Part shown: one piece after another, positions 1 to 64,000 of the stretch | How positions within the stretch are numbered: the stretch's first letter is position 1 | How the letters are laid out: every line of letters starts with the position of its first letter | Source of the DNA: an uncultured Balneola sp. | Lineage (GTDB): Bacteria > Bacteroidota > Rhodothermia > Balneolales > Balneolaceae | Assembly (NCBI GenBank): GCA_913058495.1 | Contig: CAJXQC010000002.1 | Location: forward strand, 186,001 to 250,000 | Direction: 5' to 3' | DNA length: 64,000 nucleotides | Notes under the pieces: model-generated | What the model was told of the DNA's origin: nothing | What the model saw: only the letters and a program-made list of their open reading frames with translations | The model's database searches: none | Translations under genes and position numbers: made by a program

Positions 1-144
1 GATGAAAACTATCTGCGCGAATCAATTTTAAATCCCGGTGCTAAGATCGTAGAAAGCTACGATAACGTGATGACTCCTTATGAAGGAAGAATCTCTGACG
101 AAGAAATCACCAATATCATCGAATATCTAAAAACGCTTAAGTGA
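1..144 (+). CDS. ctaC: Cytochrome c oxidase subunit II, C-terminal fragment (cytochrome c domain)
   Basis: The window opens inside this gene; frame 1 is open from base 1 to a TGA at 142-144. The 47 visible residues (DENYLRESI... [14 protein letters not shown]... YLKTL) match the end of a class I cytochrome c domain fused to subunit II, including the Met that ligates haem iron (in VMTPYEG, where MPPYEG is common). Subunit II accepts electrons from periplasmic cytochrome c and passes them through CuA to subunit I. The stop lies one base before the ATG of subunit I, so the genes form one operon. The CuA domain and membrane helices are outside the window. Confidence 0.85.
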
Positions 145-145
145 T

Positions 146-1900
146 ATGGCAACTGCTGAAGTATCAAATAAAAAAACTCTAAAAGTTCAGCGCTTTAAAC
201 CATCTGATAATCCTTCTAACACCTATCTGACAGATGAAAAAGGTGTTTGGGCATGGATGACAACTGTAGATCATAAGAAGATCGGGATCATGTATTTGGT
301 TTCCGTTGCTATTTTCTTTGCAGTTGGTGGAGCATTAGCGCTGTTACTCAGAACTGAATTGCTGACGCCTGCTAAAACCTTTATTGAGGCAGACACTTAC
401 AATCAGTTATTTACCCTGCACGGAGCCATCATGGTATTCTTCGTGTTGGTTCCTTCTATTCCTGCGGCATTAGGTAACTTTATTATGCCAATGCAACTCG
501 GAGCAAAGGACGTAGCCTTCCCGAAACTGAACCTTGCCAGTTTTTACATCTATGTAGCCGGTGCAATTTTTACTTTTATTGCTTTAGCTCAACATGGTTT
601 AGACACGGGTTGGACATTCTACACTCCATATAGTACAGAATCTTCCAGTAGTGTGATCTGGGTAACCATGGGGGTGTTTATACTTGGTTTCTCCTCTATC
701 CTGACGGGAACTAACTTTATTACTACCATCCATAAAATGAGAGCTCCGGGAATTACCTGGGGAAAACTTCCTTTGAATGTTTGGGCACTGTATGCTACTT
801 CGATCATTCAGGTATTGGCAACTCCGGTACTTGCGATCACCGTTCTTCTTTTAACAATGGAAAGATGGTTAGGTTTTGGAATCTTTGATCCAGCTCTTGG
901 TGGTGATCCGGTTCTGTTCCAGCATTTCTTCTGGTTCTACTCCCACCCTGCTGTATACATCATGATCGTGCCGGGATTCGGAATTATTTCAGAAGTGATC
1001 TCAACTTTTTCTAAGAAAACAGTATTCGGTTACTGGGCAATTGCACTTTCTTCTTTAGCAATTGCATTCATCGGTTTCCTTGTATGGGGACACCACATGT
1101 TTACTTCAGGGCAATCTGCAGTAGCTACTACAGTTTTCTCATTCCTGACTTTCTTGGTAGGTATTCCAACTGGTATTAAGATCTTTAACTGGATCGCGAC
1201 CTTATATAAAGGCTCCATTAAAATGGATACGCCTATGATCTATGTATTTATATTCCTGTTCTTATTCTCCATTGGTGGATTTACAGGAATTATGCTTGGT
1301 GCTCTTTCAGTAGATATTCACTTGCATGATACATACTACGTAGTTGCTCACTTCCACTATGTTATGATGGGTGGAACACTGATCGCACTGCTTGCAGGAT
1401 TGCATTTCTGGTGGCCAAAAATGACCGGAAAATTGTACAATGAAAAGCTTGCTAAAATCGCTTCAGTATTCATTTTTGTTGGCTTCAACGTGACTTTCCT
1501 TCCTCAGTTTGTGATGGGAGCTCAAGGAATGCCGAGAAGATATTACAACTATGTAGATCAGTTCACCGCTTTCCACCAAACTTCAACAATTGGTTCTTAC
1601 TTGTTGGGCGTTGGATTCCTGATCATCCTTTATTACCTGATGCATTCTTTATTCAAAGGAGCAAAATCTCCGGCAAACCCTTGGGGAAGCCGTGGATTGG
1701 AATGGCAGGCAACATCACCACCTGACTTCCACAACTTTGATCACACTCCGGTAGTAATTCATGGTCCTTACGACTACCACCAACCAATGGAAGAATTCCA
1801 ATTAGGATTAGCGGTAGACACCAATGGTCATGATTCCGGAACAGCTAAAGAAGTTGTTGATAAGGAACGCGATCAATGGAAAAACTACAGTTTAGGCTAA
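146..1900 (+). CDS. ctaD: Cytochrome c oxidase subunit I (A2-type haem-copper oxidase)
   Basis: Catalytic subunit of the inner-membrane terminal oxidase, 584 residues with about 12 membrane helices. The haem a ligands H92 (TLHGAIMV) and H404, haem a3 ligand H402 (VAHFHYVM) and CuB ligands H267, H316 and H317 are all present. The helix VI motif is YSHPAVY, which replaces the Glu-bearing GHPEVY of classic A1 oxidases and places this in the A2 subfamily; this follows the published subfamily motifs. It reduces O2 to water and pumps protons. The start ATG is one base after the subunit II stop. The soluble C-terminus (about residues 510-584) follows the last helix. Confidence 0.97.
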
Positions 1901-1937
1901 AAAGAAATTAACTAATAAAACACACACGGAAATCTAA

Positions 1938-2591
1938 ATGTCAAATCATTCACAGGCACATCCTGCTCATCTTCAGCACCACTTTGTGGACTCTGATCAG
2001 CAGTTTGATGCAGCAAAAATGGGGATGTGGGTATTTATCGTTAATGAGATCTTATTCTTTGGCGGTTTATTTTGTGCTTACATCGTATTCAGAGCTTGGT
2101 ACCCGGATCTATTTACACAAGCTGCAACAGAATTAAACACTGTTTGGGGAGCTGTTAACACACTGGTTCTTATTGGTAGTAGTTTAACAGTTGCGATGGC
2201 TATTCGGTCTGCTCAAAAAAATCAAATCAAAGGATTACAGATCAATCTTTTGATCACTATTGCCTTAGCTTGTGTTTTCTTGCTGATTAAGTATTTCGAG
2301 TACTCTCACAAATTACATATTGGGATCTGGCCGGGTGCAGAACTTTATACATACGAAGGAATCGACCACCCATTAGCTCACGTATTCTTTAGCATTTACT
2401 ATGTAATGACAGGAATTCACGCCATTCACATTATTGTTGGTATTGGCTTGATGATCTGGATATACATCCGCGCGAAGAAAAATGAATTTGGCAGCGAGTA
2501 TTACACTCCGGTTGAAATGGTTGGTCTGTATTGGCATTTGGTTGATGTGATCTGGATCTTCCTATTCCCGCTACTTTACTTAATTGAATGA
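1938..2591 (+). CDS. ctaE: Cytochrome c oxidase subunit III
   Basis: A 217-residue integral membrane protein of the haem-copper oxidase subunit III family, with five helices as in the shorter bacterial forms. The conserved helix with a buried acidic residue (FIVNEILFF) and the C-terminal WHLVDVIWIFLFPLLYL signature are visible. It stabilises subunit I during turnover. The gene lies 37 bases after subunit I. Its stop overlaps the first possible ATG of the next gene (2588), although subunit IV probably starts at 2612. The N-terminal His-rich stretch (HSQAHPAHLQHH) is soluble. Confidence 0.95.
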   Translation: MSNHSQAHPAHLQHHFVDSDQQFDAAKMGMWVFIVNEILFFGGLFCAYIVFRAWYPDLFTQAATELNTVWGAVNTLVLIGSSLTVAMAIRSAQKNQIKGLQINLLITIALACVFLLIKYFEYSHKLHIGIWPGAELYTYEGIDHPLAHVFFSIYYVMTGIHAIHIIVGIGLMIWIYIRAKKNEFGSEYYTPVEMVGLYWHLVDVIWIFLFPLLYLIE

Positions 2592-2611
2592 TATTATCTG
2601 AGGACAAAAAA

Positions 2612-2929
2612 ATGAGCGAACATAATCATCACGAACATCACGTTTCATCTGCCGGCCAACTTTGGGCGATTGGTATTGCATTAACTCTCCTCACCATCTT
2701 AACAGTTGGACTTTCTTATGTAGAAATTCCGGCTCCTTTTGATGTTGTTGTAGCACTTACAGTTGCATTCGGAAAAGCATTCTTAGTTTGTGCTTTCTTC
2801 ATGAACCTGTACTGGGACACTAAATTTAACTCCATGCTTCTTATTGGAGCGTTTGCATTCTTTATTCTGATGGTAGCCGTTACACTACTTGATACACTTT
2901 ATCGAAATGATGTAGTACCATCTTTTTAA
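2612..2929 (+). CDS. ctaF: Cytochrome c oxidase subunit IV family protein
   Basis: Small membrane protein of the bacterial subunit IV (COX4_pro) family: a His-rich N-terminus (EHNHHEHH) followed by three hydrophobic helices. It probably helps assemble or stabilise the oxidase. I chose ATG 2612 (105 residues) because GAGGA lies just upstream and MSEHNHHEHH is the usual family N-terminus. An in-frame ATG at 2588 would add eight residues and overlap subunit III. It is the last gene of the oxidase operon and is followed by a clear terminator. Confidence 0.9.
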   Translation: MSEHNHHEHHVSSAGQLWAIGIALTLLTILTVGLSYVEIPAPFDVVVALTVAFGKAFLVCAFFMNLYWDTKFNSMLLIGAFAFFILMVAVTLLDTLYRNDVVPSF

Positions 2930-2950
2930 AGAATAATTATTCTTTTTCTC

Positions 2951-2986
2951 AAAGCCCGGTTCATTAAGTTGAGTCGGGCTTTTTTA
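2951..2986 (+). terminator. Rho-independent terminator of the oxidase operon
   Basis: AAAGCCCG (2951-2958) pairs with CGGGCTTT (2975-2982) across a 16-base loop and runs into TTTTT. It lies 22 bases after the subunit IV stop. Confidence 0.85.
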
Positions 2987-3064
2987 TTGTTAGTAGATTT
3001 TATTGTAATCCCAGAAAAAGCTTCCAACTACACCGACCTTTAGAATTATTGGCGGAGCAAGAAC

Positions 3065-3101
3065 GTAATGAAATCGACGGCTCCGAAGGAGCAATCATTA
3101 C
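3065..3101. repeat. Nested inverted repeat in intergenic DNA
   Basis: GTAATGA (3065-3071) pairs with TCATTAC (3095-3101). Inside it GCTCC (3080-3084) pairs with GGAGC (3088-3092) around a GAA loop. It sits in the 330-base gap 2930-3259, which carries no gene I can support: only the oxidase terminator, this hairpin and a second one at 3168-3184. It looks like a decayed intergenic palindromic element. Confidence 0.6.
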
Positions 3102-3167
3102 ACTTCTGGCTGATTTTATGATTTGATTGATTTACCCTGAATAGATCTCCATCAGCGTAAATCAACA

Positions 3168-3184
3168 AACTGACATCGTCAGTT
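3168..3184. repeat. Short perfect hairpin, intergenic
   Basis: AACTGAC and GTCAGTT form a perfect 7-bp stem with an ATC loop. The flanks (ATCAGCGTAAATCA before, AATCAGCGCAATCAGTGA after) are themselves near-repeats of one another, suggesting a decayed repeat unit rather than a terminator; there is no T-run. Confidence 0.5.
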
Positions 3185-3259
3185 ACTAAAATCAGCGCAA
3201 TCAGTGATTCCTATTTCACCTAAACTTCCTTAGCTTCTACACAACAAATCATCTCAGCT

Positions 3260-3676
3260 TTGAAACGACGTCCATTAATTACCATTCTTCTCGCACTGTC
3301 CTGTATAGTAAGTGCTGTGATGTTAGTGGCTACTCCTTCGCATAAAGCTATAGATTACAGTGCTGCTGAAAATCTGGATTCATTGATCGCTTCAGCTCTC
3401 AGTCAGGAACCTTCCATTGGCGCAAACTTCAGAAGATATGATATTGAAGTGGACTCCAATTTTACCCGAACCGTATACAGAGTTCCGGTTCATCCTACTT
3501 TTTCAAAAACGATGTTTCATTATTCTTTGCATCAAACGCTTTCAAAGCTTAAGATCGAATCACCGGCTAAAGTCCTTTTTCCTGAAAGGGATATGAATAT
3601 TTATATTTACGATAACGGGACGATAAGAAGCACGATCAGATTGATCACTACAGAACCAAAACAAGAAAGTGAGTAA
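3260..3676 (+). CDS. Hypothetical secreted or membrane-anchored protein
   Basis: 138 residues of unknown function. Residues 1-25 (MKRRPLITILLALSCIVSAV...) form a signal peptide or single anchor; the rest is soluble, without cysteine clusters or a recognised motif. The final bases TAATG overlap the start of the downstream lipase by one base, so the two are translationally coupled and probably act together. It could be a periplasmic partner of the lipase, but nothing in the sequence proves this. The fixed start follows from the signal peptide beginning at this ATG. Confidence 0.7.
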   Translation: MKRRPLITILLALSCIVSAVMLVATPSHKAIDYSAAENLDSLIASALSQEPSIGANFRRYDIEVDSNFTRTVYRVPVHPTFSKTMFHYSLHQTLSKLKIESPAKVLFPERDMNIYIYDNGTIRSTIRLITTEPKQESE

Positions 3677-4533
3677 TGGGAAAGAGTAATCCTCCTGCAT
3701 TGATAAAAAGACTCCAGCTAAAGGAATTTACACAACCTGATATCATTCAGACAAAATATCCTATGTTTTTGTGTCACGGTTTCGGAGCTTTGGGATCTTT
3801 GATGAAACCCTCTCCCCTTCATGATCCTGCTATGTTGATGAGAGAGCATGGAGTGATCGCCTTTGCACCAAATGTAGTTCCGTATGCTTCCATTGAAACC
3901 AGAGCCAAAAATTGGGTGCGATTGATCAACAAAGTGTGTGATGATCATGGATTTGAAAAAGTAAACGTTTTGGCACACAGCATGGGCGGACTAGATATGC
4001 GTTATGCTTTGACTCACCTCGGAATTACTGATAAAGTTGCTTCTTTAACAACTTTGGCAACTCCTCATCGTGGTACTTTTCTCGCAGACCTGATTCTGAA
4101 GACACCCGAAATCATCACGGAAAAACTAAGCGGTTTAGTAGATTGGTTTGGTGACAGTGTGTATCCGAGTGAGAAAAGTCAGGTGCTTAGTTCTGTTGAA
4201 CAATTGTGTCGCTCTTACATTCAGGAAAAATTCAATCCGAACACTCAAGATGTGGAAGGATTTCCCTATTTCTCATACAGCGCCGCTGTGGGTAAAGGAA
4301 CAGACTTCTCACTCAATCCGGTATTCATGTTCCAGAACACTCAGATCTTTGCAAAAGAAGAGGTAAATGATTCTTTTGTATCTGTAAAAAGTGCCCAATG
4401 GGGAGAACATCTCGGAACAGTTCCACTGTCTCATATGCACCAGATCAATGTCCAGGTCAGCAAAGAATTCAAACCCATTTATAATGATTTTTGGGTAGAA
4501 GTACTGAAGATGTTGAGAGAGAAAGGGTTTTAG
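3676..4533 (+). CDS. Alpha/beta-hydrolase, triacylglycerol lipase-like
   Basis: 285 residues with the family I lipase pattern: an oxyanion-hole HGFG at 34-37 (FLCHGFGALGS), nucleophile elbow AHSMGG with Ser102, a TPHRG strand after it, a candidate catalytic Asp in VNDSFVSVKS and a candidate catalytic His in LSHMHQ. It should hydrolyse lipid esters. There is no signal peptide, so it is either cytoplasmic or exported in another way; known Pseudomonas-type lipases are secreted. The start overlaps the upstream stop by one base. Substrate cannot be told from sequence. Confidence 0.85.
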   Translation: MGKSNPPALIKRLQLKEFTQPDIIQTKYPMFLCHGFGALGSLMKPSPLHDPAMLMREHGVIAFAPNVVPYASIETRAKNWVRLINKVCDDHGFEKVNVLAHSMGGLDMRYALTHLGITDKVASLTTLATPHRGTFLADLILKTPEIITEKLSGLVDWFGDSVYPSEKSQVLSSVEQLCRSYIQEKFNPNTQDVEGFPYFSYSAAVGKGTDFSLNPVFMFQNTQIFAKEEVNDSFVSVKSAQWGEHLGTVPLSHMHQINVQVSKEFKPIYNDFWVEVLKMLREKGF

Positions 4534-4606
4534 TGAATATTGAATAATGAATATTCAATGATGAATGGTGAATTAATTCTTAACCTCATTCAAAAGCTTT
4601 AAACCT

Positions 4607-4684
4607 CGTTCCGAACGTCTCGTTTGGAATGCAATTCGGAAGCTCCTGCTTCCTCTTTTAAATCTTCCCTCTTGAGATTTTTTT
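4607..4684. repeat. Cluster of three small hairpins
   Basis: Three consecutive stem-loops: CGTTCCGAAC/GTTTGGAATG (4607-4631), GGAAGC-TCCT-GCTTCC (4638-4653) and AAATCT/AGATTT followed by TTTT (4660-4684). The last could terminate the lipase transcript. The first two resemble palindromic intergenic elements common in Bacteroidota genomes. The gap 4534-4809 holds these and the element at 4710-4795, and no gene. Confidence 0.55.
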
Positions 4685-4709
4685 AAGAAGGAGAATGTTT
4701 TAGATACTG

Positions 4710-4795
4710 TCATTTCGAACGGATGTGAGAAATCTAAGAATTTGCCTTAAAAACGACCTTTAGATTTCTCAGTCGACAAGCTCCTTCGAAATAAC
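4710..4795. repeat. Palindromic intergenic repeat element (copy A)
   Basis: A long imperfect inverted repeat. GAGAAATCTAA (4727-4737) pairs perfectly with TTAGATTTCTC (4760-4770), and outer arms TCATTTCGAA (4710-4719) and TTCGAAATAA (4785-4794) pair almost fully. A related half element lies at 59949-60000, sharing TCATTTCGA, GAGAAATCTAA and the spacing between them. This looks like a dispersed non-coding repeat family of the genome. Confidence 0.7.
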
Positions 4796-4809
4796 AAGAC
4801 AATCAGTGA

Positions 4810-5571
4810 TCAGAGATCCTCTTCCCCAAACTCCTTCAACAAATTATAATCAGTAAGATCATACTGGATCGGAGTAACGGTAGCATTTCCTTCGTTCAAA
4901 ATATGGATATCAGAATCATTGCCTTCATCCAGCAACTCAAACTGCCCTGTTAACCAATAGTAAGCGCGATTAAAAGGATCTACTCTGTCTTCGTATTCTT
5001 CCACATAACGGCTGTCTGCCATTCTGCTCCATTGAATTCCTTTGAATTCTCCTTCAGGAGCATTTACGTTCAAAGTCACTCCTTTTGGAAGGCCTTTATC
5101 GAGCACAAACTTCACTACTCTGCGCGCTGCTTCCTGTGCACCTTTCAGATCAGCTTGTTCCGGATAAGCTGTACAACTTACGGCAATAGACGGATATCCC
5201 AGAATAGTTCCTTCTGTTGCAGCACTAACCGTACCTGAGTATAAAATATTAATACCCGCATTACTGCCATGATTGATTCCGCTCAAAACCAGATCAGGTT
5301 TTCTTTCCAGTAAATTACCGTGAGCAAGTTTTACACAATCTGCAGGCGTTCCGTTAACAGCAAAGCCTTTGTATTTCTTCGCTACGGTCATTTCATTAGC
5401 CCGTAGCGGTACTGACATAGTAATAGCATGTCCTACAGCGCTTTGCTGTCTATCAGGCGCTACAACCACAACCTCCCCAAATTCTGAAGCTACTTCTGCA
5501 AGTGCTTTTATTCCAGGAGAAAAAATTCCGTCATCATTACAAACTAAGATCAATGGTTTGGAATTACTCAT
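4810..5571 (-). CDS. surE: 5'/3'-nucleotidase SurE
   Basis: 253-residue SurE family phosphatase, which removes phosphate from nucleoside monophosphates and related substrates in the cytoplasm. The metal-binding NDDG near residues 11-14, the [14 protein letters not shown] segment with its conserved Ser, and [10 protein letters not shown] are all present and the length is normal. Its start ATG overlaps the panB stop (ATGA at 5568-5571), so it is translated from the panB message. Confidence 0.95.
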
Positions 5572-6398
5572 GAGCCTCCGTATTGCTCGTCATCATTAGG
5601 AAAGTCTTTAGATTTTACATCAGAAATGTATTGCTGAACAGCGTCTGTCATATTAGAATGCAGATCAGCATAGCGTCTCAAGAAACGAGGATTGAATCCT
5701 TTATTTAAACCCAGCATATCATGAAGAACGAGAACCTGTCCGTCACATCCGGCTCCGGCTCCAATACCTATTGTTGGGATATCCAGTTCTTTGGAAACTC
5801 GTTCCGCTAACTTTGCAGGTATCTTTTCAAGCACTATCGAAAAACATCCCGCCTCTTGCAAAAGTTTAGCATCGTTGATCAGATCCTGAGCTTCTTCCTC
5901 ATCCGTTGCCCGTACTTTGTAAGTTCCGAATTTATAAATACTCTGTGGAGTCAATCCCAAATGACCCATTACCGGTATTCCGGCGTCCACGATCTTTTTT
6001 ACCGTCGCAATGATTGGCTTACCACCTTCCATTTTCACTGCATGAGCGCCCGCTTCCTTCATCATACGTCCGGCATTAATCAGTGCTTCTTTTGCAGTAA
6101 CCTGATAACTCATAAAAGGCATATCCGCGATCACCAGCGCTCTGTCAACACCACGAACTACACAGGAAGTGTGATAGATCATATGATCCAGAGTCATTGG
6201 CACAGTAGTTTCAAAACCAGCCATTACATTACTTGCTGAATCGCCCACTAAAATGATCTCAATTCCTGCCTGGTCAATAATTTGAGCCATTGTAAAATCA
6301 TAGGCAGTCAACATTGAGATCTTCTCTCCTTGTTGTTTCATTTCCACAACAGTTTGTGTGGTTATTTTTGCAGGGCGATCAGAAGTATTAGTACTCAT
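5568..6398 (-). CDS. panB: 3-methyl-2-oxobutanoate hydroxymethyltransferase
   Basis: First committed enzyme of pantothenate and coenzyme A synthesis: it transfers a hydroxymethyl group from 5,10-methylenetetrahydrofolate to 2-oxoisovalerate. 276 residues, with the family landmarks [11 protein letters not shown] near residue 30, [27 protein letters not shown] and the catalytic Glu in VLEKIP. It lies two bases from fabZ and overlaps surE by four bases, so it belongs to a minus-strand operon ubiE-fabZ-panB-surE or part of one. Confidence 0.96.
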
Positions 6399-6400
6399 AA

Positions 6401-6835
6401 TTATTGGTTTTTTGGAACTACTGCTGCTGATGCTTCTATTTCACAAGCTACTTCGCCGTCCACGGTAGCAACTCCGGTCATCACAACAAAATTTCTTCTC
6501 ATTTGTCCCAAAGTAACTTCCAGCTTTAATTGGTCGCCCGGAACTACTTGTTTTCTAAATTTTGCATTCTTGATTCCTGTAAATACCATGATCGAATTTT
6601 CTGGATCTTCTACTTTTTCGGTCATCAAAAGAATAGCTCCGGCTTGGGCAAGTGCTTCTACCTGAAGAACGCCCGGCATGATTGGCTGTCCCGGGAAATG
6701 TCCGTTAAAAAACTCTTCGTTTGCAGTCACATTTTTCAGAGCCGTAATTTTTTCATCAGTGGTTTCTAACACACGATCTACCAATAAGAATGGGTAGCGA
6801 TGTGGGAGAATTTTCTTAATGTCTTCTATATGCAT
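6401..6835 (-). CDS. fabZ: 3-hydroxyacyl-[acyl-carrier-protein] dehydratase FabZ
   Basis: 144-residue hot-dog fold enzyme that dehydrates beta-hydroxyacyl-ACP in fatty-acid elongation. The N-terminal [13 protein letters not shown], the catalytic His in [12 protein letters not shown] and the catalytic Glu in [11 protein letters not shown] are all intact. In many Bacteroidota FabZ is fused to LpxC; here it stands alone. It is followed two bases later by panB, so the pair is cotranscribed. Confidence 0.95.
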
Positions 6836-6871
6836 GTGTTTTCTTTAATTTTTAAGTGTGTGAATATACAA

Positions 6872-7561
6872 TTATTGTACAACTCCTACATAAACGTAAG
6901 CGATTCCACCCGTTAATTTTACCGCTTTTGTATCTGAAAATGATTTCGAGTTTTTCATCAGTTTTAAAAACTTTTTTCCGGCCGGAAAGGTAGCGCTTGT
7001 TCTGGGCAAGTAAGTATAAGCATCTCTGTTTCCGCTTAACCAGCCTCCCACTGCAGGCATAATATGCTGGCTGTATAAATTATATGGAAACTTTATAATT
7101 CCTTTTGGTTGCCCGAATTCCAGTACAACAACTCTCCCACCCGGCTTTACTACCCGGGCAAGCTCTTTTAATGCAACCACCGGGTCATCCACATTTCTGA
7201 TACCAAATGCAATGCTTGAAATATCAAATCTACTGTCTTCATAAGGCAGATCCATAGCATCAGCTACTTCAAAATCTATCTTCAGACCTTTTTCTTTTGC
7301 TTTTGCAGGAGCCGGCTCTATCATAGGTGCACAAAAATCTGTTCCCATCACATACCCTGCATCACCAACGGTTTTTTTAAATTCGATCGCAAGATCACCC
7401 GTTCCGGTAGCACAATCCAGCACATGATCACCTTCTTTGGCCTCACTTTCCAATATCGCTTTTTTTCTCCATGCATGATGCACCCCAAATGACAAGACAG
7501 TATTTACCCGATCGTAATCACTGGCTATATCCGCGAACATGGATCTTACTTTTTCACTCAT
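6872..7561 (-). CDS. ubiE: Demethylmenaquinone methyltransferase
   Basis: 229-residue class I SAM-dependent methyltransferase of the UbiE/MenG family. The motif I SAM site is DCATGTGDLA near residues 50-58, followed by ADAMDLPYED, the AFGIRNVDDP signature of the family, and the C-terminal GGIAYVYVGV. It performs the last step of menaquinone synthesis; menaquinone is expected in this group, so menG is an equally good name. It lies 36 bases upstream of fabZ on the same strand. Confidence 0.93.
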   Translation of the reverse strand: MSEKVRSMFADIASDYDRVNTVLSFGVHHAWRKKAILESEAKEGDHVLDCATGTGDLAIEFKKTVGDAGYVMGTDFCAPMIEPAPAKAKEKGLKIDFEVADAMDLPYEDSRFDISSIAFGIRNVDDPVVALKELARVVKPGGRVVVLEFGQPKGIIKFPYNLYSQHIMPAVGGWLSGNRDAYTYLPRTSATFPAGKKFLKLMKNSKSFSDTKAVKLTGGIAYVYVGVVQ

Positions 7562-7772
7562 AATTTCTATAGCTCGTATTTATTCTGTTACTATAAAACC
7601 AACCTTTTCATACAATGGTTTCAAGCATCCAAAGATAAGGAAGATTGACCATAGAAATGAGTATAGTTTAAAAACCCGCTACCGGTAGAATCTTACACAT
7701 CTTATCCTAAATTCTGTAAGTAAGTTATTCCTGTTTTATCGGATATTGATTTGTAACCAAATAGCTTTAACA

Positions 7773-10277
7773 ATGAAACACACTTATCAAATTACTGGAA
7801 TGAGTTGCAATGGTTGTAAAAGCCATGTAACCGAAGCACTTTCTGAAATTGAACATATTCAGGACGTTGCAGTATCACTTGAAGAAGAAACTGCAGAAAT
7901 TCAGATGTCTGAACATGTAGAATTGGAAACACTTCAGGAAGCTTTAAACCAGCTTTCAGGAAATTATTCGATCCAACTACCCGGCGATCATTCTCATCAT
8001 GAGCATCCTAAGAAAGAAAAGAAAAAGGAGCAGAACGGAAACGGTGTATTTTACTGCCCCATGCATTGTGAAGGTGACAAAACCTACGATGAGCCCGGAG
8101 ATTGTCCGGTTTGTGGTATGGATCTGGTAGAAGAACAAAACATGAGTTCAGGTTCTTCTTCTGATATTTATACTTGTCCGATGCATCCCGAAGTTGAACA
8201 AAAAGGTCCCGGTTCTTGTCCAAAATGTGGTATGGACCTGGTTCCTAAAGAAGCGGATGAATCAGCTGAACAAAAAAAGTATAAAGCCCTTCTTAAGAAA
8301 TTCTGGATAGCAGTCGCTTTCACTCTTCCTATTTTCATCATTGCGATGTCAGAAATGATCTCTGAAAATCCACTGTATGAAATGATGGATGTACAGATCT
8401 GGAACTGGATTCAATTCGGACTTTCCCTTCCTGTGGTTTTTTATGCCACATGGATGTTCTTTGAAAGAGCATGGCGCTCCATAATAACATGGAATTTGAA
8501 TATGTTTACACTGATCGGAATCGGTGCAGGAATCGCATGGCTGTTCAGTGTGTTTGCTTTGATATTTCCAGATTTCTTTCCTGAGCAGTTTAAGACCGAT
8601 GCCGGAACTGTTCATCTCTATTTTGAATCAGCGACCGTAATTCTAACACTGGTTTTACTCGGACAAGTATTAGAAGCTCGGGCTCACTCTCAAACCAATA
8701 ACGCCGTAAAAGAGTTGATGAAACTGGCCCCAAACACGGCTATCAGGGTCAAAGACGGTGAAGAAGAAGAAATACATATTGATGAGATAGAAGTCGGAGA
8801 CCATCTGAAAGTAAAACCGGGAGAAAAGATTCCGGTTGATGGAACCATCATTGAAGGACAAACTTCTATCGATGAATCTATGATCACAGGGGAGCCTGTT
8901 CCTGTAGAAAAATCGACAGACGATTCAGTGAGTTCAGGTACCATCAACGGAAACAGCTCCTTCATCATGAAAGCAGAGAAAGTGGGTGATGAAACCTTGC
9001 TTTCTCAAATCGTGGATATGGTTAACAAAGCCAGCCGAAGTAAGGCGCCTATTCAAAATCTTGCGGATAAGATCTCGGCTTGGTTTGTACCTGCTGTCGT
9101 TGTAATTGCAATAATCACGTATGGAGTTTGGGCTTTATTCGGTCCTGAGCCCGCGCATGTGTACGCTCTGATCAATGCTATTGCTGTGCTGATCATTGCT
9201 TGTCCGTGCGCTCTGGGATTGGCTACACCAATGTCTGTAATGGTTGGTGTTGGTAAAGGCGCTCAAAACGGAGTACTTATCAAAAATGCAGAGGCACTTG
9301 AACGAATGAACGAGATGGACGTGCTTATCATCGACAAAACCGGAACCATTACTGAAGGTAAACCATCCGTTGAGAAAATGGTTTCTGTGGATGATGATTA
9401 TTCCGAAGAACAGATCATCCAATTTGTAAGCTCATTAAACAACGAAAGCGAACACCCACTTGCTGAAGCCACCGTTAAATACGGAAAGTCTAAAGAGATC
9501 GAGTTTCTAAAAGTATCTGATTTTGAATCTATAACCGGACAAGGAGTTCAGGGAACCATCGATGGAAAAAACATCAAACTCGGAAACAGAAAAATGTTCA
9601 GTGATTCAGATACATCAGAACAAGACAAAATTGAGAAATCCCTCAGTGAAATCAGCGACCCAAAGACTATTTCCTGGTTATCAGTTGATGAAACTATTGC
9701 TGGATATGTAGTCATCGCTGACGCAATCAAGGAAAGTAGCAAAAGCGCTATAAAAGCTCTTCAGGATAAAGGTATAGAAGTAATTATGCTTACAGGTGAT
9801 AATCCACAAACCGCAAAAGCAGTAGCTGAGGAAATGAACTTATCTTCCTACAAAGCGGAATGTCTGCCTCAGGATAAACTGGAAGAAATCGAGCGTCTTC
9901 AGGACGAGGGAAAGAAAGTAGCCATGGCAGGCGACGGAACCAATGATGCGCCTGCATTAGCACAGTCTGATATTGGAATTGCCATGGGAACCGGAACCGA
10001 TGTGGCTATGGAAAGTGCCATGATCACTTTAGTAAAAGGAGATCTGAATGGAATTGTTAAAGCCAAAAATCTGAGTACAGAAGTTGTCAAGAATATCAAA
10101 CAAAACCTGTTCTTTGCTATGATCTATAATTCAGTAGGCGTGCCGATCGCCGCCGGAGTTTTATTCCCGGTTTTCGGTATTCTTCTTTCACCTATGATCG
10201 CAGCACTGGCCATGAGTTTCAGTTCGGTTTCAGTGATTGGAAATGCGTTGAGGTTGAGAAGTGTGAATCTCGGCTAA
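7773..10277 (+). CDS. copA: Copper-exporting P-type ATPase, HMA and two CPMHP domains
   Basis: P1B-1 ATPase moving Cu(I) or Ag(I) out of the cytoplasm. Order: an N-terminal HMA domain with GMSCNGC; a His-rich linker; two short heavy-metal-binding domains (CPMHCE...CPVCGMDL and CPMHPE...CPKCGMDL); membrane helices with the CPC motif in [13 protein letters not shown]; the phosphorylation loop DKTGTITEG; and [13 protein letters not shown] chose ATG 7773 because the HMA domain begins at once; the open frame extends to 7746 and would add nine residues. Two CPMHP domains are more than most homologues carry. It is separated from the copper island at 29-51 kb, so it may answer to a different regulator. 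Confidence 0.95.
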
Positions 10278-10367
10278 ATCGTAATATATTTGTAAACAAG
10301 AAGAAATAATTTACATACATTAGGTTCGCACTCTGTCGATAAGCTCGACCAAATTATTTTATACCTA

Positions 10368-12329
10368 ATGAATCAAGATCTTAATAGCGCAGAAACAAAT
10401 CATTTAGATCGGTTTTCAGCAGCAGGATTGCTGATTTCATTAGGAATTGTTTTCGGAGATATTGGGACTTCTCCGCTGTATGTAATGAAAGCTATTATCG
10501 GGGAAAGTGTAATTCAAACTGATCTTATTCTGGGTGGTCTTTCTTGCGTTTTCTGGACACTTACTATCCAAACCACAGTAAAATATGTACTGCTTACATT
10601 ACAAGCAGATAATAAAGGGGAAGGTGGAATACTCGCTTTATATGCGTTGGTTCGAAGGGAGAAAAACTGGTTAGTAATTCCGGCCATAGTAGGAACTTGT
10701 GCATTGCTTGCAGATGGTTTAATTACTCCTCCTATTTCTGTTACCGCCGCTATTGAAGGAATTGAGATCATAAGACCGGATATTCCAGTTGTACCTATTG
10801 TAATTACAATTTTGACAGGTCTTTTCTTTTTTCAACAGTTTGGAACAAGTGTAATTGGTAAAGCCTTTGGTCCTATTATGTTGGTTTGGTTTGGAATGCT
10901 AGCCACTTTTGGAATAATATGGTTGCTACCTAATTTAAGCGTTCTGAAGGCTATCAATCCATATTATGCCTTAGAACTTTTAGTGAAATACCCCCAAGGA
11001 TTTTGGCTCCTTGGAGCTGTTTTTCTTTGTACAACAGGTGCGGAAGCGTTGTATTCTGATCTGGGTCATTGTGGGAAAAAGAATATTAGAGTTAGCTGGG
11101 CATTTGTAAAAACAGCGTTGTTACTCAATTATTTTGGGCAGGGTGCCTGGTTGTTATCACATACAGGAAAACTCTTAGACGGTCAAAATCCATTCTATCA
11201 ATTAATGCCGGAGTGGTTTATCATTCCTGGGATTTCCATCGCAACTTTAGCGACTATTATTGCAAGTCAGGCTTTAATTAGTGGATCATATACGCTCATT
11301 AAAGAAGCCATCGGTTTGAACTTATGGCCAAAAGTACGAGTCATTTACCCTTCTATCCTAAAAGGACAGCTTTATATTCCCAGCACCAATTGGATACTTT
11401 ATGCGGGATGTTTACTAATTGTACTCTTTTTTCAAAAATCTGAAAATATGGAAGGAGCTTACGGATTGACCATCACGATTACAATGATCATGACAACTAT
11501 TTTGCTCACTTTCTATCTGCTAAAAAAGAATTACTCTAAGATCTTTGTATTCGGTTCTTTGATCGTATTTTTAACTGTTGAATTCTCTTTTCTTATTGCC
11601 AATTCAAGTAAAATTGTTGCAGGTGGCTGGATAACTCTGGTAATAGGATCAGCACTTTCTCTTGTAATGGTCACTTGGTACAGAGGTGCAAACATAAGAA
11701 ACAGATACACCAAGCTTGAACCTATCGAAGAGTACCTCCCAATGTTGGAATCTCTTAGTAAAGATGAAAAAGTTCCCAAATTTGCTACACATCTGGTTTA
11801 TCTTACTGAATCAGATCAAGAACATAAAATGGAGCGTAAAGTATTCTATTCTATTTTTGAAAAAAGACCTAAAAGAGCTGATGTGTACTGGTTCGTTCAT
11901 GTTACAGATGTGGATGACCCATATACCAAAACATACACGGTTCATGAACTTATTCCGGGGAAGGTATTCAGAATAGAATTCAAACTTGGTTTTAGAATTG
12001 AACCACGTATAAATCTCCTTTTTCGAAAAGTTGTTCAAGAAATGGATTTCGAAGAACAAGTTGATATAGAAAGTCGATATCCTTCTCTGAAAAAATTCAA
12101 TATCTCAGGAGATTTCAGATTTGTCATTATTGACAAAATACTTACTTATGATTATGACCTACCGGCGAGTGATCAATTAATACTTGGATTATACAATTTC
12201 TTTGGTCGCTTAAGCCTATCAACAGAGAAAATATTTGAGCTTGATACAAGTATCACAGATGTCGAAAAAGTGCCTTTAATTCTGGCTGGAGTAAGAGAAT
12301 ATGATTTAGAAAGAGAAGACAAAATTTAA
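10368..12329 (+). CDS. kup: Low-affinity potassium transporter Kup
   Basis: 653 residues of the KUP/HAK/KT family: about 12 N-terminal helices beginning with GIVFGDIGTSPLYV and containing NKGEGGILALYALV and LADGLITPPISV, then a long cytoplasmic C-terminal domain. It imports K+ with protons. The next gene (DUF1003) begins 12 bases after its stop, so the two share a transcript. The 90-base upstream gap has a TATATTTG box at 10285-10292 but no matching -33 element. Confidence 0.95.
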   Translation: MNQDLNSAETNHLDRFSAAGLLISLGIVFGDIGTSPLYVMKAIIGESVIQTDLILGGLSCVFWTLTIQTTVKYVLLTLQADNKGEGGILALYALVRREKNWLVIPAIVGTCALLADGLITPPISVTAAIEGIEIIRPDIPVVPIVITILTGLFFFQQFGTSVIGKAFGPIMLVWFGMLATFGIIWLLPNLSVLKAINPYYALELLVKYPQGFWLLGAVFLCTTGAEALYSDLGHCGKKNIRVSWAFVKTALLLNYFGQGAWLLSHTGKLLDGQNPFYQLMPEWFIIPGISIATLATIIASQALISGSYTLIKEAIGLNLWPKVRVIYPSILKGQLYIPSTNWILYAGCLLIVLFFQKSENMEGAYGLTITITMIMTTILLTFYLLKKNYSKIFVFGSLIVFLTVEFSFLIANSSKIVAGGWITLVIGSALSLVMVTWYRGANIRNRYTKLEPIEEYLPMLESLSKDEKVPKFATHLVYLTESDQEHKMERKVFYSIFEKRPKRADVYWFVHVTDVDDPYTKTYTVHELIPGKVFRIEFKLGFRIEPRINLLFRKVVQEMDFEEQVDIESRYPSLKKFNISGDFRFVIIDKILTYDYDLPASDQLILGLYNFFGRLSLSTEKIFELDTSITDVEKVPLILAGVREYDLEREDKI

Positions 12330-12341
12330 AAGTAACCCATT

Positions 12342-13037
12342 ATGGAAAAGAAAGAACCAAAATGTCATATTTGCGGAAGAAAAGCCCCCGAAATAGAACT
12401 AATTTCTACAAAGGCAATACGCGTGGGAGTGCTGGATGAGATTATAAAAGAGTATCCCACATGGAGCAAAGAATTTTCTATATGTTCCGAACATTTGAAT
12501 AATTTTCGTTCTGAATATATTCGTTCACTTCTTAAAAAAGAGAGGGGTGAACTGCAGGAATTGGATGAAAATGTAATTCAAAGCTTACACGCTCATGAAA
12601 CATTAAGTGCAAATATTGAAAAGACTTTCGAAAAAACTCTTTCATTTGGAGAACGTCTATCTGATAAAATTGCAAGCTTTGGAGGAAGCTGGACTTTCAT
12701 TATCACCTTTTTTGTAATACTCATAGCATGGATGCTTGTAAATACATTATTGCTTGCAACAAATCCTTATGATCCCTTTCCTTTTATACTGCTTAATTTG
12801 ATCCTTTCTTGTTTGGCTGCCATTCAAGCACCTATTATAATGATGAGCCAAAACCGTCAAGAAAACCGTGATCGTGACCGCAATATCAATGACTATCAGG
12901 TAAATCTGAAAGCAGAGTTAGAGATTCGTCAACTACATCAGAAAATGGATCATTTGATATCTCATCAATGGGAAAGACTTGCTGAGATACAAGAGATACA
13001 AATGGAGTTGATGAACGAAATCAGGGAAGAACGATGA
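12342..13037 (+). CDS. DUF1003 membrane protein with N-terminal zinc-finger-like motif
   Basis: 231 residues. The N-terminus has CHICGRKA and a second Cys in FSICSEH, a possible small metal-binding site. Residues about 105-190 form the DUF1003 core: two membrane helices around NTLLLATNPYDPFPFILLNLILS, then AIQAPIIMMSQNRQENRDRDR, the family signature. The tail is a coiled coil (LEIRQLHQKMDHLISHQWERLAEIQ). Function of DUF1003 is not known. The gene follows kup by 12 bases, so a role connected with ion balance is possible but unproven. Confidence 0.85.
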   Translation: MEKKEPKCHICGRKAPEIELISTKAIRVGVLDEIIKEYPTWSKEFSICSEHLNNFRSEYIRSLLKKERGELQELDENVIQSLHAHETLSANIEKTFEKTLSFGERLSDKIASFGGSWTFIITFFVILIAWMLVNTLLLATNPYDPFPFILLNLILSCLAAIQAPIIMMSQNRQENRDRDRNINDYQVNLKAELEIRQLHQKMDHLISHQWERLAEIQEIQMELMNEIREER

Positions 13038-13211
13038 TTATAAAAACCGATAATCATTAAAGAATGCATTTTATACTGCTTTGTCACTGATGTTGTAAAT
13101 ATTCTTTATTGGAAAACTGGGGCTCAATAAAAAATTATGGATAAAATTCATATTCAATTCTATACATTTCAGCATTTTTAAGAATTCTATTCATAATATA
13201 AAGCTACTGAT

Positions 13212-14528
13212 ATGGAAAATTCCTCCGATAAAGAACAAATAGGTTTACTCAGTGCTATTGCTATCGGCATAGGCGGAATGGTTGGGGGTGGAATATTTGC
13301 CGTTCTTGGTCTTGCTGTGCAGCTTTCTAAAGGTGGCACTATGATCTCGTTTGCTTTGGCAGGATTAATAGCTCTTATCACTGCTTACTCATACAGTAAA
13401 CTCTCTATCACTTTTCCTAACCGGGGTGGAACCGTAGAATATCTGAATCAGGGCTTTGGAACAGGAATATTTTCCGGTAGTCTTAATGTTCTACTTTGGA
13501 TCAGCTATATCGTGATGTTGTCTTTATATGCGTACGCCTTTGGAAGTTATGGATCCAGCTTCTTCCCCGAAAGTACACAGTTATTCTGGAAACATGGTTT
13601 TATCACATTAAGTATTGTCCTTTTCACACTACTGAATATTTTTGGTTCCAGTCTAGTGGGAAAATCAGAGGAATATATTGTGGCTGTAAAGCTGCTCATT
13701 CTGCTCACTTTTATAGGACTGGGCCTTTCTACTGTCGACACCACCGCACTTGCTCCTTCAACCTGGAGCAGTCCTCTGCAATTGGTTGCTGGTGGTATGA
13801 TCATTTTTCTTGCCTACGAAGGATTTGAACTTATTGCCAATACCAGCGACACCATTAAAAACCCAACAAAAAACCTACCACGTTCTTTCTATGGATCGGT
13901 AGCTTTCGTAATTCTGCTCTATATTTTGATCGCTATTGTTGCTGTCGGGAATTTGCCTGTTTCAAAAATAATTGAAGCAAAAGATTATGCTTTAGCAGCT
14001 GCGGCAGAGCCATTCATGGGACAAGCCGGATATACAATTATTGCTATTGCCGCATTACTTTCTACCGGTTCTGCAATTAATGCTACTTTATATGGGGCTA
14101 CAAAAGTAAGTTATATCATTGCCAAAGACGGGGAGCTTCCTGCTCAGCTTGAGAAAAATATATGGAATCGTCCCATTGAAGGATTGCTGATTTCCGCAGT
14201 ACTTACCATCATTATTGCAAATGGATTTAATATTTCAAGTATTTCTACAATGGGAAGTACCGGATTTCTGATCATTTTTGCAGCTGTAAACTGGGCTAAT
14301 TTCAGACTGGCTCATAAAACAAACAGTCGTAAATTTTTGCCTGTTGTTGGAATTATAGTTTGTATCGGTTCATTAATTACACTTATTGTGTATACATGGA
14401 GACAAAATCCTCAGACCTTATGGGTCTTGGTGGTAATGCTGGCATTGTCGTTCGCCATTGAGTTTACCTACAGAAAAGTAACCGGACGAGAAATTAAACC
14501 GGCCTTTGAAATAGCTGAAAAAGAATAA
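13212..14528 (+). CDS. APC-superfamily amino acid/amine permease
   Basis: 438-residue permease with 12 predicted helices. It begins with the APC helix I pattern GIGGMVGGGIFAVLG, and FLAYEGFELIANTSDTIKNPTKNLPRS is the conserved helix VI/VII loop. Substrate is unknown. A paralogue of similar length lies at 32668-34017; both share the segment (I)IKAKDYALAAAA-P. The gene lies between an ion-transport pair and a small membrane protein, 30 bases upstream of the latter. Confidence 0.85.
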   Translation: MENSSDKEQIGLLSAIAIGIGGMVGGGIFAVLGLAVQLSKGGTMISFALAGLIALITAYSYSKLSITFPNRGGTVEYLNQGFGTGIFSGSLNVLLWISYIVMLSLYAYAFGSYGSSFFPESTQLFWKHGFITLSIVLFTLLNIFGSSLVGKSEEYIVAVKLLILLTFIGLGLSTVDTTALAPSTWSSPLQLVAGGMIIFLAYEGFELIANTSDTIKNPTKNLPRSFYGSVAFVILLYILIAIVAVGNLPVSKIIEAKDYALAAAAEPFMGQAGYTIIAIAALLSTGSAINATLYGATKVSYIIAKDGELPAQLEKNIWNRPIEGLLISAVLTIIIANGFNISSISTMGSTGFLIIFAAVNWANFRLAHKTNSRKFLPVVGIIVCIGSLITLIVYTWRQNPQTLWVLVVMLALSFAIEFTYRKVTGREIKPAFEIAEKE

Positions 14529-14558
14529 TAATTTTACAAATAATCTAATTGATTCATT

Positions 14559-14984
14559 ATGAGCACATTTAAAAACACTAGCAAATATTTCAATGGCGGC
14601 TTTTACGGAGCTTTAATATTGATCGTAATAATGTATATGTTGAAGTTTATTGACCTGGCCGGCGATCCGGGATTTGTTTCTATTTACAAGAACAGCTTTG
14701 GCAGCGATAATGGTTTTCTAACACATCTTTTAGCTTCTTTATTATTTGCCGTCAGCGGTGGCATTTGGGGAGTCATTTTTAAATTTGTTCCTGACCCCAC
14801 TATCTGGAAAGGAACACTCTTTGGATTGCTTCCATCACTTTGGCTATGGGTTGTTGTAGTTCCTATGATGGGTGGAGAATTCTTTAATGGGTTTGCTACA
14901 AAAGGAATTTTACTTCCAATACTTTTTAACTGTGTAATATGGGGAAGTTTTTTAGGCTGGTTTTCAACCAAACAAAGAGCTTAA
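14559..14984 (+). CDS. Small hypothetical membrane protein
   Basis: 141 residues with four likely membrane helices (about 18-36, 56-76, 85-107 and 118-135). No Cys or His motif and no family I recognise. It lies 30 bases after the APC permease on the same strand, so the two are probably cotranscribed. It ends just before the MerR-type promoter at 15006, so it belongs to the upstream unit rather than the mer operon. Confidence 0.7.
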   Translation: MSTFKNTSKYFNGGFYGALILIVIMYMLKFIDLAGDPGFVSIYKNSFGSDNGFLTHLLASLLFAVSGGIWGVIFKFVPDPTIWKGTLFGLLPSLWLWVVVVPMMGGEFFNGFATKGILLPILFNCVIWGSFLGWFSTKQRA

Positions 14985-15005
14985 TTTTTATTTACATAAT
15001 ACCAC

Positions 15006-15036
15006 TTGACTCCGTACCAAGGTACAGGGCTTATAT
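15006..15036 (+). promoter_or_regulatory. MerR-type promoter/operator with 19-bp spacer
   Basis: TTGACT (15006-15011) and TTATAT (15031-15036) are separated by 19 bases, the over-long spacer that defines MerR-family promoters. Within it lies the dyad CCGTACC-AA-GGTACAGG, placed as in mer operators (TTGACTCCGTAC is shared with the classical mer promoter). The merR gene is at the other end of the operon it would control. Confidence 0.8.
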
Positions 15037-15076
15037 TGCCTCCGGAATAGAAATATGAATAAACAGGAGAACAATT

Positions 15077-15223
15077 ATGCCGTTTAAGAAAGGAGAAGTT
15101 TATCAATGTCCCGACTCAGGTTGTGGATGCGAAGTAACCGTAACTAAGAGTGCACCACCAAGTTGTGGTGGAACTCAAAATCCAACCTGCTGTTGCGGAA
15201 AAACAATGGTAAAAAAAGACTAA
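15077..15223 (+). CDS. 48-residue cysteine-rich metal-binding protein
   Basis: First gene after the MerR operator, too short for usual length cut-offs. ATG at 15077 is preceded by AGGAGA at good spacing, and the frame closes with TAA at 15221-15223. Seven of 48 residues are Cys (11, 16, 18, 30, 38, 39, 40), including CGC and CCC clusters, with no hydrophobic segment. This composition suggests a small cytoplasmic metallochaperone or metallothionein-like buffer for Hg(II) or another soft metal. I do not recognise a named family with certainty. Position, RBS and Cys clusters all argue that it is a real gene. Confidence 0.8.
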   Translation: MPFKKGEVYQCPDSGCGCEVTVTKSAPPSCGGTQNPTCCCGKTMVKKD

Positions 15224-15272
15224 AACTAAATAGCACCGGCTAAATGTCGGTGCATTTTTAATTACCAATATT

Positions 15273-15641
15273 ATGAAGATCAAACAAAAAAATTCATATT
15301 TAGCTCTTTTTCTAACCTCTATCCTATTCGTTGGATTTTTAACCAACTGTAGCGATGCGAAAACAAAAACTATGTCAACGGAATATACTGACAGTCAGTT
15401 TCCAATAGTTGTTAAAGTTAACGGAATGTATTGTAGCCTTTGTTCAAAAAATGTTGAGCGCTACGTTTCAGAATTAAATGAAGTAGATTCTGTTTTAGCT
15501 TCTGCTTCTGAAAAAAGGGTTAGAATTAAACTTAAAAAAGATATGATGTTAACTAGAAAAAAGATTTCAGAGATAATATCTGAAGCTGGTTATGAGACCG
15601 AAGTCTTTATCAAACATCCTGAAAACACCGCAAAAAAATAA
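15273..15641 (+). CDS. HMA-domain lipoprotein, MerP-like
   Basis: 122 residues. A signal peptide ends in the lipobox LTNC (Cys26), so it should be a lipoprotein. The mature part is one heavy-metal-associated domain with the metal site GMYCSLC (Cys54, Cys57). By analogy with MerP it would bind Hg(II) or Cu(I) outside the cytoplasm and hand it to the membrane protein that follows; the last base overlaps that gene's ATG (TAATG). MerP is normally soluble and periplasmic, so the lipid anchor is a variation. Confidence 0.85.
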   Translation: MKIKQKNSYLALFLTSILFVGFLTNCSDAKTKTMSTEYTDSQFPIVVKVNGMYCSLCSKNVERYVSELNEVDSVLASASEKRVRIKLKKDMMLTRKKISEIISEAGYETEVFIKHPENTAKK

Positions 15642-16033
15642 TGATTTCTCAAAATTGGCAGCAAAAAATATCTAGTTTTTTATCTCTGTTTACTTCAACA
15701 GGTACTTTGATTTGTTGTGCTCTTCCTGCTTTGATAGCAACATTTGCCGGTGGGGCAGCTGTAACATCAATGATTACCAACTTTCCTTGGTTGGTTCCAC
15801 TTTCAGCTAATAAAGGATGGATCTTTTTAGGTTCTGGAATCATGTTGATTCTAAGTGGGGTTTTAGTTTATAGACCCAAAGGGAAAATAGCTTGTAGTGT
15901 TACAGGTGGAAATGGTTGCGAGATAGCGGGGACATTCACCAAAACTATGTTTTGGTTATCGATCTCTATTTTTAGTATAGGTGCTTTTTTTGCCTATCTG
16001 TTTTATCCCATTATACAAGTTTTAGGTTTTTAA
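15641..16033 (+). CDS. MerT/MerC-like metal transport membrane protein
   Basis: 130 residues with three to four helices. A vicinal Cys pair in the first helix (GTLICCALPAL, Cys25-26) and a second pair in the central loop (Cys85 and Cys93, ACSV...GCEI) reproduce the two-pair relay of MerT and the CC helix of MerC, which move Hg(II) through the inner membrane by thiol exchange. Assignment to MerT or MerC proper cannot be settled by eye, so I give no symbol. It is translationally coupled to the upstream HMA lipoprotein. Confidence 0.75.
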   Translation: MISQNWQQKISSFLSLFTSTGTLICCALPALIATFAGGAAVTSMITNFPWLVPLSANKGWIFLGSGIMLILSGVLVYRPKGKIACSVTGGNGCEIAGTFTKTMFWLSISIFSIGAFFAYLFYPIIQVLGF

Positions 16034-16052
16034 TCTTTCATCAACACTTTTT

Positions 16053-16913
16053 ATGAATTTATTTTTTTCCATAACTAAGCATATAAAATACATTCTAATA
16101 TTAGTACCCTTTTTGTACATGATAAACGCAAATGGTCAGGGAGGTCACGGTCCGGTATTTACTTTAGCTACACCTACTTTAGGACAAGGAGAGCTAAGCT
16201 TCGATGCCATGGTAATGACAACTAAACAAAACGAGTCTGCTTGGATGCTAAGACAAAATTGGCATTATGGATTAACTGAAGACATTCAACTTAATTTTTC
16301 AGTACCTACTACGTTAAAAAGAATTGCTAATCCTCCACAGGGGCGTCTTGGAACTATGATGGGTAGTTATGGCGATTTGGAAATATCAGGTCTTTTCCGT
16401 GTTTTTAAAACCTATCCTGCTATAGGGCAACGTTTTGAATCTACATTGCTTCTTGGTACATCTGTACCTACAGAAAGTAAGCGTGGTGGAATTACAGTAG
16501 GTCCTAGTATTCACGCTGCAACCGTAACCGGTTATGCTTCCAGAAGTTTTTACGCATGGGCGGGTACTGGTTATCAACACTATTTTAAGAAAAACAACGA
16601 CCAGCTTGGCAATATTTTCTATATAACAGGTGTAGTTGGATACAGACCCGCCTTCTTTCAACATGATTATCCAAAACCCGATTGGCGTATTTTTTTAGAA
16701 AGTGTCACCGAGTGGGTTGGAAATAATACCGTTGATAACATAGAAAATAAAAATACAGATCTAGTACGGACTTTGTTAGGTCCAAGTGTTTTAGGCTTAT
16801 ACGGTAAGTGGGGTTTATCTGCAGGTATTTTATTTCCCTTAGATTTAACTACTACTAAAACTGACGAACTAGAATTATTTCGTTCAAGCTTTGTACTCTC
16901 ATACTGGTTTTAA
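16053..16913 (+). CDS. Outer-membrane beta-barrel-like protein of the mer operon
   Basis: 286 residues with a signal peptide ending near ANGQG. The mature protein has alternating aromatic strands and ends ...SSFVLSYWF, the terminal aromatic pattern of outer-membrane barrels. It resembles transporter/channel proteins found in metal-resistance operons of Bacteroidota (family assignment is inference). It lies 19 bases after the MerT/C-like gene and could be the outer-membrane entry or exit route for the operon's substrate. Confidence 0.65.
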   Translation: MNLFFSITKHIKYILILVPFLYMINANGQGGHGPVFTLATPTLGQGELSFDAMVMTTKQNESAWMLRQNWHYGLTEDIQLNFSVPTTLKRIANPPQGRLGTMMGSYGDLEISGLFRVFKTYPAIGQRFESTLLLGTSVPTESKRGGITVGPSIHAATVTGYASRSFYAWAGTGYQHYFKKNNDQLGNIFYITGVVGYRPAFFQHDYPKPDWRIFLESVTEWVGNNTVDNIENKNTDLVRTLLGPSVLGLYGKWGLSAGILFPLDLTTTKTDELELFRSSFVLSYWF

Positions 16914-16941
16914 CACCAATTTTAAATTAATACACAATACC

Positions 16942-17442
16942 ATGAAAACTCAATTTTTATTAATTATAGTCAGCTTTTTACTATTTCCAGTAACAAACGC
17001 CTCAGCTCAAATAACAGAAGTAAAACAGACTGTTTTTGGCATGGATTGCTCTCCATGTGCTCATGGGTTGGAGAAAAGAATAAAAAAAATGGATGGGGTG
17101 AAATCTGCTTCAGTCAGCCTCAACGATGGTCAACTAACAGCATCATTTACAGATGATAATACCTTAACCTTAAAAGAAATTAGAAGTGCAATTAAAAATA
17201 GTGGCTTTGATCCTAAAAGTGCTACAATAAAGGTTAGAGGAAAGTTATTCAAACCGGATAACAGTACATTTATTCTAAAAACAAATTCAAGAGAAGAATT
17301 CTTCTTAGTTGATGAAGAAAAAAATCATAAACTCATGAATTTTAAAAACAACGAAACTATTTTGGTATCGGGAAAAACAGAAATAAGTGAAGAAGTTGGA
17401 ATCAAGCTTATTTTAATCGATATAAATAAATCTCCCAAATAA
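16942..17442 (+). CDS. Secreted HMA-domain protein with C-terminal extension
   Basis: 166 residues from ATG 16942: signal peptide to about residue 22 (NASAQ), HMA domain with the site GMDCSPCAHG (Cys36, Cys39) over residues 25-95, then about 70 residues without a known motif. The open frame extends to 16891, but that start would overlap the preceding gene and destroy the signal peptide. It is the second HMA protein in the operon, so one may deliver metal and the other may scavenge it. Confidence 0.83.
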   Translation: MKTQFLLIIVSFLLFPVTNASAQITEVKQTVFGMDCSPCAHGLEKRIKKMDGVKSASVSLNDGQLTASFTDDNTLTLKEIRSAIKNSGFDPKSATIKVRGKLFKPDNSTFILKTNSREEFFLVDEEKNHKLMNFKNNETILVSGKTEISEEVGIKLILIDINKSPK

Positions 17443-17468
17443 AATTCTTTCAGATTACTATAGTTTAG

Positions 17469-17930
17469 ATGAGACAAAATTTAGAAGAAAAATACAGAGA
17501 CATTTTAACCTTTAAAGTCGGTGAAGTAGCTCGCAAAGCCGGAGTGAATAAAGAAACCCTTCGCTATTACGAAAAGCGGAAACTCATCACTAAACCGGAT
17601 CGTCGCAGATCAGGGTACCGCATATTTACTCAACACCATATTGATCAGGTAAAATTTATAAAAAGAGCACAAGAACTCGGGTTTACTCTCAGTGAGATCA
17701 AAGAATTACTGGAGCTCAGAACTGATGAAAATACTACTTGCTCGGAAGTTAGAACCGAAGCTGAAGAAAAGTATAAAGATGTTGTTGAGAAAATCGAAGA
17801 TTTGCAAAGAATCAAAAAAACTCTGGTTGAATTGATTGATTCCTGTTCCGGTAGCGGCCCTAAAGGAGATTGTCCAATTCTGGAAGCTTTAGAAGGTGAG
17901 AATAAAACCGGTAGAAATCTAAGGAATTAA
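17469..17930 (+). CDS. merR: Mercury-responsive regulator MerR
   Basis: 153 residues: winged helix-turn-helix at 15-50 (KVGEVARKAGVNKETLRYYEKRKLI), a dimerisation helix, then the metal site. Cys91, Cys126 and Cys135 have exactly the spacing of the three Hg(II) ligands of Tn501 MerR (82, 117, 126; each shifted by nine). This identifies the inducer as Hg(II) far better than the neighbours do. It lies near the end of the operon, unlike the divergent merR of proteobacteria, and should act on the operator at 15006-15036, so it controls its own synthesis. Confidence 0.92.
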   Translation: MRQNLEEKYRDILTFKVGEVARKAGVNKETLRYYEKRKLITKPDRRRSGYRIFTQHHIDQVKFIKRAQELGFTLSEIKELLELRTDENTTCSEVRTEAEEKYKDVVEKIEDLQRIKKTLVELIDSCSGSGPKGDCPILEALEGENKTGRNLRN

Positions 17931-17935
17931 AAAAA

Positions 17936-18145
17936 ATGAGCGATCCCAAACTCAAATCAACCATAACTTGCCCTAACTGCGGAAATCAATCTGCAGAAAC
18001 CATGCCCACAGATTCCTGCCAGTTTTTTTGGGAATGCCCTGAATGTAAAGAAGTGCTGAAACCCAAACAGGGAGACTGCTGTGTATTTTGTTCTTATGGA
18101 GATGTTCCCTGCCCTCCCATTCAGAAAGGCAGAGATTGCTGTTGA
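17936..18145 (+). CDS. GDCCVxC-domain protein
   Basis: 69-residue protein of the GDCCVxC domain family, of which some members contain selenocysteine. Cys are at 12, 15, 28, 34, 37, 48, 49, 52, 59, 68 and 69: a CxxC-CxxC zinc-ribbon-like half, then GDCCVFCSYGDVPCPPIQ, and a terminal CC. All positions are encoded by ordinary Cys codons here. The family is often found in mer operons; its biochemical role is not established. It starts five bases after merR and is the last gene of the operon. Confidence 0.88.
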   Translation: MSDPKLKSTITCPNCGNQSAETMPTDSCQFFWECPECKEVLKPKQGDCCVFCSYGDVPCPPIQKGRDCC

Positions 18146-18158
18146 AATCGTTAGTGTA

Positions 18159-18596
18159 TTATCTCGAAGACCAATGCAGCGCTATTACTCTCCACATCCC
18201 ATTCTCTTTTTTGAGTACGGCAAGTTCTAAGCTGCTCAAATCAATATCTCTTCCTGAATAAGTTCCTGTCATTTTTGTTTTTGAAGTCACCCACGCCATA
18301 TTGCCTTCAACACTAATTTCCTGAGATACTTCTTCCCTGTTCATTGCAGATAAAAACTTTCCATCTGAATGAAAATGATGAGATAAATACTGACTTTTAG
18401 TTTCCATGCCGCCACCTTCAAGAATTGTGACATCATCATGCAGAATCTCTCCTGCTTTTTCAGAATCATTCTCTACAATTGCCGTTTCAAGATCGTTCAA
18501 TGTTTTCGCGATCATTTCTTTGTCGTTAGTTTCTTGAGCTACTAATGCTATACTTGAAATGAATAGCATTAGTAGTGTATATGTAAATTTTCTCAT
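18159..18596 (-). CDS. SnoaL-like (DUF4440-type) secreted protein
   Basis: 145 residues: signal peptide to about residue 21 (ALVAQ) and one NTF2-like cone-shaped domain (KTLNDLETAIVENDSEKAGEILHDD... WRVIALHWSS). Such domains bind small ligands or act as isomerases; none can be assigned here. It is similar in size and layout to the protein at 19118-19609, with a cytochrome c between them, and all three run on the minus strand. Confidence 0.78.
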   Translation of the reverse strand: MRKFTYTLLMLFISSIALVAQETNDKEMIAKTLNDLETAIVENDSEKAGEILHDDVTILEGGGMETKSQYLSHHFHSDGKFLSAMNREEVSQEISVEGNMAWVTSKTKMTGTYSGRDIDLSSLELAVLKKENGMWRVIALHWSSR

Positions 18597-18614
18597 AGTG
18601 ATTTTCCTTATAAG

Positions 18615-19094
18615 TTAGTTTGAGTTATTAATTTTAAGCCATTTTTTATAGGTTTCATCGTCCCACAAGTTTTGAACAAAAGCAATTACAGCCAGCTTTT
18701 CTTCTTCAGAAAGCACTTCTTTAAATGCAGGCATGCTTCCTCCTAAAGGAATTCCTCCTTTATTTATGGTTTCCATCAGCACTTCGGTAGAATGATGCCA
18801 TGTATGGGCAGTTCCGTTAAGTGGTGGTGCCGGAAACTGCCCGTTAGGATTCGGTGTTTTCCAATCTTCTACCAACCCCTGACCTTTACCCCCATGACAT
18901 TGAGCACAATTGGCGGTAAACACTTGCTTTCCCAGTTCAAATTGTTGTTGGGTGTACCAACGACTTTCTTTAAAAGTAATCGATCCATCAACAGCCTTTG
19001 TTTCTTTTTGTTTTTCTCCACATCCAACCATAAAGATGGAGACTGAAGTGAAAACAAAAATGAGAAGACCTTTAACTTTAACCTTGAGTGTCAT
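18615..19094 (-). CDS. c-type cytochrome lipoprotein
   Basis: 159 residues. A signal peptide ends in the lipobox MVGC (Cys25), so it should be membrane-anchored. The haem site is CAQCH at 63-67 and a candidate Met ligand is in GSMPAFKE. It is a single class I cytochrome domain (VFTANCAQCHGGKGQG...AVIAFVQNLW) like those donating electrons to oxidases or multicopper enzymes. It lies between two NTF2-like proteins, with 18- and 23-base gaps, so the three may form an operon. Confidence 0.88.
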   Translation of the reverse strand: MTLKVKVKGLLIFVFTSVSIFMVGCGEKQKETKAVDGSITFKESRWYTQQQFELGKQVFTANCAQCHGGKGQGLVEDWKTPNPNGQFPAPPLNGTAHTWHHSTEVLMETINKGGIPLGGSMPAFKEVLSEEEKLAVIAFVQNLWDDETYKKWLKINNSN

Positions 19095-19117
19095 TGTAGA
19101 ATTTTAAATACAGAATG

Positions 19118-19609
19118 TTAATTTCGTACGGCTCTGGATGAACCATGATTCTGCATGATCTTCCATCCCGATTCTGTTTTCTTAAGAACTGAAGTAGCTA
19201 CGGCTTGTCTTTCTATAGTTCTGCTGTCTTCCCCTCCGGTCACGATCTTATAGTTGTACGTCTCAAAGGCTACTGCAATCTTTCCTTCAATTTGTACATC
19301 CACTTTATAATCGATGAACGAAAATTCTTTAAAATGACCCAATTCAGGTCCAATATGATGATCTAAATAATCCTGATAGCTTCCTTCATATTTTCCGTTT
19401 TCAAAAACATCTGCATCATCTGTAAATAGTTTTTGTGTTCCGGTTACATCTAAAGCCTCGAGTGCGTTTTTATACGCTTTCAGTACTTTTTTTACAGCTT
19501 CCACTTCCTCGGAACTTGCCATATTCTTATGATTCTCATGATCCATATTTTGAGCAAAAATCAATCCGGAAGTAGATAATAATAAGAGTGTTAGTATAAT
19601 TTTTTTCAT
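19118..19609 (-). CDS. NTF2-like (DUF4440-type) secreted protein
   Basis: 163 residues: signal peptide to about residue 19 (GLIFAQ), a short Met/His stretch (NMDHENHKNM) that may bind copper, and an NTF2-like domain ending WKIMQNHGSSR. It appears paralogous to the 145-residue protein downstream (WRVIALHWSSR). First gene of the three-gene minus-strand group with the cytochrome. No function can be assigned. Confidence 0.78.
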   Translation of the reverse strand: MKKIILTLLLLSTSGLIFAQNMDHENHKNMASSEEVEAVKKVLKAYKNALEALDVTGTQKLFTDDADVFENGKYEGSYQDYLDHHIGPELGHFKEFSFIDYKVDVQIEGKIAVAFETYNYKIVTGGEDSRTIERQAVATSVLKKTESGWKIMQNHGSSRAVRN

Positions 19610-19691
19610 AAGAGTGTTTGGTTTGTTTTAAGGTTTATTTTCTTACGGGTCCAAATTTTTAGTTGGATCCATAGTATAAAGTATTCTAAGA

Positions 19692-22235
19692 TTAATTTTT
19701 AACAGTGTCTGTTAAAAAGCCGGGCGCTAAAGTTTGAATTTCAGTACGTACGCTGTCAGCTTCATTGTTTTTATTTTCAGCTTTTAACTGCAAGTACTTG
19801 TAATATTGCAATCCAACTTCTACATATTTAATTTCGTTTTCTGGAAGCAAAGACAAATAAGGATCTTCCTGAGGAGGAAGACCTCTAGCTAACGCAGTTA
19901 TCAGTTTTTCAAACTCTTTACCCACTATATATGAGGCTTTTCCGGAATTAGCTTTTTGAGATAAAACAGGTGCATTAAATTCTATGGTTCGTTTGTCATC
20001 TGTATTTATTGGAATTCCTGATAAGCTATCTTTTATCGCTTGTAAATTTCCAAGATAAAAAAGACCTGCCATATGTGGTTTTGAAGAATCAGCTTTTTCC
20101 GCTGATGTTTCAATTATATTAGTAATATTTTTTTCAAGAACTCTTTGATCAAGAGAAGTTCCAGATGCTTGACCGATGAGCACAATACTTGCTCTGGATG
20201 TTGAGAAATCAGCCCGCCAAAGCGTAACCTGAGGGAATACGGAAGCAAAGGTAGCAGAAATGGTTTTAAAACTTTCAGGGGTCAATTGATAAAGGGGAAG
20301 CCATTGCGCAAATATTCCGTTTGAAGTTAAATGTTTTTTTGCCAGCTTAAACTGTTCTACAGTATAAAGTGTACCGGTTCCCTGGTGCCAGGGAGTGAAA
20401 AGATCGCCAATAATAACATCAAAGTTTTGGGATGTACCTAAAAGAAAATTTCGGGCATCATCTGGAACGATTTCAACGTTTGGACGAGTAAAAAGCTCAT
20501 TCACCCAGGGAGTAAAATGACGCTTAGCAGCGCGAATTACGTTAGGTACTAATTCAACAGTAACGATATGATCAACGTTATGATCTAAGGAAGCCCCTGC
20601 AGTAATTCCAGTCCCCATCCCTAAAAATAGTACACTTTTTGGTTCAGGGTGAAGTAGAAGAGGAATATGAGCCTGCATTTTTTCAACCAGTACTGACCGG
20701 GTGTCTCCAAGTACATAAAAATTATCCAGTCTCATTTGAATATTATTATCTGATTCTACAATTGAAACAACACCATCACTAGATTGCCAGATATCTAAAA
20801 TAGATTCATTAGCTTCCAAATGAACTAAAGGTGGATTTGGGATTAAAATTAATAATATCACTGTGAGTCCAGTAAGCGTCGTCCACCTTGTCCTTTTTTT
20901 AAAATAAAAGGTAATTAAAAGAGCTAAAGCAACATATATAATTGCAATTACCTTTACACTATTCCACAATCCGATGTAGTCGAGAAAGAAGAATCCTATA
21001 AGTAGAGGGCCAACCGCGCTGCCAATAGAGTTAAAAAAAACCAGAAGACCAACAAATGAACCCGATTTACGATTAATTTTAGGAGAAGCCTTTAGCAAAT
21101 ATGGGAAAACTGAACCAATAACTAACGTTGGAGGAAAAACTATTAAAAAACTAAGTCTGAAAATTGATTGTAGATAATCAGTCCATGAAGCACTTGCAGA
21201 AATATATTGAAGACCATTGGTAGCCATATTAAAAATCAATGGCGAGACTCCAATCATGATAGCACCAACCGATAATAGAATCACTATGGTAGGGATTACG
21301 GGTACGGAAATTCGTACAAGTAAATGAGACAGCATTCCGCCACAACCTAAAGCAATTAGAAATACAACCAAAATAGCAGAGAAAGAATACACAGAATTTT
21401 GCAAAACCTGAGCAAACATTTTTATCCATATTGTTTCTGCAGACAGAGCTAATAAACCTGAGCTAAATGCTAACACAATTATCAGAGAGTAACTGAGAGA
21501 ATTAGAGGGTAAGAGTTTTTTGTTAGATATAACTTCAGATTTATTCTTAGCAAAACCAGCCTTAGAATCATAAATAGTTAACCGATCAAGAACGATAGCT
21601 ATAATTCCTGTTCCTGCAGCTAAGGCTATTGCAAAATAATAAGTAGAACTGACACCATATTCCGAAAGAAGAAAGAACCCTGCTATAAAAGCACCGATTG
21701 ATGCACCTATGGTATTTACTGCATACAAGAATGTTCCTCGGATGGCAAGTTGATCCCGGTTTTCAGCAACATACTGGGAAAGAACCGGAAAAGTTCCTCC
21801 CATAAACAGGGTTGGTAAGAGTAATAGAGAAATGCTGAAAATAAACTTCCCAAAAGTCAGCATCCCTGCATTATTGCCAAGAATGTCTACAATAATTGGA
21901 TAGTTCGACTCATATAAACCTATTCCCGGAATCCAAAGCAATGCAGAAAGAGCGATACCTAACTCCATGAGGCCGTAAATGGATAAGGCATTGCGTAACC
22001 GTGTAGCAGCTTTACCCCAAAACCATCCTCCCAATGCCATTCCCAGGAAGAAAGCAGACAGTGTTGCTGCTGTCGCATAGGCAGCATTTCCAAAAACTAA
22101 ACCAAGGCGATACATCCAGACAACTTGTAAGATTAAGCCGGCAGTGCCTGAGAGAAAAAATAAACCCGCCAAAATAAATATATGTTTTGAACCGTGGGAT
22201 TTAATAATGAGAAGCTGTTTGGTATGGGTTGGCAC
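19692..22235 (-). CDS. Integral-membrane spermidine-synthase-like protein
   Basis: 847 residues in two halves. Residues about 15-470 hold many membrane helices of major-facilitator type (GTAGLILQVVWMYRLGLVFG, FLGMALGGWFWG). Residues about 480-760 form a spermidine-synthase-like methyltransferase domain with a nucleotide-binding VLFLGMGTGITAG and VELVPNVIRAAKRHF, then DDARNFLL. Such fusions occur widely, but the substrate is not known and true aminopropyl transfer is unlikely to be inferred safely. It is separated from susD by a terminator, so it is probably its own transcription unit. Confidence 0.82.
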   Translation of the reverse strand: MPTHTKQLLIIKSHGSKHIFILAGLFFLSGTAGLILQVVWMYRLGLVFGNAAYATAATLSAFFLGMALGGWFWGKAATRLRNALSIYGLMELGIALSALLWIPGIGLYESNYPIIVDILGNNAGMLTFGKFIFSISLLLLPTLFMGGTFPVLSQYVAENRDQLAIRGTFLYAVNTIGASIGAFIAGFFLLSEYGVSSTYYFAIALAAGTGIIAIVLDRLTIYDSKAGFAKNKSEVISNKKLLPSNSLSYSLIIVLAFSSGLLALSAETIWIKMFAQVLQNSVYSFSAILVVFLIALGCGGMLSHLLVRISVPVIPTIVILLSVGAIMIGVSPLIFNMATNGLQYISASASWTDYLQSIFRLSFLIVFPPTLVIGSVFPYLLKASPKINRKSGSFVGLLVFFNSIGSAVGPLLIGFFFLDYIGLWNSVKVIAIIYVALALLITFYFKKRTRWTTLTGLTVILLILIPNPPLVHLEANESILDIWQSSDGVVSIVESDNNIQMRLDNFYVLGDTRSVLVEKMQAHIPLLLHPEPKSVLFLGMGTGITAGASLDHNVDHIVTVELVPNVIRAAKRHFTPWVNELFTRPNVEIVPDDARNFLLGTSQNFDVIIGDLFTPWHQGTGTLYTVEQFKLAKKHLTSNGIFAQWLPLYQLTPESFKTISATFASVFPQVTLWRADFSTSRASIVLIGQASGTSLDQRVLEKNITNIIETSAEKADSSKPHMAGLFYLGNLQAIKDSLSGIPINTDDKRTIEFNAPVLSQKANSGKASYIVGKEFEKLITALARGLPPQEDPYLSLLPENEIKYVEVGLQYYKYLQLKAENKNNEADSVRTEIQTLAPGFLTDTVKN

Positions 22236-22277
22236 TATGGTCAGGCTTATATTCGATAAAGTACTTAGCTTAGAAAT

Positions 22278-22305
22278 AAAAAAGGGCTGTTCAAGCCCCC
22301 TTTTT
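22278..22305 (-). terminator. Terminator after the susCD genes
   Basis: Read on the minus strand, AAAAAGGGGGCTTGAACAGCCCTTTTT forms a GGGCT/AGCCC stem with A- and T-tracts. It lies just after the susD stop. The A/T tracts on both sides could make it work in both directions. Confidence 0.7.
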
Positions 22306-22330
22306 ATATTTTTTAAACTAGGTTTTCTGT

Positions 22331-23683
22331 TTAAGTATCTTGTTCATCCAGACATCCTTGGAAGTTTGGATTGTTCTCCTCAGACTGAGGTACTGGAAAC
22401 GAAAGTACAGGTTCATATTGCCCTCCTTTAAAATATGTACCCCAGGGGAACACATTTGCTGCATCTTTACCATATACACGTACCAATCTGCGCAGATCTC
22501 CCTGGCGGTGGCCCGTACTAAACAACCAGAAAGCTCTTTCTTTGAAATGGTACTCACTAAGCTCATCCTGATCCATTCCTGACAAGTCATCTGCAGGTAA
22601 TCCTTCCAGAGCTCTGAGGTTATTATGAATGTCTTCAACAGCCTGGTTATCCGTTGCTTGCACAGCTGCTTCAGCTTCAATTAGCCGCGCCTCAATACCG
22701 GAAGCCAGCACAACAGGTGCACTCGATGAAGGGTATTTAAGCTGATTGTAGTATTTGGTTATGTCATCTTGTCCTATTTCGTCATTGTCTTCCCAAGGAG
22801 TACGTGGATCATTTGCAGAGCGGAACATTAGCCCATTTCCACCTTTACCCTCAGCAATTGACCATTGCTGACGCACGGTACTCATAATATAGATTCCATT
22901 CTCTTGCCGCCTGCTATTATCGGAATGTTCGATGTTATAAACGAAGTCGGTGGGAACTGATTGAACAATGTTGGCTGCATCACTGATTTGGCCTAGCCCC
23001 AAAAGAGCGCGGGCTTTACCAATACGTGCAAGGTTCGCCATCTGTGTATTTGCCGTTCCTGCACTATTCAGTGCCTCGTCGAACCAATCTGCTGCACGGG
23101 TAAACATCTGCTCAGTTGTCAGCGGCTCCCCAAACTCTAAATCTCCACCATCCGCCGGAGCCTTACTGAAAGGTACTCCCGGACAATAGGTTTCTGCAAA
23201 CATTACATAGGAGTAGCCCGCAACATTCTGCATTTCGCTTTCTATGGCAGTTAAGCCGCCAATTTCCGCTGCCAGTTCGGCCGCTCTCTCAGCTGCAGCA
23301 CGGGCCCTGTGCATGTTTCCATAGATTCCGTCCATTGTTCCATTTGTATTTTGTACGTTTCGGGTATCTGCTTCACGCCTTGTAGGAAATGTACCCGTGT
23401 AAATGTATTCATCAGCCATAAGTGCACTCATTGTGACAAGACCAGGCGTTGCGCCATGACCTGCTGCCGACCCGCTCATGGCAACAGCCAAATCTCCGAG
23501 CGAACCCGCCCGAAGTGTTTCAAGACCTTCCTGTCCGCTCAACGATTCAGGGGTAACGATATCAGGATCTGTAACGTTAACCATATCATCACAAGAGTAA
23601 GTGCCAAACGCAACTATGGCTGTTATACCTGCAATAACAAGTTGTCTCCAAATTCGATTGTTATTTTTTAGTAGTGTACTCAT
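22331..23683 (-). CDS. SusD/RagB-family outer-membrane lipoprotein
   Basis: 450 residues: signal peptide with a lipobox-like TYSC (Cys about 30), then the TPR-rich SusD fold with the usual landmarks (NMHRARAAAERAAELA, IGKARALLGLGQ, LIEAEAAVQ, FKERAFWLFSTGHRQGDLRRLVR). It forms the lid of the SusC channel on the cell surface and captures a nutrient. Shorter than many glycan-type SusD proteins (about 500-600), which fits a ligand other than a long polysaccharide; substrate is unknown. It follows susC by 31 bases. Base composition looks clearly more GC-rich than fecR. Confidence 0.92.
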   Translation of the reverse strand: MSTLLKNNNRIWRQLVIAGITAIVAFGTYSCDDMVNVTDPDIVTPESLSGQEGLETLRAGSLGDLAVAMSGSAAGHGATPGLVTMSALMADEYIYTGTFPTRREADTRNVQNTNGTMDGIYGNMHRARAAAERAAELAAEIGGLTAIESEMQNVAGYSYVMFAETYCPGVPFSKAPADGGDLEFGEPLTTEQMFTRAADWFDEALNSAGTANTQMANLARIGKARALLGLGQISDAANIVQSVPTDFVYNIEHSDNSRRQENGIYIMSTVRQQWSIAEGKGGNGLMFRSANDPRTPWEDNDEIGQDDITKYYNQLKYPSSSAPVVLASGIEARLIEAEAAVQATDNQAVEDIHNNLRALEGLPADDLSGMDQDELSEYHFKERAFWLFSTGHRQGDLRRLVRVYGKDAANVFPWGTYFKGGQYEPVLSFPVPQSEENNPNFQGCLDEQDT

Positions 23684-23714
23684 AATAATTTCTCCAATTA
23701 AAAAATTTTAGCTG

Positions 23715-26700
23715 TTAAAATGATATGTTAAGACGTGCTTTCCATGTACGAACCGGAGGCTGTGTCATAAAATCATCGATAATGAAATTGCCTTGGCCTC
23801 TTGAGCTAATTTCGGGGTCTAGCCCAGTATAATTGGTCCATAAACCAAGATTTGCTCCTGAAAGCGTGAGACTTAGATCGGAAACTCCAAGTGCATCAAG
23901 CCAACTCAGAGGGGCATTGTAGGTTAGCGATACTTCACGCAACCGCCAAAATGAGGCATCTTCAATATATCCGGCTTCAGTACTAAAGAATTTAGAAGCT
24001 ACTGCCCTGGCCTGATTCTTCAGTGAGGCATTTGGGTCATTTAGAGCCTCTGTATTATTGTTTCCATTCCGCCATGCGTTTGTATTGTTATACAGTTTTC
24101 GTCCTCCTCTATAGTTCAGGAGTGCACTAACTACAATCCGGTCTCCAAATAAACCGGTTGTGCCTGTAAAGGTAACATCGGTATCTCCAAAAGGGGAGCC
24201 GAGATAAACAGCTTCATCACCTACAGTAACCTCATTTCTGCCTATCAGACCATCACCGTTAGCATCACTGAAGGTATATTTTTCATCCCAGTATCCACCC
24301 AAGGGGTAGCCTTCAACGTGGCGCTGAACACTGCTAATGAGAATAGGCTCAATTCCATTTCCTAGCTCCTTGAGTTCGTTGTTTATCAATGATCCTACTA
24401 TATTGAAGTCAAAATAAGCAGTTTCGTTTTGAAATACGGTGGTACTTAAAGAGAGCTCAAAGCCGGTATTGGCTACAGAGCCCAGATTTTCGAATCGGCC
24501 ACCTCCAGCACCAAGCGAAGGAGGAAGCTGCCTGAATATAAGGGCGTCCTGGGTTTGCTTGTTAAAATATGTGACTTCAAGAGCAACACGATCTGACAGT
24601 ATGGTTGCATCCATACCGATTTCAAATTCCCTTGAACGTTCTGGTTTAAGATCAGAATTACCGACCCCCCCAAAAGTTACCCCTGTTACACTTTCTCCAT
24701 TAACTGTGGATGCAATAGGTATAAAAAACCTCAAGGCATCGTTTGTGCCTGGCTGTACTCCTGAGTCGCCCCAAGCACTTCGAAGGCGAAGCGAAGATAA
24801 CCAGCGACTTGTACTAAAAAATGACTCTTCCGAAATTAGCCAGGAAGCACTAACTTTGGGATAGACTACCGCATTAAATTGGGCACCAAAAGCGCTTCCA
24901 CGGTCAGCCCGGACAGCACCGGTTACAAACAGTTTATCTTGAAAGTTAAGCCTTTCTTCTAAAAACATACCAACAGTACGCTGTTCGGTAGTTTGCTCAG
25001 TACTGGTAGTATTTGCTGCACCTGCAATTGATCCAGTCCCTGCTACTAACTGACGACCTGTTGCGAGTGTTCCTAGAGTCAAATCCCGTAGATACTGAAA
25101 TCCTACAGAAGTACGGGAAGATAAATTCTCAGATACTGCCTTACTATATGTTCCATTTACATCCAGAGTGTAGTTGAACACATCGAATCGATTCGATATA
25201 CGAACTCCATCTTTAAAATCAAGAAAATCCGGGGCTGTTCCTGTCGGAAAAAATTGATTGTCCCAGCGGGATGTATAATCCAGCCCACCCGACAACCGGA
25301 AATTCAGGTTTTGGGAAGGGATCCACTCTGTTTCAAGCCCAGTGGTAAAACGGTTAATCTGCTGGCGTGAATCAACAGTGAACAATTCGGCAGGAGTAAA
25401 CTCGCCCCATCCGTTATTGACATCTGGTGTGGCTTGCCCGTTAAGACCTTGCCCCAAAAGGCCTATAGAAAAAGTACCATTCATGGGGAGTTCCAAATTA
25501 CTATTTGTATATCCTGTATTCAGAGTAACCTTCAGATCTTCGTTAATATAAGATTGAAAGTTACCTCTTAAACTTGCTTTTTTAAGATTGTTAACTGGAA
25601 GAGTTCCTTGATTATCGGCATAGTTCCCAGATATAAAGTAGGTCAGTGTTTCGCTTCCTCCAGATACACTTAAACCTAATCCATAAGTATTTCCTGTACG
25701 GTAAGGGGAACTTACAGATTCGTTAAGTGGCTGATAGGAACTAATACTGCTCTGAGTACAAGTACCTTCCGCCGCTTCGAAAGTAAAACAAGGATTCCCT
25801 GATGCATTAACTGCACGGAAGTTATCAGGGTATGTAGTCACATTATTTACGATTCCGGTTTCTGTAAAGGCCACCCATCTTGGCTCACCAGATTTGCCTT
25901 TTTTTGTTGTAATACGAATAACCCCATTGGCAGCTACCGAACCATATAGGGTTGCTGCTGAGGGTCCCTTAATAACTTCGATAGATTCAATATTTTCCGG
26001 ATTGAGATCGCCTAACCGAGACGGTGCCTGCCCTCCGGTTTCAAAAGAGATAGAATTAGGGTCGTTATTAATTCTGACACCATCAACATAAATTACTGGT
26101 TCGTTAGATAGTGAGGCACTATTCGAGCCACGAATTCTGATCCGGGTTCCCATTCCAGTAGCTCCGCCACTATTTACAATTTGTACCCCTGCTGCCTGTC
26201 CTTGAAGCAACCCGGAAACATCACTAATAGGTCGTGTTTTAACATCTTTAATTGCATCTATTCTTGCTATAGAGTTACCAATCTCAACTTTTCGTCGAAC
26301 TCCGGTTGCAGTAACCACAAGTTCATTCATACTTAATATATCAGGCATTAGTTCAAAATTCAGAGTATTTATGCCATCTGAAACCTCGATAGGTTTACTT
26401 ACTGGGTTAAAACTGATAAAAGCAGCTGTAATAATCTGTGAACCAAGAGGAACATTATTTATTGTATAATTACCCTTCAAATCAGTAGAAGCGCCTTTGG
26501 TAGTACCCTTTACAATAATAGTAACCCCAACCATAGGTTCGCCTGTTTTACCATCTATAACAGTACCAGTCAAAGTACCATCAATAACGGTAGTAGAAAT
26601 TTTTCTTTTGATTACTACTTGACCTCGAGGAGAAGCTAATAGCTCTAGATTCGTATTTTCCAATACCTTTTCCAACGCTTCTTTAACTTTAATTTTTTCT

Positions 26701-26978
26701 AAATTCAGAGTTATTTTCTGATCTGGAATAAGTTGTTTATTGTAGGATAGCTGAAGCTTTCCCTGTTCAGCAATTTCTTTTAAAGCCTCTTCCAATGAAA
26801 CATCATCCAAAGTTAGAGACACAATTTTTTCATAAAGTGATTTAGCTTGATAATCCTGATCGTACCATTCAAGTAGAACAAATTGATTGCTTTCATTTTG
26901 TGCATGAACATTAGGCATCAATAATATTAATACCACACAAGTATGAAGTAATAAAGTAAGTAGCTTATTATTTTTCAT
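23715..26978 (-). CDS. SusC/RagA TonB-dependent receptor with STN signalling domain
   Basis: 1087 residues. Order: signal peptide; an STN (secretin/TonB N-terminal) domain at about 50-125 (LEEALKEIAEQGKLQLSY...); a carboxypeptidase-regulatory-like domain at about 135-225 (GTVIDGKTGEPMVGVTI); the plug (VVTATGVRR... GLLQGQAAGVQIVNSGG... IRIRGSNSA); and a 22-strand-type barrel ending KARLNISF. The STN domain is what contacts an anti-sigma factor across the periplasm, so the receptor should signal to FecR, 14 bases upstream. It imports a ligand captured by SusD, using TonB energy. Confidence 0.94.
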   Translation of the reverse strand: MKNNKLLTLLLHTCVVLILLMPNVHAQNESNQFVLLEWYDQDYQAKSLYEKIVSLTLDDVSLEEALKEIAEQGKLQLSYNKQLIPDQKITLNLEKIKVKEALEKVLENTNLELLASPRGQVVIKRKISTTVIDGTLTGTVIDGKTGEPMVGVTIIVKGTTKGASTDLKGNYTINNVPLGSQIITAAFISFNPVSKPIEVSDGINTLNFELMPDILSMNELVVTATGVRRKVEIGNSIARIDAIKDVKTRPISDVSGLLQGQAAGVQIVNSGGATGMGTRIRIRGSNSASLSNEPVIYVDGVRINNDPNSISFETGGQAPSRLGDLNPENIESIEVIKGPSAATLYGSVAANGVIRITTKKGKSGEPRWVAFTETGIVNNVTTYPDNFRAVNASGNPCFTFEAAEGTCTQSSISSYQPLNESVSSPYRTGNTYGLGLSVSGGSETLTYFISGNYADNQGTLPVNNLKKASLRGNFQSYINEDLKVTLNTGYTNSNLELPMNGTFSIGLLGQGLNGQATPDVNNGWGEFTPAELFTVDSRQQINRFTTGLETEWIPSQNLNFRLSGGLDYTSRWDNQFFPTGTAPDFLDFKDGVRISNRFDVFNYTLDVNGTYSKAVSENLSSRTSVGFQYLRDLTLGTLATGRQLVAGTGSIAGAANTTSTEQTTEQRTVGMFLEERLNFQDKLFVTGAVRADRGSAFGAQFNAVVYPKVSASWLISEESFFSTSRWLSSLRLRSAWGDSGVQPGTNDALRFFIPIASTVNGESVTGVTFGGVGNSDLKPERSREFEIGMDATILSDRVALEVTYFNKQTQDALIFRQLPPSLGAGGGRFENLGSVANTGFELSLSTTVFQNETAYFDFNIVGSLINNELKELGNGIEPILISSVQRHVEGYPLGGYWDEKYTFSDANGDGLIGRNEVTVGDEAVYLGSPFGDTDVTFTGTTGLFGDRIVVSALLNYRGGRKLYNNTNAWRNGNNNTEALNDPNASLKNQARAVASKFFSTEAGYIEDASFWRLREVSLTYNAPLSWLDALGVSDLSLTLSGANLGLWTNYTGLDPEISSRGQGNFIIDDFMTQPPVRTWKARLNISF

Positions 26979-26992
26979 TGTTACGTTGCTGA

Positions 26993-28033
26993 TTAGTTAT
27001 GGTTTCTTTTAAAAGTGATGGACTTGTTATTTTTTGAATACGCTATATCTAGAGATAAAGCCAACGCATCAAGAACTTCTTCTAGAGGTTGCTTTCGGTT
27101 AAAGGTTGCAGTAATAGTTAATTCTTTTATTTCCTTATCTTTAATTTCAAAGGGAATGTTATACCAGCGCTCTAATCGATCTGTTATTTGACTCAAGGGT
27201 TGGTTTTCAAAAATCAATTTTCCCTCCATCCAGCCTAAGTATTTATTAACATCTATGTTCCTAACAGTTATTTTTTTACTGGGAGTATAACTCCCTAGTT
27301 CTCCTGGTTTCAAGAAAACTCGTTCATTCTCTTTTACAGCAAGTACACTAACACTTCCTTCCAAAACAGCCATTTCTACGGATAAATCAGGTGGGTATGA
27401 AATAACGTTAAATTGAGTTCCGAGCACCTTTGTAATTGTTCCATTAATATGTACTTTGAAAGGTCTTTCAGGGTCAGATATAACATTAAAAAAAGCTTCT
27501 CCAGTTAAGAAAACATCTCTGTTTCCAGTAGTATAATTTTCTGAAAGGCGTAGCTTACTATCTGGAGCTAACGTGACTTTAGACCCATCACTCAATATGA
27601 AACGCTTTTGCTCGCCTTTTTTAGTAATTAGTTCTTGATACTGAATTTCCTGAATCTGGTTTACAGTATCCTCTTTCTCGATATGAGAATAGATAACGCT
27701 TGTTAATGTGGCGATTAAAAAGAGAGCTGCAATATGAACTATTTTAGCTAAAGTAAAGCGTGAAGATCTTTCTTTTCTATAATCAAAAGAAAGATCTTTT
27801 GCATTTTCTTTTTTTTCGAAATCCAGACGTTTCTTAATCTTAAACCAAGCTTTATTATGATCCCATTTATTACCTTCTTTATTCGATAAATTCCAGACCA
27901 AACGAGCTTCTTCAACTTGCTTTTTGAAATTTTCATCAAATTCTATCTTCTTTTTTATAATCTTTTTTTCAAAGGAGCTGCAGTTGCCGGAAACATACTT
28001 GGCTATTATAGTCCACCGCCTATTTTTTCTCAT
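26993..28033 (-). CDS. FecR-family anti-sigma factor
   Basis: 346 residues: cytoplasmic N-terminus (about 1-90), one membrane helix (IVHIAALFLIATLTSVIYSHI, about 93-113), a periplasmic FecR domain (RFILSDGSKVTLAPDSKL... DVFLTGEAFFNV), and a C-terminal DUF4974 domain (LIFENQPLSQITDRLERWYNIPF). It would hold the ECF sigma factor encoded upstream until the SusC receptor binds ligand. It lies 191 bases downstream of the sigma gene and 14 bases upstream of susC. Clearly more AT-rich than susD. Confidence 0.92.
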   Translation of the reverse strand: MRKNRRWTIIAKYVSGNCSSFEKKIIKKKIEFDENFKKQVEEARLVWNLSNKEGNKWDHNKAWFKIKKRLDFEKKENAKDLSFDYRKERSSRFTLAKIVHIAALFLIATLTSVIYSHIEKEDTVNQIQEIQYQELITKKGEQKRFILSDGSKVTLAPDSKLRLSENYTTGNRDVFLTGEAFFNVISDPERPFKVHINGTITKVLGTQFNVISYPPDLSVEMAVLEGSVSVLAVKENERVFLKPGELGSYTPSKKITVRNIDVNKYLGWMEGKLIFENQPLSQITDRLERWYNIPFEIKDKEIKELTITATFNRKQPLEEVLDALALSLDIAYSKNNKSITFKRNHN

Positions 28034-28224
28034 GTATAAAGTTCGTTATACTTTAACGTTGTACTACCAATACAACTGAGAAATGTATTACCCTTACAGT
28101 AACCTGCTTTTTTTTACAAAAGGGTATAAAGTGTATTTGAAATGTATAGAAGAGTATGCTCGACAGTAAAGAAAGCTTTACCAAAATTACTTAATGAAAG
28201 AAAAATTGACAAAAAAGATGAAAT

Positions 28225-28772
28225 CTATTCAAAATTTCTTTTAAGGTGGCTTCTAAGATATTTAAGAGCTCTTCTCATTTGAGTCTCTACAGTTTTAATG
28301 GAGATATTTAGTACTTCGGCTATTTCCTGATAGGTGAGGCCATGATTTCGGCTAAATTCATAAATAGTGCGTCTTTTTTGGGGGAGCTGGTGAATGGCTT
28401 CTTCTATCCATCTTCTTAGTTGTTCAGAACTGTTTATTTCTTTTGAGACGTTATCGGTATAAGTTGGCTTGGTTGCTTTTTTTTCATCTTCCCATTCCTG
28501 TACTATTTTCTGATGCTTTAAATAATTTAAAGATTGATTACGGGTAGCCCTATATAAGTAAGATTTGATGCCTCCCTTAGGATTCCAGTCTTTTTTTTTT
28601 CCCAGATATTGGTAAAGATATCCTGTACTTGATCTTCTGCCACATGAGGATTTTTTACATACTTATATGCATAGTCACATAATGGTGAGTAATAGCTTTT
28701 AAATAGTCTTTCAAATGCAGAAATATCTCCTTCCTGGATCTTATTAATAATAATATTATCCGATGTCTTCAT
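28225..28772 (-). pseudogene. ECF RNA polymerase sigma factor, frameshifted at an A10 run
   Basis: Two reading frames together give a full sigma-70 family ECF factor. Frame one (from ATG 28772) gives IIINKIQEGDISAFERLFKSYY... VQDIFTNIWEKKK, the region 2 half. After the run of ten A (minus strand; T10 at 28591-28600) the matching frame is another, DWNPKGGIKSYLYRATRNQ... then HQLPQKRRTIYEFSRNHGLTYQEIAEVLNISIKTVETQMRRALKYLR, the region 4 half, ending at TAG 28225-28227. Eight or eleven A would restore the frame. Read directly, the protein stops after 81 residues. It may be a true mutation, a sequencing error, or slippage-dependent expression. FecR, SusC and SusD downstream are intact. Confidence 0.85.
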
Positions 28773-28857
28773 AATAATAGGATTTCCTCAGTTCAAATAA
28801 TAAAGTTCTTCGCAAAAAGGGGAACACGTGGCACTCAGAATAGGTTTTACTCATCTA

Positions 28858-28995
28858 TCATGCATAATACTCCCCTATCATACAATATTGATTCTTGGTA
28901 ATCCTTAAAGAACTAATCTTTAAGACATATCTACCCAGCTCATCGAAGATATCGAGTAATACCTTAGCATCCGGTGCATTCATAAATTTGGTCAT
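28858..28995 (-). CDS. Small open frame of unknown function (45 residues)
   Basis: ATG at 28995 follows AGGAGAAG on the minus strand, a strong ribosome site, and the frame ends with TGA at 28858-28860. The peptide (MTKFMNAPDAKVLL... GEYYA) has no signal peptide and no motif I know. It fills part of the 436-base gap 28773-29208 between the sigma gene and the DUF2231 gene; apart from this I see nothing in that gap. It might be a remnant of a larger gene. The RBS is the main reason to list it. Confidence 0.35.
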   Translation of the reverse strand: MTKFMNAPDAKVLLDIFDELGRYVLKISSLRITKNQYCMIGEYYA

Positions 28996-29208
28996 TTTCT
29001 CTTCTCCTATAAACAAATTGAACAATATTTAAAAAATTTCATCTATACTTATAACCAGAGCAAAGTTAGATTTAATGAATACAAGAATAGCTTCGTAGAC
29101 TAAAATATCCTGTAAAGCTTATAAAACTAGATGTTAAAAATCATACGTCTTTCATTAGTATCACTTAATACCCGTTATTTTTAAATAGGACAGGCATTAT
29201 TGAGTGAA

Positions 29209-30336
29209 TTATAATTTGATTAAGCTCATTTTTTCAAGTACAACAGTACCATCTCCCATAATTTTGATACCAACACCACCTGCTTTTGGTGCGTCACCAT
29301 GACCATGGACAACCATTTCTTTATCTACATATCCACGAAAATGTGTGCCGTTCCCAACAACTCGTACAAACATAGATTTTGAAACATCCGTCGTTCCTTC
29401 TTCAAACAGCTCTTCTTTTCCGTTAACCATTCGACCTTGTTTAACAGTACCATCTGAAGCAACAGATACAAAATCAAAATTAGACTCGTCTTGCACATTA
29501 TTTGTTAACATTACCATTCCTTCAAGTGCTGATATGTCTAAATAATAGTCTACTTGTGTTGTTTCGTAGGATTCGTGCCCAACAAAAAAGCCATTTAGAT
29601 TATTTCCACTGAACGAAAGAGCGTAGCTACCATTGGTAGTTTGTACAGCCTCAGCATTTACCTCTTCTAAACTTCCTGTTAACCAATGAAAATTATTTTT
29701 CAAATCAGCTATGGCATTTTTGTCGATATTCCATTCCCAGTTTCCATTTTCTGTGGCTTTAAAAGCAGTAGAGTTTCCCATTGAACTATCATCATGACTT
29801 TCTTGGGAAGTTTCCGAATGCTCTGACATGCCTTCATCATGATCGGTTTCATGATCGTGTTGCTCCGGATTTTCGATATCAACAGCTTGTACACCCACTC
29901 CATACTGATAAACCATCTGAGCTCCTCTATCTCCTGCTTGATATAGTAAAAATGCTCCAACAAATGAAAGTAAGGTCAAACCTATTCGCAATGGTTTTAT
30001 CTCGGATTTACCCCAAAAATATACACCAATTCTCAAGAGTGCGTATAATCCCATAAACCAAACTGTATACTCAGCCCAATCAGCATGTGCAGTCAATAAA
30101 TTCTGAGTTTCAGCTTCAATAAACACACTATCTGCAGCTTCCTTTCCTGAGAAATAAGTCCCAATCCCTGCAATTCCGGAGAGACTGTATAAGATCAAGT
30201 TTTTTTTCTCATCCCACCAGCTTTCCGGCAGAAAATACCCGGCAACATCCATAATTATTGCCATTATAAATAATGCGATCGGGAAGTGAACGATCATTGG
30301 GTGTATGTTCGGTGCCCATTCCGGTATAAGTTCCAT
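29209..30336 (-). CDS. DUF2231 membrane protein with His-rich linker and beta-sandwich domain
   Basis: 375 residues in three parts. Residues 1-140 hold four helices of the DUF2231 type (NIHPMIVHFPIALFIMAI...), with conserved His that may ligate haem or metal. A His/Asp/Ser-rich linker follows at about 155-185 (HDHETDHDEGMSEHSETSQESHDD). The C-terminal 190 residues look like a concanavalin-like or DUF1080-like beta-sandwich (YYLDISALEGMVMLTN... VVLEKMSLIKL). It is divergent from the CusRS-type genes and may share the direct-repeat operator at 30406-30424, so a copper-linked role is likely but inferred. Confidence 0.75.
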   Translation of the reverse strand: MELIPEWAPNIHPMIVHFPIALFIMAIIMDVAGYFLPESWWDEKKNLILYSLSGIAGIGTYFSGKEAADSVFIEAETQNLLTAHADWAEYTVWFMGLYALLRIGVYFWGKSEIKPLRIGLTLLSFVGAFLLYQAGDRGAQMVYQYGVGVQAVDIENPEQHDHETDHDEGMSEHSETSQESHDDSSMGNSTAFKATENGNWEWNIDKNAIADLKNNFHWLTGSLEEVNAEAVQTTNGSYALSFSGNNLNGFFVGHESYETTQVDYYLDISALEGMVMLTNNVQDESNFDFVSVASDGTVKQGRMVNGKEELFEEGTTDVSKSMFVRVVGNGTHFRGYVDKEMVVHGHGDAPKAGGVGIKIMGDGTVVLEKMSLIKL

Positions 30337-30405
30337 GATATTGTTTGTTTTTAAGTTAATTTTGAATCAATCTATTTCTATTTTAAGAACATTATACAAC
30401 ACCGA

Positions 30406-30424
30406 ACCTTAAAACTACCTTAAA
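30406..30424. promoter_or_regulatory. Tandem direct repeat, possible response-regulator box
   Basis: ACCTTAAA occurs twice (30406-30413 and 30417-30424), exactly 11 bases apart, one helical turn, as in OmpR/PhoB-family binding boxes. It lies between the divergent DUF2231 and cusR-like genes. Binding by the adjacent response regulator is inference. Confidence 0.45.
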
Positions 30425-30478
30425 GTAGTAGCAAATAATTTATATTTATATGAAATCTAAAATCGAATTGGTTGATTT

Positions 30479-31195
30479 ATGTGGATTTTATTAGTTGAAG
30501 ATGAAATTTCCCTCTCCAAGTCTTTAAAGAAAGGACTAGAAGAAGAAGGATTTGTAGTTAAAATTTCCAGAAATGGCGAAGAAGCAGAATTACTTGGAAA
30601 ATCTAACTCCTACGACCTCTCAATACTGGACTGGAGACTCCCAAAGAAGGATGGACAAGCGGTGCTTAAAGCATGGCGGTCACATGGCGTTGACTTCCCT
30701 GTTTTAATGCTAACTGCTTTGGGCGATACTGAACACAAAATCATTGGCTTAGACTCTGGTGCCGATGATTATATGAATAAACCATTTTCTTTTGATGAAC
30801 TATTAGCGCGGGTAAGAGCTCTTTTAAGACGAAAACCACAGTATTCAAATACTGATGATATTAATATTGGAGCGCTTCATTTCAATAAAAGAAAACGTAC
30901 AGTAAGTATTTTCGGAAATTCTATTTCTTTAAGAGCAAAAGAGTTTCTGATTCTTCAACTTTTGCTGAGCATTGATGGCGGAGTTTTTTCAAAACACGAA
31001 CTTGCTGAACGTGTGTGGGGATCGGACACAGTTAGTGATAACACTATTGAAGCAACTATATCTATGTTAAGAAACAGTCTGGCCAAAGCTTATGAGAATA
31101 AAGGAATTAAATTTAATGATGACACTTATCTCATTGAAACAGTACGTGGTGCAGGATATAGACTGAATACAAAAATACTTAAGAGCTTGAGTTAA
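30479..31195 (+). CDS. cusR: OmpR-family response regulator, CusR-like
   Basis: 238 residues: receiver domain at 1-115 with the phosphorylation Asp in LSILDWRLPKKDG, conserved LTALGD and KPFSFDELLAR, then a winged-helix DNA-binding domain (LRAKEFLILQLLLS... NTIEATISMLRNSL... IETVRGAGYRL). It is followed four bases later by its histidine kinase. Its place beside a copper efflux island suggests a Cu/Ag responder like CusR or CopR; the symbol rests on context rather than on sequence alone. Confidence 0.8.
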   Translation: MWILLVEDEISLSKSLKKGLEEEGFVVKISRNGEEAELLGKSNSYDLSILDWRLPKKDGQAVLKAWRSHGVDFPVLMLTALGDTEHKIIGLDSGADDYMNKPFSFDELLARVRALLRRKPQYSNTDDINIGALHFNKRKRTVSIFGNSISLRAKEFLILQLLLSIDGGVFSKHELAERVWGSDTVSDNTIEATISMLRNSLAKAYENKGIKFNDDTYLIETVRGAGYRLNTKILKSLS

Positions 31196-31199
31196 ACTA

Positions 31200-32624
31200 A
31201 TGAACAATTCATCTTTTACTGCTTTTCAACGGCTGTCCATTTCTAAAAAATTATCGCTTTGGTACGGCTTAAGTCTTTTTATTCTTTTAAGTGTATTCGC
31301 TTATTTTTTGTATCAGACATTTCATTCTTCTATCCACCATAACTATGATCGGCATCTCAGATATGAAACAGAACAAATTATTCCTTTTTTAAAAACATCA
31401 ACTGTCAGCTTAGGAATAGATCTTACTTTATACAGCCGTAATGAAGCACTCATGGAGGAAAAAAACTTCGGTACTTATGTTCGCTTGTTTGATGCTCAAA
31501 AAAATTTACTCTATCAAAGCCCTAATTTTAATAAACATTCAAAACTTCCTGTAAAAATACCTTCAATTTCGTCCCAAGTATCTTTAAGTACTACATGGCA
31601 AGATCTTCCTTTAAGAACTTATTACCATCCGATAATAAATTATGACAATAAACTTGTAGGATGGCTCGAAGTTTCGGGGTTTGAGTGGACATTGCATGAA
31701 GAGTTAGTCCGCCTTAGAAAGTATCTGATCTTGTTGGTTACAATAAGCGTTGTATTTTCTATCCTAGGTGGGTACTGGCTGTCTAAAAAGGCTCTTTCCC
31801 CAATTAGCTCAATTACTTCTTCTGTAAATTCTATTAAAGCATCTGAACTTCAAAAAAGAATACCTGCAAATCCCGAAGTTGAAGACGAGCTTACAGAACT
31901 TTCTCATACATTTAATATGATGTTAAGTCGCTTGCAAAAAGCTTTTGAACGAGAAAAAAGATTTACTGCTGATGCCGCTCATGAGTTATCAAATCCTCTG
32001 GCGTCAATAAGAAATGAAGTTGAAGTAACGCTCCGAAAGCCCAGAGAAAATGAAGAATATGAAGCCACCTTGGGTAATGTACATCAAGAAACAATCCGAA
32101 TGTCGTCAATTATTGAATCATTACTACAACTTTCAACCGTTGAAGCTAATGAAAAACTTGATTTTGAACTCATAAACATAAATGATGTCTTAACAGAAAC
32201 GATTTCCAGATTTACGGTCCGCATTGCAAAAAAGGATCTTGATCTTGTTGCAAATATCGATTCAAGTGTAAAAATCAAAGGCAAAAAAGAGTACTTAGAA
32301 GAAGTATTCGGAAATCTTATTTCTAATGCGGTAAAATATAGTGATCCCGGAAAAACGATCAGTATTACACTTAAAAAGAAGAACAATGCAGTTCAATTTA
32401 CCATTAAAGATGAAGGCTACGGTTTTGATAGTGAAACAAAGAAACGTCTATTTGATAGGTTTTACAGATCTGATCAACCTTCTGTTCAGCAAGAAGCAGG
32501 AAGTGGCCTTGGACTTGCTTTAGTGAAAGCTATTGTAGAATTATTTGAAGGAACTATTAAAGCAACAAGTAAAGGAATTAGCAAGGGTAGTACTGTTACG
32601 GTCCAGTTTCCTTTGAAAAGTTAA
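31200..32624 (+). CDS. cusS: Sensor histidine kinase, CusS-like
   Basis: 474 residues: membrane helix at about 22-42, periplasmic sensor of about 130 residues, second helix at about 175-195, HAMP (SKKALSPISSITSSVNSI), an H-box with the phosphorylated His in AADAHELSNPLASIRNEV (HELSNP replaces the usual HELRTP), and a HATPase domain with N-box GNLISNAVKYS and G-box DEGYGFD and GSGLGLALVK. It should phosphorylate the regulator encoded four bases upstream. The periplasmic part has few Cys or Met, so the metal specificity is not visible in it. Confidence 0.85.
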   Translation: MNNSSFTAFQRLSISKKLSLWYGLSLFILLSVFAYFLYQTFHSSIHHNYDRHLRYETEQIIPFLKTSTVSLGIDLTLYSRNEALMEEKNFGTYVRLFDAQKNLLYQSPNFNKHSKLPVKIPSISSQVSLSTTWQDLPLRTYYHPIINYDNKLVGWLEVSGFEWTLHEELVRLRKYLILLVTISVVFSILGGYWLSKKALSPISSITSSVNSIKASELQKRIPANPEVEDELTELSHTFNMMLSRLQKAFEREKRFTADAAHELSNPLASIRNEVEVTLRKPRENEEYEATLGNVHQETIRMSSIIESLLQLSTVEANEKLDFELININDVLTETISRFTVRIAKKDLDLVANIDSSVKIKGKKEYLEEVFGNLISNAVKYSDPGKTISITLKKKNNAVQFTIKDEGYGFDSETKKRLFDRFYRSDQPSVQQEAGSGLGLALVKAIVELFEGTIKATSKGISKGSTVTVQFPLKS

Positions 32625-32667
32625 CGATCATAGACCTATTTAACTTCCATTTATAATTACCGAAAAA

Positions 32668-34017
32668 TTACATCATCCCATTTACATCATCGTTCATTCC
32701 CATATGCATATTGCCATCACTATCAGTATGCGATAACATAAAAATACGTTCAGCAATTATTACAAGAACTATAGTTGCAAACGCTACAATCAATACAAAA
32801 GGATCGTCTAAATATCTGATGTAAATAAAAGCAGATAGTATAGCAATGTCTAAAATCATCGCAATTAATGGAATAATGGGTTTGAATTCTACTTCTTCTC
32901 TAAGATAACGGAAAAGTCCCCAGTGAATAGCGATATCCATTATCAGATAAAAAATTGCACCAATAGAAGCTATTCTGGTTAGGTTGAAGAATATGGTGAG
33001 TAAGATGGCCAAAGAAACCGTTAACAGTAACGCAGGGTTTTTTAGTTTTTCAATTACATTCAGATTTGGAACTTGTTTCATATTACTCAACATCGCCAAT
33101 AGCCTGGAAGCTGAAAATACGCTTGCTATTACTCCTGAAACCGTCGCAATTATAGCAATTCCGATAGTAATCCATGTTCCCCACTCACCAAACACAGGCT
33201 TTGCGGCAGCAGCTAATGCATAATCCTTTGCTTTAATAATCTCCGGAATACTCAAGCCTCCGGCTACTGATAAAGCAAGAGCCACATAAATAAGTGTGCA
33301 AATAACGACCGAAATAATGATTGACCGTCCGACATTCTTATGTGGATTTTCAATATCATCCCCTTGATTGGTGATTGTAGTAAAACCTTTATAAGCCAGA
33401 ATTGCTAAAGCAAGAGCTCCGATAAAGCCAAGGCCTTTGGGTAAACTTTGTCCGCTTTCAGGTACATAATTTCCGGAAATATCTGCAAACCCTGAAGCAG
33501 CAAGCCCCGATATTGCTAACAATGAAATCCCAAGCACTTTAATTACTGCAGTAATTGTTGCTGTACTTCCAATCACTTTATTTCCCAATATATTTACAAT
33601 GTAAGCAATGGTGATAAGCCCTACAGCCAGTACCAGAGCGTAGCCTGCATATTGTTCTGGAAATAATCGAAGTGTATATGCACCAAAAGTTCCGGCAACC
33701 AAACTTTCTGACACCACCATGGATACATACATTAGTAATGAAAATAATCCTGCTGCGGTACCCGGACCGTACGATTTTGTTAAGAACTTTGCTACTCCAC
33801 CGGAAGAAGGATAAGCATTTGAAAATTTAACATAGGAATACGCACTAAAGCCAACTACAACTGCTCCTGCTATGAATGCTATGGGGAATAAATCACCCAC
33901 TAGTTCAGCTATTTGTCCCATAAGAACAAAGATTCCGGCTCCTATCATTACGCCCGTTCCAAGTGAAACTGAACCAATCAGAGATAGTTTTTCTTTACTA
34001 TTTTGTACGTTTAACAT
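32668..34017 (-). CDS. APC-superfamily permease with Met/His tail
   Basis: 449-residue permease with about 12 helices, beginning with GVMIGAGIFVLMG in helix I. The conserved loop YKGFTTITNQGDDIENPHKNVGRS is present. The C-terminus HMGMNDDVNGMM is unusually Met/His-rich for the family, which could reflect binding of copper or simple tailing. It is convergent with cusS (43 bases apart). A distant paralogue lies at 13212-14528. Substrate is unknown. Confidence 0.82.
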   Translation of the reverse strand: MLNVQNSKEKLSLIGSVSLGTGVMIGAGIFVLMGQIAELVGDLFPIAFIAGAVVVGFSAYSYVKFSNAYPSSGGVAKFLTKSYGPGTAAGLFSLLMYVSMVVSESLVAGTFGAYTLRLFPEQYAGYALVLAVGLITIAYIVNILGNKVIGSTATITAVIKVLGISLLAISGLAASGFADISGNYVPESGQSLPKGLGFIGALALAILAYKGFTTITNQGDDIENPHKNVGRSIIISVVICTLIYVALALSVAGGLSIPEIIKAKDYALAAAAKPVFGEWGTWITIGIAIIATVSGVIASVFSASRLLAMLSNMKQVPNLNVIEKLKNPALLLTVSLAILLTIFFNLTRIASIGAIFYLIMDIAIHWGLFRYLREEVEFKPIIPLIAMILDIAILSAFIYIRYLDDPFVLIVAFATIVLVIIAERIFMLSHTDSDGNMHMGMNDDVNGMM

Positions 34018-34160
34018 TTATAGGATGAGTTAACTAGTTTTTTATTTGATTCGGATTACACCGTGTCTTTAAGCAACAGAATACCACAACTACACTTAAA
34101 GCAAGCTTAAATTGAAACTAGATTTTGAAAAAAATTTATGAATAACACGAACTTCTACTC

Positions 34161-35354
34161 TTAAGTAAATAAGAAAATACCAACAACGTTTATAAGAATA
34201 AAAACGGTAACCGCAGTTTTTTTGATTTTCCCGCCACCTTCCATTTCCATATCCATATCTGTACCGTGTTCTTTTTTGTGCTGTCGATACAGATAGATCA
34301 GCCATCCTGTTACCATTGTAAAGGCAATGTTCATCCAAAAGGTATAATCAATCTTGAATTGAGTGACTTCTTGAACCACTTTTGCTGACTCAGGGATGAT
34401 CCCAAAAAATGAAAATGCACTGTTCAGAATTAATGCAGTAGCCACAATACTCACAAACATTATACCTGCGATATACAGAGCAACCTTCCATCCATAATAT
34501 TTAGCATTGATATGAACCAACGGTGGGACCATCAGATCTGAGTAAATGAAGCCCATAATTCCGGCGAACATAACTCCGTTCTCATTCAATACTGTTGCCA
34601 AAGGAATATTTCCCATCGAGCCAATAAAAGTTGCTCCGGCAACGAAAGGAGCAATAACTGCATTTTCAAGGGTTACTAACCAACTCGGTATATTTGTAGC
34701 ATCTGCTAAGAAAAGAGCGGACCAGAAATCTGCAGGAACCATTACCGCAACAAATCCTGCAATGGTAAAACCAATAAGAATGTCTTCCCACGCCATCTTC
34801 CAGTCGTTTACAAACTTCTGACCAACCAGATGCCATCCTTTTTTACTGGTAATACGCTCTTTCCAGTTAAAGTCTTCTTCTTCACCATCATCCTTTTCTA
34901 ACTTTTCTCGTGTTTGTTTTATCCACTTCTTGGGGTAAGTGAGCTTTATCAGAACACTACTGATCGCTATAAGAATCAGACCCCCAATAATTTCTGCGGC
35001 AAGAAATTGCCATCCCAAAAAGATCATGATCAAAATTCCCAGTTCGATCACCAGATTGGTAGAAGCAAACATAAATGCAACCGCAGCTACAAAATGTGCT
35101 CCCTTTTTCACTAATGACCGAGCTGCCGCTAATGCGGCAAAGGAACAAGATGATGATGCTGAACCAAATAAAGTAGAAAGTGAAATACTTTTGAAGTCAG
35201 CATCACCCATATATTTCGTCATTTTTCCTTTAGGCACAAATGCCTGAATCATTCCCGATACAAAGTATCCCAGAATAAATGCCCAACCTGACTTCCAAAA
35301 GAAACCCAGCGCCGTTTTTGTTGACTCCCCGTATAGTTCTAAAAAATTTTCCAT
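34161..35354 (-). CDS. ArsP_1/DUF318-family permease
   Basis: 397 residues with two similar sets of about four helices, characteristic of the ArsP_1 (former DUF318) permease family. The signature SSCSFAALAAARSLVKKGAHFVA is in the first set and a long cytoplasmic charged loop (EKLEKDDGEEEDFNWKERI) separates them; a GxMGNIPLATVLN turn lies in the second. Members are found in arsenic and other metal loci; the substrate here is not known. The C-terminus carries a Met/His-rich stretch (HGTDMDMEMEGGG). Minus strand, 37 bases after DUF305. Confidence 0.85.
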   Translation of the reverse strand: MENFLELYGESTKTALGFFWKSGWAFILGYFVSGMIQAFVPKGKMTKYMGDADFKSISLSTLFGSASSSCSFAALAAARSLVKKGAHFVAAVAFMFASTNLVIELGILIMIFLGWQFLAAEIIGGLILIAISSVLIKLTYPKKWIKQTREKLEKDDGEEEDFNWKERITSKKGWHLVGQKFVNDWKMAWEDILIGFTIAGFVAVMVPADFWSALFLADATNIPSWLVTLENAVIAPFVAGATFIGSMGNIPLATVLNENGVMFAGIMGFIYSDLMVPPLVHINAKYYGWKVALYIAGIMFVSIVATALILNSAFSFFGIIPESAKVVQEVTQFKIDYTFWMNIAFTMVTGWLIYLYRQHKKEHGTDMDMEMEGGGKIKKTAVTVFILINVVGIFLFT

Positions 35355-35391
35355 GATTTTTAATCCCTTCTTCTATAAATTTTATTTCACT

Positions 35392-35931
35392 TTATTCCGA
35401 AGAACTCCCAAAATCAGGTACTGGTCTTGAGTTTGCTTCTTCTTCAGTATCTGCAATCCCATTTTTTCTTATGTCTTCAATTAACCATTCCATTTCTTTG
35501 ATCTCACGGAGTTGAGCTGCAATAATTTCATCAGCCAGTTTACGAACTCTTTTATCCTCTATATTCGCCCTTTCACTAGTCAGAATAGCAATTGAGTGAT
35601 GTGGAATCATTCCTTCCATATAGTCAGTTCCGCTAACAGTGGTTTGGCTGCGAACCAACCAAATTGATGCGATAATAAGTAGCAGACCACCTGCCAAGAT
35701 ACTGATATTTGCTTTTTTACTTTTATACATATTCAGCATAAATGCGAGCATGATGATAATCATAGCGCCACCCATAATCATAGTCATAAATAAACGCGTT
35801 TCACTAAACCAGGCATGATTTAAAATTTCATAGGAATGCAAGTACATCAAGAAAAACATTGCAATCATGGAGGTGCCAATCATTAGGACAAATTTGAGAT
35901 AATTTCCCTTCTCATGTTTTGAAGTTTCCAT
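35392..35931 (-). CDS. DUF305 membrane protein
   Basis: 179 residues: three helices (about 12-33, 45-65, 75-92), then a DUF305 helical domain with the typical MIPHHSIAILTSERANIEDKRVRKLADEIIAAQLREIKEMEWLI. The HH pair and Met residues may bind copper. DUF305 proteins occur often in copper and silver loci but have no proven function. It is 37 bases upstream of the permease and 106 bases after the multicopper oxidase. Confidence 0.85.
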   Translation of the reverse strand: METSKHEKGNYLKFVLMIGTSMIAMFFLMYLHSYEILNHAWFSETRLFMTMIMGGAMIIIMLAFMLNMYKSKKANISILAGGLLLIIASIWLVRSQTTVSGTDYMEGMIPHHSIAILTSERANIEDKRVRKLADEIIAAQLREIKEMEWLIEDIRKNGIADTEEEANSRPVPDFGSSSE

Positions 35932-36037
35932 AGTAGTTATTTTATTTTTTGTTTATTTATTTGTCCTGCTTATAGAATTTCGGAGTTGAAATTTTATACG
36001 ATTTCTTTTTTAAACTTCGATTTAACGATCTGCAAAT

Positions 36038-37498
36038 TCAAATAACTTCAAAGTTAGCCATCATACCACTGTCTTCATGTTCCAAATTGTGGCAATGAAA
36101 AACATATAGTCCTTTTTCAGAAGTAAATTTCATAATTACTTGTACTCTTTCATCAGGCATAACTAAAACGGTATCTTTCCATCCTTTCTCGGTCGGTATT
36201 AGTCCTCGGTTACCAGAACGTTCAAGTACCTTAAATTGAACTGCATGCACATGCATTGGGTGAGGCTCATTTGTTTCATTAATAAACTCCCAAATCTCAG
36301 TGTCTCCTTGTTTCACCTGCTCATCCACTCTGTTCATGCTAAACCGTTTTCCATTAATAGTGTGACCTTGCATCATTTGCATTGAAAGACGTATTTGGCG
36401 AGTTTTTGAAGATTCCGACCTTAAGGGGAAATTCGACTCTGAAAGTTGTTCAGGAATTGAAAATTCAGCTCCAGTTATAGATTTATCAATTCTAAATTCC
36501 ATGAGCGAAAAACCTGTTCCCTGCTCCGAACCGCCTGATCCCATCATGTTACCCATCATTCCACCAGAAGATGGTATCTCAAAAATCTTGCTAATAAGTT
36601 TTACATTGTTATTTGCAAACTTTGAAAAATCAACCAAGATATCAGCACGTTCACCCGGTGCAAGTAGCAGCTCTGATGTATCGACAGGTGATGGAAGTAA
36701 TCCGCCATCTGCACCAATAACGGTGTATGGTGTATTGTCTTTAAACGCTATGTTATAAATTCTGGCGTTCGAGCCATTTAATAACCTTAACCTATAAACC
36801 GACGATTCAACTTCATGATATGGAGTTGGTCCTCCGTTTATTAATATCTGATCTCCAAGAATGCCCGTCATCATTTTTTCCGGTCTGGAGGGATTATATA
36901 CAATCTCTCCGGAACCATTCACTTTTCTGTCTTGAATTAATAACGGTATTTCAAATTTTCCTGAAGGTAAATTAAGAGCTTTTTCTTCTTCATCTTCAAT
37001 AATATAGAACCCAGCCATTCCTTTGTACACCTGTTCTCCGGTAAGTTTATCCGGGTGAGGATGATACCAGTAAGTTCCTGCTCGCTGGTTCACGGTAAAT
37101 TTGTATTCATAATTTTGACCTGAAGAAACTGCATCCCGAGGATGTCCGTCCATATCAGGTGGAATAATAAATCCGTGCCAGTGAATAATACTTTCTTGTC
37201 CAATTTCATTTTTAAAAGAAATATTTACTGGGTCACCTTTAGATTTCCGAATGGTTGGACTTGGAAAGCTTTCGTTAATTTGAAAACCTGACAAACGGAT
37301 ATCTTTTGAAATATCTGTAGTTGTTTTTGCAGCTGATAATGAAAAAGAAGCCGCATTAATTTCGTCCGGAATGGGTAAAGAAATCAGGAAATCTTCATTG
37401 GTAATAAATTCTTCTTTTGAACACGCTGAAATGATTGGAGAAAAAGCTAATACACCAGCTCCTAAACCTATATTCCGTATAAATTTTTTCCTATTCAT
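36038..37498 (-). CDS. Multicopper oxidase (CueO/SpoA-type)
   Basis: 486 residues. The signal region (MNRKKFIRNIGLGAG... ISAC) is Tat-like in layout but has no RR pair in the first residues, with a possible lipobox Cys. The three cupredoxin domains carry all the copper sites: IHWHG, YWYHPH, HPMHVHAVQF and FHCHNLEHEDSGMM, which gives types 1, 2 and 3 including the axial Met. A Met-rich GGMMGNMMGSGGS loop lies near 315, as in CueO. It should oxidise Cu(I) to less toxic Cu(II) outside the cytoplasm. Gene 13 bases after DUF302. Confidence 0.93.
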   Translation of the reverse strand: MNRKKFIRNIGLGAGVLAFSPIISACSKEEFITNEDFLISLPIPDEINAASFSLSAAKTTTDISKDIRLSGFQINESFPSPTIRKSKGDPVNISFKNEIGQESIIHWHGFIIPPDMDGHPRDAVSSGQNYEYKFTVNQRAGTYWYHPHPDKLTGEQVYKGMAGFYIIEDEEEKALNLPSGKFEIPLLIQDRKVNGSGEIVYNPSRPEKMMTGILGDQILINGGPTPYHEVESSVYRLRLLNGSNARIYNIAFKDNTPYTVIGADGGLLPSPVDTSELLLAPGERADILVDFSKFANNNVKLISKIFEIPSSGGMMGNMMGSGGSEQGTGFSLMEFRIDKSITGAEFSIPEQLSESNFPLRSESSKTRQIRLSMQMMQGHTINGKRFSMNRVDEQVKQGDTEIWEFINETNEPHPMHVHAVQFKVLERSGNRGLIPTEKGWKDTVLVMPDERVQVIMKFTSEKGLYVFHCHNLEHEDSGMMANFEVI

Positions 37499-37510
37499 TC
37501 TGCTATATTA

Positions 37511-37897
37511 TTATATGTTAGTGATTACTTGAGCTAAACTGGATTGAACCTCTTCTGCAATAGGTCCTAATTTTTCATTCTTTACTGCTTGCATAGATGC
37601 CATAGGATTTACTGCTGATACTTCAACGCTACCATCTTCATGCTCTTCCACAATTACATTGCAGGGAAGCATGGTTCCAATTTTGTCTTCTGCCAACAGA
37701 GCTTTATGTGCAAAGTTGGCGTTACAGGCACCCAGAATTTTGTATTTCTTAAAATCTACATCCAGCTTTTTCTTTAATGTCTTTTTGATGTCAATCTCTG
37801 TTAATACACCAAAACCTTTCTCTTTTAGTTCTTCTGTAGCTCTGGTTATAGCTTCATCAAATTTGTAGTCTACTATTTTTGAAATGTGGTAATTCAT
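37511..37897 (-). CDS. DUF302 protein
   Basis: 128 residues matching DUF302: VDYKFDEAITRATEELKEKGFGVLTEIDIKKTLKKKL, ACNANFAHKALLAEDKIGTMLPCNVIV and EVSAVNPMASM are its core, with the CN...A...H and LPCN segments. Two Cys (in ACNA and PCNV) are conserved in the family. No signal peptide. Structure of the fold is known from related proteins but the function is not. It lies 13 bases upstream of the multicopper oxidase and 116 bases after the PII-like protein. Confidence 0.85.
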   Translation of the reverse strand: MNYHISKIVDYKFDEAITRATEELKEKGFGVLTEIDIKKTLKKKLDVDFKKYKILGACNANFAHKALLAEDKIGTMLPCNVIVEEHEDGSVEVSAVNPMASMQAVKNEKLGPIAEEVQSSLAQVITNI

Positions 37898-38013
37898 AAT
37901 TTCTCCTGTCAGTTAATTTTGCTTTCTCTTTCCTTTACAAATAACAAAGCTCAAAAGAATAAAATTCAGATAGTTACTCAATCTCATATCAGACTATAAC
38001 TATCTGGTATTGT

Positions 38014-38355
38014 TTACACAAGAATGTCAGCTCCTTCATTTCCATCTCTTATCCGTACAGCATATTCGATAGGAGAAACAAAAATAATTCCATCTCCTAT
38101 AGAATTACTAGAAGCTCTTTCTATAATGGTTTCAATTATAGAATTTACATCTGTATCCTGAGCTGCAATTTCTATTTTTACAACATGAGAATGCATTGCT
38201 GGAAAATTCAATGATCCATGCACATGGTTTGGGTCAGAATAATTACCAGCTCCTTCACCTTTGAATACGGTAATGTTATTATGCCCCCTTTCTCTGAGTA
38301 ATTTGTAAACATCCTCCAATAATATTGGACGTATATAAGCTTTTATTAATTTCAT
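38014..38355 (-). CDS. PII-like signalling protein of a metal locus (PII-NG type)
   Basis: 113 residues of the PII/GlnB superfamily: MKLIKAYIRPILLEDVYKLLRERG at the N-terminus, a T-loop region with VFKGEGAGNYSDPNHVHGSLN in place of the usual GRQKG...YRG pattern, then VVKIEIAAQDTD and GDGIIFVSPIEYAVRIRDG. Nitrogen PII proteins keep a T-loop Tyr in RGAEY; this does not. It therefore fits the PII group linked to heavy-metal efflux genes (reported as PII-NG). The His residues in the T-loop (NHVHG) could bind metal, as in CutA. It sits between copB and DUF302. Confidence 0.85.
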   Translation of the reverse strand: MKLIKAYIRPILLEDVYKLLRERGHNNITVFKGEGAGNYSDPNHVHGSLNFPAMHSHVVKIEIAAQDTDVNSIIETIIERASSNSIGDGIIFVSPIEYAVRIRDGNEGADILV

Positions 38356-38408
38356 AAAACCTCTTTCTAATCATTGCTATTATTTATACAACTTCATGCC
38401 ATTGGTAT

Positions 38409-39227
38409 TTAATACCAAAGTCTTACCCCAGCAACTACTCCAAATACACTTATATCTGCACCTTCAAGTTTTGCCAGATCTGCTGTTTCGCTCAATTTCC
38501 TATTCCAGGAAATTCCCAAATAAGGAGCGAATTGTCGCTTAATCTCATATCTAAGTCTTAAGCCGAGTTGTATATTATTGAGGCCGGAACCCACTCCGAA
38601 TTCTTCTACTTTTTGCACCGCAACGCTTGTCGCAAGCCGAGGTTGAATAACAAGCCTTTGAGTAACTAACAAGTCTAACTCACCTTCAAAACTACCGGAC
38701 AAATCTCCATCTTCACTTACCGCGATACTTCCATCCACTTCAAATAAATAGGGTGCTAAACCTTGCAAACCTAAAACTGCAAAACCTCTTGAATTACTGG
38801 TAATGCTGTTATAGGCAACATCGTATCTTAGACCTGCTTGAATATCGAAATAGGAAGTTACCGGGCGACTGTATAACCCTTGAAATTCCATTTCTCCTTC
38901 TTTTTCTGAAGTAAGGGCTTCCCCTTCTGCTTTAAACCAAAATTTATTGTAATCCTTTCCATAATAACCCTGAACATCCCAAACCAAGGGATTTACGCCT
39001 TCTATGGAGTAATATTCAAACCTGTCTGCTACAAAATAGAAATAGGTTTTGTTATCGGGAAGAATCTTATTGCTAAACTCCGGAGCCTTTTGAGCTTTCA
39101 CTGAGTTACCGGTTAAAATTAATATGGGTAACAAAATGAGTGCTATTTTTTGAAAATTTATCTTTAACATAATATTGTTACTGAAAATATTTGGGGTTCG
39201 CTTAAGAATGACATTTACTTGTTTCAT
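38409..39227 (-). CDS. copB: Copper resistance protein B (outer membrane)
   Basis: 272 residues matching CopB: residues about 45-272 hold the beta-strand barrel (RFEYYSIEG... WDVQGYYGKDYNKFWFKAEGE... LRYEIKRQFAPYLGISWNRKLSETADLAKLEG), ending VVAGVRLWY. Start choice is unsettled. ATG 39227 overlaps the stop of the upstream oxidase by one base and follows a good GGAGGG, but gives a 30-residue n-region. ATG 39170 gives a classical signal peptide (MLKINFQKIALILLPIL...). CopB works with CopA-type oxidases in periplasmic and outer-membrane copper tolerance; here it follows such an oxidase directly. Confidence 0.87.
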   Translation of the reverse strand: MKQVNVILKRTPNIFSNNIMLKINFQKIALILLPILILTGNSVKAQKAPEFSNKILPDNKTYFYFVADRFEYYSIEGVNPLVWDVQGYYGKDYNKFWFKAEGEALTSEKEGEMEFQGLYSRPVTSYFDIQAGLRYDVAYNSITSNSRGFAVLGLQGLAPYLFEVDGSIAVSEDGDLSGSFEGELDLLVTQRLVIQPRLATSVAVQKVEEFGVGSGLNNIQLGLRLRYEIKRQFAPYLGISWNRKLSETADLAKLEGADISVFGVVAGVRLWY

Positions 39228-41074
39228 TAGTAGATCCCTCCATTTTTATCGCTAACCTGTACAACTCGAAACATCCCCATTTCCATGTGATATAGAATGT
39301 GGCAATGAAAAGCCCATCGTCCTTTATCTCTTGGTGTGACTAGTGCAGATATGCGCTGTGCCGGTTGTACTAAAAGAGTATGCTTACGAGGGTTATAGAT
39401 CCCGTTTTCGTTCTCTAATTCCATCCACATTCCGTGTAAATGTATAGGATGTTCCATCATCGTATCGTTTACAAGAATCAAGCGTAGTCGTTCATCCTGA
39501 GTAAATTCAATAGGTCCTTTTACCTCATTGAATTCTTTACCATCAAAAGACCACATATAGCGTTCCATATTACCGGTAAGATGTAACTCAACTTCTCTTT
39601 CCGGTTTTCTCTCATCAATGTTTGGCTCAAGACTTTTCAAATCATTGTACACAAGAACTTTACGCCCGTCTTTTCCTAATCCTATTCCCGGCTCATTTAA
39701 GCGATTGTATTGATTATCTGCTATCGCTGCTGCGCCAAGTCCATGTCGATCAAGGCCGTGCTTTACAGGATCTGAATTCATACCTGACATACCCATCATA
39801 TTATGGTCCATGTTTCCATTATCCATTCCTTCCATGGTGTTGTCTTTCTTTTCCATGTTATCCATCTTCATGCCGTCCATCTTCATATCGCTCATATTCA
39901 TCCCCATATCTTTCATAGTTCGAGTTGGTCTTGGACGAAGAACAGGAACTGCCGCAACCATTTCTTCATTAGGAGCTAACGTGCCACGCGCAAATCCGCT
40001 ACGATCAAGTGATTCAGCAAAAATTGTAAATGCTTTTTCTTCTTTTGGTTCAACGATTACATCATACGTTTCGGCGATACCAATTCTGAACTCTTCAATA
40101 GAAACCGGCTCTATATTCTGTCCATCTGCCTGAACTACCGTCATTTTCAATCCGGGAATACGAACATCAAAAGTAGATCCAGCAGAACCATTGATGAATC
40201 GAAGCCGTATTTTTTCTCCTTTTTTAAAAAAAGCATTCCAATTCGATTCCGGACCACGACCATTCATTAAGTAGGTGTAGGTGGCTCCCGTAACATCTGC
40301 AAGATCTGTTGCACTCATACGCATTCTTCCAAATGATGTATAATTTTTAAATGCACTTACAAAGCCGTCTTCCGAAACATCTTTAAAGAACTCGCCAAAC
40401 GTTCGTTTCTGAAAATTATAGTAACCATCCATTTTTTTCATATTGTTCATTACATCATATGGACTCTCAAATGTCCAGTCAGATAGTAACACAGGATACT
40501 CTCTGTCATATTCAACAGGATCATTATCTTTTGGTTCAATAATCATTGGTCCATAATGTCCCAACTGTTCCTGTAATTTTGAATGGCTGTGATACCAGTA
40601 TGTACCATTTTGAGTTACCGGAAAACGGTATTCAAAAGTTTCTCCCGGTTTAATACCATCGAAACTTACTCCCGGAACTCCATCCATTTGAAACGGAAGA
40701 ATAATGCCGTGCCAGTGAATAGATGTATCTTCTTTAAGCTCATTTTTAACTCTAAGTAAAACATCTTCGCCTTCTTTTAAACGGATAAGCGGTCCGGGAA
40801 CACTTCCATTTATTCCAATTGCAGTACTTGTTTTGCCGTCAATGTTGATAGGAATTTCACTTATGGTTAGATCTAAAATATTGTCTGCACCTTTGGGTTC
40901 CAACACATCTCTTTCCCCAAATCCTGCAAAAGCGTATGCCGGCAAAATAGTTGACATTCCCGCAACAGCCCCAATAGAAGCTGTGTAACGGAAAAATGTT
41001 CTTCTACTAATATTGTTGGTGGTCTTGTTTTCTTCTTTTTTCATGAGTCTCTTGTTTTGATTTAAAAATTTCAT
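39227..41074 (-). CDS. Multicopper oxidase, CopA family
   Basis: 615 residues (605 if ATG 41044 is used, which gives a normal Tat signal; ATG 41074 overlaps the ATPase stop by four bases). The Tat motif SRRTFFRY is clear. The copper sites are IHWHGI, YWYHSH, HPIHLHGMW and FHCHILYHMEMGMF. A Met/His/Asp-rich stretch (MGMNMSDMKMDGMKMDNMEK... MDHNMMGMSGM) at about 395-440 is characteristic of plasmid CopA/PcoA, where it binds extra copper. It oxidises or sequesters copper in the periplasm. This CopA is unrelated to the ATPase CopA. Confidence 0.92.
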   Translation of the reverse strand: MKFLNQNKRLMKKEENKTTNNISRRTFFRYTASIGAVAGMSTILPAYAFAGFGERDVLEPKGADNILDLTISEIPINIDGKTSTAIGINGSVPGPLIRLKEGEDVLLRVKNELKEDTSIHWHGIILPFQMDGVPGVSFDGIKPGETFEYRFPVTQNGTYWYHSHSKLQEQLGHYGPMIIEPKDNDPVEYDREYPVLLSDWTFESPYDVMNNMKKMDGYYNFQKRTFGEFFKDVSEDGFVSAFKNYTSFGRMRMSATDLADVTGATYTYLMNGRGPESNWNAFFKKGEKIRLRFINGSAGSTFDVRIPGLKMTVVQADGQNIEPVSIEEFRIGIAETYDVIVEPKEEKAFTIFAESLDRSGFARGTLAPNEEMVAAVPVLRPRPTRTMKDMGMNMSDMKMDGMKMDNMEKKDNTMEGMDNGNMDHNMMGMSGMNSDPVKHGLDRHGLGAAAIADNQYNRLNEPGIGLGKDGRKVLVYNDLKSLEPNIDERKPEREVELHLTGNMERYMWSFDGKEFNEVKGPIEFTQDERLRLILVNDTMMEHPIHLHGMWMELENENGIYNPRKHTLLVQPAQRISALVTPRDKGRWAFHCHILYHMEMGMFRVVQVSDKNGGIY

Positions 41075-43098
41075 CGATCAATTTTAAGTAAACGTGCATT
41101 TATGGCTACCACTACGGTACTTATTGACATCAATCCAGCACCCAAAGCTGGGTTCAGAATGATTCCGTATGAGAATAACACTCCTGCCGCCAATGGAATA
41201 GCTGCTGCATTATAACCAGTTGCCCAAAACAGGTTTTGTACCATTTTTTTATAGGTTGATTTGGCAAGTGCTATTACTGCGGCTACATCTTTGGGATTAC
41301 TTTGTGTAAGAATGATATCCCCTGTTTCTACTGCTACATCAGAACCTGTTCCAATAGCAATTCCAACATCAGCTTGAGCTAAAGCCGGAGCATCGTTGAC
41401 CCCGTCTCCTGTCATTGCTACTTTTAGTCCACGCTGTTGAACTTCTTTAACTTTGTCAGCTTTTTCGTTGGGAAGTACTTCAGCAAAAAAGTCATCTAAG
41501 CCTAGCTCTTTAGCTACATAAGCAGCCGTTTGTTTATTATCTCCGGTGAGCATGATACACTCAATACCCATTTCATGGAGCTGTTTTATAGCCACTTTGG
41601 AGTCCTCCCTGATTGTATCGCCCAAAGCAATGGCTCCATGCAGTTTGTCTTCTATTATGACAAACACAATTGTCTTTCCCTGCTCCGAAAGTTGCTGATA
41701 TTGATCATCAGGTAATTCAATATCATTTTCTCTCAGATAACCCGGACTTACTACCTTCACAGAAAGTCCGTCTATTGTTCCTTCGATTCCCTTTCCTGCT
41801 ATAGAATTGAAGTCATTTACTTCAAAAAATGAATCGACTGAATTAACAATTCCCTGAGCAATAGGATGCTCGGAGTTTTGTTCCAATGAAGCAGTTATTT
41901 TTAATAACCGCTCTTTGTCGTATTCATCGGTAAAGTTCAGAATTTCAGTTACTTCAAAAACACCTTTTGTAAGAGTGCCTGTTTTATCAAAAATTACGGC
42001 TCCAAGATTTCTTGAATCTTCAAATGCGGTTCTATTTCTAATCAGGAATCCATTTTTCGCTGCCAAATTTGTTGATACAGCCACTACTAATGGAACAGCT
42101 AGTCCAAGTGCGTGAGGACAAGCAATAACCATTACTGTTACCGTACGTTCAAGGGCAAAAACAAAATCCTGAGAAGTGAGAAATGTCCAAACAAAGAAAG
42201 TAATTGCTCCCGCCCCAAGTGCAATTATAGTCAACCAAAATGCAGCTCTGTTTGCAAGATCCTGTGTTCTCGATTTACTATCCTGAGCTTGTTTTACCAG
42301 ATCAATGACCTGAGATAAAAATGAATCCTCTCCGGTTTTGTTAATCTCAATGGTGAGAGAACCTTCTCCATTTATAGATCCACCGATTACTTCATCTTCT
42401 TCGCTTTTGTTTACCGGTTTTGATTCACCGGTCATTAATGACTCGTCGACAGAACTCTTTCCTTTTACTACGAAGCCATCGGCAGGAATTTTCTCGCCTG
42501 GTTTTATGAGAACTCGATCACCTTTCTTTAATTCTTCAAGAGCTATGTCTCTGGTTGAACCATCTTCTTGAATCAAATGGGCTTCAGATGGCATCAACTT
42601 CGCCAGTTCTTCCAATGCTTTGGATGCACTCATCACCGATTTCATTTCGATATAATGCCCTATAAGCATAATGTCGACTAACGTAACCAACTCCCAGAAG
42701 AATATTTTCCCTTCCACTGCAAAAACAACCAACATGCTATATGCATAGGCTGTAGTTATGGCAATAGCAATAAGGGTCATCATGCCCGGTTTCTTGTTCC
42801 TTAATTCGTTTACCAACCCTTTTAAAAAAGGCCAGCCTCCGTAAAAGAATACTATACTTGAAAGAAGTGCCGAAACATAGACATCACCCTGAAAAGATAA
42901 GCTTTCCCTTAATCCAAGTAACCCTTGTATCATTGGAGAAAGCGCAATAATCGGTAAACTTAAAGCAGTGGATATCCAAAAACGTTTTAAGAAATCCTGT
43001 GCCATATGTGCATGATGATTACTATGATCCCCTTCCTTTTTACTATGTCCTTGGGGATCACTTTTTTGGTTTTGATCGTGATGATGTTCGTGTTCCAT
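41071..43098 (-). CDS. Copper/silver P-type ATPase, CopB type (CPH)
   Basis: 675 residues. The His-rich N-terminus (EHEHHHDQNQKSDPQGHSKKEGDHSNHHAH) replaces HMA domains. The membrane metal motif is CPH (VIACPHALGLAVP, about residue 325), which marks the P1B-3 (CopB) group reported to handle Cu(II) or Cu(I)/Ag(I). The phosphorylation site is DKTGTLTKG (about 370) and the hinge is [12 protein letters not shown]. It differs from the CPC ATPase at 7773, so the organism has both classes. Its stop overlaps the next gene's start (ATGA), so they are cotranslated. Confidence 0.93.
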   Translation of the reverse strand: MEHEHHHDQNQKSDPQGHSKKEGDHSNHHAHMAQDFLKRFWISTALSLPIIALSPMIQGLLGLRESLSFQGDVYVSALLSSIVFFYGGWPFLKGLVNELRNKKPGMMTLIAIAITTAYAYSMLVVFAVEGKIFFWELVTLVDIMLIGHYIEMKSVMSASKALEELAKLMPSEAHLIQEDGSTRDIALEELKKGDRVLIKPGEKIPADGFVVKGKSSVDESLMTGESKPVNKSEEDEVIGGSINGEGSLTIEINKTGEDSFLSQVIDLVKQAQDSKSRTQDLANRAAFWLTIIALGAGAITFFVWTFLTSQDFVFALERTVTVMVIACPHALGLAVPLVVAVSTNLAAKNGFLIRNRTAFEDSRNLGAVIFDKTGTLTKGVFEVTEILNFTDEYDKERLLKITASLEQNSEHPIAQGIVNSVDSFFEVNDFNSIAGKGIEGTIDGLSVKVVSPGYLRENDIELPDDQYQQLSEQGKTIVFVIIEDKLHGAIALGDTIREDSKVAIKQLHEMGIECIMLTGDNKQTAAYVAKELGLDDFFAEVLPNEKADKVKEVQQRGLKVAMTGDGVNDAPALAQADVGIAIGTGSDVAVETGDIILTQSNPKDVAAVIALAKSTYKKMVQNLFWATGYNAAAIPLAAGVLFSYGIILNPALGAGLMSISTVVVAINARLLKIDR

Positions 43099-43105
43099 AA
43101 TTCAA

Positions 43106-43624
43106 TCAGTTTATAGGTTTAACTGTAGATCCACATTTTTGCATTTTCTGACCAAAATATGGGTTAGCTATTTTCTCACTTTCACTCAACCACTTCGCTC
43201 CTTCACCATCATTCGCCATAGGGCAGAATTGTACATAAAGCGCGCTTTTATCATAGCCTTGATTTTCGACTGCTTTAACCAGCTCAAGAGTGATTCCTTC
43301 TAATGAATTTCTAAGTTCTTCTATATTTTTTGATGCTGTTGCAGTTTCTACAGCAGCGAGCATTTTAGCATGGTGCGTTTCATGCTTTTTTTGATTCTCT
43401 TTGTGCTCATTCATTTCATTATTGGATTTTACTTCCTTAGAAAAATTTGAAATATGTTTCTGAGCTTTCTCAAAGTCATCTGCTACCAGAGCATTTTTGA
43501 AATCCATGTATTCGCTTATTAATGTTGATAAATGATCATCATGGCTGTGCTCTTTTTCTTCCTGAGCCTGAATATTTGCCAAGCTTAGAAATAATGCCAG
43601 GAGTGTAATTATGTAAGTTTTCAT
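43106..43624 (-). CDS. DUF3347 secreted protein
   Basis: 172 residues: signal peptide to about 20 (NIQAQ), then a helical DUF3347 domain (LISEYMDFKNALVADDFEKAQKHISNFS... LYVQFCPMANDGEGAKWLSESEKIANPYFGQKMQKCG). Two Cys and Met residues in FCPMAN and QKCG could bind copper. The same domain is fused to the C-terminus of the adjacent CusB (VYQQFCPMTDGGKGGYWLSES), so this is a free copy of it. Minus strand, seven bases upstream of the ATPase. Confidence 0.88.
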   Translation of the reverse strand: MKTYIITLLALFLSLANIQAQEEKEHSHDDHLSTLISEYMDFKNALVADDFEKAQKHISNFSKEVKSNNEMNEHKENQKKHETHHAKMLAAVETATASKNIEELRNSLEGITLELVKAVENQGYDKSALYVQFCPMANDGEGAKWLSESEKIANPYFGQKMQKCGSTVKPIN

Positions 43625-43642
43625 TGTGTTTTTGATTTTATA

Positions 43643-45550
43643 TTAAGATTCGATTTTTTGAATAGTTTCACCACATTTCAGCATTTGTTCACCGAAATAT
43701 GGATTTTTAATTTCTTCTGATTCACTGAGCCAGTAACCACCTTTTCCGCCATCTGTCATTGGGCAAAACTGTTGATACACCACACCCGTAACGCCGAATG
43801 TTTTTACACTCACAATCAGCGTTTCTGAAAGCTTCAAAAACTCTGACCTTTGAACTTTTAGGTCATTTGTTTCAGCTAATTCATTAGCTGACTTAGAAAG
43901 CTGTGCCAGATGATCCATCCACATTAAATGCATGTCACCTTTTACCAGTGACATATCCACTTTTTCTAACTGTAATTGGATTTCTTTTGCAGCTGATGAA
44001 ACCTCAGAATTATCCGATTCTACTAAAGCATCTTTAAGTGCTAAATATTTTACCAGAACAGCGTTTAATTGTGATTTGAATTCAGTAGAAACCGGTTTCA
44101 CATCCATTTCATGATCAGTATGGTCCTGGTTTTCCATTTGCATGTTTTGGTGCCCGGAATGATCATTCATATTGGAATTTACAGATTCAGAATTCATCTC
44201 CATTTGCATCTCGTCGGTACTTTCTGCTCCCATGTTATGACCTTCATGACCTGTTCGATTGGCTCCCGTTCCCGGGTTCCTGTTCATCATACTTAACTTA
44301 TCTGCAAGTTGAGCAGCTCCGTCCAACTTGAAGTTGCCATGTGTAACCACTTCTTCTCCGGCTTCAAGTCCTTCCAGGATGATGTATTGGTTTCCGACAC
44401 GTTTCCCTAAAGTCACTTCCCTTGCGATAAAAGTGGGTTTATCTGTATCAGGAACTTGAACAAACACAATAGATCTGGGACCTGTCCAAAGCACAGCTGA
44501 TTTAGGAATCAGTAAAGACCTCTGATCTGAGATTTTGGCTGTCAGGATTCCTTCCGCTAACATGTTTGGTTTTAATTTTTTATTCGAATTGTTCGCTTTT
44601 ACCCTCACATCTGCAGTTCTTGTCATGTTATCTACAGAAGGGTCTACAAAGCTCACCGTTCCTTCAAATTTCTCTCCGGGATACGTTGCCGTAGTAAACA
44701 TAATATTTTGCCCTTCTTCGATTAAGGATAGATCGGATTCATAAGCATCAAACATCACCCATACACTGGAAAGATCTGCAACCATATACATCATACTTCC
44801 ACGATTTACGTAGTCTTCACGAGAAACATTTAGCTTGGTAACATAACCGGTAGTAGGAGATACGATGTCAATTTCGGTTTCAATCTCACCGGTTGACTCG
44901 ATATTCTCTATAGTTTGAGCAGGCAATTCCCATAAAGTTAACTTTCGTTTAGCTGATTTATACAGCACGGGATTTTGCTCTTTGAATTTAGCCGCTTGCA
45001 ACAGCTCTTGTTGAGCGGAAATGAGCTCAGGGGAGTATATAGAAGCAATTTTTTGTCCTTTTCTAACAAATGCTCCTTCGTAATCCACATAAAGCTTTAC
45101 TATTCTTCCACCAAATAAAGCAGTAACACTGGATACCTTATTCTGATCAGGCATTACTTTTCCGGGTAAATAAATCGTTGATACCGGATTTCCTGAGCGG
45201 ACTACAGAAGTTTCGATTTCTGCTAATTTCATTGCTGCAAGCGACATCGTTAACTCATTAGGGTTTCCACTCGCTGTAGAATTGTCTTGCACTTCGATGA
45301 GTTCCATACCACAGATCGGACAATCACCGGGTTCGTTTTGTCTAACACTCGGGTGCATACTGCATGAGTAAATTACATTACCTTCGTCATCAGTATGGTT
45401 TTCAGCCACATGCTGATCCGTTTCACTCATCTGATCTGACTGTTCCATCGTATGAGTCTCTGTTCCATGCCCCCCAAAAAGAAGCCCGCCAAGAATGATT
45501 CCGACAACTCCGATTGTTATATAAAGACCGTATTTTTTTAGATTATTCAT
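43643..45550 (-). CDS. cusB: RND efflux periplasmic adaptor CusB with DUF3347 domain
   Basis: 635 residues. Order: membrane anchor (about 7-26), His/Met-rich linker, a heavy-metal-binding domain with YSCSMHPS and CPICGMEL (about 62-85), a membrane-fusion core with lipoyl-like hairpin (IVKLYVDYEGAFVRKGQKI... VSPTTGYVTKLNV), beta-barrel, a second Met/His-rich linker, and a C-terminal DUF3347 domain. This longer layout is usual for Bacteroidota CusB, while E. coli CusB is about 400 residues. It bridges CusA and CusC and may load Cu(I)/Ag(I). It lies 11 bases after cusC and 18 before the free DUF3347 gene. Confidence 0.93.
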   Translation of the reverse strand: MNNLKKYGLYITIGVVGIILGGLLFGGHGTETHTMEQSDQMSETDQHVAENHTDDEGNVIYSCSMHPSVRQNEPGDCPICGMELIEVQDNSTASGNPNELTMSLAAMKLAEIETSVVRSGNPVSTIYLPGKVMPDQNKVSSVTALFGGRIVKLYVDYEGAFVRKGQKIASIYSPELISAQQELLQAAKFKEQNPVLYKSAKRKLTLWELPAQTIENIESTGEIETEIDIVSPTTGYVTKLNVSREDYVNRGSMMYMVADLSSVWVMFDAYESDLSLIEEGQNIMFTTATYPGEKFEGTVSFVDPSVDNMTRTADVRVKANNSNKKLKPNMLAEGILTAKISDQRSLLIPKSAVLWTGPRSIVFVQVPDTDKPTFIAREVTLGKRVGNQYIILEGLEAGEEVVTHGNFKLDGAAQLADKLSMMNRNPGTGANRTGHEGHNMGAESTDEMQMEMNSESVNSNMNDHSGHQNMQMENQDHTDHEMDVKPVSTEFKSQLNAVLVKYLALKDALVESDNSEVSSAAKEIQLQLEKVDMSLVKGDMHLMWMDHLAQLSKSANELAETNDLKVQRSEFLKLSETLIVSVKTFGVTGVVYQQFCPMTDGGKGGYWLSESEEIKNPYFGEQMLKCGETIQKIES

Positions 45551-45561
45551 GATAGTTCGTT

Positions 45562-47019
45562 TTAATAATTAATTTCGTTTTCAGAGATGTTATTCACACC
45601 AGAGAGATAATTGATATAGCTGTTTGCCATGTACAGATCGGCTTTAGCCTGAATTCTTTTTAACTGATATTCCAGTAATTTTCTTTGCAGCCTCAGTATT
45701 TCTTCAAAATCAGATGCATCAGAAGAATAGGATTCCATCATAATATTGATGGCTTGTTCAACTCGTTGAATTTGCTTGGTATCGTATAAATTGAATCTTC
45801 TTTGGGCATCATTCAGGTCTCTTAGTGCAGTTAAAAGATCTGTCTCTAACTTATTTTCTAATGAGATTATATCCTGCTGAACCGAATTCAGATTTAATTC
45901 TGCCTGCTGAACTTTGGCGTTGTACTTATTTCTGAAAAGTGGAATCTTAAAGCTGGCCCGTGCAACAAAAGCGTCTTTTCCATTATCAGGAAGATTTACA
46001 ACATCAGTTCTTTCTCCGGTAGCTATATAGTCGAAACCTATTCCGAAAGAAGGTTTACCATCTCTATCAGCTAAAGACACCATTTCCTTTGAAGCTACTT
46101 CTCTGTATCTAAGTTTGTTTAAGTTCGGATTTTGCTCTCTGATTATTAACCTTAGTTCATCCTTGTTTTTTGGTGCCATTGATCCCGACAGGTTATCCGG
46201 AATAATAACTTCCGAGCTTTCATCCACATTTCTGAGTTCATTAAATCGTTCGACCATCAGATCACGATTATCCTTTAGTAGCTCAATTTGAGTTTTAAGA
46301 TCTTCCTGTTCTATCTGAGCCCGAAGTACATCAACCTGTGATGTCAACCCATTTTCATATCTGCTTAAACTTACTTCCAGAAGTGTATTGATAATATTCA
46401 GGTTTTCTTGAGCAATTCTGATGTTTTCATCCAACTCATACAGATCGCTCCATATCATTTCCATTTGATAGAAAATTCGGTTCCTTTGCTCCTGAAACTG
46501 TTCAAATTGTGCTTTTGCATTCGCTTCTGATACAGATCTCTTTTCAGACAAGCTTCCAAACCACGGAAACATTTGAGTTACCGAAATACGGGCTCGTTGC
46601 GGACCTACTCTTGTTTCAATGGGGCTGATGAAATACGCGAATGCCACTTCTGGATCAGGTAAAGATCCAACCTGAGGCCTGCTCTCCAACTCAGATAAAT
46701 ATCTGTTGAAAGATGCTTTAAGCTCGGGATTATTCTGTGCTGCTTCCTGCTGATAATTTTGGAGGGATTGGGCGTTAAGGGTTGAAGAAAATAACAGGAT
46801 TATGATAATATAAAACACACCCCTGAATCCCCTCTCCATAGGGGACTTTTTCTTTTTTCCCTTCGAAGGGAGACTTGCTTTCTTAACCTGTTCGTAATTC
46901 TCCCCTTGAGGGAAGATGATCGAATCGGCGGTTCCCGATTTGATCCGAGGGGTGTCCGAATCTATATTTTGAAATAATCGTCTCATTTCAAACTCCTTTT
47001 TAATTGAAATTCTTTCCAA
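45562..47019 (-). CDS. cusC: Outer-membrane efflux protein CusC/TolC, N-terminus altered by a repeat insertion
   Basis: TolC-family protein; from about residue 84 (SLQNYQQEAAQNNPELKASF) it looks normal, with two repeats of coiled-coil helices and strands. The N-terminus is odd: residues about 20-65 are encoded by a palindromic repeat element (46817-46955). Three starts are possible: 47019 (overlaps cusA by 37 bases), 46986 (ATGA overlap with the cusA stop), and 46839, whose ATG lies in the repeat and gives a good signal peptide, MERGFRGVFYIIIILLFSSTLNAQ-type. The long versions would place a 60-residue charged tail before that signal. It forms the exit duct of CusCBA. Confidence 0.85.
   Translation of the reverse strand: MERISIKKEFEMRRLFQNIDSDTPRIKSGTADSIIFPQGENYEQVKKASLPSKGKKKKSPMERGFRGVFYIIIILLFSSTLNAQSLQNYQQEAAQNNPELKASFNRYLSELESRPQVGSLPDPEVAFAYFISPIETRVGPQRARISVTQMFPWFGSLSEKRSVSEANAKAQFEQFQEQRNRIFYQMEMIWSDLYELDENIRIAQENLNIINTLLEVSLSRYENGLTSQVDVLRAQIEQEDLKTQIELLKDNRDLMVERFNELRNVDESSEVIIPDNLSGSMAPKNKDELRLIIREQNPNLNKLRYREVASKEMVSLADRDGKPSFGIGFDYIATGERTDVVNLPDNGKDAFVARASFKIPLFRNKYNAKVQQAELNLNSVQQDIISLENKLETDLLTALRDLNDAQRRFNLYDTKQIQRVEQAINIMMESYSSDASDFEEILRLQRKLLEYQLKRIQAKADLYMANSYINYLSGVNNISENEINY
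46817..46955. repeat. Palindromic repeat element inside the 5' end of cusC
   Basis: Terminal inverted repeats ACACCCCT (46817-46824) and AGGGGTGT (46948-46955) bound about 139 bases. Inside are small palindromes TCCCCT...AGGGGA (46828-46845) and CCCTTCGAAGGG (46859-46870), and a CCCCTTGAGGG pattern (46902-46912). The open frame passes through it on the minus strand. It encodes nothing of its own; translations such as SDTPRIKSGTAD look like those produced by a repeat common in Bacteroidota. Confidence 0.7.
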
Positions 47020-50000
47020 ATAGCATACAGCACAGGAACTACAAATAGCGTGATTACCTGAAGAAACATGCCTCCAACACTTGGTATAGCCATTGGAACC
47101 ATAATATCAGCTCCACGACCTGTTGAAGTTAAAATTGGAAGCAAAGCTAAAATGGTAGTGGCTGTGGTCATCAGTGTTGGGCGGATTCTTCGCGAACTTG
47201 CCTCAATCACAACTGATCTTATCTCTTCTCTATTAACCGGTTTTCTTTTTTCGAAAAGCTGATCCAGGTATGTTGCCATTACAACCCCGCCATCAGCTGC
47301 AATTCCAAATAGGGCAATAAAGCCAACCCAGACAGCCACACTTAAATTTACTGTACCCATCTGGAATAGATCTCTCAGGTTTTGTCCAAATAAGTCGAAG
47401 TTCAGGAACCAGCCTTGTCCGTACAACCAGATCATCAAAAATCCTCCTGCCCATGCCACAAAAATACTGGAAAAGATCATTCCGGTAGTTGCTGCAGATC
47501 TAAACTGGAAATACATGATCAGAAAAATTGCGAAGAGAGCAATCGGTAAAATGATACCTAATCGTTTCTCTGCCCGAACCTGATTTTCATAGTTTCCGGC
47601 AAATTCAAAACTAATGCCTGCAGGCACTTTCAGTGAACCGGTTTCAATCCGTTCTGAAATCAATTGTTGAGCATTTCGAACTACATCCACTTCTGCAATA
47701 CCGTCCAGTTTATCGAAGATCACATAGCCAATTAAAAAAGTATCTTCGCTTTTAATAGCTTGTGGCCCTTGTCGATATTCAATTGTTGCCAGTTGCTCTA
47801 ATGGTATCTGTGCTCCGGACTTGGTTGGAACCAGCATATTTGAGATCGCTTGTGGATCATTTCGTAATTCTCTGGCGTATCGCACTCTGATCGGGTAACG
47901 CTCTCTGCCTTCCACTGAAGTAGAAACCTGCATTCCTCCGATTCCTACTTTGACAAAGTTTTGAACGTCCTGAATAGAAAGACCGTATCGAGCTAATTGT
48001 TTTCGATCCCAATCTATTTCCAAATAAGGTTTACCAACAATACGATCTGCAAAAACAGATTGAGGTTTCACTCCTGGAACTGATCTGAGAACATCCTCCA
48101 AAGCAAGCCCAAAGTCTTCAATAATGTCAAGATCTGAACCCTTTACTTTAATCCCCATTGGTGCTCTCATTCCTGATTGAAGCATGATCAACCGGGTTTG
48201 AATCGGTTGAAGTTTTGGAGCTGAAGTTGTTCCAGGAATCCTTGTGGCTGTTACAATTTCGTCCCAAATATCGTCAGGAGATTCAATATGATCTCTCCAT
48301 TGACGAAAATATTTTCCATCTTCATCAGGAATTAATTCTCCATTTTCATCTTCACCAAAAACTCCGTCATCATTCACTTGAAAACGAATTCTCCTCCCGT
48401 CATCATCTGTTTTATATTCTGATTTGTACTGGATCAGGTTTTCGTACATAGAAATAGGCGCCGGATCCAAGGCTGAATTTGTTCTTCCAAGTTTACCAAC
48501 TACTTTTTCGATTTCAGGAATTGATGAAACCGCCATATCAATTTTACGCACTACATCTTTCGATTCTTCGATTCCGGCATGAGGTAAAGTAGTTGGCATT
48601 AGAAGAAAAGCACCTTCATCCAAAGCCGGCATAAATTCTTTACCTAATCCAGGAAATGTCCGTGAAGCTGCAGTCCAAACTTTCGTTTCTTTGACATCAA
48701 CTCCAATTGCATCAAAACCCTTGTCCACAAATCCGAACACACTCGAAAATCCAAGCCAGATGATCATACTCAGAACAATGAAGAAGGTCGGTATAGAAAG
48801 AAAGGCCAATTTATGATCCAAACACCAGGCAATAAGCTTGTCATAATATTTGATCACTAACCAGAATGAAAATAGGATAACGCCAATTAACAGAACAACA
48901 AATAACAGATTCCATATCAATGCCACTGAAGGTCCGAATGGCAACCAATATTTCGCTAACAGCCAGGTCACAATAACCACACTCAGAACATTATTGAATA
49001 TGGGTACTTTGGCAGCATAATTCTCATCCATAAAGAGAACAGCTCCATTTATAAGCCCAAAGCCGATCAATGCAAGTGCCGCCCAAACCGGACCTGTAAA
49101 TAGAATCACCAGTCCTGAAATGGCTAATATGCTATTCCAAACTAGCTTTATTTTCCTGTTGCTGATCCTGATTGAAAATAACCAGTGAGCAAAAGGTGGA
49201 ATCAAGGTAATGGCAATAATGATGGAAGCGATCAGCGCAAATGTTTTGGTGTATGCCAACGGTTTAAACAATTTTCCTTCCGCAGCGATCATGGTGAAAA
49301 CCGGGAGAAAACTTACGATAGTTGTTGAAACCGCTGTTATTACTGCTGAAGCGACCTCAACTGTGGCGGTGTAAATTACCTCAAGAAGTGAATCCTCTTC
49401 TTTCATATTCTCCATATGCCGGAGCATGTTTTCCGAAAGTATCACACCCATATCCACGATCGTCCCGATGGCAATAGCTATTCCTGAAAGCGCCACTATG
49501 TTTGCATCTACATTCGCATATTTCATGGCAATGAATGTCATGAGGACTGCTACAGGCAACATAGCTGAGATCAGAAATGAAGTCCTTAAGTTCATTACCA
49601 TCACCACAATTACAATAATGGTGATCAGAATTTCGAGAGATAAAGCTTCTTCAAGAGTTCCTAACGTTTCCCCTATCAATTCTGAACGATCATAAAACGG
49701 AACAATCGTAACTTTAGAAATCGTACCATCATCTAATGTTTTTGAAGGAAGTCCCGGAGAGAGTTCCACGATCTTATTTTTAATATTATCGATCACTTGT
49801 TGAGGATTTGCTCCTTGTCTCGCAACCACAACAGCACCAACTGCATCTGCACCTGCTTTATCTAAAGCTCCCCGGCGTTGAGCTGGTCCTGTAGTTACAA
49901 ATGCGATATCTTTAATACGAACCGGTACATTATCTATAACTTTAACTACCGTTTCTTCTATGTCTTCGATGTTCTCGACATATCCCAATCCACGCACCAA

Positions 50001-50741
50001 ATATTCAGCATTGTTGATCTCAATAGTTTGCGCACCTACATCAGCGTTTGTTTTTCGAACCGCGTCAAAAACCTGAGTGAGAGAAATATTGTAATTCAAA
50101 AGAGCATTCTGATTCACATCGATCTGATATTCTTTTACGAAACCTCCGATCGGTGAAACTTCCGCAACTCCTTGCGCTCCTGATAGTGCATATCCGATAT
50201 AAAAATCCTGAATGCTACGCAGTTCCTGAGGATCCCATCCCCCCGCAGGATTTCCTTCTTTATCCCTTCCTTCCAATGTGTACCAATAAACTTGCCCTAA
50301 AGCAGTAGCATCCGGTCCTAAAGCCGGTTGAACGTCCTTCGGAAGTGTTCCCGAAGCCAGTGAATTTAACTTTTCCAGTATTCGGGATCGGCTCCAATAA
50401 AATTCTACTCCTTCTTCAAAGATCACATAAATGCTCGAAATTCCGATCATGGATGTACTTCGAATTGTTTTTACTCCCGGAACGGTTAGTAGTTGTGTAG
50501 TTAATGGATACGTGATTTGGTCTTCCACATCTTGTGGGGATTGTCCCGACCATTCCGTATAAACAATTTGCTGATTCTCACCTAAGTCCGGAATAGCATC
50601 AACTGGAACCGGGTCTTTCGGAAGAAAATCCAGATTCCATGAAAATGGAGTGGTAACCAATCCCCATCCTACTAAAATCAGAAGCAGTAATACTGCCACT
50701 AATTTATTTTCCAGAAAAAAGCGTATGGTTTTATTTAACAT
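46983..50741 (-). CDS. cusA: Heavy-metal RND efflux pump CusA
   Basis: 1252 residues, longer than E. coli CusA (about 1050) because of insertions, for example in the central membrane region (residues about 520-640) and an acidic loop (DDDGRRIRFQVNDDGVFGEDENGE). The heavy-metal-efflux landmarks are present: the N-terminal TPFSWNLDFLPKDPVPVDAIPDLGENQQIVYTEWSGQSPQDVEDQ, the transmembrane GIAIAIGTIVDMGVILSENMLRH proton-relay helix, and the C-terminal RRIRPTLMTTATTILALLP. It pumps Cu(I)/Ag(I) out of the periplasm as a trimer with CusB and CusC. First gene of the compact minus-strand cus group. Confidence 0.95.
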   Translation of the reverse strand: MLNKTIRFFLENKLVAVLLLLILVGWGLVTTPFSWNLDFLPKDPVPVDAIPDLGENQQIVYTEWSGQSPQDVEDQITYPLTTQLLTVPGVKTIRSTSMIGISSIYVIFEEGVEFYWSRSRILEKLNSLASGTLPKDVQPALGPDATALGQVYWYTLEGRDKEGNPAGGWDPQELRSIQDFYIGYALSGAQGVAEVSPIGGFVKEYQIDVNQNALLNYNISLTQVFDAVRKTNADVGAQTIEINNAEYLVRGLGYVENIEDIEETVVKVIDNVPVRIKDIAFVTTGPAQRRGALDKAGADAVGAVVVARQGANPQQVIDNIKNKIVELSPGLPSKTLDDGTISKVTIVPFYDRSELIGETLGTLEEALSLEILITIIVIVVMVMNLRTSFLISAMLPVAVLMTFIAMKYANVDANIVALSGIAIAIGTIVDMGVILSENMLRHMENMKEEDSLLEVIYTATVEVASAVITAVSTTIVSFLPVFTMIAAEGKLFKPLAYTKTFALIASIIIAITLIPPFAHWLFSIRISNRKIKLVWNSILAISGLVILFTGPVWAALALIGFGLINGAVLFMDENYAAKVPIFNNVLSVVIVTWLLAKYWLPFGPSVALIWNLLFVVLLIGVILFSFWLVIKYYDKLIAWCLDHKLAFLSIPTFFIVLSMIIWLGFSSVFGFVDKGFDAIGVDVKETKVWTAASRTFPGLGKEFMPALDEGAFLLMPTTLPHAGIEESKDVVRKIDMAVSSIPEIEKVVGKLGRTNSALDPAPISMYENLIQYKSEYKTDDDGRRIRFQVNDDGVFGEDENGELIPDEDGKYFRQWRDHIESPDDIWDEIVTATRIPGTTSAPKLQPIQTRLIMLQSGMRAPMGIKVKGSDLDIIEDFGLALEDVLRSVPGVKPQSVFADRIVGKPYLEIDWDRKQLARYGLSIQDVQNFVKVGIGGMQVSTSVEGRERYPIRVRYARELRNDPQAISNMLVPTKSGAQIPLEQLATIEYRQGPQAIKSEDTFLIGYVIFDKLDGIAEVDVVRNAQQLISERIETGSLKVPAGISFEFAGNYENQVRAEKRLGIILPIALFAIFLIMYFQFRSAATTGMIFSSIFVAWAGGFLMIWLYGQGWFLNFDLFGQNLRDLFQMGTVNLSVAVWVGFIALFGIAADGGVVMATYLDQLFEKRKPVNREEIRSVVIEASSRRIRPTLMTTATTILALLPILTSTGRGADIMVPMAIPSVGGMFLQVITLFVVPVLYAIWKEFQLKRSLK

Positions 50742-50780
50742 TGGTATGATTTAAGAATAACTGTGACTGAATTTTATAAG

Positions 50781-50825
50781 TCATCTCGTAGCAAATGCCC
50801 GAGATCCGGATCTGTCTAAAATGAC
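50781..50825. repeat. Possible palindromic intergenic repeat (divergent copy)
   Basis: Starts TCATCTCG and ends AAAATGAC, with a perfect 12-bp palindrome AGATCCGGATCT at 50802-50813. The layout resembles the repeats at 4710 and 59949. It lies in the 167-base gap in front of cusA, so the palindrome could equally be an operator. Confidence 0.4.
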
Positions 50826-50908
50826 ATATCTATTTATACACTCTGATTTCTGAACTGATTTTTAGCAGTCAGTAATACAGAAATGATAAATAATGGACGT
50901 AGTTATCC

Positions 50909-51349
50909 CTAGATCAGGAAAGATTCATTCGCCAGAAAGAGAGGTGGTGGCGAATAAGAATTTGTTAAGGTAAGGTCTGAATTTGTTGGTATATAATCGC
51001 TTTTAACAGAAGAAGTTTCCTGAAAAGTAAATTGAAAGGTTGGTGTACTGATCTTTAAAACTACAGTAGGAGCGATGGTAGCAATCAGATCTTTATCAGT
51101 GTTACAATCACAATCAACGGTCATTTCGCAATCTGAAGAAGTTGAAGTCTCCTTTTCATGCATCATATCCATATCATGATGCTCTGTTTCATGCCCCATT
51201 TCAACCATTCCCATAGAACTGTGATCCATCATCATCTGCTCACACATTTCTTCCATAGTGCTCATAGAGCAAAGAGAAACCGTAAAGCTTAAGATTATAC
51301 TTAAACTCAACAGAGTTGAAATAAATTTATATGATGATGAAATTTTCAC
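50909..51349 (-). CDS. Met/His/Cys-rich secreted protein next to cusA
   Basis: 146 residues: signal peptide to about 27 (SFTVSLCS), then a stretch rich in metal ligands: EEMCEQMMMDHSSMGMVEMGHETEHHDMDMMHEKE and DCEMTVDCDC. The remaining part has a beta-like sequence and ends with PPPLFLANESF. It has the composition of a periplasmic copper or silver buffer, like a scavenger feeding CusCBA. No named family recognised. It is upstream of cusA on the same strand, 167 bases away, and may be the first gene of the operon or have its own promoter. Confidence 0.75.
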   Translation of the reverse strand: MKISSSYKFISTLLSLSIILSFTVSLCSMSTMEEMCEQMMMDHSSMGMVEMGHETEHHDMDMMHEKETSTSSDCEMTVDCDCNTDKDLIATIAPTVVLKISTPTFQFTFQETSSVKSDYIPTNSDLTLTNSYSPPPLFLANESFLI

Positions 51350-51436
51350 TCTTCAATTATACTAAAAAGAATTTTATTTATGTAGTGTTTTGAAAATTCT
51401 ATACCAGAAATAAGAAATTTTATACTTCTGTGACCT

Positions 51437-52558
51437 CTAAAGTTCTTTCCTATACATTTTATAGGTTTTATCCAGCGAGCCACCAATACGTTCAGCCAAA
51501 CGGATCATCTCGGTATTATTTCCCAACACCCAGCTAATTTCAGATTGTGTGAGGCCGCGTGGCAATCCTTTTTCAATGGCTTTTTGGGTTAATAATGCAT
51601 CAATCCCCTTTCCTCTGTATTCAGGAATAACTCCAAGTAGTGCTGTTCTGAGACGGTCAATTTTCTTTTTCCCAAACAAGAATTTAAAGATACCAAACGG
51701 AAATAAATTTCCATTCATTTCTTTGAATAACTGGTTATAATCGAGTAATGCAATAGAAAAAGCTACAGGTTTTCCATCTATCTCTGCAATATGAGCAAAG
51801 TCGGTATCCAGGATCATTTTAAAATCCTTAGCTGTATGCTGAAGTTCATCATATGTTAAAGGGAGAAAACCCCAATTATCTTTCCAAGCCTGATTGTAAA
51901 TATTTCGCACAATCTCTACTTCTTCGTTCAGTTTTTTCATATTTACCTCACGAATTTTTAACCCCGGATTTCTCTTGTAAACAATATCCAGTGCTCTTTC
52001 AAAACGGGTAAGATCAATATCTTCTCTGTTTACATAAAACGCCAGAAGATCCATTTCCTCTTCGAAGCCTGCATTATTGATCAGTTTTTCATAATAAGGC
52101 TTGTTGTAAGGCATCAGCAGATAAGGCTGCTTATCAAAGTTGTCAACCAAAAGGCCGATGGTATCCATCATTCCGGGACTCGCCGGTCCGAGTACATCTT
52201 TCATGCCCTTCTCTCTCAGCCAATCAGAAGCCACTCGAAATAGCAAGTTTGCCGTCTGTTGGTTATCAATGCACTCAAAAAATCCAAAATGGCCGGTTTT
52301 CGTACCATGATGTTCATTATATCTGTGATCCACAACCGCTGAAATTCTACCCGCTATCTCACCATTATGCTCGGCAATAAAAAGTGCCATCTCGGCATTA
52401 TCAAAAAATGGGTTTTTTTCGGTATTGATCAGCTTTTTCTGATCCATTCGAAGTGGCGGAACCCAGACATCATTATCAGCATAATGTTGATATGGAAATT
52501 CAATGAACTTTTTCCGCTCATCGTCTGTAGTTACGATGGTAACCCCATTCGTATTCAT
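51437..52558 (-). CDS. GNAT-fold N-acyltransferase, candidate bacterial ceramide synthase
   Basis: 373 residues. The C-terminal half shows the GNAT core with acyl-CoA-binding loop ALLGVIPEYRGKGIDALLTQKAIEKG and strand AHIAEIDGKPVAFSIAL; the N-terminal half (GRISAVVDHRYNEHHGTKTGHFGFFE... PYNKPYYEKLINNAGFEEEMDL) is degenerate GNAT-like. It lies 12 bases after the serine palmitoyltransferase on the same strand. In Caulobacter a GNAT-family protein encoded near spt is the bacterial ceramide synthase (bCerS), acylating 3-ketosphinganine. By that analogy this is the likely ceramide synthase here; it is not proved by sequence alone. No membrane helix is seen. Confidence 0.75.
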   Translation of the reverse strand: MNTNGVTIVTTDDERKKFIEFPYQHYADNDVWVPPLRMDQKKLINTEKNPFFDNAEMALFIAEHNGEIAGRISAVVDHRYNEHHGTKTGHFGFFECIDNQQTANLLFRVASDWLREKGMKDVLGPASPGMMDTIGLLVDNFDKQPYLLMPYNKPYYEKLINNAGFEEEMDLLAFYVNREDIDLTRFERALDIVYKRNPGLKIREVNMKKLNEEVEIVRNIYNQAWKDNWGFLPLTYDELQHTAKDFKMILDTDFAHIAEIDGKPVAFSIALLDYNQLFKEMNGNLFPFGIFKFLFGKKKIDRLRTALLGVIPEYRGKGIDALLTQKAIEKGLPRGLTQSEISWVLGNNTEMIRLAERIGGSLDKTYKMYRKEL

Positions 52559-52570
52559 ACATCAAAAAAT

Positions 52571-53806
52571 TTAGGTGCCGGAATTTCCGTTCTGATCAAT
52601 AATCCCGTGTTTTAGTCCAACTTTACGGAACGCTTCAAGAATTCTGTCTAAATGCTCATTTGTGTGACTGGCCATATAACTGGTTCTTAACAGAGACTGG
52701 CCTTTAGGAACAGCAGGAGGAACTACAGCATTTGCATAAACTCCTTCTTCAAAAAGATCTTTCCAGAATTTGAAGCAGTCCATCATATCGCCAATTACAA
52801 CCGGTACAATCGGAGACTCACTAGACCATACATTGAAACCAAGGTTTTTTAATTCGGTACGCATATAAATTGAGATCTCTTCCAATCGTTCAATTCTCCA
52901 TGGCTCTTCCTGTAGAATTTCAAGAGCTTTTAACACAGTAGCAACATTTGCAGGAGGCATGGATGCACTGAAAATATGAGCCGGAGATGTATGCCTTATG
53001 TATTCAATTACTTGCTTGTTTCCGACAATGAATCCACCTAATGAAGCAAACGATTTTGAAAATGTACCACTAATAAGATCTACTTCATCTGTAAGACCAA
53101 ATACAGAAGCTGAGCCTCTTCCCCCTTCACCAATCACCCCAACTGCGTGGGCATCATCTAAATAAAGACGGGCATTAAATTCTTTAGCAAGTTTTACAAG
53201 TTCAGGAACTTTTGCAAGCGTTCCTGACATAGAAAAAACACCATCTGTAATAATAATTTTTCCGGCATCAGGGTCTGCTTTTTCAAGCAGTTTTCTAAGT
53301 TGCCCCATATCATTGTGCTGATAACGCATCGTTTTTGCATTAGAACAAAGAGTTCCAACCACAATACAAGCATGATTATCACGATCAGAGAAAATTATAT
53401 CATTGCGTTGAGCAATAGTTTGAATGGTTCCTTCATTGGTTTGATATCCGGTGCTGAACAGAACACAATTCTCTTTCCCCATAAAAGCAGCAAGTTTTTC
53501 TTCAAGTTCCAAATGGATATCAAGAGTACCATTTAAATAACGAGAGCCTGTACAACCGGTTCCGTATTTAGTGAGTGCTTGTTGTGCCGCTTCAATAGTT
53601 CTTATATCGTTTGTTAAACCAAGATAATTATTGGAGCCCGCCATAATAACTTCGTGGCCTTCAATTTCAACAATTGTACCATCTGTAGCTTCCAAAGGCT
53701 TAAAATACGGATATAGCCCCTGCTCTTTAACTTCATCTGCTTTTGTGAAGTTATATGCTTTTGCAAAAATATCGTTCTTGGCTACTTCAGTTTTCGTATC
53801 TGCCAT
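52571..53806 (-). CDS. spt: Serine palmitoyltransferase (alpha-oxoamine synthase)
   Basis: 411 residues from ATG 53806, which follows a TGAGGA ribosome site; the frame runs five residues further upstream. It is a type I PLP enzyme of the alpha-oxoamine synthase family: GSNNYLGLTND, GTGCTGSRYLNGT, VLFSTGYQTNEG, DDAHAVGVIGEGGRG and PLP lysine K251 in GTFSKSFASLGG. Homologues in this group include AONS and KBL; the Bacteroidota SPT-like N-terminus and the neighbouring GNAT and glycosyltransferase genes favour serine palmitoyltransferase, which condenses serine and palmitoyl-CoA into 3-ketosphinganine. A Bacteroidota-style promoter lies at 53841-53871. Confidence 0.87.
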   Translation of the reverse strand: MADTKTEVAKNDIFAKAYNFTKADEVKEQGLYPYFKPLEATDGTIVEIEGHEVIMAGSNNYLGLTNDIRTIEAAQQALTKYGTGCTGSRYLNGTLDIHLELEEKLAAFMGKENCVLFSTGYQTNEGTIQTIAQRNDIIFSDRDNHACIVVGTLCSNAKTMRYQHNDMGQLRKLLEKADPDAGKIIITDGVFSMSGTLAKVPELVKLAKEFNARLYLDDAHAVGVIGEGGRGSASVFGLTDEVDLISGTFSKSFASLGGFIVGNKQVIEYIRHTSPAHIFSASMPPANVATVLKALEILQEEPWRIERLEEISIYMRTELKNLGFNVWSSESPIVPVVIGDMMDCFKFWKDLFEEGVYANAVVPPAVPKGQSLLRTSYMASHTNEHLDRILEAFRKVGLKHGIIDQNGNSGT

Positions 53807-53840
53807 GCAGGTTATCCTCAAAAAATTCTTTTATAACATC

Positions 53841-53871
53841 GAAATATACCTAGTATTAATATTCTATCAAA
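53841..53871 (-). promoter_or_regulatory. Bacteroidota-type promoter of spt
   Basis: On the minus strand TTTG (53868-53871) and TATATTTC (53841-53848) are exactly 19 bases apart, matching the -33/-7 consensus TTTG-N19-TAnnTTTG except for the final base. It lies 35 bases before the spt ATG and inside the gap after the second glycosyltransferase. Confidence 0.5.
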
Positions 53872-53898
53872 TTTTGATTAAATACGTATGAGGTAATT

Positions 53899-55023
53899 TC
53901 AAATTTTCTTATTCTCAACAATTTCTTTAAGATAAGAAATATATTGCTGTGCTACTTTATTCCAAGTAAAGTTTTCGAGTACAAATTTTCTGGAAGAACT
54001 GCTCATTTCTTCTAAGTTGTTTTCTATCAAAGAATCAATCTGTTCAGAAAAGCTTTTGCTGTCTTTTACTTTAATTTTATACCCGTTTTTTCCATTCTCT
54101 ATTACATCCTTTATTCCCTCAAGATCTGCCGCAACAGCCGGAGTTCCTGCCAGGTTTGCTTCCAATAATACAATTCCAAAACCTTCCATATCTCCGGAAA
54201 TGGGTATATTTGGCATAATGAAGATATCAGATCCTGCATATGCATTCTTCAGCACCTCATCCGGTTGTTTCCCTGCCATCAATACTTTTTCTTGCAGATT
54301 GGAGTCCTTTACAAGTTCTTTAAGTCGCTCATGTTCAGGACCGGCTCCGATTACTAAATAGATAATTTCCGATTTTATTTGTGGGAGCACTTCCGTAATA
54401 AACCATTCATGACCTTTTCGTTTTACCTGTCTGCCAACTGTGAGCAGCAATGTTTTTTTACTGAGATCAACAGAAAACGCTTTCTCAATTTCTTGTCTTC
54501 CTACAGATTTGTCCGGCACATCTTTAAAATCAGACATATCAAATCCATTTGGTAAAGCCACTCCTTTTTCAGGAGACATCCCCCTTTTGATACATTCTTG
54601 CCTTGTTGCTTCCGACACAGAGATTACTCCATCCAATGCTTCGAATACCTTGGGAACAAAATTCTGATAGATGCCTATTGGCATTTTTACGTCTTGTCCA
54701 TGATTAATAGTGACCATAGGCACATCAATCTTGTTTCTGCAAAATTTTGCCAAAGATGCTGTTACCATCGACGAAAACAGGATAATATCCGGCTTAAACT
54801 CTTTTACTATTTTGGGGAGCTTAAAAACAAGTTTAGTCAGAAAAAAAGCAGTTTTTATTTCTATCCCTTTCCAAGGAGCGTGTTGAATAATTGTCTTTAT
54901 TTCAATGTCTTCCCTGGTGTTTAACTCATCAATAAGCTGCATACTAACCCGTTGCATCCCTCCCATATTATCTAGGGGTGCATTTTCAGGCGGATGGAGA
55001 TGTGAAACGTAAAGAATGCGCAC
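53899..55023 (-). CDS. Glycosyltransferase family 4
   Basis: 374 residues, GT-B fold. N-terminal GMQRVSMQLIDELN matches the GT4 acceptor-binding start; the C-terminal donor domain has LLTVGRQVKRKGHEWFI, YLVIGAGPEHERL and the E-x7-E motif in EGFGIVLLE. It transfers a sugar, probably from a nucleotide donor; the donor is unknown. It lies 15 bases after a second glycosyltransferase and upstream of spt, so glycosylation of a ceramide or another lipid is a reasonable guess. Confidence 0.87.
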   Translation of the reverse strand: MRILYVSHLHPPENAPLDNMGGMQRVSMQLIDELNTREDIEIKTIIQHAPWKGIEIKTAFFLTKLVFKLPKIVKEFKPDIILFSSMVTASLAKFCRNKIDVPMVTINHGQDVKMPIGIYQNFVPKVFEALDGVISVSEATRQECIKRGMSPEKGVALPNGFDMSDFKDVPDKSVGRQEIEKAFSVDLSKKTLLLTVGRQVKRKGHEWFITEVLPQIKSEIIYLVIGAGPEHERLKELVKDSNLQEKVLMAGKQPDEVLKNAYAGSDIFIMPNIPISGDMEGFGIVLLEANLAGTPAVAADLEGIKDVIENGKNGYKIKVKDSKSFSEQIDSLIENNLEEMSSSSRKFVLENFTWNKVAQQYISYLKEIVENKKI

Positions 55024-55038
55024 AGTAATTTTATGACC

Positions 55039-56199
55039 TTAATTTTTCAATTTTTGAAATTTTATAGCTTCTCGATAATTATTTACCAAACCTGAATTAA
55101 TTTTATCCCAATCATATTCGGTAGCCATTTCCCGGGATTTTATTCCCATCTCTTTCATCCTTTTTTCGTCACTGATTATCCATTCCAATTTTTCAGAAAA
55201 ATCCTTTATGTTTTTTTTCTCTGCCCATTTACCATTTAAGCCGTCTTCTACTAAAGATTTACTTCCAATTGCGTCGGCTACTAAACATGGCAATCCACTT
55301 GCCATTGCTTCTAGAGTTACATTACCAAAAGTTTCAGTATGTGAGGGAAATAGAAATACATCACTACTTGCGTATGCTTTAGCAAGTTCTTCACCAGTTA
55401 CAAAACCTGTGAAATGTGCCTCAGGAAGTTTTTCTTCTACTTCTTTCTGAGCAGGTCCATCACCCACTACTAATGCACGTACTTTTTGATTTGTTTTCTG
55501 AACTCTCTTTACACTCTCTATATAAGTATTGAGTTCTTTTTCCCATACCAACCTTGAAACAAAAGTGACAACAATATCATCATCTTTAAAACCTACCGAC
55601 CTTCTCCATTCCATATCTCTCTTGGATGGATTAAACAGATCTAAATTAATTCCTCTTGCCCAGATCTTTTTTTCGCCTTTTAATCCAAAATCATTTAATT
55701 CATTGATCATAGATTGACTCGGCACATAAGTATGTATGAACTTTTTATAAAACCATTTCATAAATACCTTTGTGAACAATGTAACAGGGCCTTGGAGCAA
55801 CCTGTAATAACTTGCATAGCTTAAAAAGTGTGTATGATATGATGTTACCGCTGCAATCTTATTTTTTCTTGCCCATTTTAGTGCACCTGTCCCTAGACCA
55901 TCCGGTGTAGCCACATGAACTATTGTCGGCTTAAACTCTTCTAGCTTTTTTCTTGCTGATTTTGGAAAACTATATGCTATTCTATACTCATCTCTACCCG
56001 GAACCAACATAGGTATTGATGGAGTCCCGATCATGGTTCCGTTGTGTTCGAACGCAGGTTCATCCACATGAGGTGCAAAAACAAGTACAGGAATATTTTG
56101 AGATTCCAAGTATTTTACAAGACGGTTCAATGTTAGTGAAGCACCATCTCTCATATAATTATAATTGCCCGTAAAAAGAGCAACCCGAAGATCTTCCAT
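55039..56199 (-). CDS. Glycosyltransferase family 4 (mannosyl/SQD2-like)
   Basis: 386 residues, GT-B fold. The N-terminus RVALFTGNYNYMRDGASLTLNRLVKYLESQ and VTSYHTHFLSYASYY are typical of GT4 lipid glycosyltransferases such as PimB-like and SQD2-like enzymes; FVSRLVWEKELNTYIES and the E-x7-E in ETFGNVTLE complete the donor domain. Amphipathic stretch KVFMKWFYKKFIHTYV near 150 could help membrane contact. It lies 15 bases upstream of the other glycosyltransferase and is divergent from the SDR gene. Confidence 0.88.
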   Translation of the reverse strand: MEDLRVALFTGNYNYMRDGASLTLNRLVKYLESQNIPVLVFAPHVDEPAFEHNGTMIGTPSIPMLVPGRDEYRIAYSFPKSARKKLEEFKPTIVHVATPDGLGTGALKWARKNKIAAVTSYHTHFLSYASYYRLLQGPVTLFTKVFMKWFYKKFIHTYVPSQSMINELNDFGLKGEKKIWARGINLDLFNPSKRDMEWRRSVGFKDDDIVVTFVSRLVWEKELNTYIESVKRVQKTNQKVRALVVGDGPAQKEVEEKLPEAHFTGFVTGEELAKAYASSDVFLFPSHTETFGNVTLEAMASGLPCLVADAIGSKSLVEDGLNGKWAEKKNIKDFSEKLEWIISDEKRMKEMGIKSREMATEYDWDKINSGLVNNYREAIKFQKLKN

Positions 56200-56287
56200 A
56201 AAAGTTTAAAACCAAATAACAGATGCGTATCTTAAGCACATCCAATTAAAAATTTCTGCAAAAACAATCGAGGAATATAAGCAATAA

Positions 56288-57262
56288 ATGAAAGCCTTTA
56301 TAACCGGAGCGACAGGTTTTATTGGAAGTCACTTGGCAGATCGTCTCATCGCGGATGAGAAGTTTACTGAAGTACGCTGTTTGGTTCGTTCAACAGATAA
56401 ATGGCTTGAAGGAAAAGATTTCATAAGAGTTAAAGGAGATCTGAACGATTTTAATGCTCTTGCTAAAGGAATTAAAGGTGCGGATGTTGTTTTCCATTTA
56501 GCCGCTATTGTAAAAGCTTCCAGCCAGAAAGAGTTTAATATGGCTAACGTTTCGCCTACGGAAGATATAATCAGGATTGCACAAAAAAATGGTGTTAAGA
56601 ATCTGGTAATACTTTCTTCACTAGCGGCGACCGGTCCAAGTAAAGGAACTCCTGTAGATGAGAACAAAATATTAACTCCAATTAGTATGTACGGACGATC
56701 CAAGCGAGATATGGAAACATCAGTCCATCAGTTGGCCGGAAAAAATGATTCTATAAAGATCATTCGTCCCCCGGCTGTTTATGGCCCAAGAGAAGATCAG
56801 ATTTTTACTTATTTCAGTACTTTCAATAAAGGTTTGAGTACAATTGTTGGAGACGGGAACCATCCCCGCCTTTCTATGGTGTATGTAGATGATTTGATCA
56901 ATGGAATTATAAAAGCTTCTCAAAAAGTGGATTCAGGAGTTCATACATATTTTATTACGGCAGCCGAAACTTACAATTGGAATCAAATTCATTCCGTTAC
57001 TCAAACTGTAATGGGCAAAAAAGCCTTTAAACTGAAATTAAAACCAGCTTTGGTAAAAAAGATTGGCAGTATAATTGAAAATGCTGCATCATTAATAGGG
57101 AAATATCCCGTTGTAAATAAAGAAAAAACCAATGAACTGGTTTTAGAGTGGACTTGTTCTTCAAGTAAAGCGGAAAAAGAATTAGGCTACGAACCACACG
57201 TTTCCTTAGAAGAAGGCATTTCAAGAACTATACATTGGTATAAAAAACATAATTGGCTATAA
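56288..57262 (+). CDS. Extended SDR / NAD-dependent epimerase-dehydratase
   Basis: 324 residues. Rossmann motif GATGFIGSHLADRL (residues 7-20), catalytic YxxxK in MYGRSKRDME (near 138-142), SSLAATGPS before it, and PPAVYGPREDQIF after. Extended SDRs near spt genes include the ceramide reductase CerR of Caulobacter, which reduces 3-oxo-ceramide; this protein could have that role here, or modify a nucleotide sugar. It is divergent from the glycosyltransferases and 88 bases from them. The next gene begins four bases after it. Confidence 0.82.
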   Translation: MKAFITGATGFIGSHLADRLIADEKFTEVRCLVRSTDKWLEGKDFIRVKGDLNDFNALAKGIKGADVVFHLAAIVKASSQKEFNMANVSPTEDIIRIAQKNGVKNLVILSSLAATGPSKGTPVDENKILTPISMYGRSKRDMETSVHQLAGKNDSIKIIRPPAVYGPREDQIFTYFSTFNKGLSTIVGDGNHPRLSMVYVDDLINGIIKASQKVDSGVHTYFITAAETYNWNQIHSVTQTVMGKKAFKLKLKPALVKKIGSIIENAASLIGKYPVVNKEKTNELVLEWTCSSSKAEKELGYEPHVSLEEGISRTIHWYKKHNWL

Positions 57263-57266
57263 GTTT

Positions 57267-58802
57267 ATGAAGAGATTTAAATTTGTTACAGGTTTTCTGT
57301 TTGTTTTAATAACAACTTTATCAATTCAAGCTCAGGAACAAACTCTTGTACAGGATTATTCGCAATTGATGAATATCCCGAATGTAAAAGCTATTGAAGC
57401 CTCGGAAACACATCTCTATATACTTTCTGATACTGATGGAATGGCGGTCTTCAGGATAAATCCTGATCAGTTACAGTGGCTTTACACTTCTTCAGGAATG
57501 CAACGCCGTGGCTATAACCTTTCCGCTGATGTACGCTTTGCCTATATGTTTGGAGAAAATAGAAGATTAACAATTTTAGAGCCGACCTCCGTACTTGGTG
57601 TATACTCAGCAACCCTGCTTCCACAAAAACCCTTAGCAGCGGTTCGCTTACAGAACAAGCTTTATGTAGCCTTGGGAGAAACAGGTTTGGGCTCCCTTTC
57701 TCTGGACACCCCTGAAAGTGTAGATTCAGAAATTTCAATGATACCTGATGTTGGTGATAATATATCTGTTATTGATTTGGTTTCTTCTCCTGTAACCAAT
57801 CAATTGTTTGTACTAACCGGAAATTCTAAACTGGACGTCTTCAAATCTGAAGATGATCAACTTTCATTCAGTGAAAGCAAAAATATTTCTCAGCGTTTGT
57901 CTGATCTCTTTATTGATGGAGACAAACTTTGGGGATCTACTGATCGTGGTGACGTTTTTGAGATTACAGGTAATGGATTGGGAAGGAAAGTTGGCTCCAT
58001 CAATGAAAAAGTGGAAACCGTAAAATACTGGAATGGCTTTACATTTATACGCTCAGTAACCGGTAAATTGTGGTACTCCAGAAATCGTGAAGCCCTGATT
58101 GCATGGAAAACAGATACAAAAGCCGGGAATTATATTGCTAAAAGCGGTGATAAATTATGGCTTGTGGAAAATAATAAAGTAACTCGTCTCGCAATTTCAA
58201 CTATTGATCAGAATATTGAATCTGAACCGGTTGGACCTTTCTCTTTAAAAGACATCCCCAATCAAATTCTAACTTACCCGAATTCATTGTTACTTGGATT
58301 AGAAGTAGAAAACGGACATTCTGCAAACGACGTTGAATTTTCGATTCGCTCCAGATCAATAAATGCTGTAATTAAAAAGCAGGGTTTTTACTGGCAACCC
58401 GGTCCTTCACAAATCGGGATGAACTGGTTTACCATTGTGGGCACCAATTCCAAAGGCGAATCAGACAGCACTAGTTTTACTGTCGATGTCCGCTCTTTCA
58501 ACACTCCACCCAGATTTAGCCCTGTAAGAGTTTCAAATATAGCCGTAAATGAATCATTCTCTTTACAGATCCAAGCTATCGATCCCGAAGAACCTTCAAG
58601 TTCACTAATTCGCTATATAGGAGTGGATCTGCCGGAAGGCGCTACCTTAAATGAAGAAACGGGTATGTTTACCTGGACACCGAATGCTCGACAGGTTGGT
58701 GATTTTACTTTTAGGGTTATTGCTTCAGACCAACTTGGAGCTGCATCTTCACAAGATGTTACCCTGACAGTTTTGGATATCACCAGAGGAGACGGGAATT
58801 AA
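57267..58802 (+). CDS. Secreted beta-propeller-like protein with C-terminal Ig-like domain
   Basis: 511 residues: signal peptide to about 22 (LSIQAQ), then about 300 residues of repeated beta strands resembling propeller blades (VKAIEASETHLYILSDTDGMAVFRIN... KLWGSTDRGDVFEITGNGL), and a putative Ig-fold domain at about 410-505 (ISPVRVSNIAVNESFSLQIQAIDPEEPSS... GATLNEETGMFTWTPNARQVGDFTFRVIASDQLGA). No enzyme motif. Four bases after the SDR and three bases before mutY, so they may form one transcript. Function unknown. Confidence 0.75.
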   Translation: MKRFKFVTGFLFVLITTLSIQAQEQTLVQDYSQLMNIPNVKAIEASETHLYILSDTDGMAVFRINPDQLQWLYTSSGMQRRGYNLSADVRFAYMFGENRRLTILEPTSVLGVYSATLLPQKPLAAVRLQNKLYVALGETGLGSLSLDTPESVDSEISMIPDVGDNISVIDLVSSPVTNQLFVLTGNSKLDVFKSEDDQLSFSESKNISQRLSDLFIDGDKLWGSTDRGDVFEITGNGLGRKVGSINEKVETVKYWNGFTFIRSVTGKLWYSRNREALIAWKTDTKAGNYIAKSGDKLWLVENNKVTRLAISTIDQNIESEPVGPFSLKDIPNQILTYPNSLLLGLEVENGHSANDVEFSIRSRSINAVIKKQGFYWQPGPSQIGMNWFTIVGTNSKGESDSTSFTVDVRSFNTPPRFSPVRVSNIAVNESFSLQIQAIDPEEPSSSLIRYIGVDLPEGATLNEETGMFTWTPNARQVGDFTFRVIASDQLGAASSQDVTLTVLDITRGDGN

Positions 58803-58804
58803 GT

Positions 58805-59899
58805 TTGGCTGAACTTTCAAATTCAGAATTTACTGAAAATCTTTTAGCCTGGTATAAAGAGCATAAGCGGGAAATGCCTTGGCGTGGTGAAAAAGATCCG
58901 TATAAGATCTGGATCTCTGAGATCATGCTTCAACAAACAAGAGTTGATCAGGCCTGGCCTTACTTTGAAAGATTTATGAAAACTTTTCCAACGGTTTTTG
59001 ATTTAGCTAAAGCAGACCAACAAAAGGTTTTAAAAGCTTGGGAAGGTTTGGGTTACTACAGCAGAGCACGGAATCTACATGCGGCTTCAAAAATGATTGT
59101 AGAGGATTATAATGGAAAACTTCCTGAGACTTATGATGAGATCATTAAGCTGAAAGGGATCGGACCTTACACTGCTGCAGCTATTACAAGTATTGCTTTT
59201 GGTTTGCCTAATGCTGTCGTTGATGGAAATGTTATTCGGGTTATCACCAGATACTTTGGAATTGAAGATGATGTTCGAAAATCAGGAACAGTAAAAGAGG
59301 TACAGTCTCTTGTAAACGAGCTCATAAGTCATAAAAAACCGGCCGATTTCAATCAAGGAATGATGGAATTAGGCGCTACTGTTTGTTCTCCGAATAATCC
59401 TGATTGTTTAAATTGCCCTATCCAGACTGGTTGTATTGCTACAAAAATTGCAAAGACAGATTCCATCCCATATAAATCAAAAGCAAAGAAAAAACCTCAT
59501 AAAGTGATCGGTGTTGGAATAATTGAACGTGAAGATGGGAAGCTTTTAATTGCCCTCAGACCTGAAGACGTTATGCTAGGCGGGTTATGGGAGTTTCCCG
59601 GCGGTAAACAGGAAAAAGGAGAAACCATTCAGCAAACGGTGGAACGAGAACTCCGGGAAGAGCTGGGAGTTAAAGTTCATGCATATAAAGAATTCATGAG
59701 TTTGAAGCATACGTATTCTCACTTTTCAATTACGATGCACGCCTGGTTTTGTACTTTGATCTCAGGAACGCCTCAAGCAAAAAGCAGCCAGAAAATTCGC
59801 TGGGTAGATAAGTCTGAACTTGAAGAATATCCATTTCCTAAAGCCAATAAAGTATTGACGGAGAAGTTGATTGGTGATGAAGTGAATACTGAAAGATAA
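58805..59899 (+). CDS. mutY: A/G-specific adenine DNA glycosylase MutY
   Basis: 364 residues, starting at TTG 58805; no ATG fits, since the helical N-terminal domain begins immediately. Catalytic Glu39 in SEIMLQQTRVDQ, HhH-GPD LKGIGPYTAAAI with Asp in VVDGNVIRV, and the [4Fe-4S] site C-x6-C-x2-C-x5-C (CSPNNPDCLNCPIQTGC). The C-terminal NUDIX-like domain recognises 8-oxoG (GGLWEFPGGKQEKGE, ERELREELGV). It removes adenine mispaired with 8-oxoguanine. It follows a secreted protein by three bases. Confidence 0.95.
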   Translation: MAELSNSEFTENLLAWYKEHKREMPWRGEKDPYKIWISEIMLQQTRVDQAWPYFERFMKTFPTVFDLAKADQQKVLKAWEGLGYYSRARNLHAASKMIVEDYNGKLPETYDEIIKLKGIGPYTAAAITSIAFGLPNAVVDGNVIRVITRYFGIEDDVRKSGTVKEVQSLVNELISHKKPADFNQGMMELGATVCSPNNPDCLNCPIQTGCIATKIAKTDSIPYKSKAKKKPHKVIGVGIIEREDGKLLIALRPEDVMLGGLWEFPGGKQEKGETIQQTVERELREELGVKVHAYKEFMSLKHTYSHFSITMHAWFCTLISGTPQAKSSQKIRWVDKSELEEYPFPKANKVLTEKLIGDEVNTER

Positions 59900-59948
59900 A
59901 TTATCTACTTTCAGATGTATTCATTTATTAGGGCTTATTTTAAAATTT

Positions 59949-60000
59949 GTCATTTCGAGTTGAGCGACGACAGGGTCAAAGCGACCGAGAAATCTAACAT
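59949..60000. repeat. Palindromic intergenic repeat element (half copy B)
   Basis: Starts TCATTTCGAGTTGAGCGACGA and continues to CCGAGAAATCTAACAT; the TCATTTCGA and GAGAAATCTAA blocks match the element at 4710-4795. The right-hand arm is missing. It lies in the 144-base gap between mutY and the TIGR02757 gene. Confidence 0.6.
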
Positions 60001-60043
60001 ATTTCTAAATTAGTTCATCAATATTAAACCCCTTGCTTTCTTT

Positions 60044-60823
60044 ATGGGAAAACGACAAAACAAACTTCTTCAACTCAAACCCAAGCTGGATGCATTGGTA
60101 AAAAATATCGAACAACCTGGTTTCATCGATAACGACCCTATCCAATTCATGTATGCTTTTGAGGAAAAGAACGATAAAGAGCTTGCAGGATTTTTTGCAG
60201 CCATCATGGCCTGGGGTCGAAGAGATATTGTGATCAATAAAGTAAATGATCTGCTTAAACGAATGGATTACAAGCCTGCTGATTTCATTTTGAACTTCAG
60301 TGAATCAGATGCGGAAAAACTAGACGGTTTTAAACACCGGACTTTTAAGCCGATCGATATTTACTGGCTCATTAAAACGCTACAAAGTATTTTAAAAGAA
60401 TATCAGACTTTTGAAGGATTCTGGAAAAGATGTTATCAAATATCTAACGAACAAGACCGGGAATTGATCGCCATTTTCTATGAAGAGTTCTTTGCCTTCC
60501 ATCCTGAAGTTCCTCCGAGAACCAGAAAACATATTTCAAATCCAGAGAAAAACAGCTCTGCTAAACGTTTGAATATGTACTTAAGATGGTGTATCCGCAG
60601 TGGCTCTGTTGATTTGAATACTATGAGCTTTATGCCGGCCTCTGAACTAATGATTCCTCTTGATGTTCATGTAGCCAGACAAGCTCGAGCTTTAGGTCTA
60701 TTGGAACGCAAACAAAACGACTGGAAAGCAGTTCAGGAGCTAACTCAAAAACTTCAATTCTTAGATCCTCAAGATCCTGCTAAATATGACTTTGCTTTGT
60801 TTGGACTTGGAATCAGCGGCTAA
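60044..60823 (+). CDS. TIGR02757-family (DUF2400) protein
   Basis: 259 residues with the family landmarks DPIQFMYAFEEKNDKELAGFFAAIMAWGRRD near 30-60, KRLNMYLRWCIRSG, and MIPLDVHVARQARALGL. The fold is helical and related to HhH DNA-glycosylase proteins. Function is not known. Convergent with the DUF3667 gene at 60831 and with no visible terminator. Confidence 0.88.
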   Translation: MGKRQNKLLQLKPKLDALVKNIEQPGFIDNDPIQFMYAFEEKNDKELAGFFAAIMAWGRRDIVINKVNDLLKRMDYKPADFILNFSESDAEKLDGFKHRTFKPIDIYWLIKTLQSILKEYQTFEGFWKRCYQISNEQDRELIAIFYEEFFAFHPEVPPRTRKHISNPEKNSSAKRLNMYLRWCIRSGSVDLNTMSFMPASELMIPLDVHVARQARALGLLERKQNDWKAVQELTQKLQFLDPQDPAKYDFALFGLGISG

Positions 60824-60830
60824 ATATTTG

Positions 60831-61598
60831 CTATAAAATTACCATCAAGTAAGCTCCAACATAAATAAGAATTGTTTGAGCAATAGCGTATAAAAAATAT
60901 CCCAGAACTAAAGCGATCACAGCTTGCAGATATTCTGAAAAACCTTTTAAACCCAAATATTTTATAGTTGGCCATAATAGAAATGCGAGCATTAAAGGAA
61001 TTCCTAAAAAGAAAATTAGCGGAGTGTTCGTATTCTCCATCATCTTCATTGCGGGTAACATCAATAATGAAAAAATTGAAAAAGTTGTCAACGAATAAAC
61101 CATTAACACATAATGCTCCACAAAACGACTTTTCTTTTTCTTAAAAAATAGTCTTGTAAACATCGCAAATATTGGAGCAAGTAAAACCAAGTATAAAACC
61201 TGATTGAACTTTTGTACTAAACTAACTGTAATCTCATTAATATTTTGAAAATAGGCTGACCAGTCAAATGAAGGAACCAACTCATTCAGCTGTGAAACCA
61301 TATCTTCAAGACTATCTCCGGCCCCTAACTCCATTGCATTTTTCATCATGGCGTCATAATCTACAAAGCGGACCGTAATAAATGTGGTTACTGCAAGAAT
61401 AAAAATACAATAACGAAGCGGAGTCACATATTTACCCCGATCAGTAAAATAAGCATCTATCACCTCTCCCGGAGTTTTGATCATTCCCCAAATTGTCCCG
61501 GGCAATCCCCGGTCCAAGTTGAATACATCACCCATAAGCTCTTCCAGAAAGCCTTTATGCTGTGTTTGCTGCGGTGGCGTTGACTTTTCTTCGTCCAT
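60831..61598 (-). CDS. DUF3667 membrane protein
   Basis: 255 residues. The soluble start carries LMGDVFNLDRGLPGTIWGMIKTPGEVIDAYFTDRGKYVTPLRYCIFIL, the DUF3667 signature, followed by four or five helices. No catalytic motif. Function unknown. It is divergent from rpsU with a 112-base gap and convergent with the TIGR02757 gene. Confidence 0.82.
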   Translation of the reverse strand: MDEEKSTPPQQTQHKGFLEELMGDVFNLDRGLPGTIWGMIKTPGEVIDAYFTDRGKYVTPLRYCIFILAVTTFITVRFVDYDAMMKNAMELGAGDSLEDMVSQLNELVPSFDWSAYFQNINEITVSLVQKFNQVLYLVLLAPIFAMFTRLFFKKKKSRFVEHYVLMVYSLTTFSIFSLLMLPAMKMMENTNTPLIFFLGIPLMLAFLLWPTIKYLGLKGFSEYLQAVIALVLGYFLYAIAQTILIYVGAYLMVIL

Positions 61599-61654
61599 TA
61601 AATCGGCAATTGGTTAAAGTAAATTTAGAATTCCAGATTTTGCCACATTTTTTG

Positions 61655-61663
61655 TATATTTGC
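61655..61663 (+). promoter_or_regulatory. Bacteroidota-type -7 box of rpsU
   Basis: TATATTTGC matches the TAnnTTTG -7 element. No TTTG lies 19 bases before it. The next bases, AACCCC, would contain the start of transcription. Confidence 0.4.
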
Positions 61664-61710
61664 AACCCCAATTATGGGATAAAAAAACAAACGAAAGGAA
61701 GTGAGACTCA

Positions 61711-61905
61711 ATGCTAGGTGTTGAAGTTAAAGACAACGAAAGTGTTGAACGCGCGATTAACAGGTTTAAAAAACTAATTACTCGTTCTCGTATTCTTAAT
61801 GAATATAAGGACAGACAACAGTTTACTAAGCCTTCTATGGAGCGTCGCGAAGCTATGAAAAAAGCTGTGCGCGAGCAACGTCGCCGTCAACGAGAGAATT
61901 ATTAG
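61711..61905 (+). CDS. rpsU: 30S ribosomal protein S21
   Basis: 64 residues. MLGVEVKDNESVERAINRFKKLITRSRIL is the S21 family start, and the C-terminus is Arg/Lys-rich (VREQRRRQRENY). It binds the small subunit near the anti-Shine-Dalgarno region and helps mRNA recognition. GAAAGGAAGTG precedes the ATG, followed by a clear terminator. Confidence 0.97.
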   Translation: MLGVEVKDNESVERAINRFKKLITRSRILNEYKDRQQFTKPSMERREAMKKAVREQRRRQRENY

Positions 61906-61928
61906 ATTCCCGTTGTCATCACAAATTT

Positions 61929-61961
61929 AAGCCCTTGGATTTTATCTAAGGGCTTTTTTTT
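61929..61961 (+). terminator. Rho-independent terminator of rpsU
   Basis: AAGCCCTT and AAGGGCTT form the stem around GGATTTTATCT and run into eight T. It is 24 bases after the rpsU stop. Confidence 0.88.
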
Positions 61962-62013
61962 ATGTACTTATACTTTTAAAACCATAAATTGGGTCTTAAA
62001 TAAATAATCTATT

Positions 62014-62547
62014 ATGAATACTATCAAATTAATCCCTCTTACTTTAGTTCTTCTCTTAGCATGTAGTTCGGATAATGAATCTGACGTCGTCAATCCTTTC
62101 GAATCAGAATTTGTTCTGGAAGGAAGTAGTTCAAACTTAAACGGATCCATCTCTTATGATCTGGTTAGTACCAATTACTTTCAGTTTTATTTGAGTACCA
62201 ATTGCAATGGAAGTAATTGTCCGACTGCCGATTTCTTTATATCTCATGACTTCGACACAAACTCGGTGTTTATTAAGAATTTTGATCTCGACTCTTTGAG
62301 TGCTTCTAATGTAAATCTTTTTGCAGATGGCAGATGTTCAGTACCTTTTTCCGGAGATTCCGGCACATTAGAGATCACAAAAGACAGTGACGGGACGCTT
62401 AATGGAACATTTGATTTGGGAGTAGAAGAATTAAATGGTTACCGACCATCACCAACATATGGATGTTCTCAAAATACTTATTCATCAGATAGTATCAGAA
62501 CAGCTACGTTCACCGGTACTTTTATAGCTACTGAAATAGATAATTAA
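62014..62547 (+). CDS. Hypothetical lipoprotein
   Basis: 177 residues: signal peptide with lipobox LLAC (Cys17), then an acidic mature part with beta-like alternation and four further Cys (NCNGSNC, GRCSV, GCSQ) that could form two disulfides. No family recognised. Preceded by the rpsU terminator and convergent with radA, so it is a single-gene unit. Its strong bias to acidic and Ser/Asn residues suggests an exposed protein. Confidence 0.75.
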   Translation: MNTIKLIPLTLVLLLACSSDNESDVVNPFESEFVLEGSSSNLNGSISYDLVSTNYFQFYLSTNCNGSNCPTADFFISHDFDTNSVFIKNFDLDSLSASNVNLFADGRCSVPFSGDSGTLEITKDSDGTLNGTFDLGVEELNGYRPSPTYGCSQNTYSSDSIRTATFTGTFIATEIDN

Positions 62548-62571
62548 TCGTTATTTATCAGAACTTTAACT

Positions 62572-62602
62572 AAGCCTTTGAATTTATTCAAGGGCTTTTT
62601 TT
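62572..62602 (+). terminator. Terminator between the lipoprotein gene and radA
   Basis: AAGCCTTTGAATTTATTCAAGGGCTT (62572-62597) forms an imperfect stem with one mismatch around ATTTAT and continues into TTTTT. Its right part overlaps the 3' end of radA on the other strand. Confidence 0.75.
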
Positions 62603-63921
62603 ATAGCTTCCTTTACGTACCTGATTCCTTCTGAGCCTTTTCCTTGAGGAACAACCGAGTTTTGGAATCCCAATTTTGCTGCTTCTTTTTTTCTTTGTTC
62701 GATGTGAGGAACTGTTCGAACTTCTCCACCTAAACCAACTTCTCCGATAAATGCCGTTCTTTGATTAATAGCTCTGTCAACTAAACTGGAAACCAATGCA
62801 CAACACACCCCAAGATCACCGGCCGGATCATTCAACCTGAACCCTCCTGCTATATTTAAATACACATCATGATTTGAGAAACTGTAACCGGCTCTTTTTT
62901 CCAGAACTGCTAATAAAAGAGCCAATCTGTTTCTGTCAAATCCATTAGACGTTCGCTGAGGTGTTCCATAAGCAGAAGCTGTAACCAACGCTTGTACTTC
63001 TATCAACAGAGGACGTGAACCTTCCATTGTACAAACAATAGCATTTCCACTAACTCCTTCAGTTTTATCAGAAATGAATAATTCGGAAGGATTTGATACT
63101 TCTATCAACCCATCCTCTTTCATCTCAAAAACCCCAACTTCCTGCGCGGGACCAAATCGGTTTTTTAAACTACGAAGTAGTCGGTAGGTATAATTTTTAT
63201 CCCCTTCAAACTGAAGTACAGTATCAACCATATGTTCAAGAACTCGGGGCCCGGCAATATCACCTTCTTTGGTTACATGACCGATCACAATAGTGGTAAT
63301 ATTTTTCTTTTTGGCTAACTGCTGAAATAAAGCAGCACATTCCTTTACCTGTTGAATACTTCCCGGCATACTTTGGAGTTCGGTTCTGTATACCGTTTGA
63401 ATGGAATCCACGATCAAAAGATCAGGTTGAATTTTCTGAACTTCTTCGATGATCTTATTAATCTGTGTTTCATTATAGATCAGAAGATTATTGGAACTTA
63501 CTCCGAGTCTTTTCGCTCTCTGTTTGATCTGTCCTGCAGACTCTTCTCCGGCACAGTATAGGATCTTTAAATCAGGATTGGATTTCGCAATTTGAAGGGT
63601 AAGTGTGCTTTTACCAACTCCCGGTTCTCCTCCAATCAAAATATATGCGCCATTCAGAAACCCACCTCCAAGCACGCGATCGAACTCATTGATATTGCTT
63701 AAAAATCTTGACTTCTCAGAAGTTTCTACTTCATTTAAATTCTGAGGCCTCTCAATGCTTTCTAAGCCTTCAACTTTTGCTTTGTGATTTACTGCCTTAC
63801 TACTATCAACCCTTGACTCCTGAAATGTATTCCATTTTCCACAACTGGGGCAACTTCCCAGCCATTTAGCTGAATTATGATTGCAATTGCTGCATACAAA
63901 TTGTGTTTTCTGTTTAGCCAA
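62584..63921 (-). CDS. radA: DNA repair protein RadA
   Basis: 445 residues, starting at TTG (63919-63921); the zinc finger begins in the first ten residues (CSNCNHNSAKWLGSCPSC), so no later start is possible. Walker A GEPGVGKST, Walker B LLIVDSIQTV, the RadA signature KNRFGPAQEVGVFEM and a Lon-like C-terminal domain (DVYLNIAGGFRLNDPAGDLGVCCALVSSL) follow. It is a DnaB-like helicase that assists branch migration during recombination. The 3' end overlaps the terminator shared with the lipoprotein gene. Confidence 0.96.
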   Translation of the reverse strand: MAKQKTQFVCSNCNHNSAKWLGSCPSCGKWNTFQESRVDSSKAVNHKAKVEGLESIERPQNLNEVETSEKSRFLSNINEFDRVLGGGFLNGAYILIGGEPGVGKSTLTLQIAKSNPDLKILYCAGEESAGQIKQRAKRLGVSSNNLLIYNETQINKIIEEVQKIQPDLLIVDSIQTVYRTELQSMPGSIQQVKECAALFQQLAKKKNITTIVIGHVTKEGDIAGPRVLEHMVDTVLQFEGDKNYTYRLLRSLKNRFGPAQEVGVFEMKEDGLIEVSNPSELFISDKTEGVSGNAIVCTMEGSRPLLIEVQALVTASAYGTPQRTSNGFDRNRLALLLAVLEKRAGYSFSNHDVYLNIAGGFRLNDPAGDLGVCCALVSSLVDRAINQRTAFIGEVGLGGEVRTVPHIEQRKKEAAKLGFQNSVVPQGKGSEGIRYVKEAIKKALE

Positions 63922-63923
63922 AA

Positions 63924-64000
63924 TCAGTCTTTGATTTTACTTTCAACAACAGATCGGTTGATATACCAGGTGGTAGCCATCATTCCTAAGGCAATGCTTA
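63924..64000 (-). CDS. C-terminal fragment of an unidentified protein
   Basis: The minus strand is open from the window edge to TGA 63924-63926, giving SIALGMMATTWYINRSVVES and four further residues. It ends two bases before the radA TTG start, consistent with one transcript. The short hydrophobic stretch suggests a membrane protein; there is too little to identify it. Confidence 0.45.
   Translation of the reverse strand, partial: SIALGMMATTWYINRSVVESKIKD

Follow-up and report, generated by a model that had tools for sequence, protein, structure and literature searches.

The window (the whole stretch of DNA analysed here, 64 kb in length, from the genome of an uncultured marine Balneola species, G000) carries a group of genes on the minus strand that begins with an ECF sigma factor gene and continues with genes for a FecR-like regulator, a SusC/RagA-type outer membrane protein, a lipoprotein-like product in the SusD position and a fused membrane protein (Table 1). 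The sigma gene adjoins both a FecR gene and a gene for a TonB-linked receptor with an STN-like domain, which is the layout of FecI/FecR/TonB-receptor surface signalling. An earlier interpretation of the letters and their open reading frames (the sequence-only reading) had described this signalling chain as intact. Both the FecR and the SusC genes are indeed intact; the STN domain of the SusC protein is a less firm assignment, as its Pfam match (E = 1.2e-5) lies below the curated cut-off. The gene that follows SusC has no match in Pfam or NCBIfam; by eye its product is SusD-like, and it may possibly represent a divergent SusD branch.

Table 1 Features of the sigma–FecR–SusCD locus, with positions in the window
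Feature	Position	Strand	Content or basis of assignment
Zero-frame open reading frame, 81 aa	28527..28772	-	Sigma region 2.1-2.2, then out-of-frame residues past the run
A10 run, site of the frame change	28591..28600	-	Codons GAA AAA AAA AAG
Downstream frame, 124 aa	28225..28599	-	Remainder of region 2 (2.3/2.4), and region 4; stop-free
FecR-like anti-sigma factor or sigma regulator, intact	26993..28033	-	PF04773, PF16344; stop-free in the G003 copy
SusC/RagA TonB-linked outer membrane protein with N-terminal STN-like domain, intact	23715..26978	-	TIGR04056
SusD-position outer-membrane lipoprotein-like gene, intact	22331..23683	-	Position after SusC and look of the sequence
Fused membrane/spermidine-synthase-like protein, 847 aa	19692..22235	-	PF01564, NF037959; after the SusCD pair

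The frame change in the sigma gene

Re-reading of the sequence gives a run of exactly ten A at 28600–28591 of the minus strand (T10 on the plus strand). The zero frame opens with an ATG at 28772 and stops at 28527; its product (MKTSDN...IFTNIWEKK) departs from the family sequence past the run. From the same point the −1 frame reads KKKDWNPKGGIKSYLYRATRNQSLNYLKH... and stays open for 124 codons, until a stop at 28225. The two parts of the gene sit in different frames that are joined at the A10 and are out by one base, and 11 or 8 A at the run would restore the sigma frame, being in the right register for a +1 or −2 change. The exact run and the two frames confirm the frameshift that the sequence-only reading had described, and its account of a clean second half with a normal stop also holds.

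The position of the break within the protein needs correction. The sequence-only reading had assigned regions 2 and 4 to the two frames; the split is at the A10 as stated, but it falls inside region 2, past 2.2 and before 2.3/2.4, rather than between regions 2 and 4. In ECF sigma factors, regions 2.3 and 2.4 melt the promoter and contact its −10 element, so the 81-aa product is predicted to be unable to act as a sigma factor. The upstream product covers positions 1–37 of the 71 in the Pfam Sigma70_r2 profile and the joined protein covers positions 1–69, and the downstream part matches sigma region 4 (E = 7e-19). The joined protein scores 173.4 bits against TIGR02985 (Sig70_bacteroi1), above the cut-off of 126.4, whereas the halves alone (53.8 and 111.5 bits) both fall under it. 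The gene is a FecI-like ECF sigma gene of the Bacteroidetes type that is not one unbroken frame in the DNA.

Within the window this A10 is the only A run of nine or more, and shuffled sequences give more such runs. Pattern searches across the genome found six A runs of at least ten in total; the other two that lie clearly within genes are in frame. The longest run in G000, an A13 (L046, G000:C12:54629-54641), is located at or just ahead of a gene start.

The allele in related genomes

A second Balneola species (G003, Balneola sp. MAG HCUG1436-7), which was separately assembled, has the same A10 at the same locus, where 1,893 of 1,906 bases are identical to those of G000 (99%; 13 substitutions and no gaps). 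This bears directly on an error of sequencing or assembly within the run, which the sequence-only reading had offered as the plain alternative. Homopolymers are error-prone, and the stated coverage of the G003 contig is low (6.5x), which leaves a small doubt. Against this, the identical A10 recurs in two separately assembled species whose flanking sequences differ by 4–5%, and the A10 runs located elsewhere within genes keep the reading frame in both genomes; we therefore regard an error as very improbable.

In orthologues from other genera of the family (G049, with the same operon order, and G106) the gene is unbroken, and E and D are separated by three residues (IWEIRKDW and IWEKREDW). This W-E-xxx-D-W spacing fits an A11 in the Balneola gene and bears out the register proposed earlier for an intact protein. 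Around 100 more distant homologues are each in a single frame and have short A runs, none of them long at the junction site. The run itself is not conserved: among 394 genomes of the phylum, TGGG-A10 occurs in the 2 with the Balneola copies and in none of the 392 others. A slippery site conserved across Bacteroidota ECF genes is ruled out by this count and the unbroken homologues, and the A10 site appears to be private and young rather than a conserved programmed signal. The comparison of run lengths covers one genome per species and two copies of the allele, both with ten A; searches of plasmid and viral contigs found no further copies of the locus.

The sigma gene lies in a 13.5-kb block (window positions 19111–32616) that is 99.2% identical between the two species, with 113 mismatches, compared with 95–96% in the flanks, which suggests a recent exchange between species. 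The part that contains the sigma, FecR and SusCD genes (approximately 19610–29208) is absent from the corresponding place in all six of the other Balneola genomes searched. The simplest reading is that the block was recently exchanged between the two Balneola species with the frameshift already in it; given the 113 mismatches that separate the copies, the frameshift is not brand-new. The sole indel in the block is one T at around 29031–29036, upstream of the sigma gene, close to a cluster of five substitutions at 29118–29148.

We used synonymous and intergenic sites, pooled, to estimate a neutral rate of 0.020 per site between G000 and G003. These sites predict around 11 changes in the sigma gene, of which 2 in 548 positions are seen, both downstream of the run, one synonymous and one replacing W with R. 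The deficit has a one-sided p of 0.002 for the whole gene and 0.03 for the downstream part. Measured against local neutral sites, the values become 0.05 and 0.18, respectively, and 0.14 for the whole gene once the five-change cluster is counted as one. As the significance fades in the local comparison, selection on the frameshifted sigma gene is suggestive only. Decay of region 4, which the sequence-only reading had named as the mark of a plain pseudogene, is not seen: the downstream frame is stop-free in both copies and retains 32 of 33 conserved columns, and relative to the outgroup G054 it shows neither surplus unique changes nor a speed-up. Between the same two genomes, dN is well below dS in SusC (0.0050 and 0.028) and in the SusD-like gene (0.0010 and 0.016). 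Both genes appear to be under purifying selection by this measure, and the transport pair, and with it the operon, still seems to be in use after the frameshift.

Possible leaky expression and its alternatives

Our preferred explanation, to which we give close to an even chance, is that the loss of a single A left the sigma gene leaky rather than dead, and that the gene is kept partly functional through slippage of RNA polymerase. A FecI-like ECF sigma gene would head a FecR–SusC–SusD operon, and one A would have been lost from an A11 (or equivalent) stretch before the two Balneola copies separated. RNA polymerase would then slip on the A10, such that transcripts that gain one A or lose two encode an unbroken sigma factor; the remaining transcripts would give the 81-aa fragment, unable to work as a sigma factor, and the FecR/SusC signalling chain would run on a lowered sigma supply. 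Slippage is plausible because there are precedents at A9–A11 tracts: it reaches 55% in spa13 of Shigella flexneri (A10) and 20–25% in tssM1 of Citrobacter rodentium (A11), and it also occurs in the mur genes of Buchnera (A10). Published values for such tracts are approximately 15–55% realigned transcripts, and 12–50% for poly-A tracts of insect symbionts (PMC4256274, PMC6260861, PMC5009743). The Shigella regulator mxiE is produced through transcriptional slippage (PMC1088944). If the Balneola polymerase behaves as in these cases, some full-length sigma factor would be made; we infer the slippage in Balneola, the amount of protein and its relevance to the cell.

Several observations count against leaky expression. 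The p values for constraint on the sigma gene rise to 0.05–0.18 locally, and one of the two changes is the replacement of W with R; the run is kept in no other genome and is therefore no programmed site of long standing; and transcription of the operon might not depend on this sigma factor. The main rival, which we consider possible but on balance doubtful, is a plain young pseudogene, in which a single-base loss recently killed the sigma gene, the 13.5-kb segment that carries it passed between the two Balneola species, and too little time has elapsed for decay. The youth of the copies (evident from the higher identity of the block than of its flanks), the weakness of the local constraint tests, the frequency of homopolymer loss as a mutation and the absence of the operon from other members of the genus are all consistent with such a pseudogene. 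It accounts less readily for the shortfall of sigma changes relative to the pooled neutral expectation and for the continued constraint on SusC and SusD, and a tract of ten A would be expected to leak, given what is known of polymerase slippage.

The run might also have been retained as a device, with slippage setting a low and noisy level of the ECF sigma factor such that the nutrient-uptake operon is on in some cells or only slightly; we consider this improbable. A phase-variable switch, in which A10 (off) and A11 (on) interconvert in a population of on and off cells, we judge to be unlikely. In other bacteria, long runs of one base mutate readily and undergo phase variation, and the gene has both the off/on register and a clean downstream frame; however, the two known copies both have ten A with no difference in length, the searched sets contain no intact copy of the allele, and no such run occurs in the other 392 genomes of the phylum. 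The suggestion of the sequence-only reading that cells could switch by changing the run length thus finds no support.

A route that the sequence-only reading missed is −1 ribosomal slippage at the in-frame heptamer A_AAA_AAG (dnaX type), which would yield the same protein: GAA AAA AAA AAG followed by GAC in the −1 frame encodes exactly E-K-K-K-D. The sole tRNA-Lys found (in an incomplete list of 34 tRNAs) has the anticodon UUU. No stimulator is visible, however. In a folding model without pseudoknots, sequence 3′ of the A10 folds no better than shuffled sequences (z from +0.8 to +1.7) and thus shows no stem-loop beyond chance, and the 30 nt upstream of the run contain no Shine-Dalgarno-like element. 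The heptamer is ordinary in this genome, with 13 further in-frame copies of A_AAA_AAG in open reading frames of the window, and we consider ribosomal frameshifting to be a highly unlikely source of the full protein. A two-piece sigma factor of the SigO/RsoA type is ruled out for lack of a usable start codon in the downstream part: no ATG, GTG or TTG precedes residue 108 of the 124 in its frame, and no such open reading frame of at least 60 aa is listed.

Comparison with known systems

The frameshifted sigma gene resembles known slippage-rescued genes and is not a new kind of system. Similar to mxiE of S. flexneri (a T9 run), it encodes a transcription regulator in two overlapping frames that are joined at a homopolymer, and the longer product depends on the gain of one base in the mRNA (PMC1088944, PMC6260861); MxiE is AraC-like and its slippage was demonstrated by experiment, whereas here we infer it. 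Shigella spa13 (A10), C. rodentium tssM1 (A11), Yersinia tssM3 and the Buchnera mur genes (A10) share with it a poly-A run in an out-of-frame gene, and in these a fraction of the transcripts gives the full-length product (PMC4256274, PMC6260861, PMC5009743); unlike the Balneola gene, they are secretion or cell-wall genes in which slippage has been measured. Gene order, domain content and protein family (TIGR02985) are those of the ECF sigma/FecR/SusC–SusD trans-envelope operons of Bacteroidota, but the homologues examined, around 100, are unbroken and the Balneola allele is frameshifted. The Escherichia coli dnaX −1 ribosomal frameshift is similar in having A_AAA_AAG in the correct frame, and differs from the Balneola site, at which neither a stem-loop nor an upstream stimulator was found.

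If the protein is made, an ECF sigma factor would join the short list of bacterial regulators that use polymerase slippage, and a gene that an annotation pipeline would call a pseudogene could still control its own operon. Expression through slippage may be without known precedent among ECF sigma factors; a literature search, which was not exhaustive, found no paper that joins an ECF sigma factor, a frameshift and slippage. If the gene is dead, the locus would be a clean case of the loss of a regulator while the SusCD operon remains selected. Elsewhere in G000, another ECF sigma match (L011, G000:C39:16565-16894) has one in-frame TAA within the aligned stretch.
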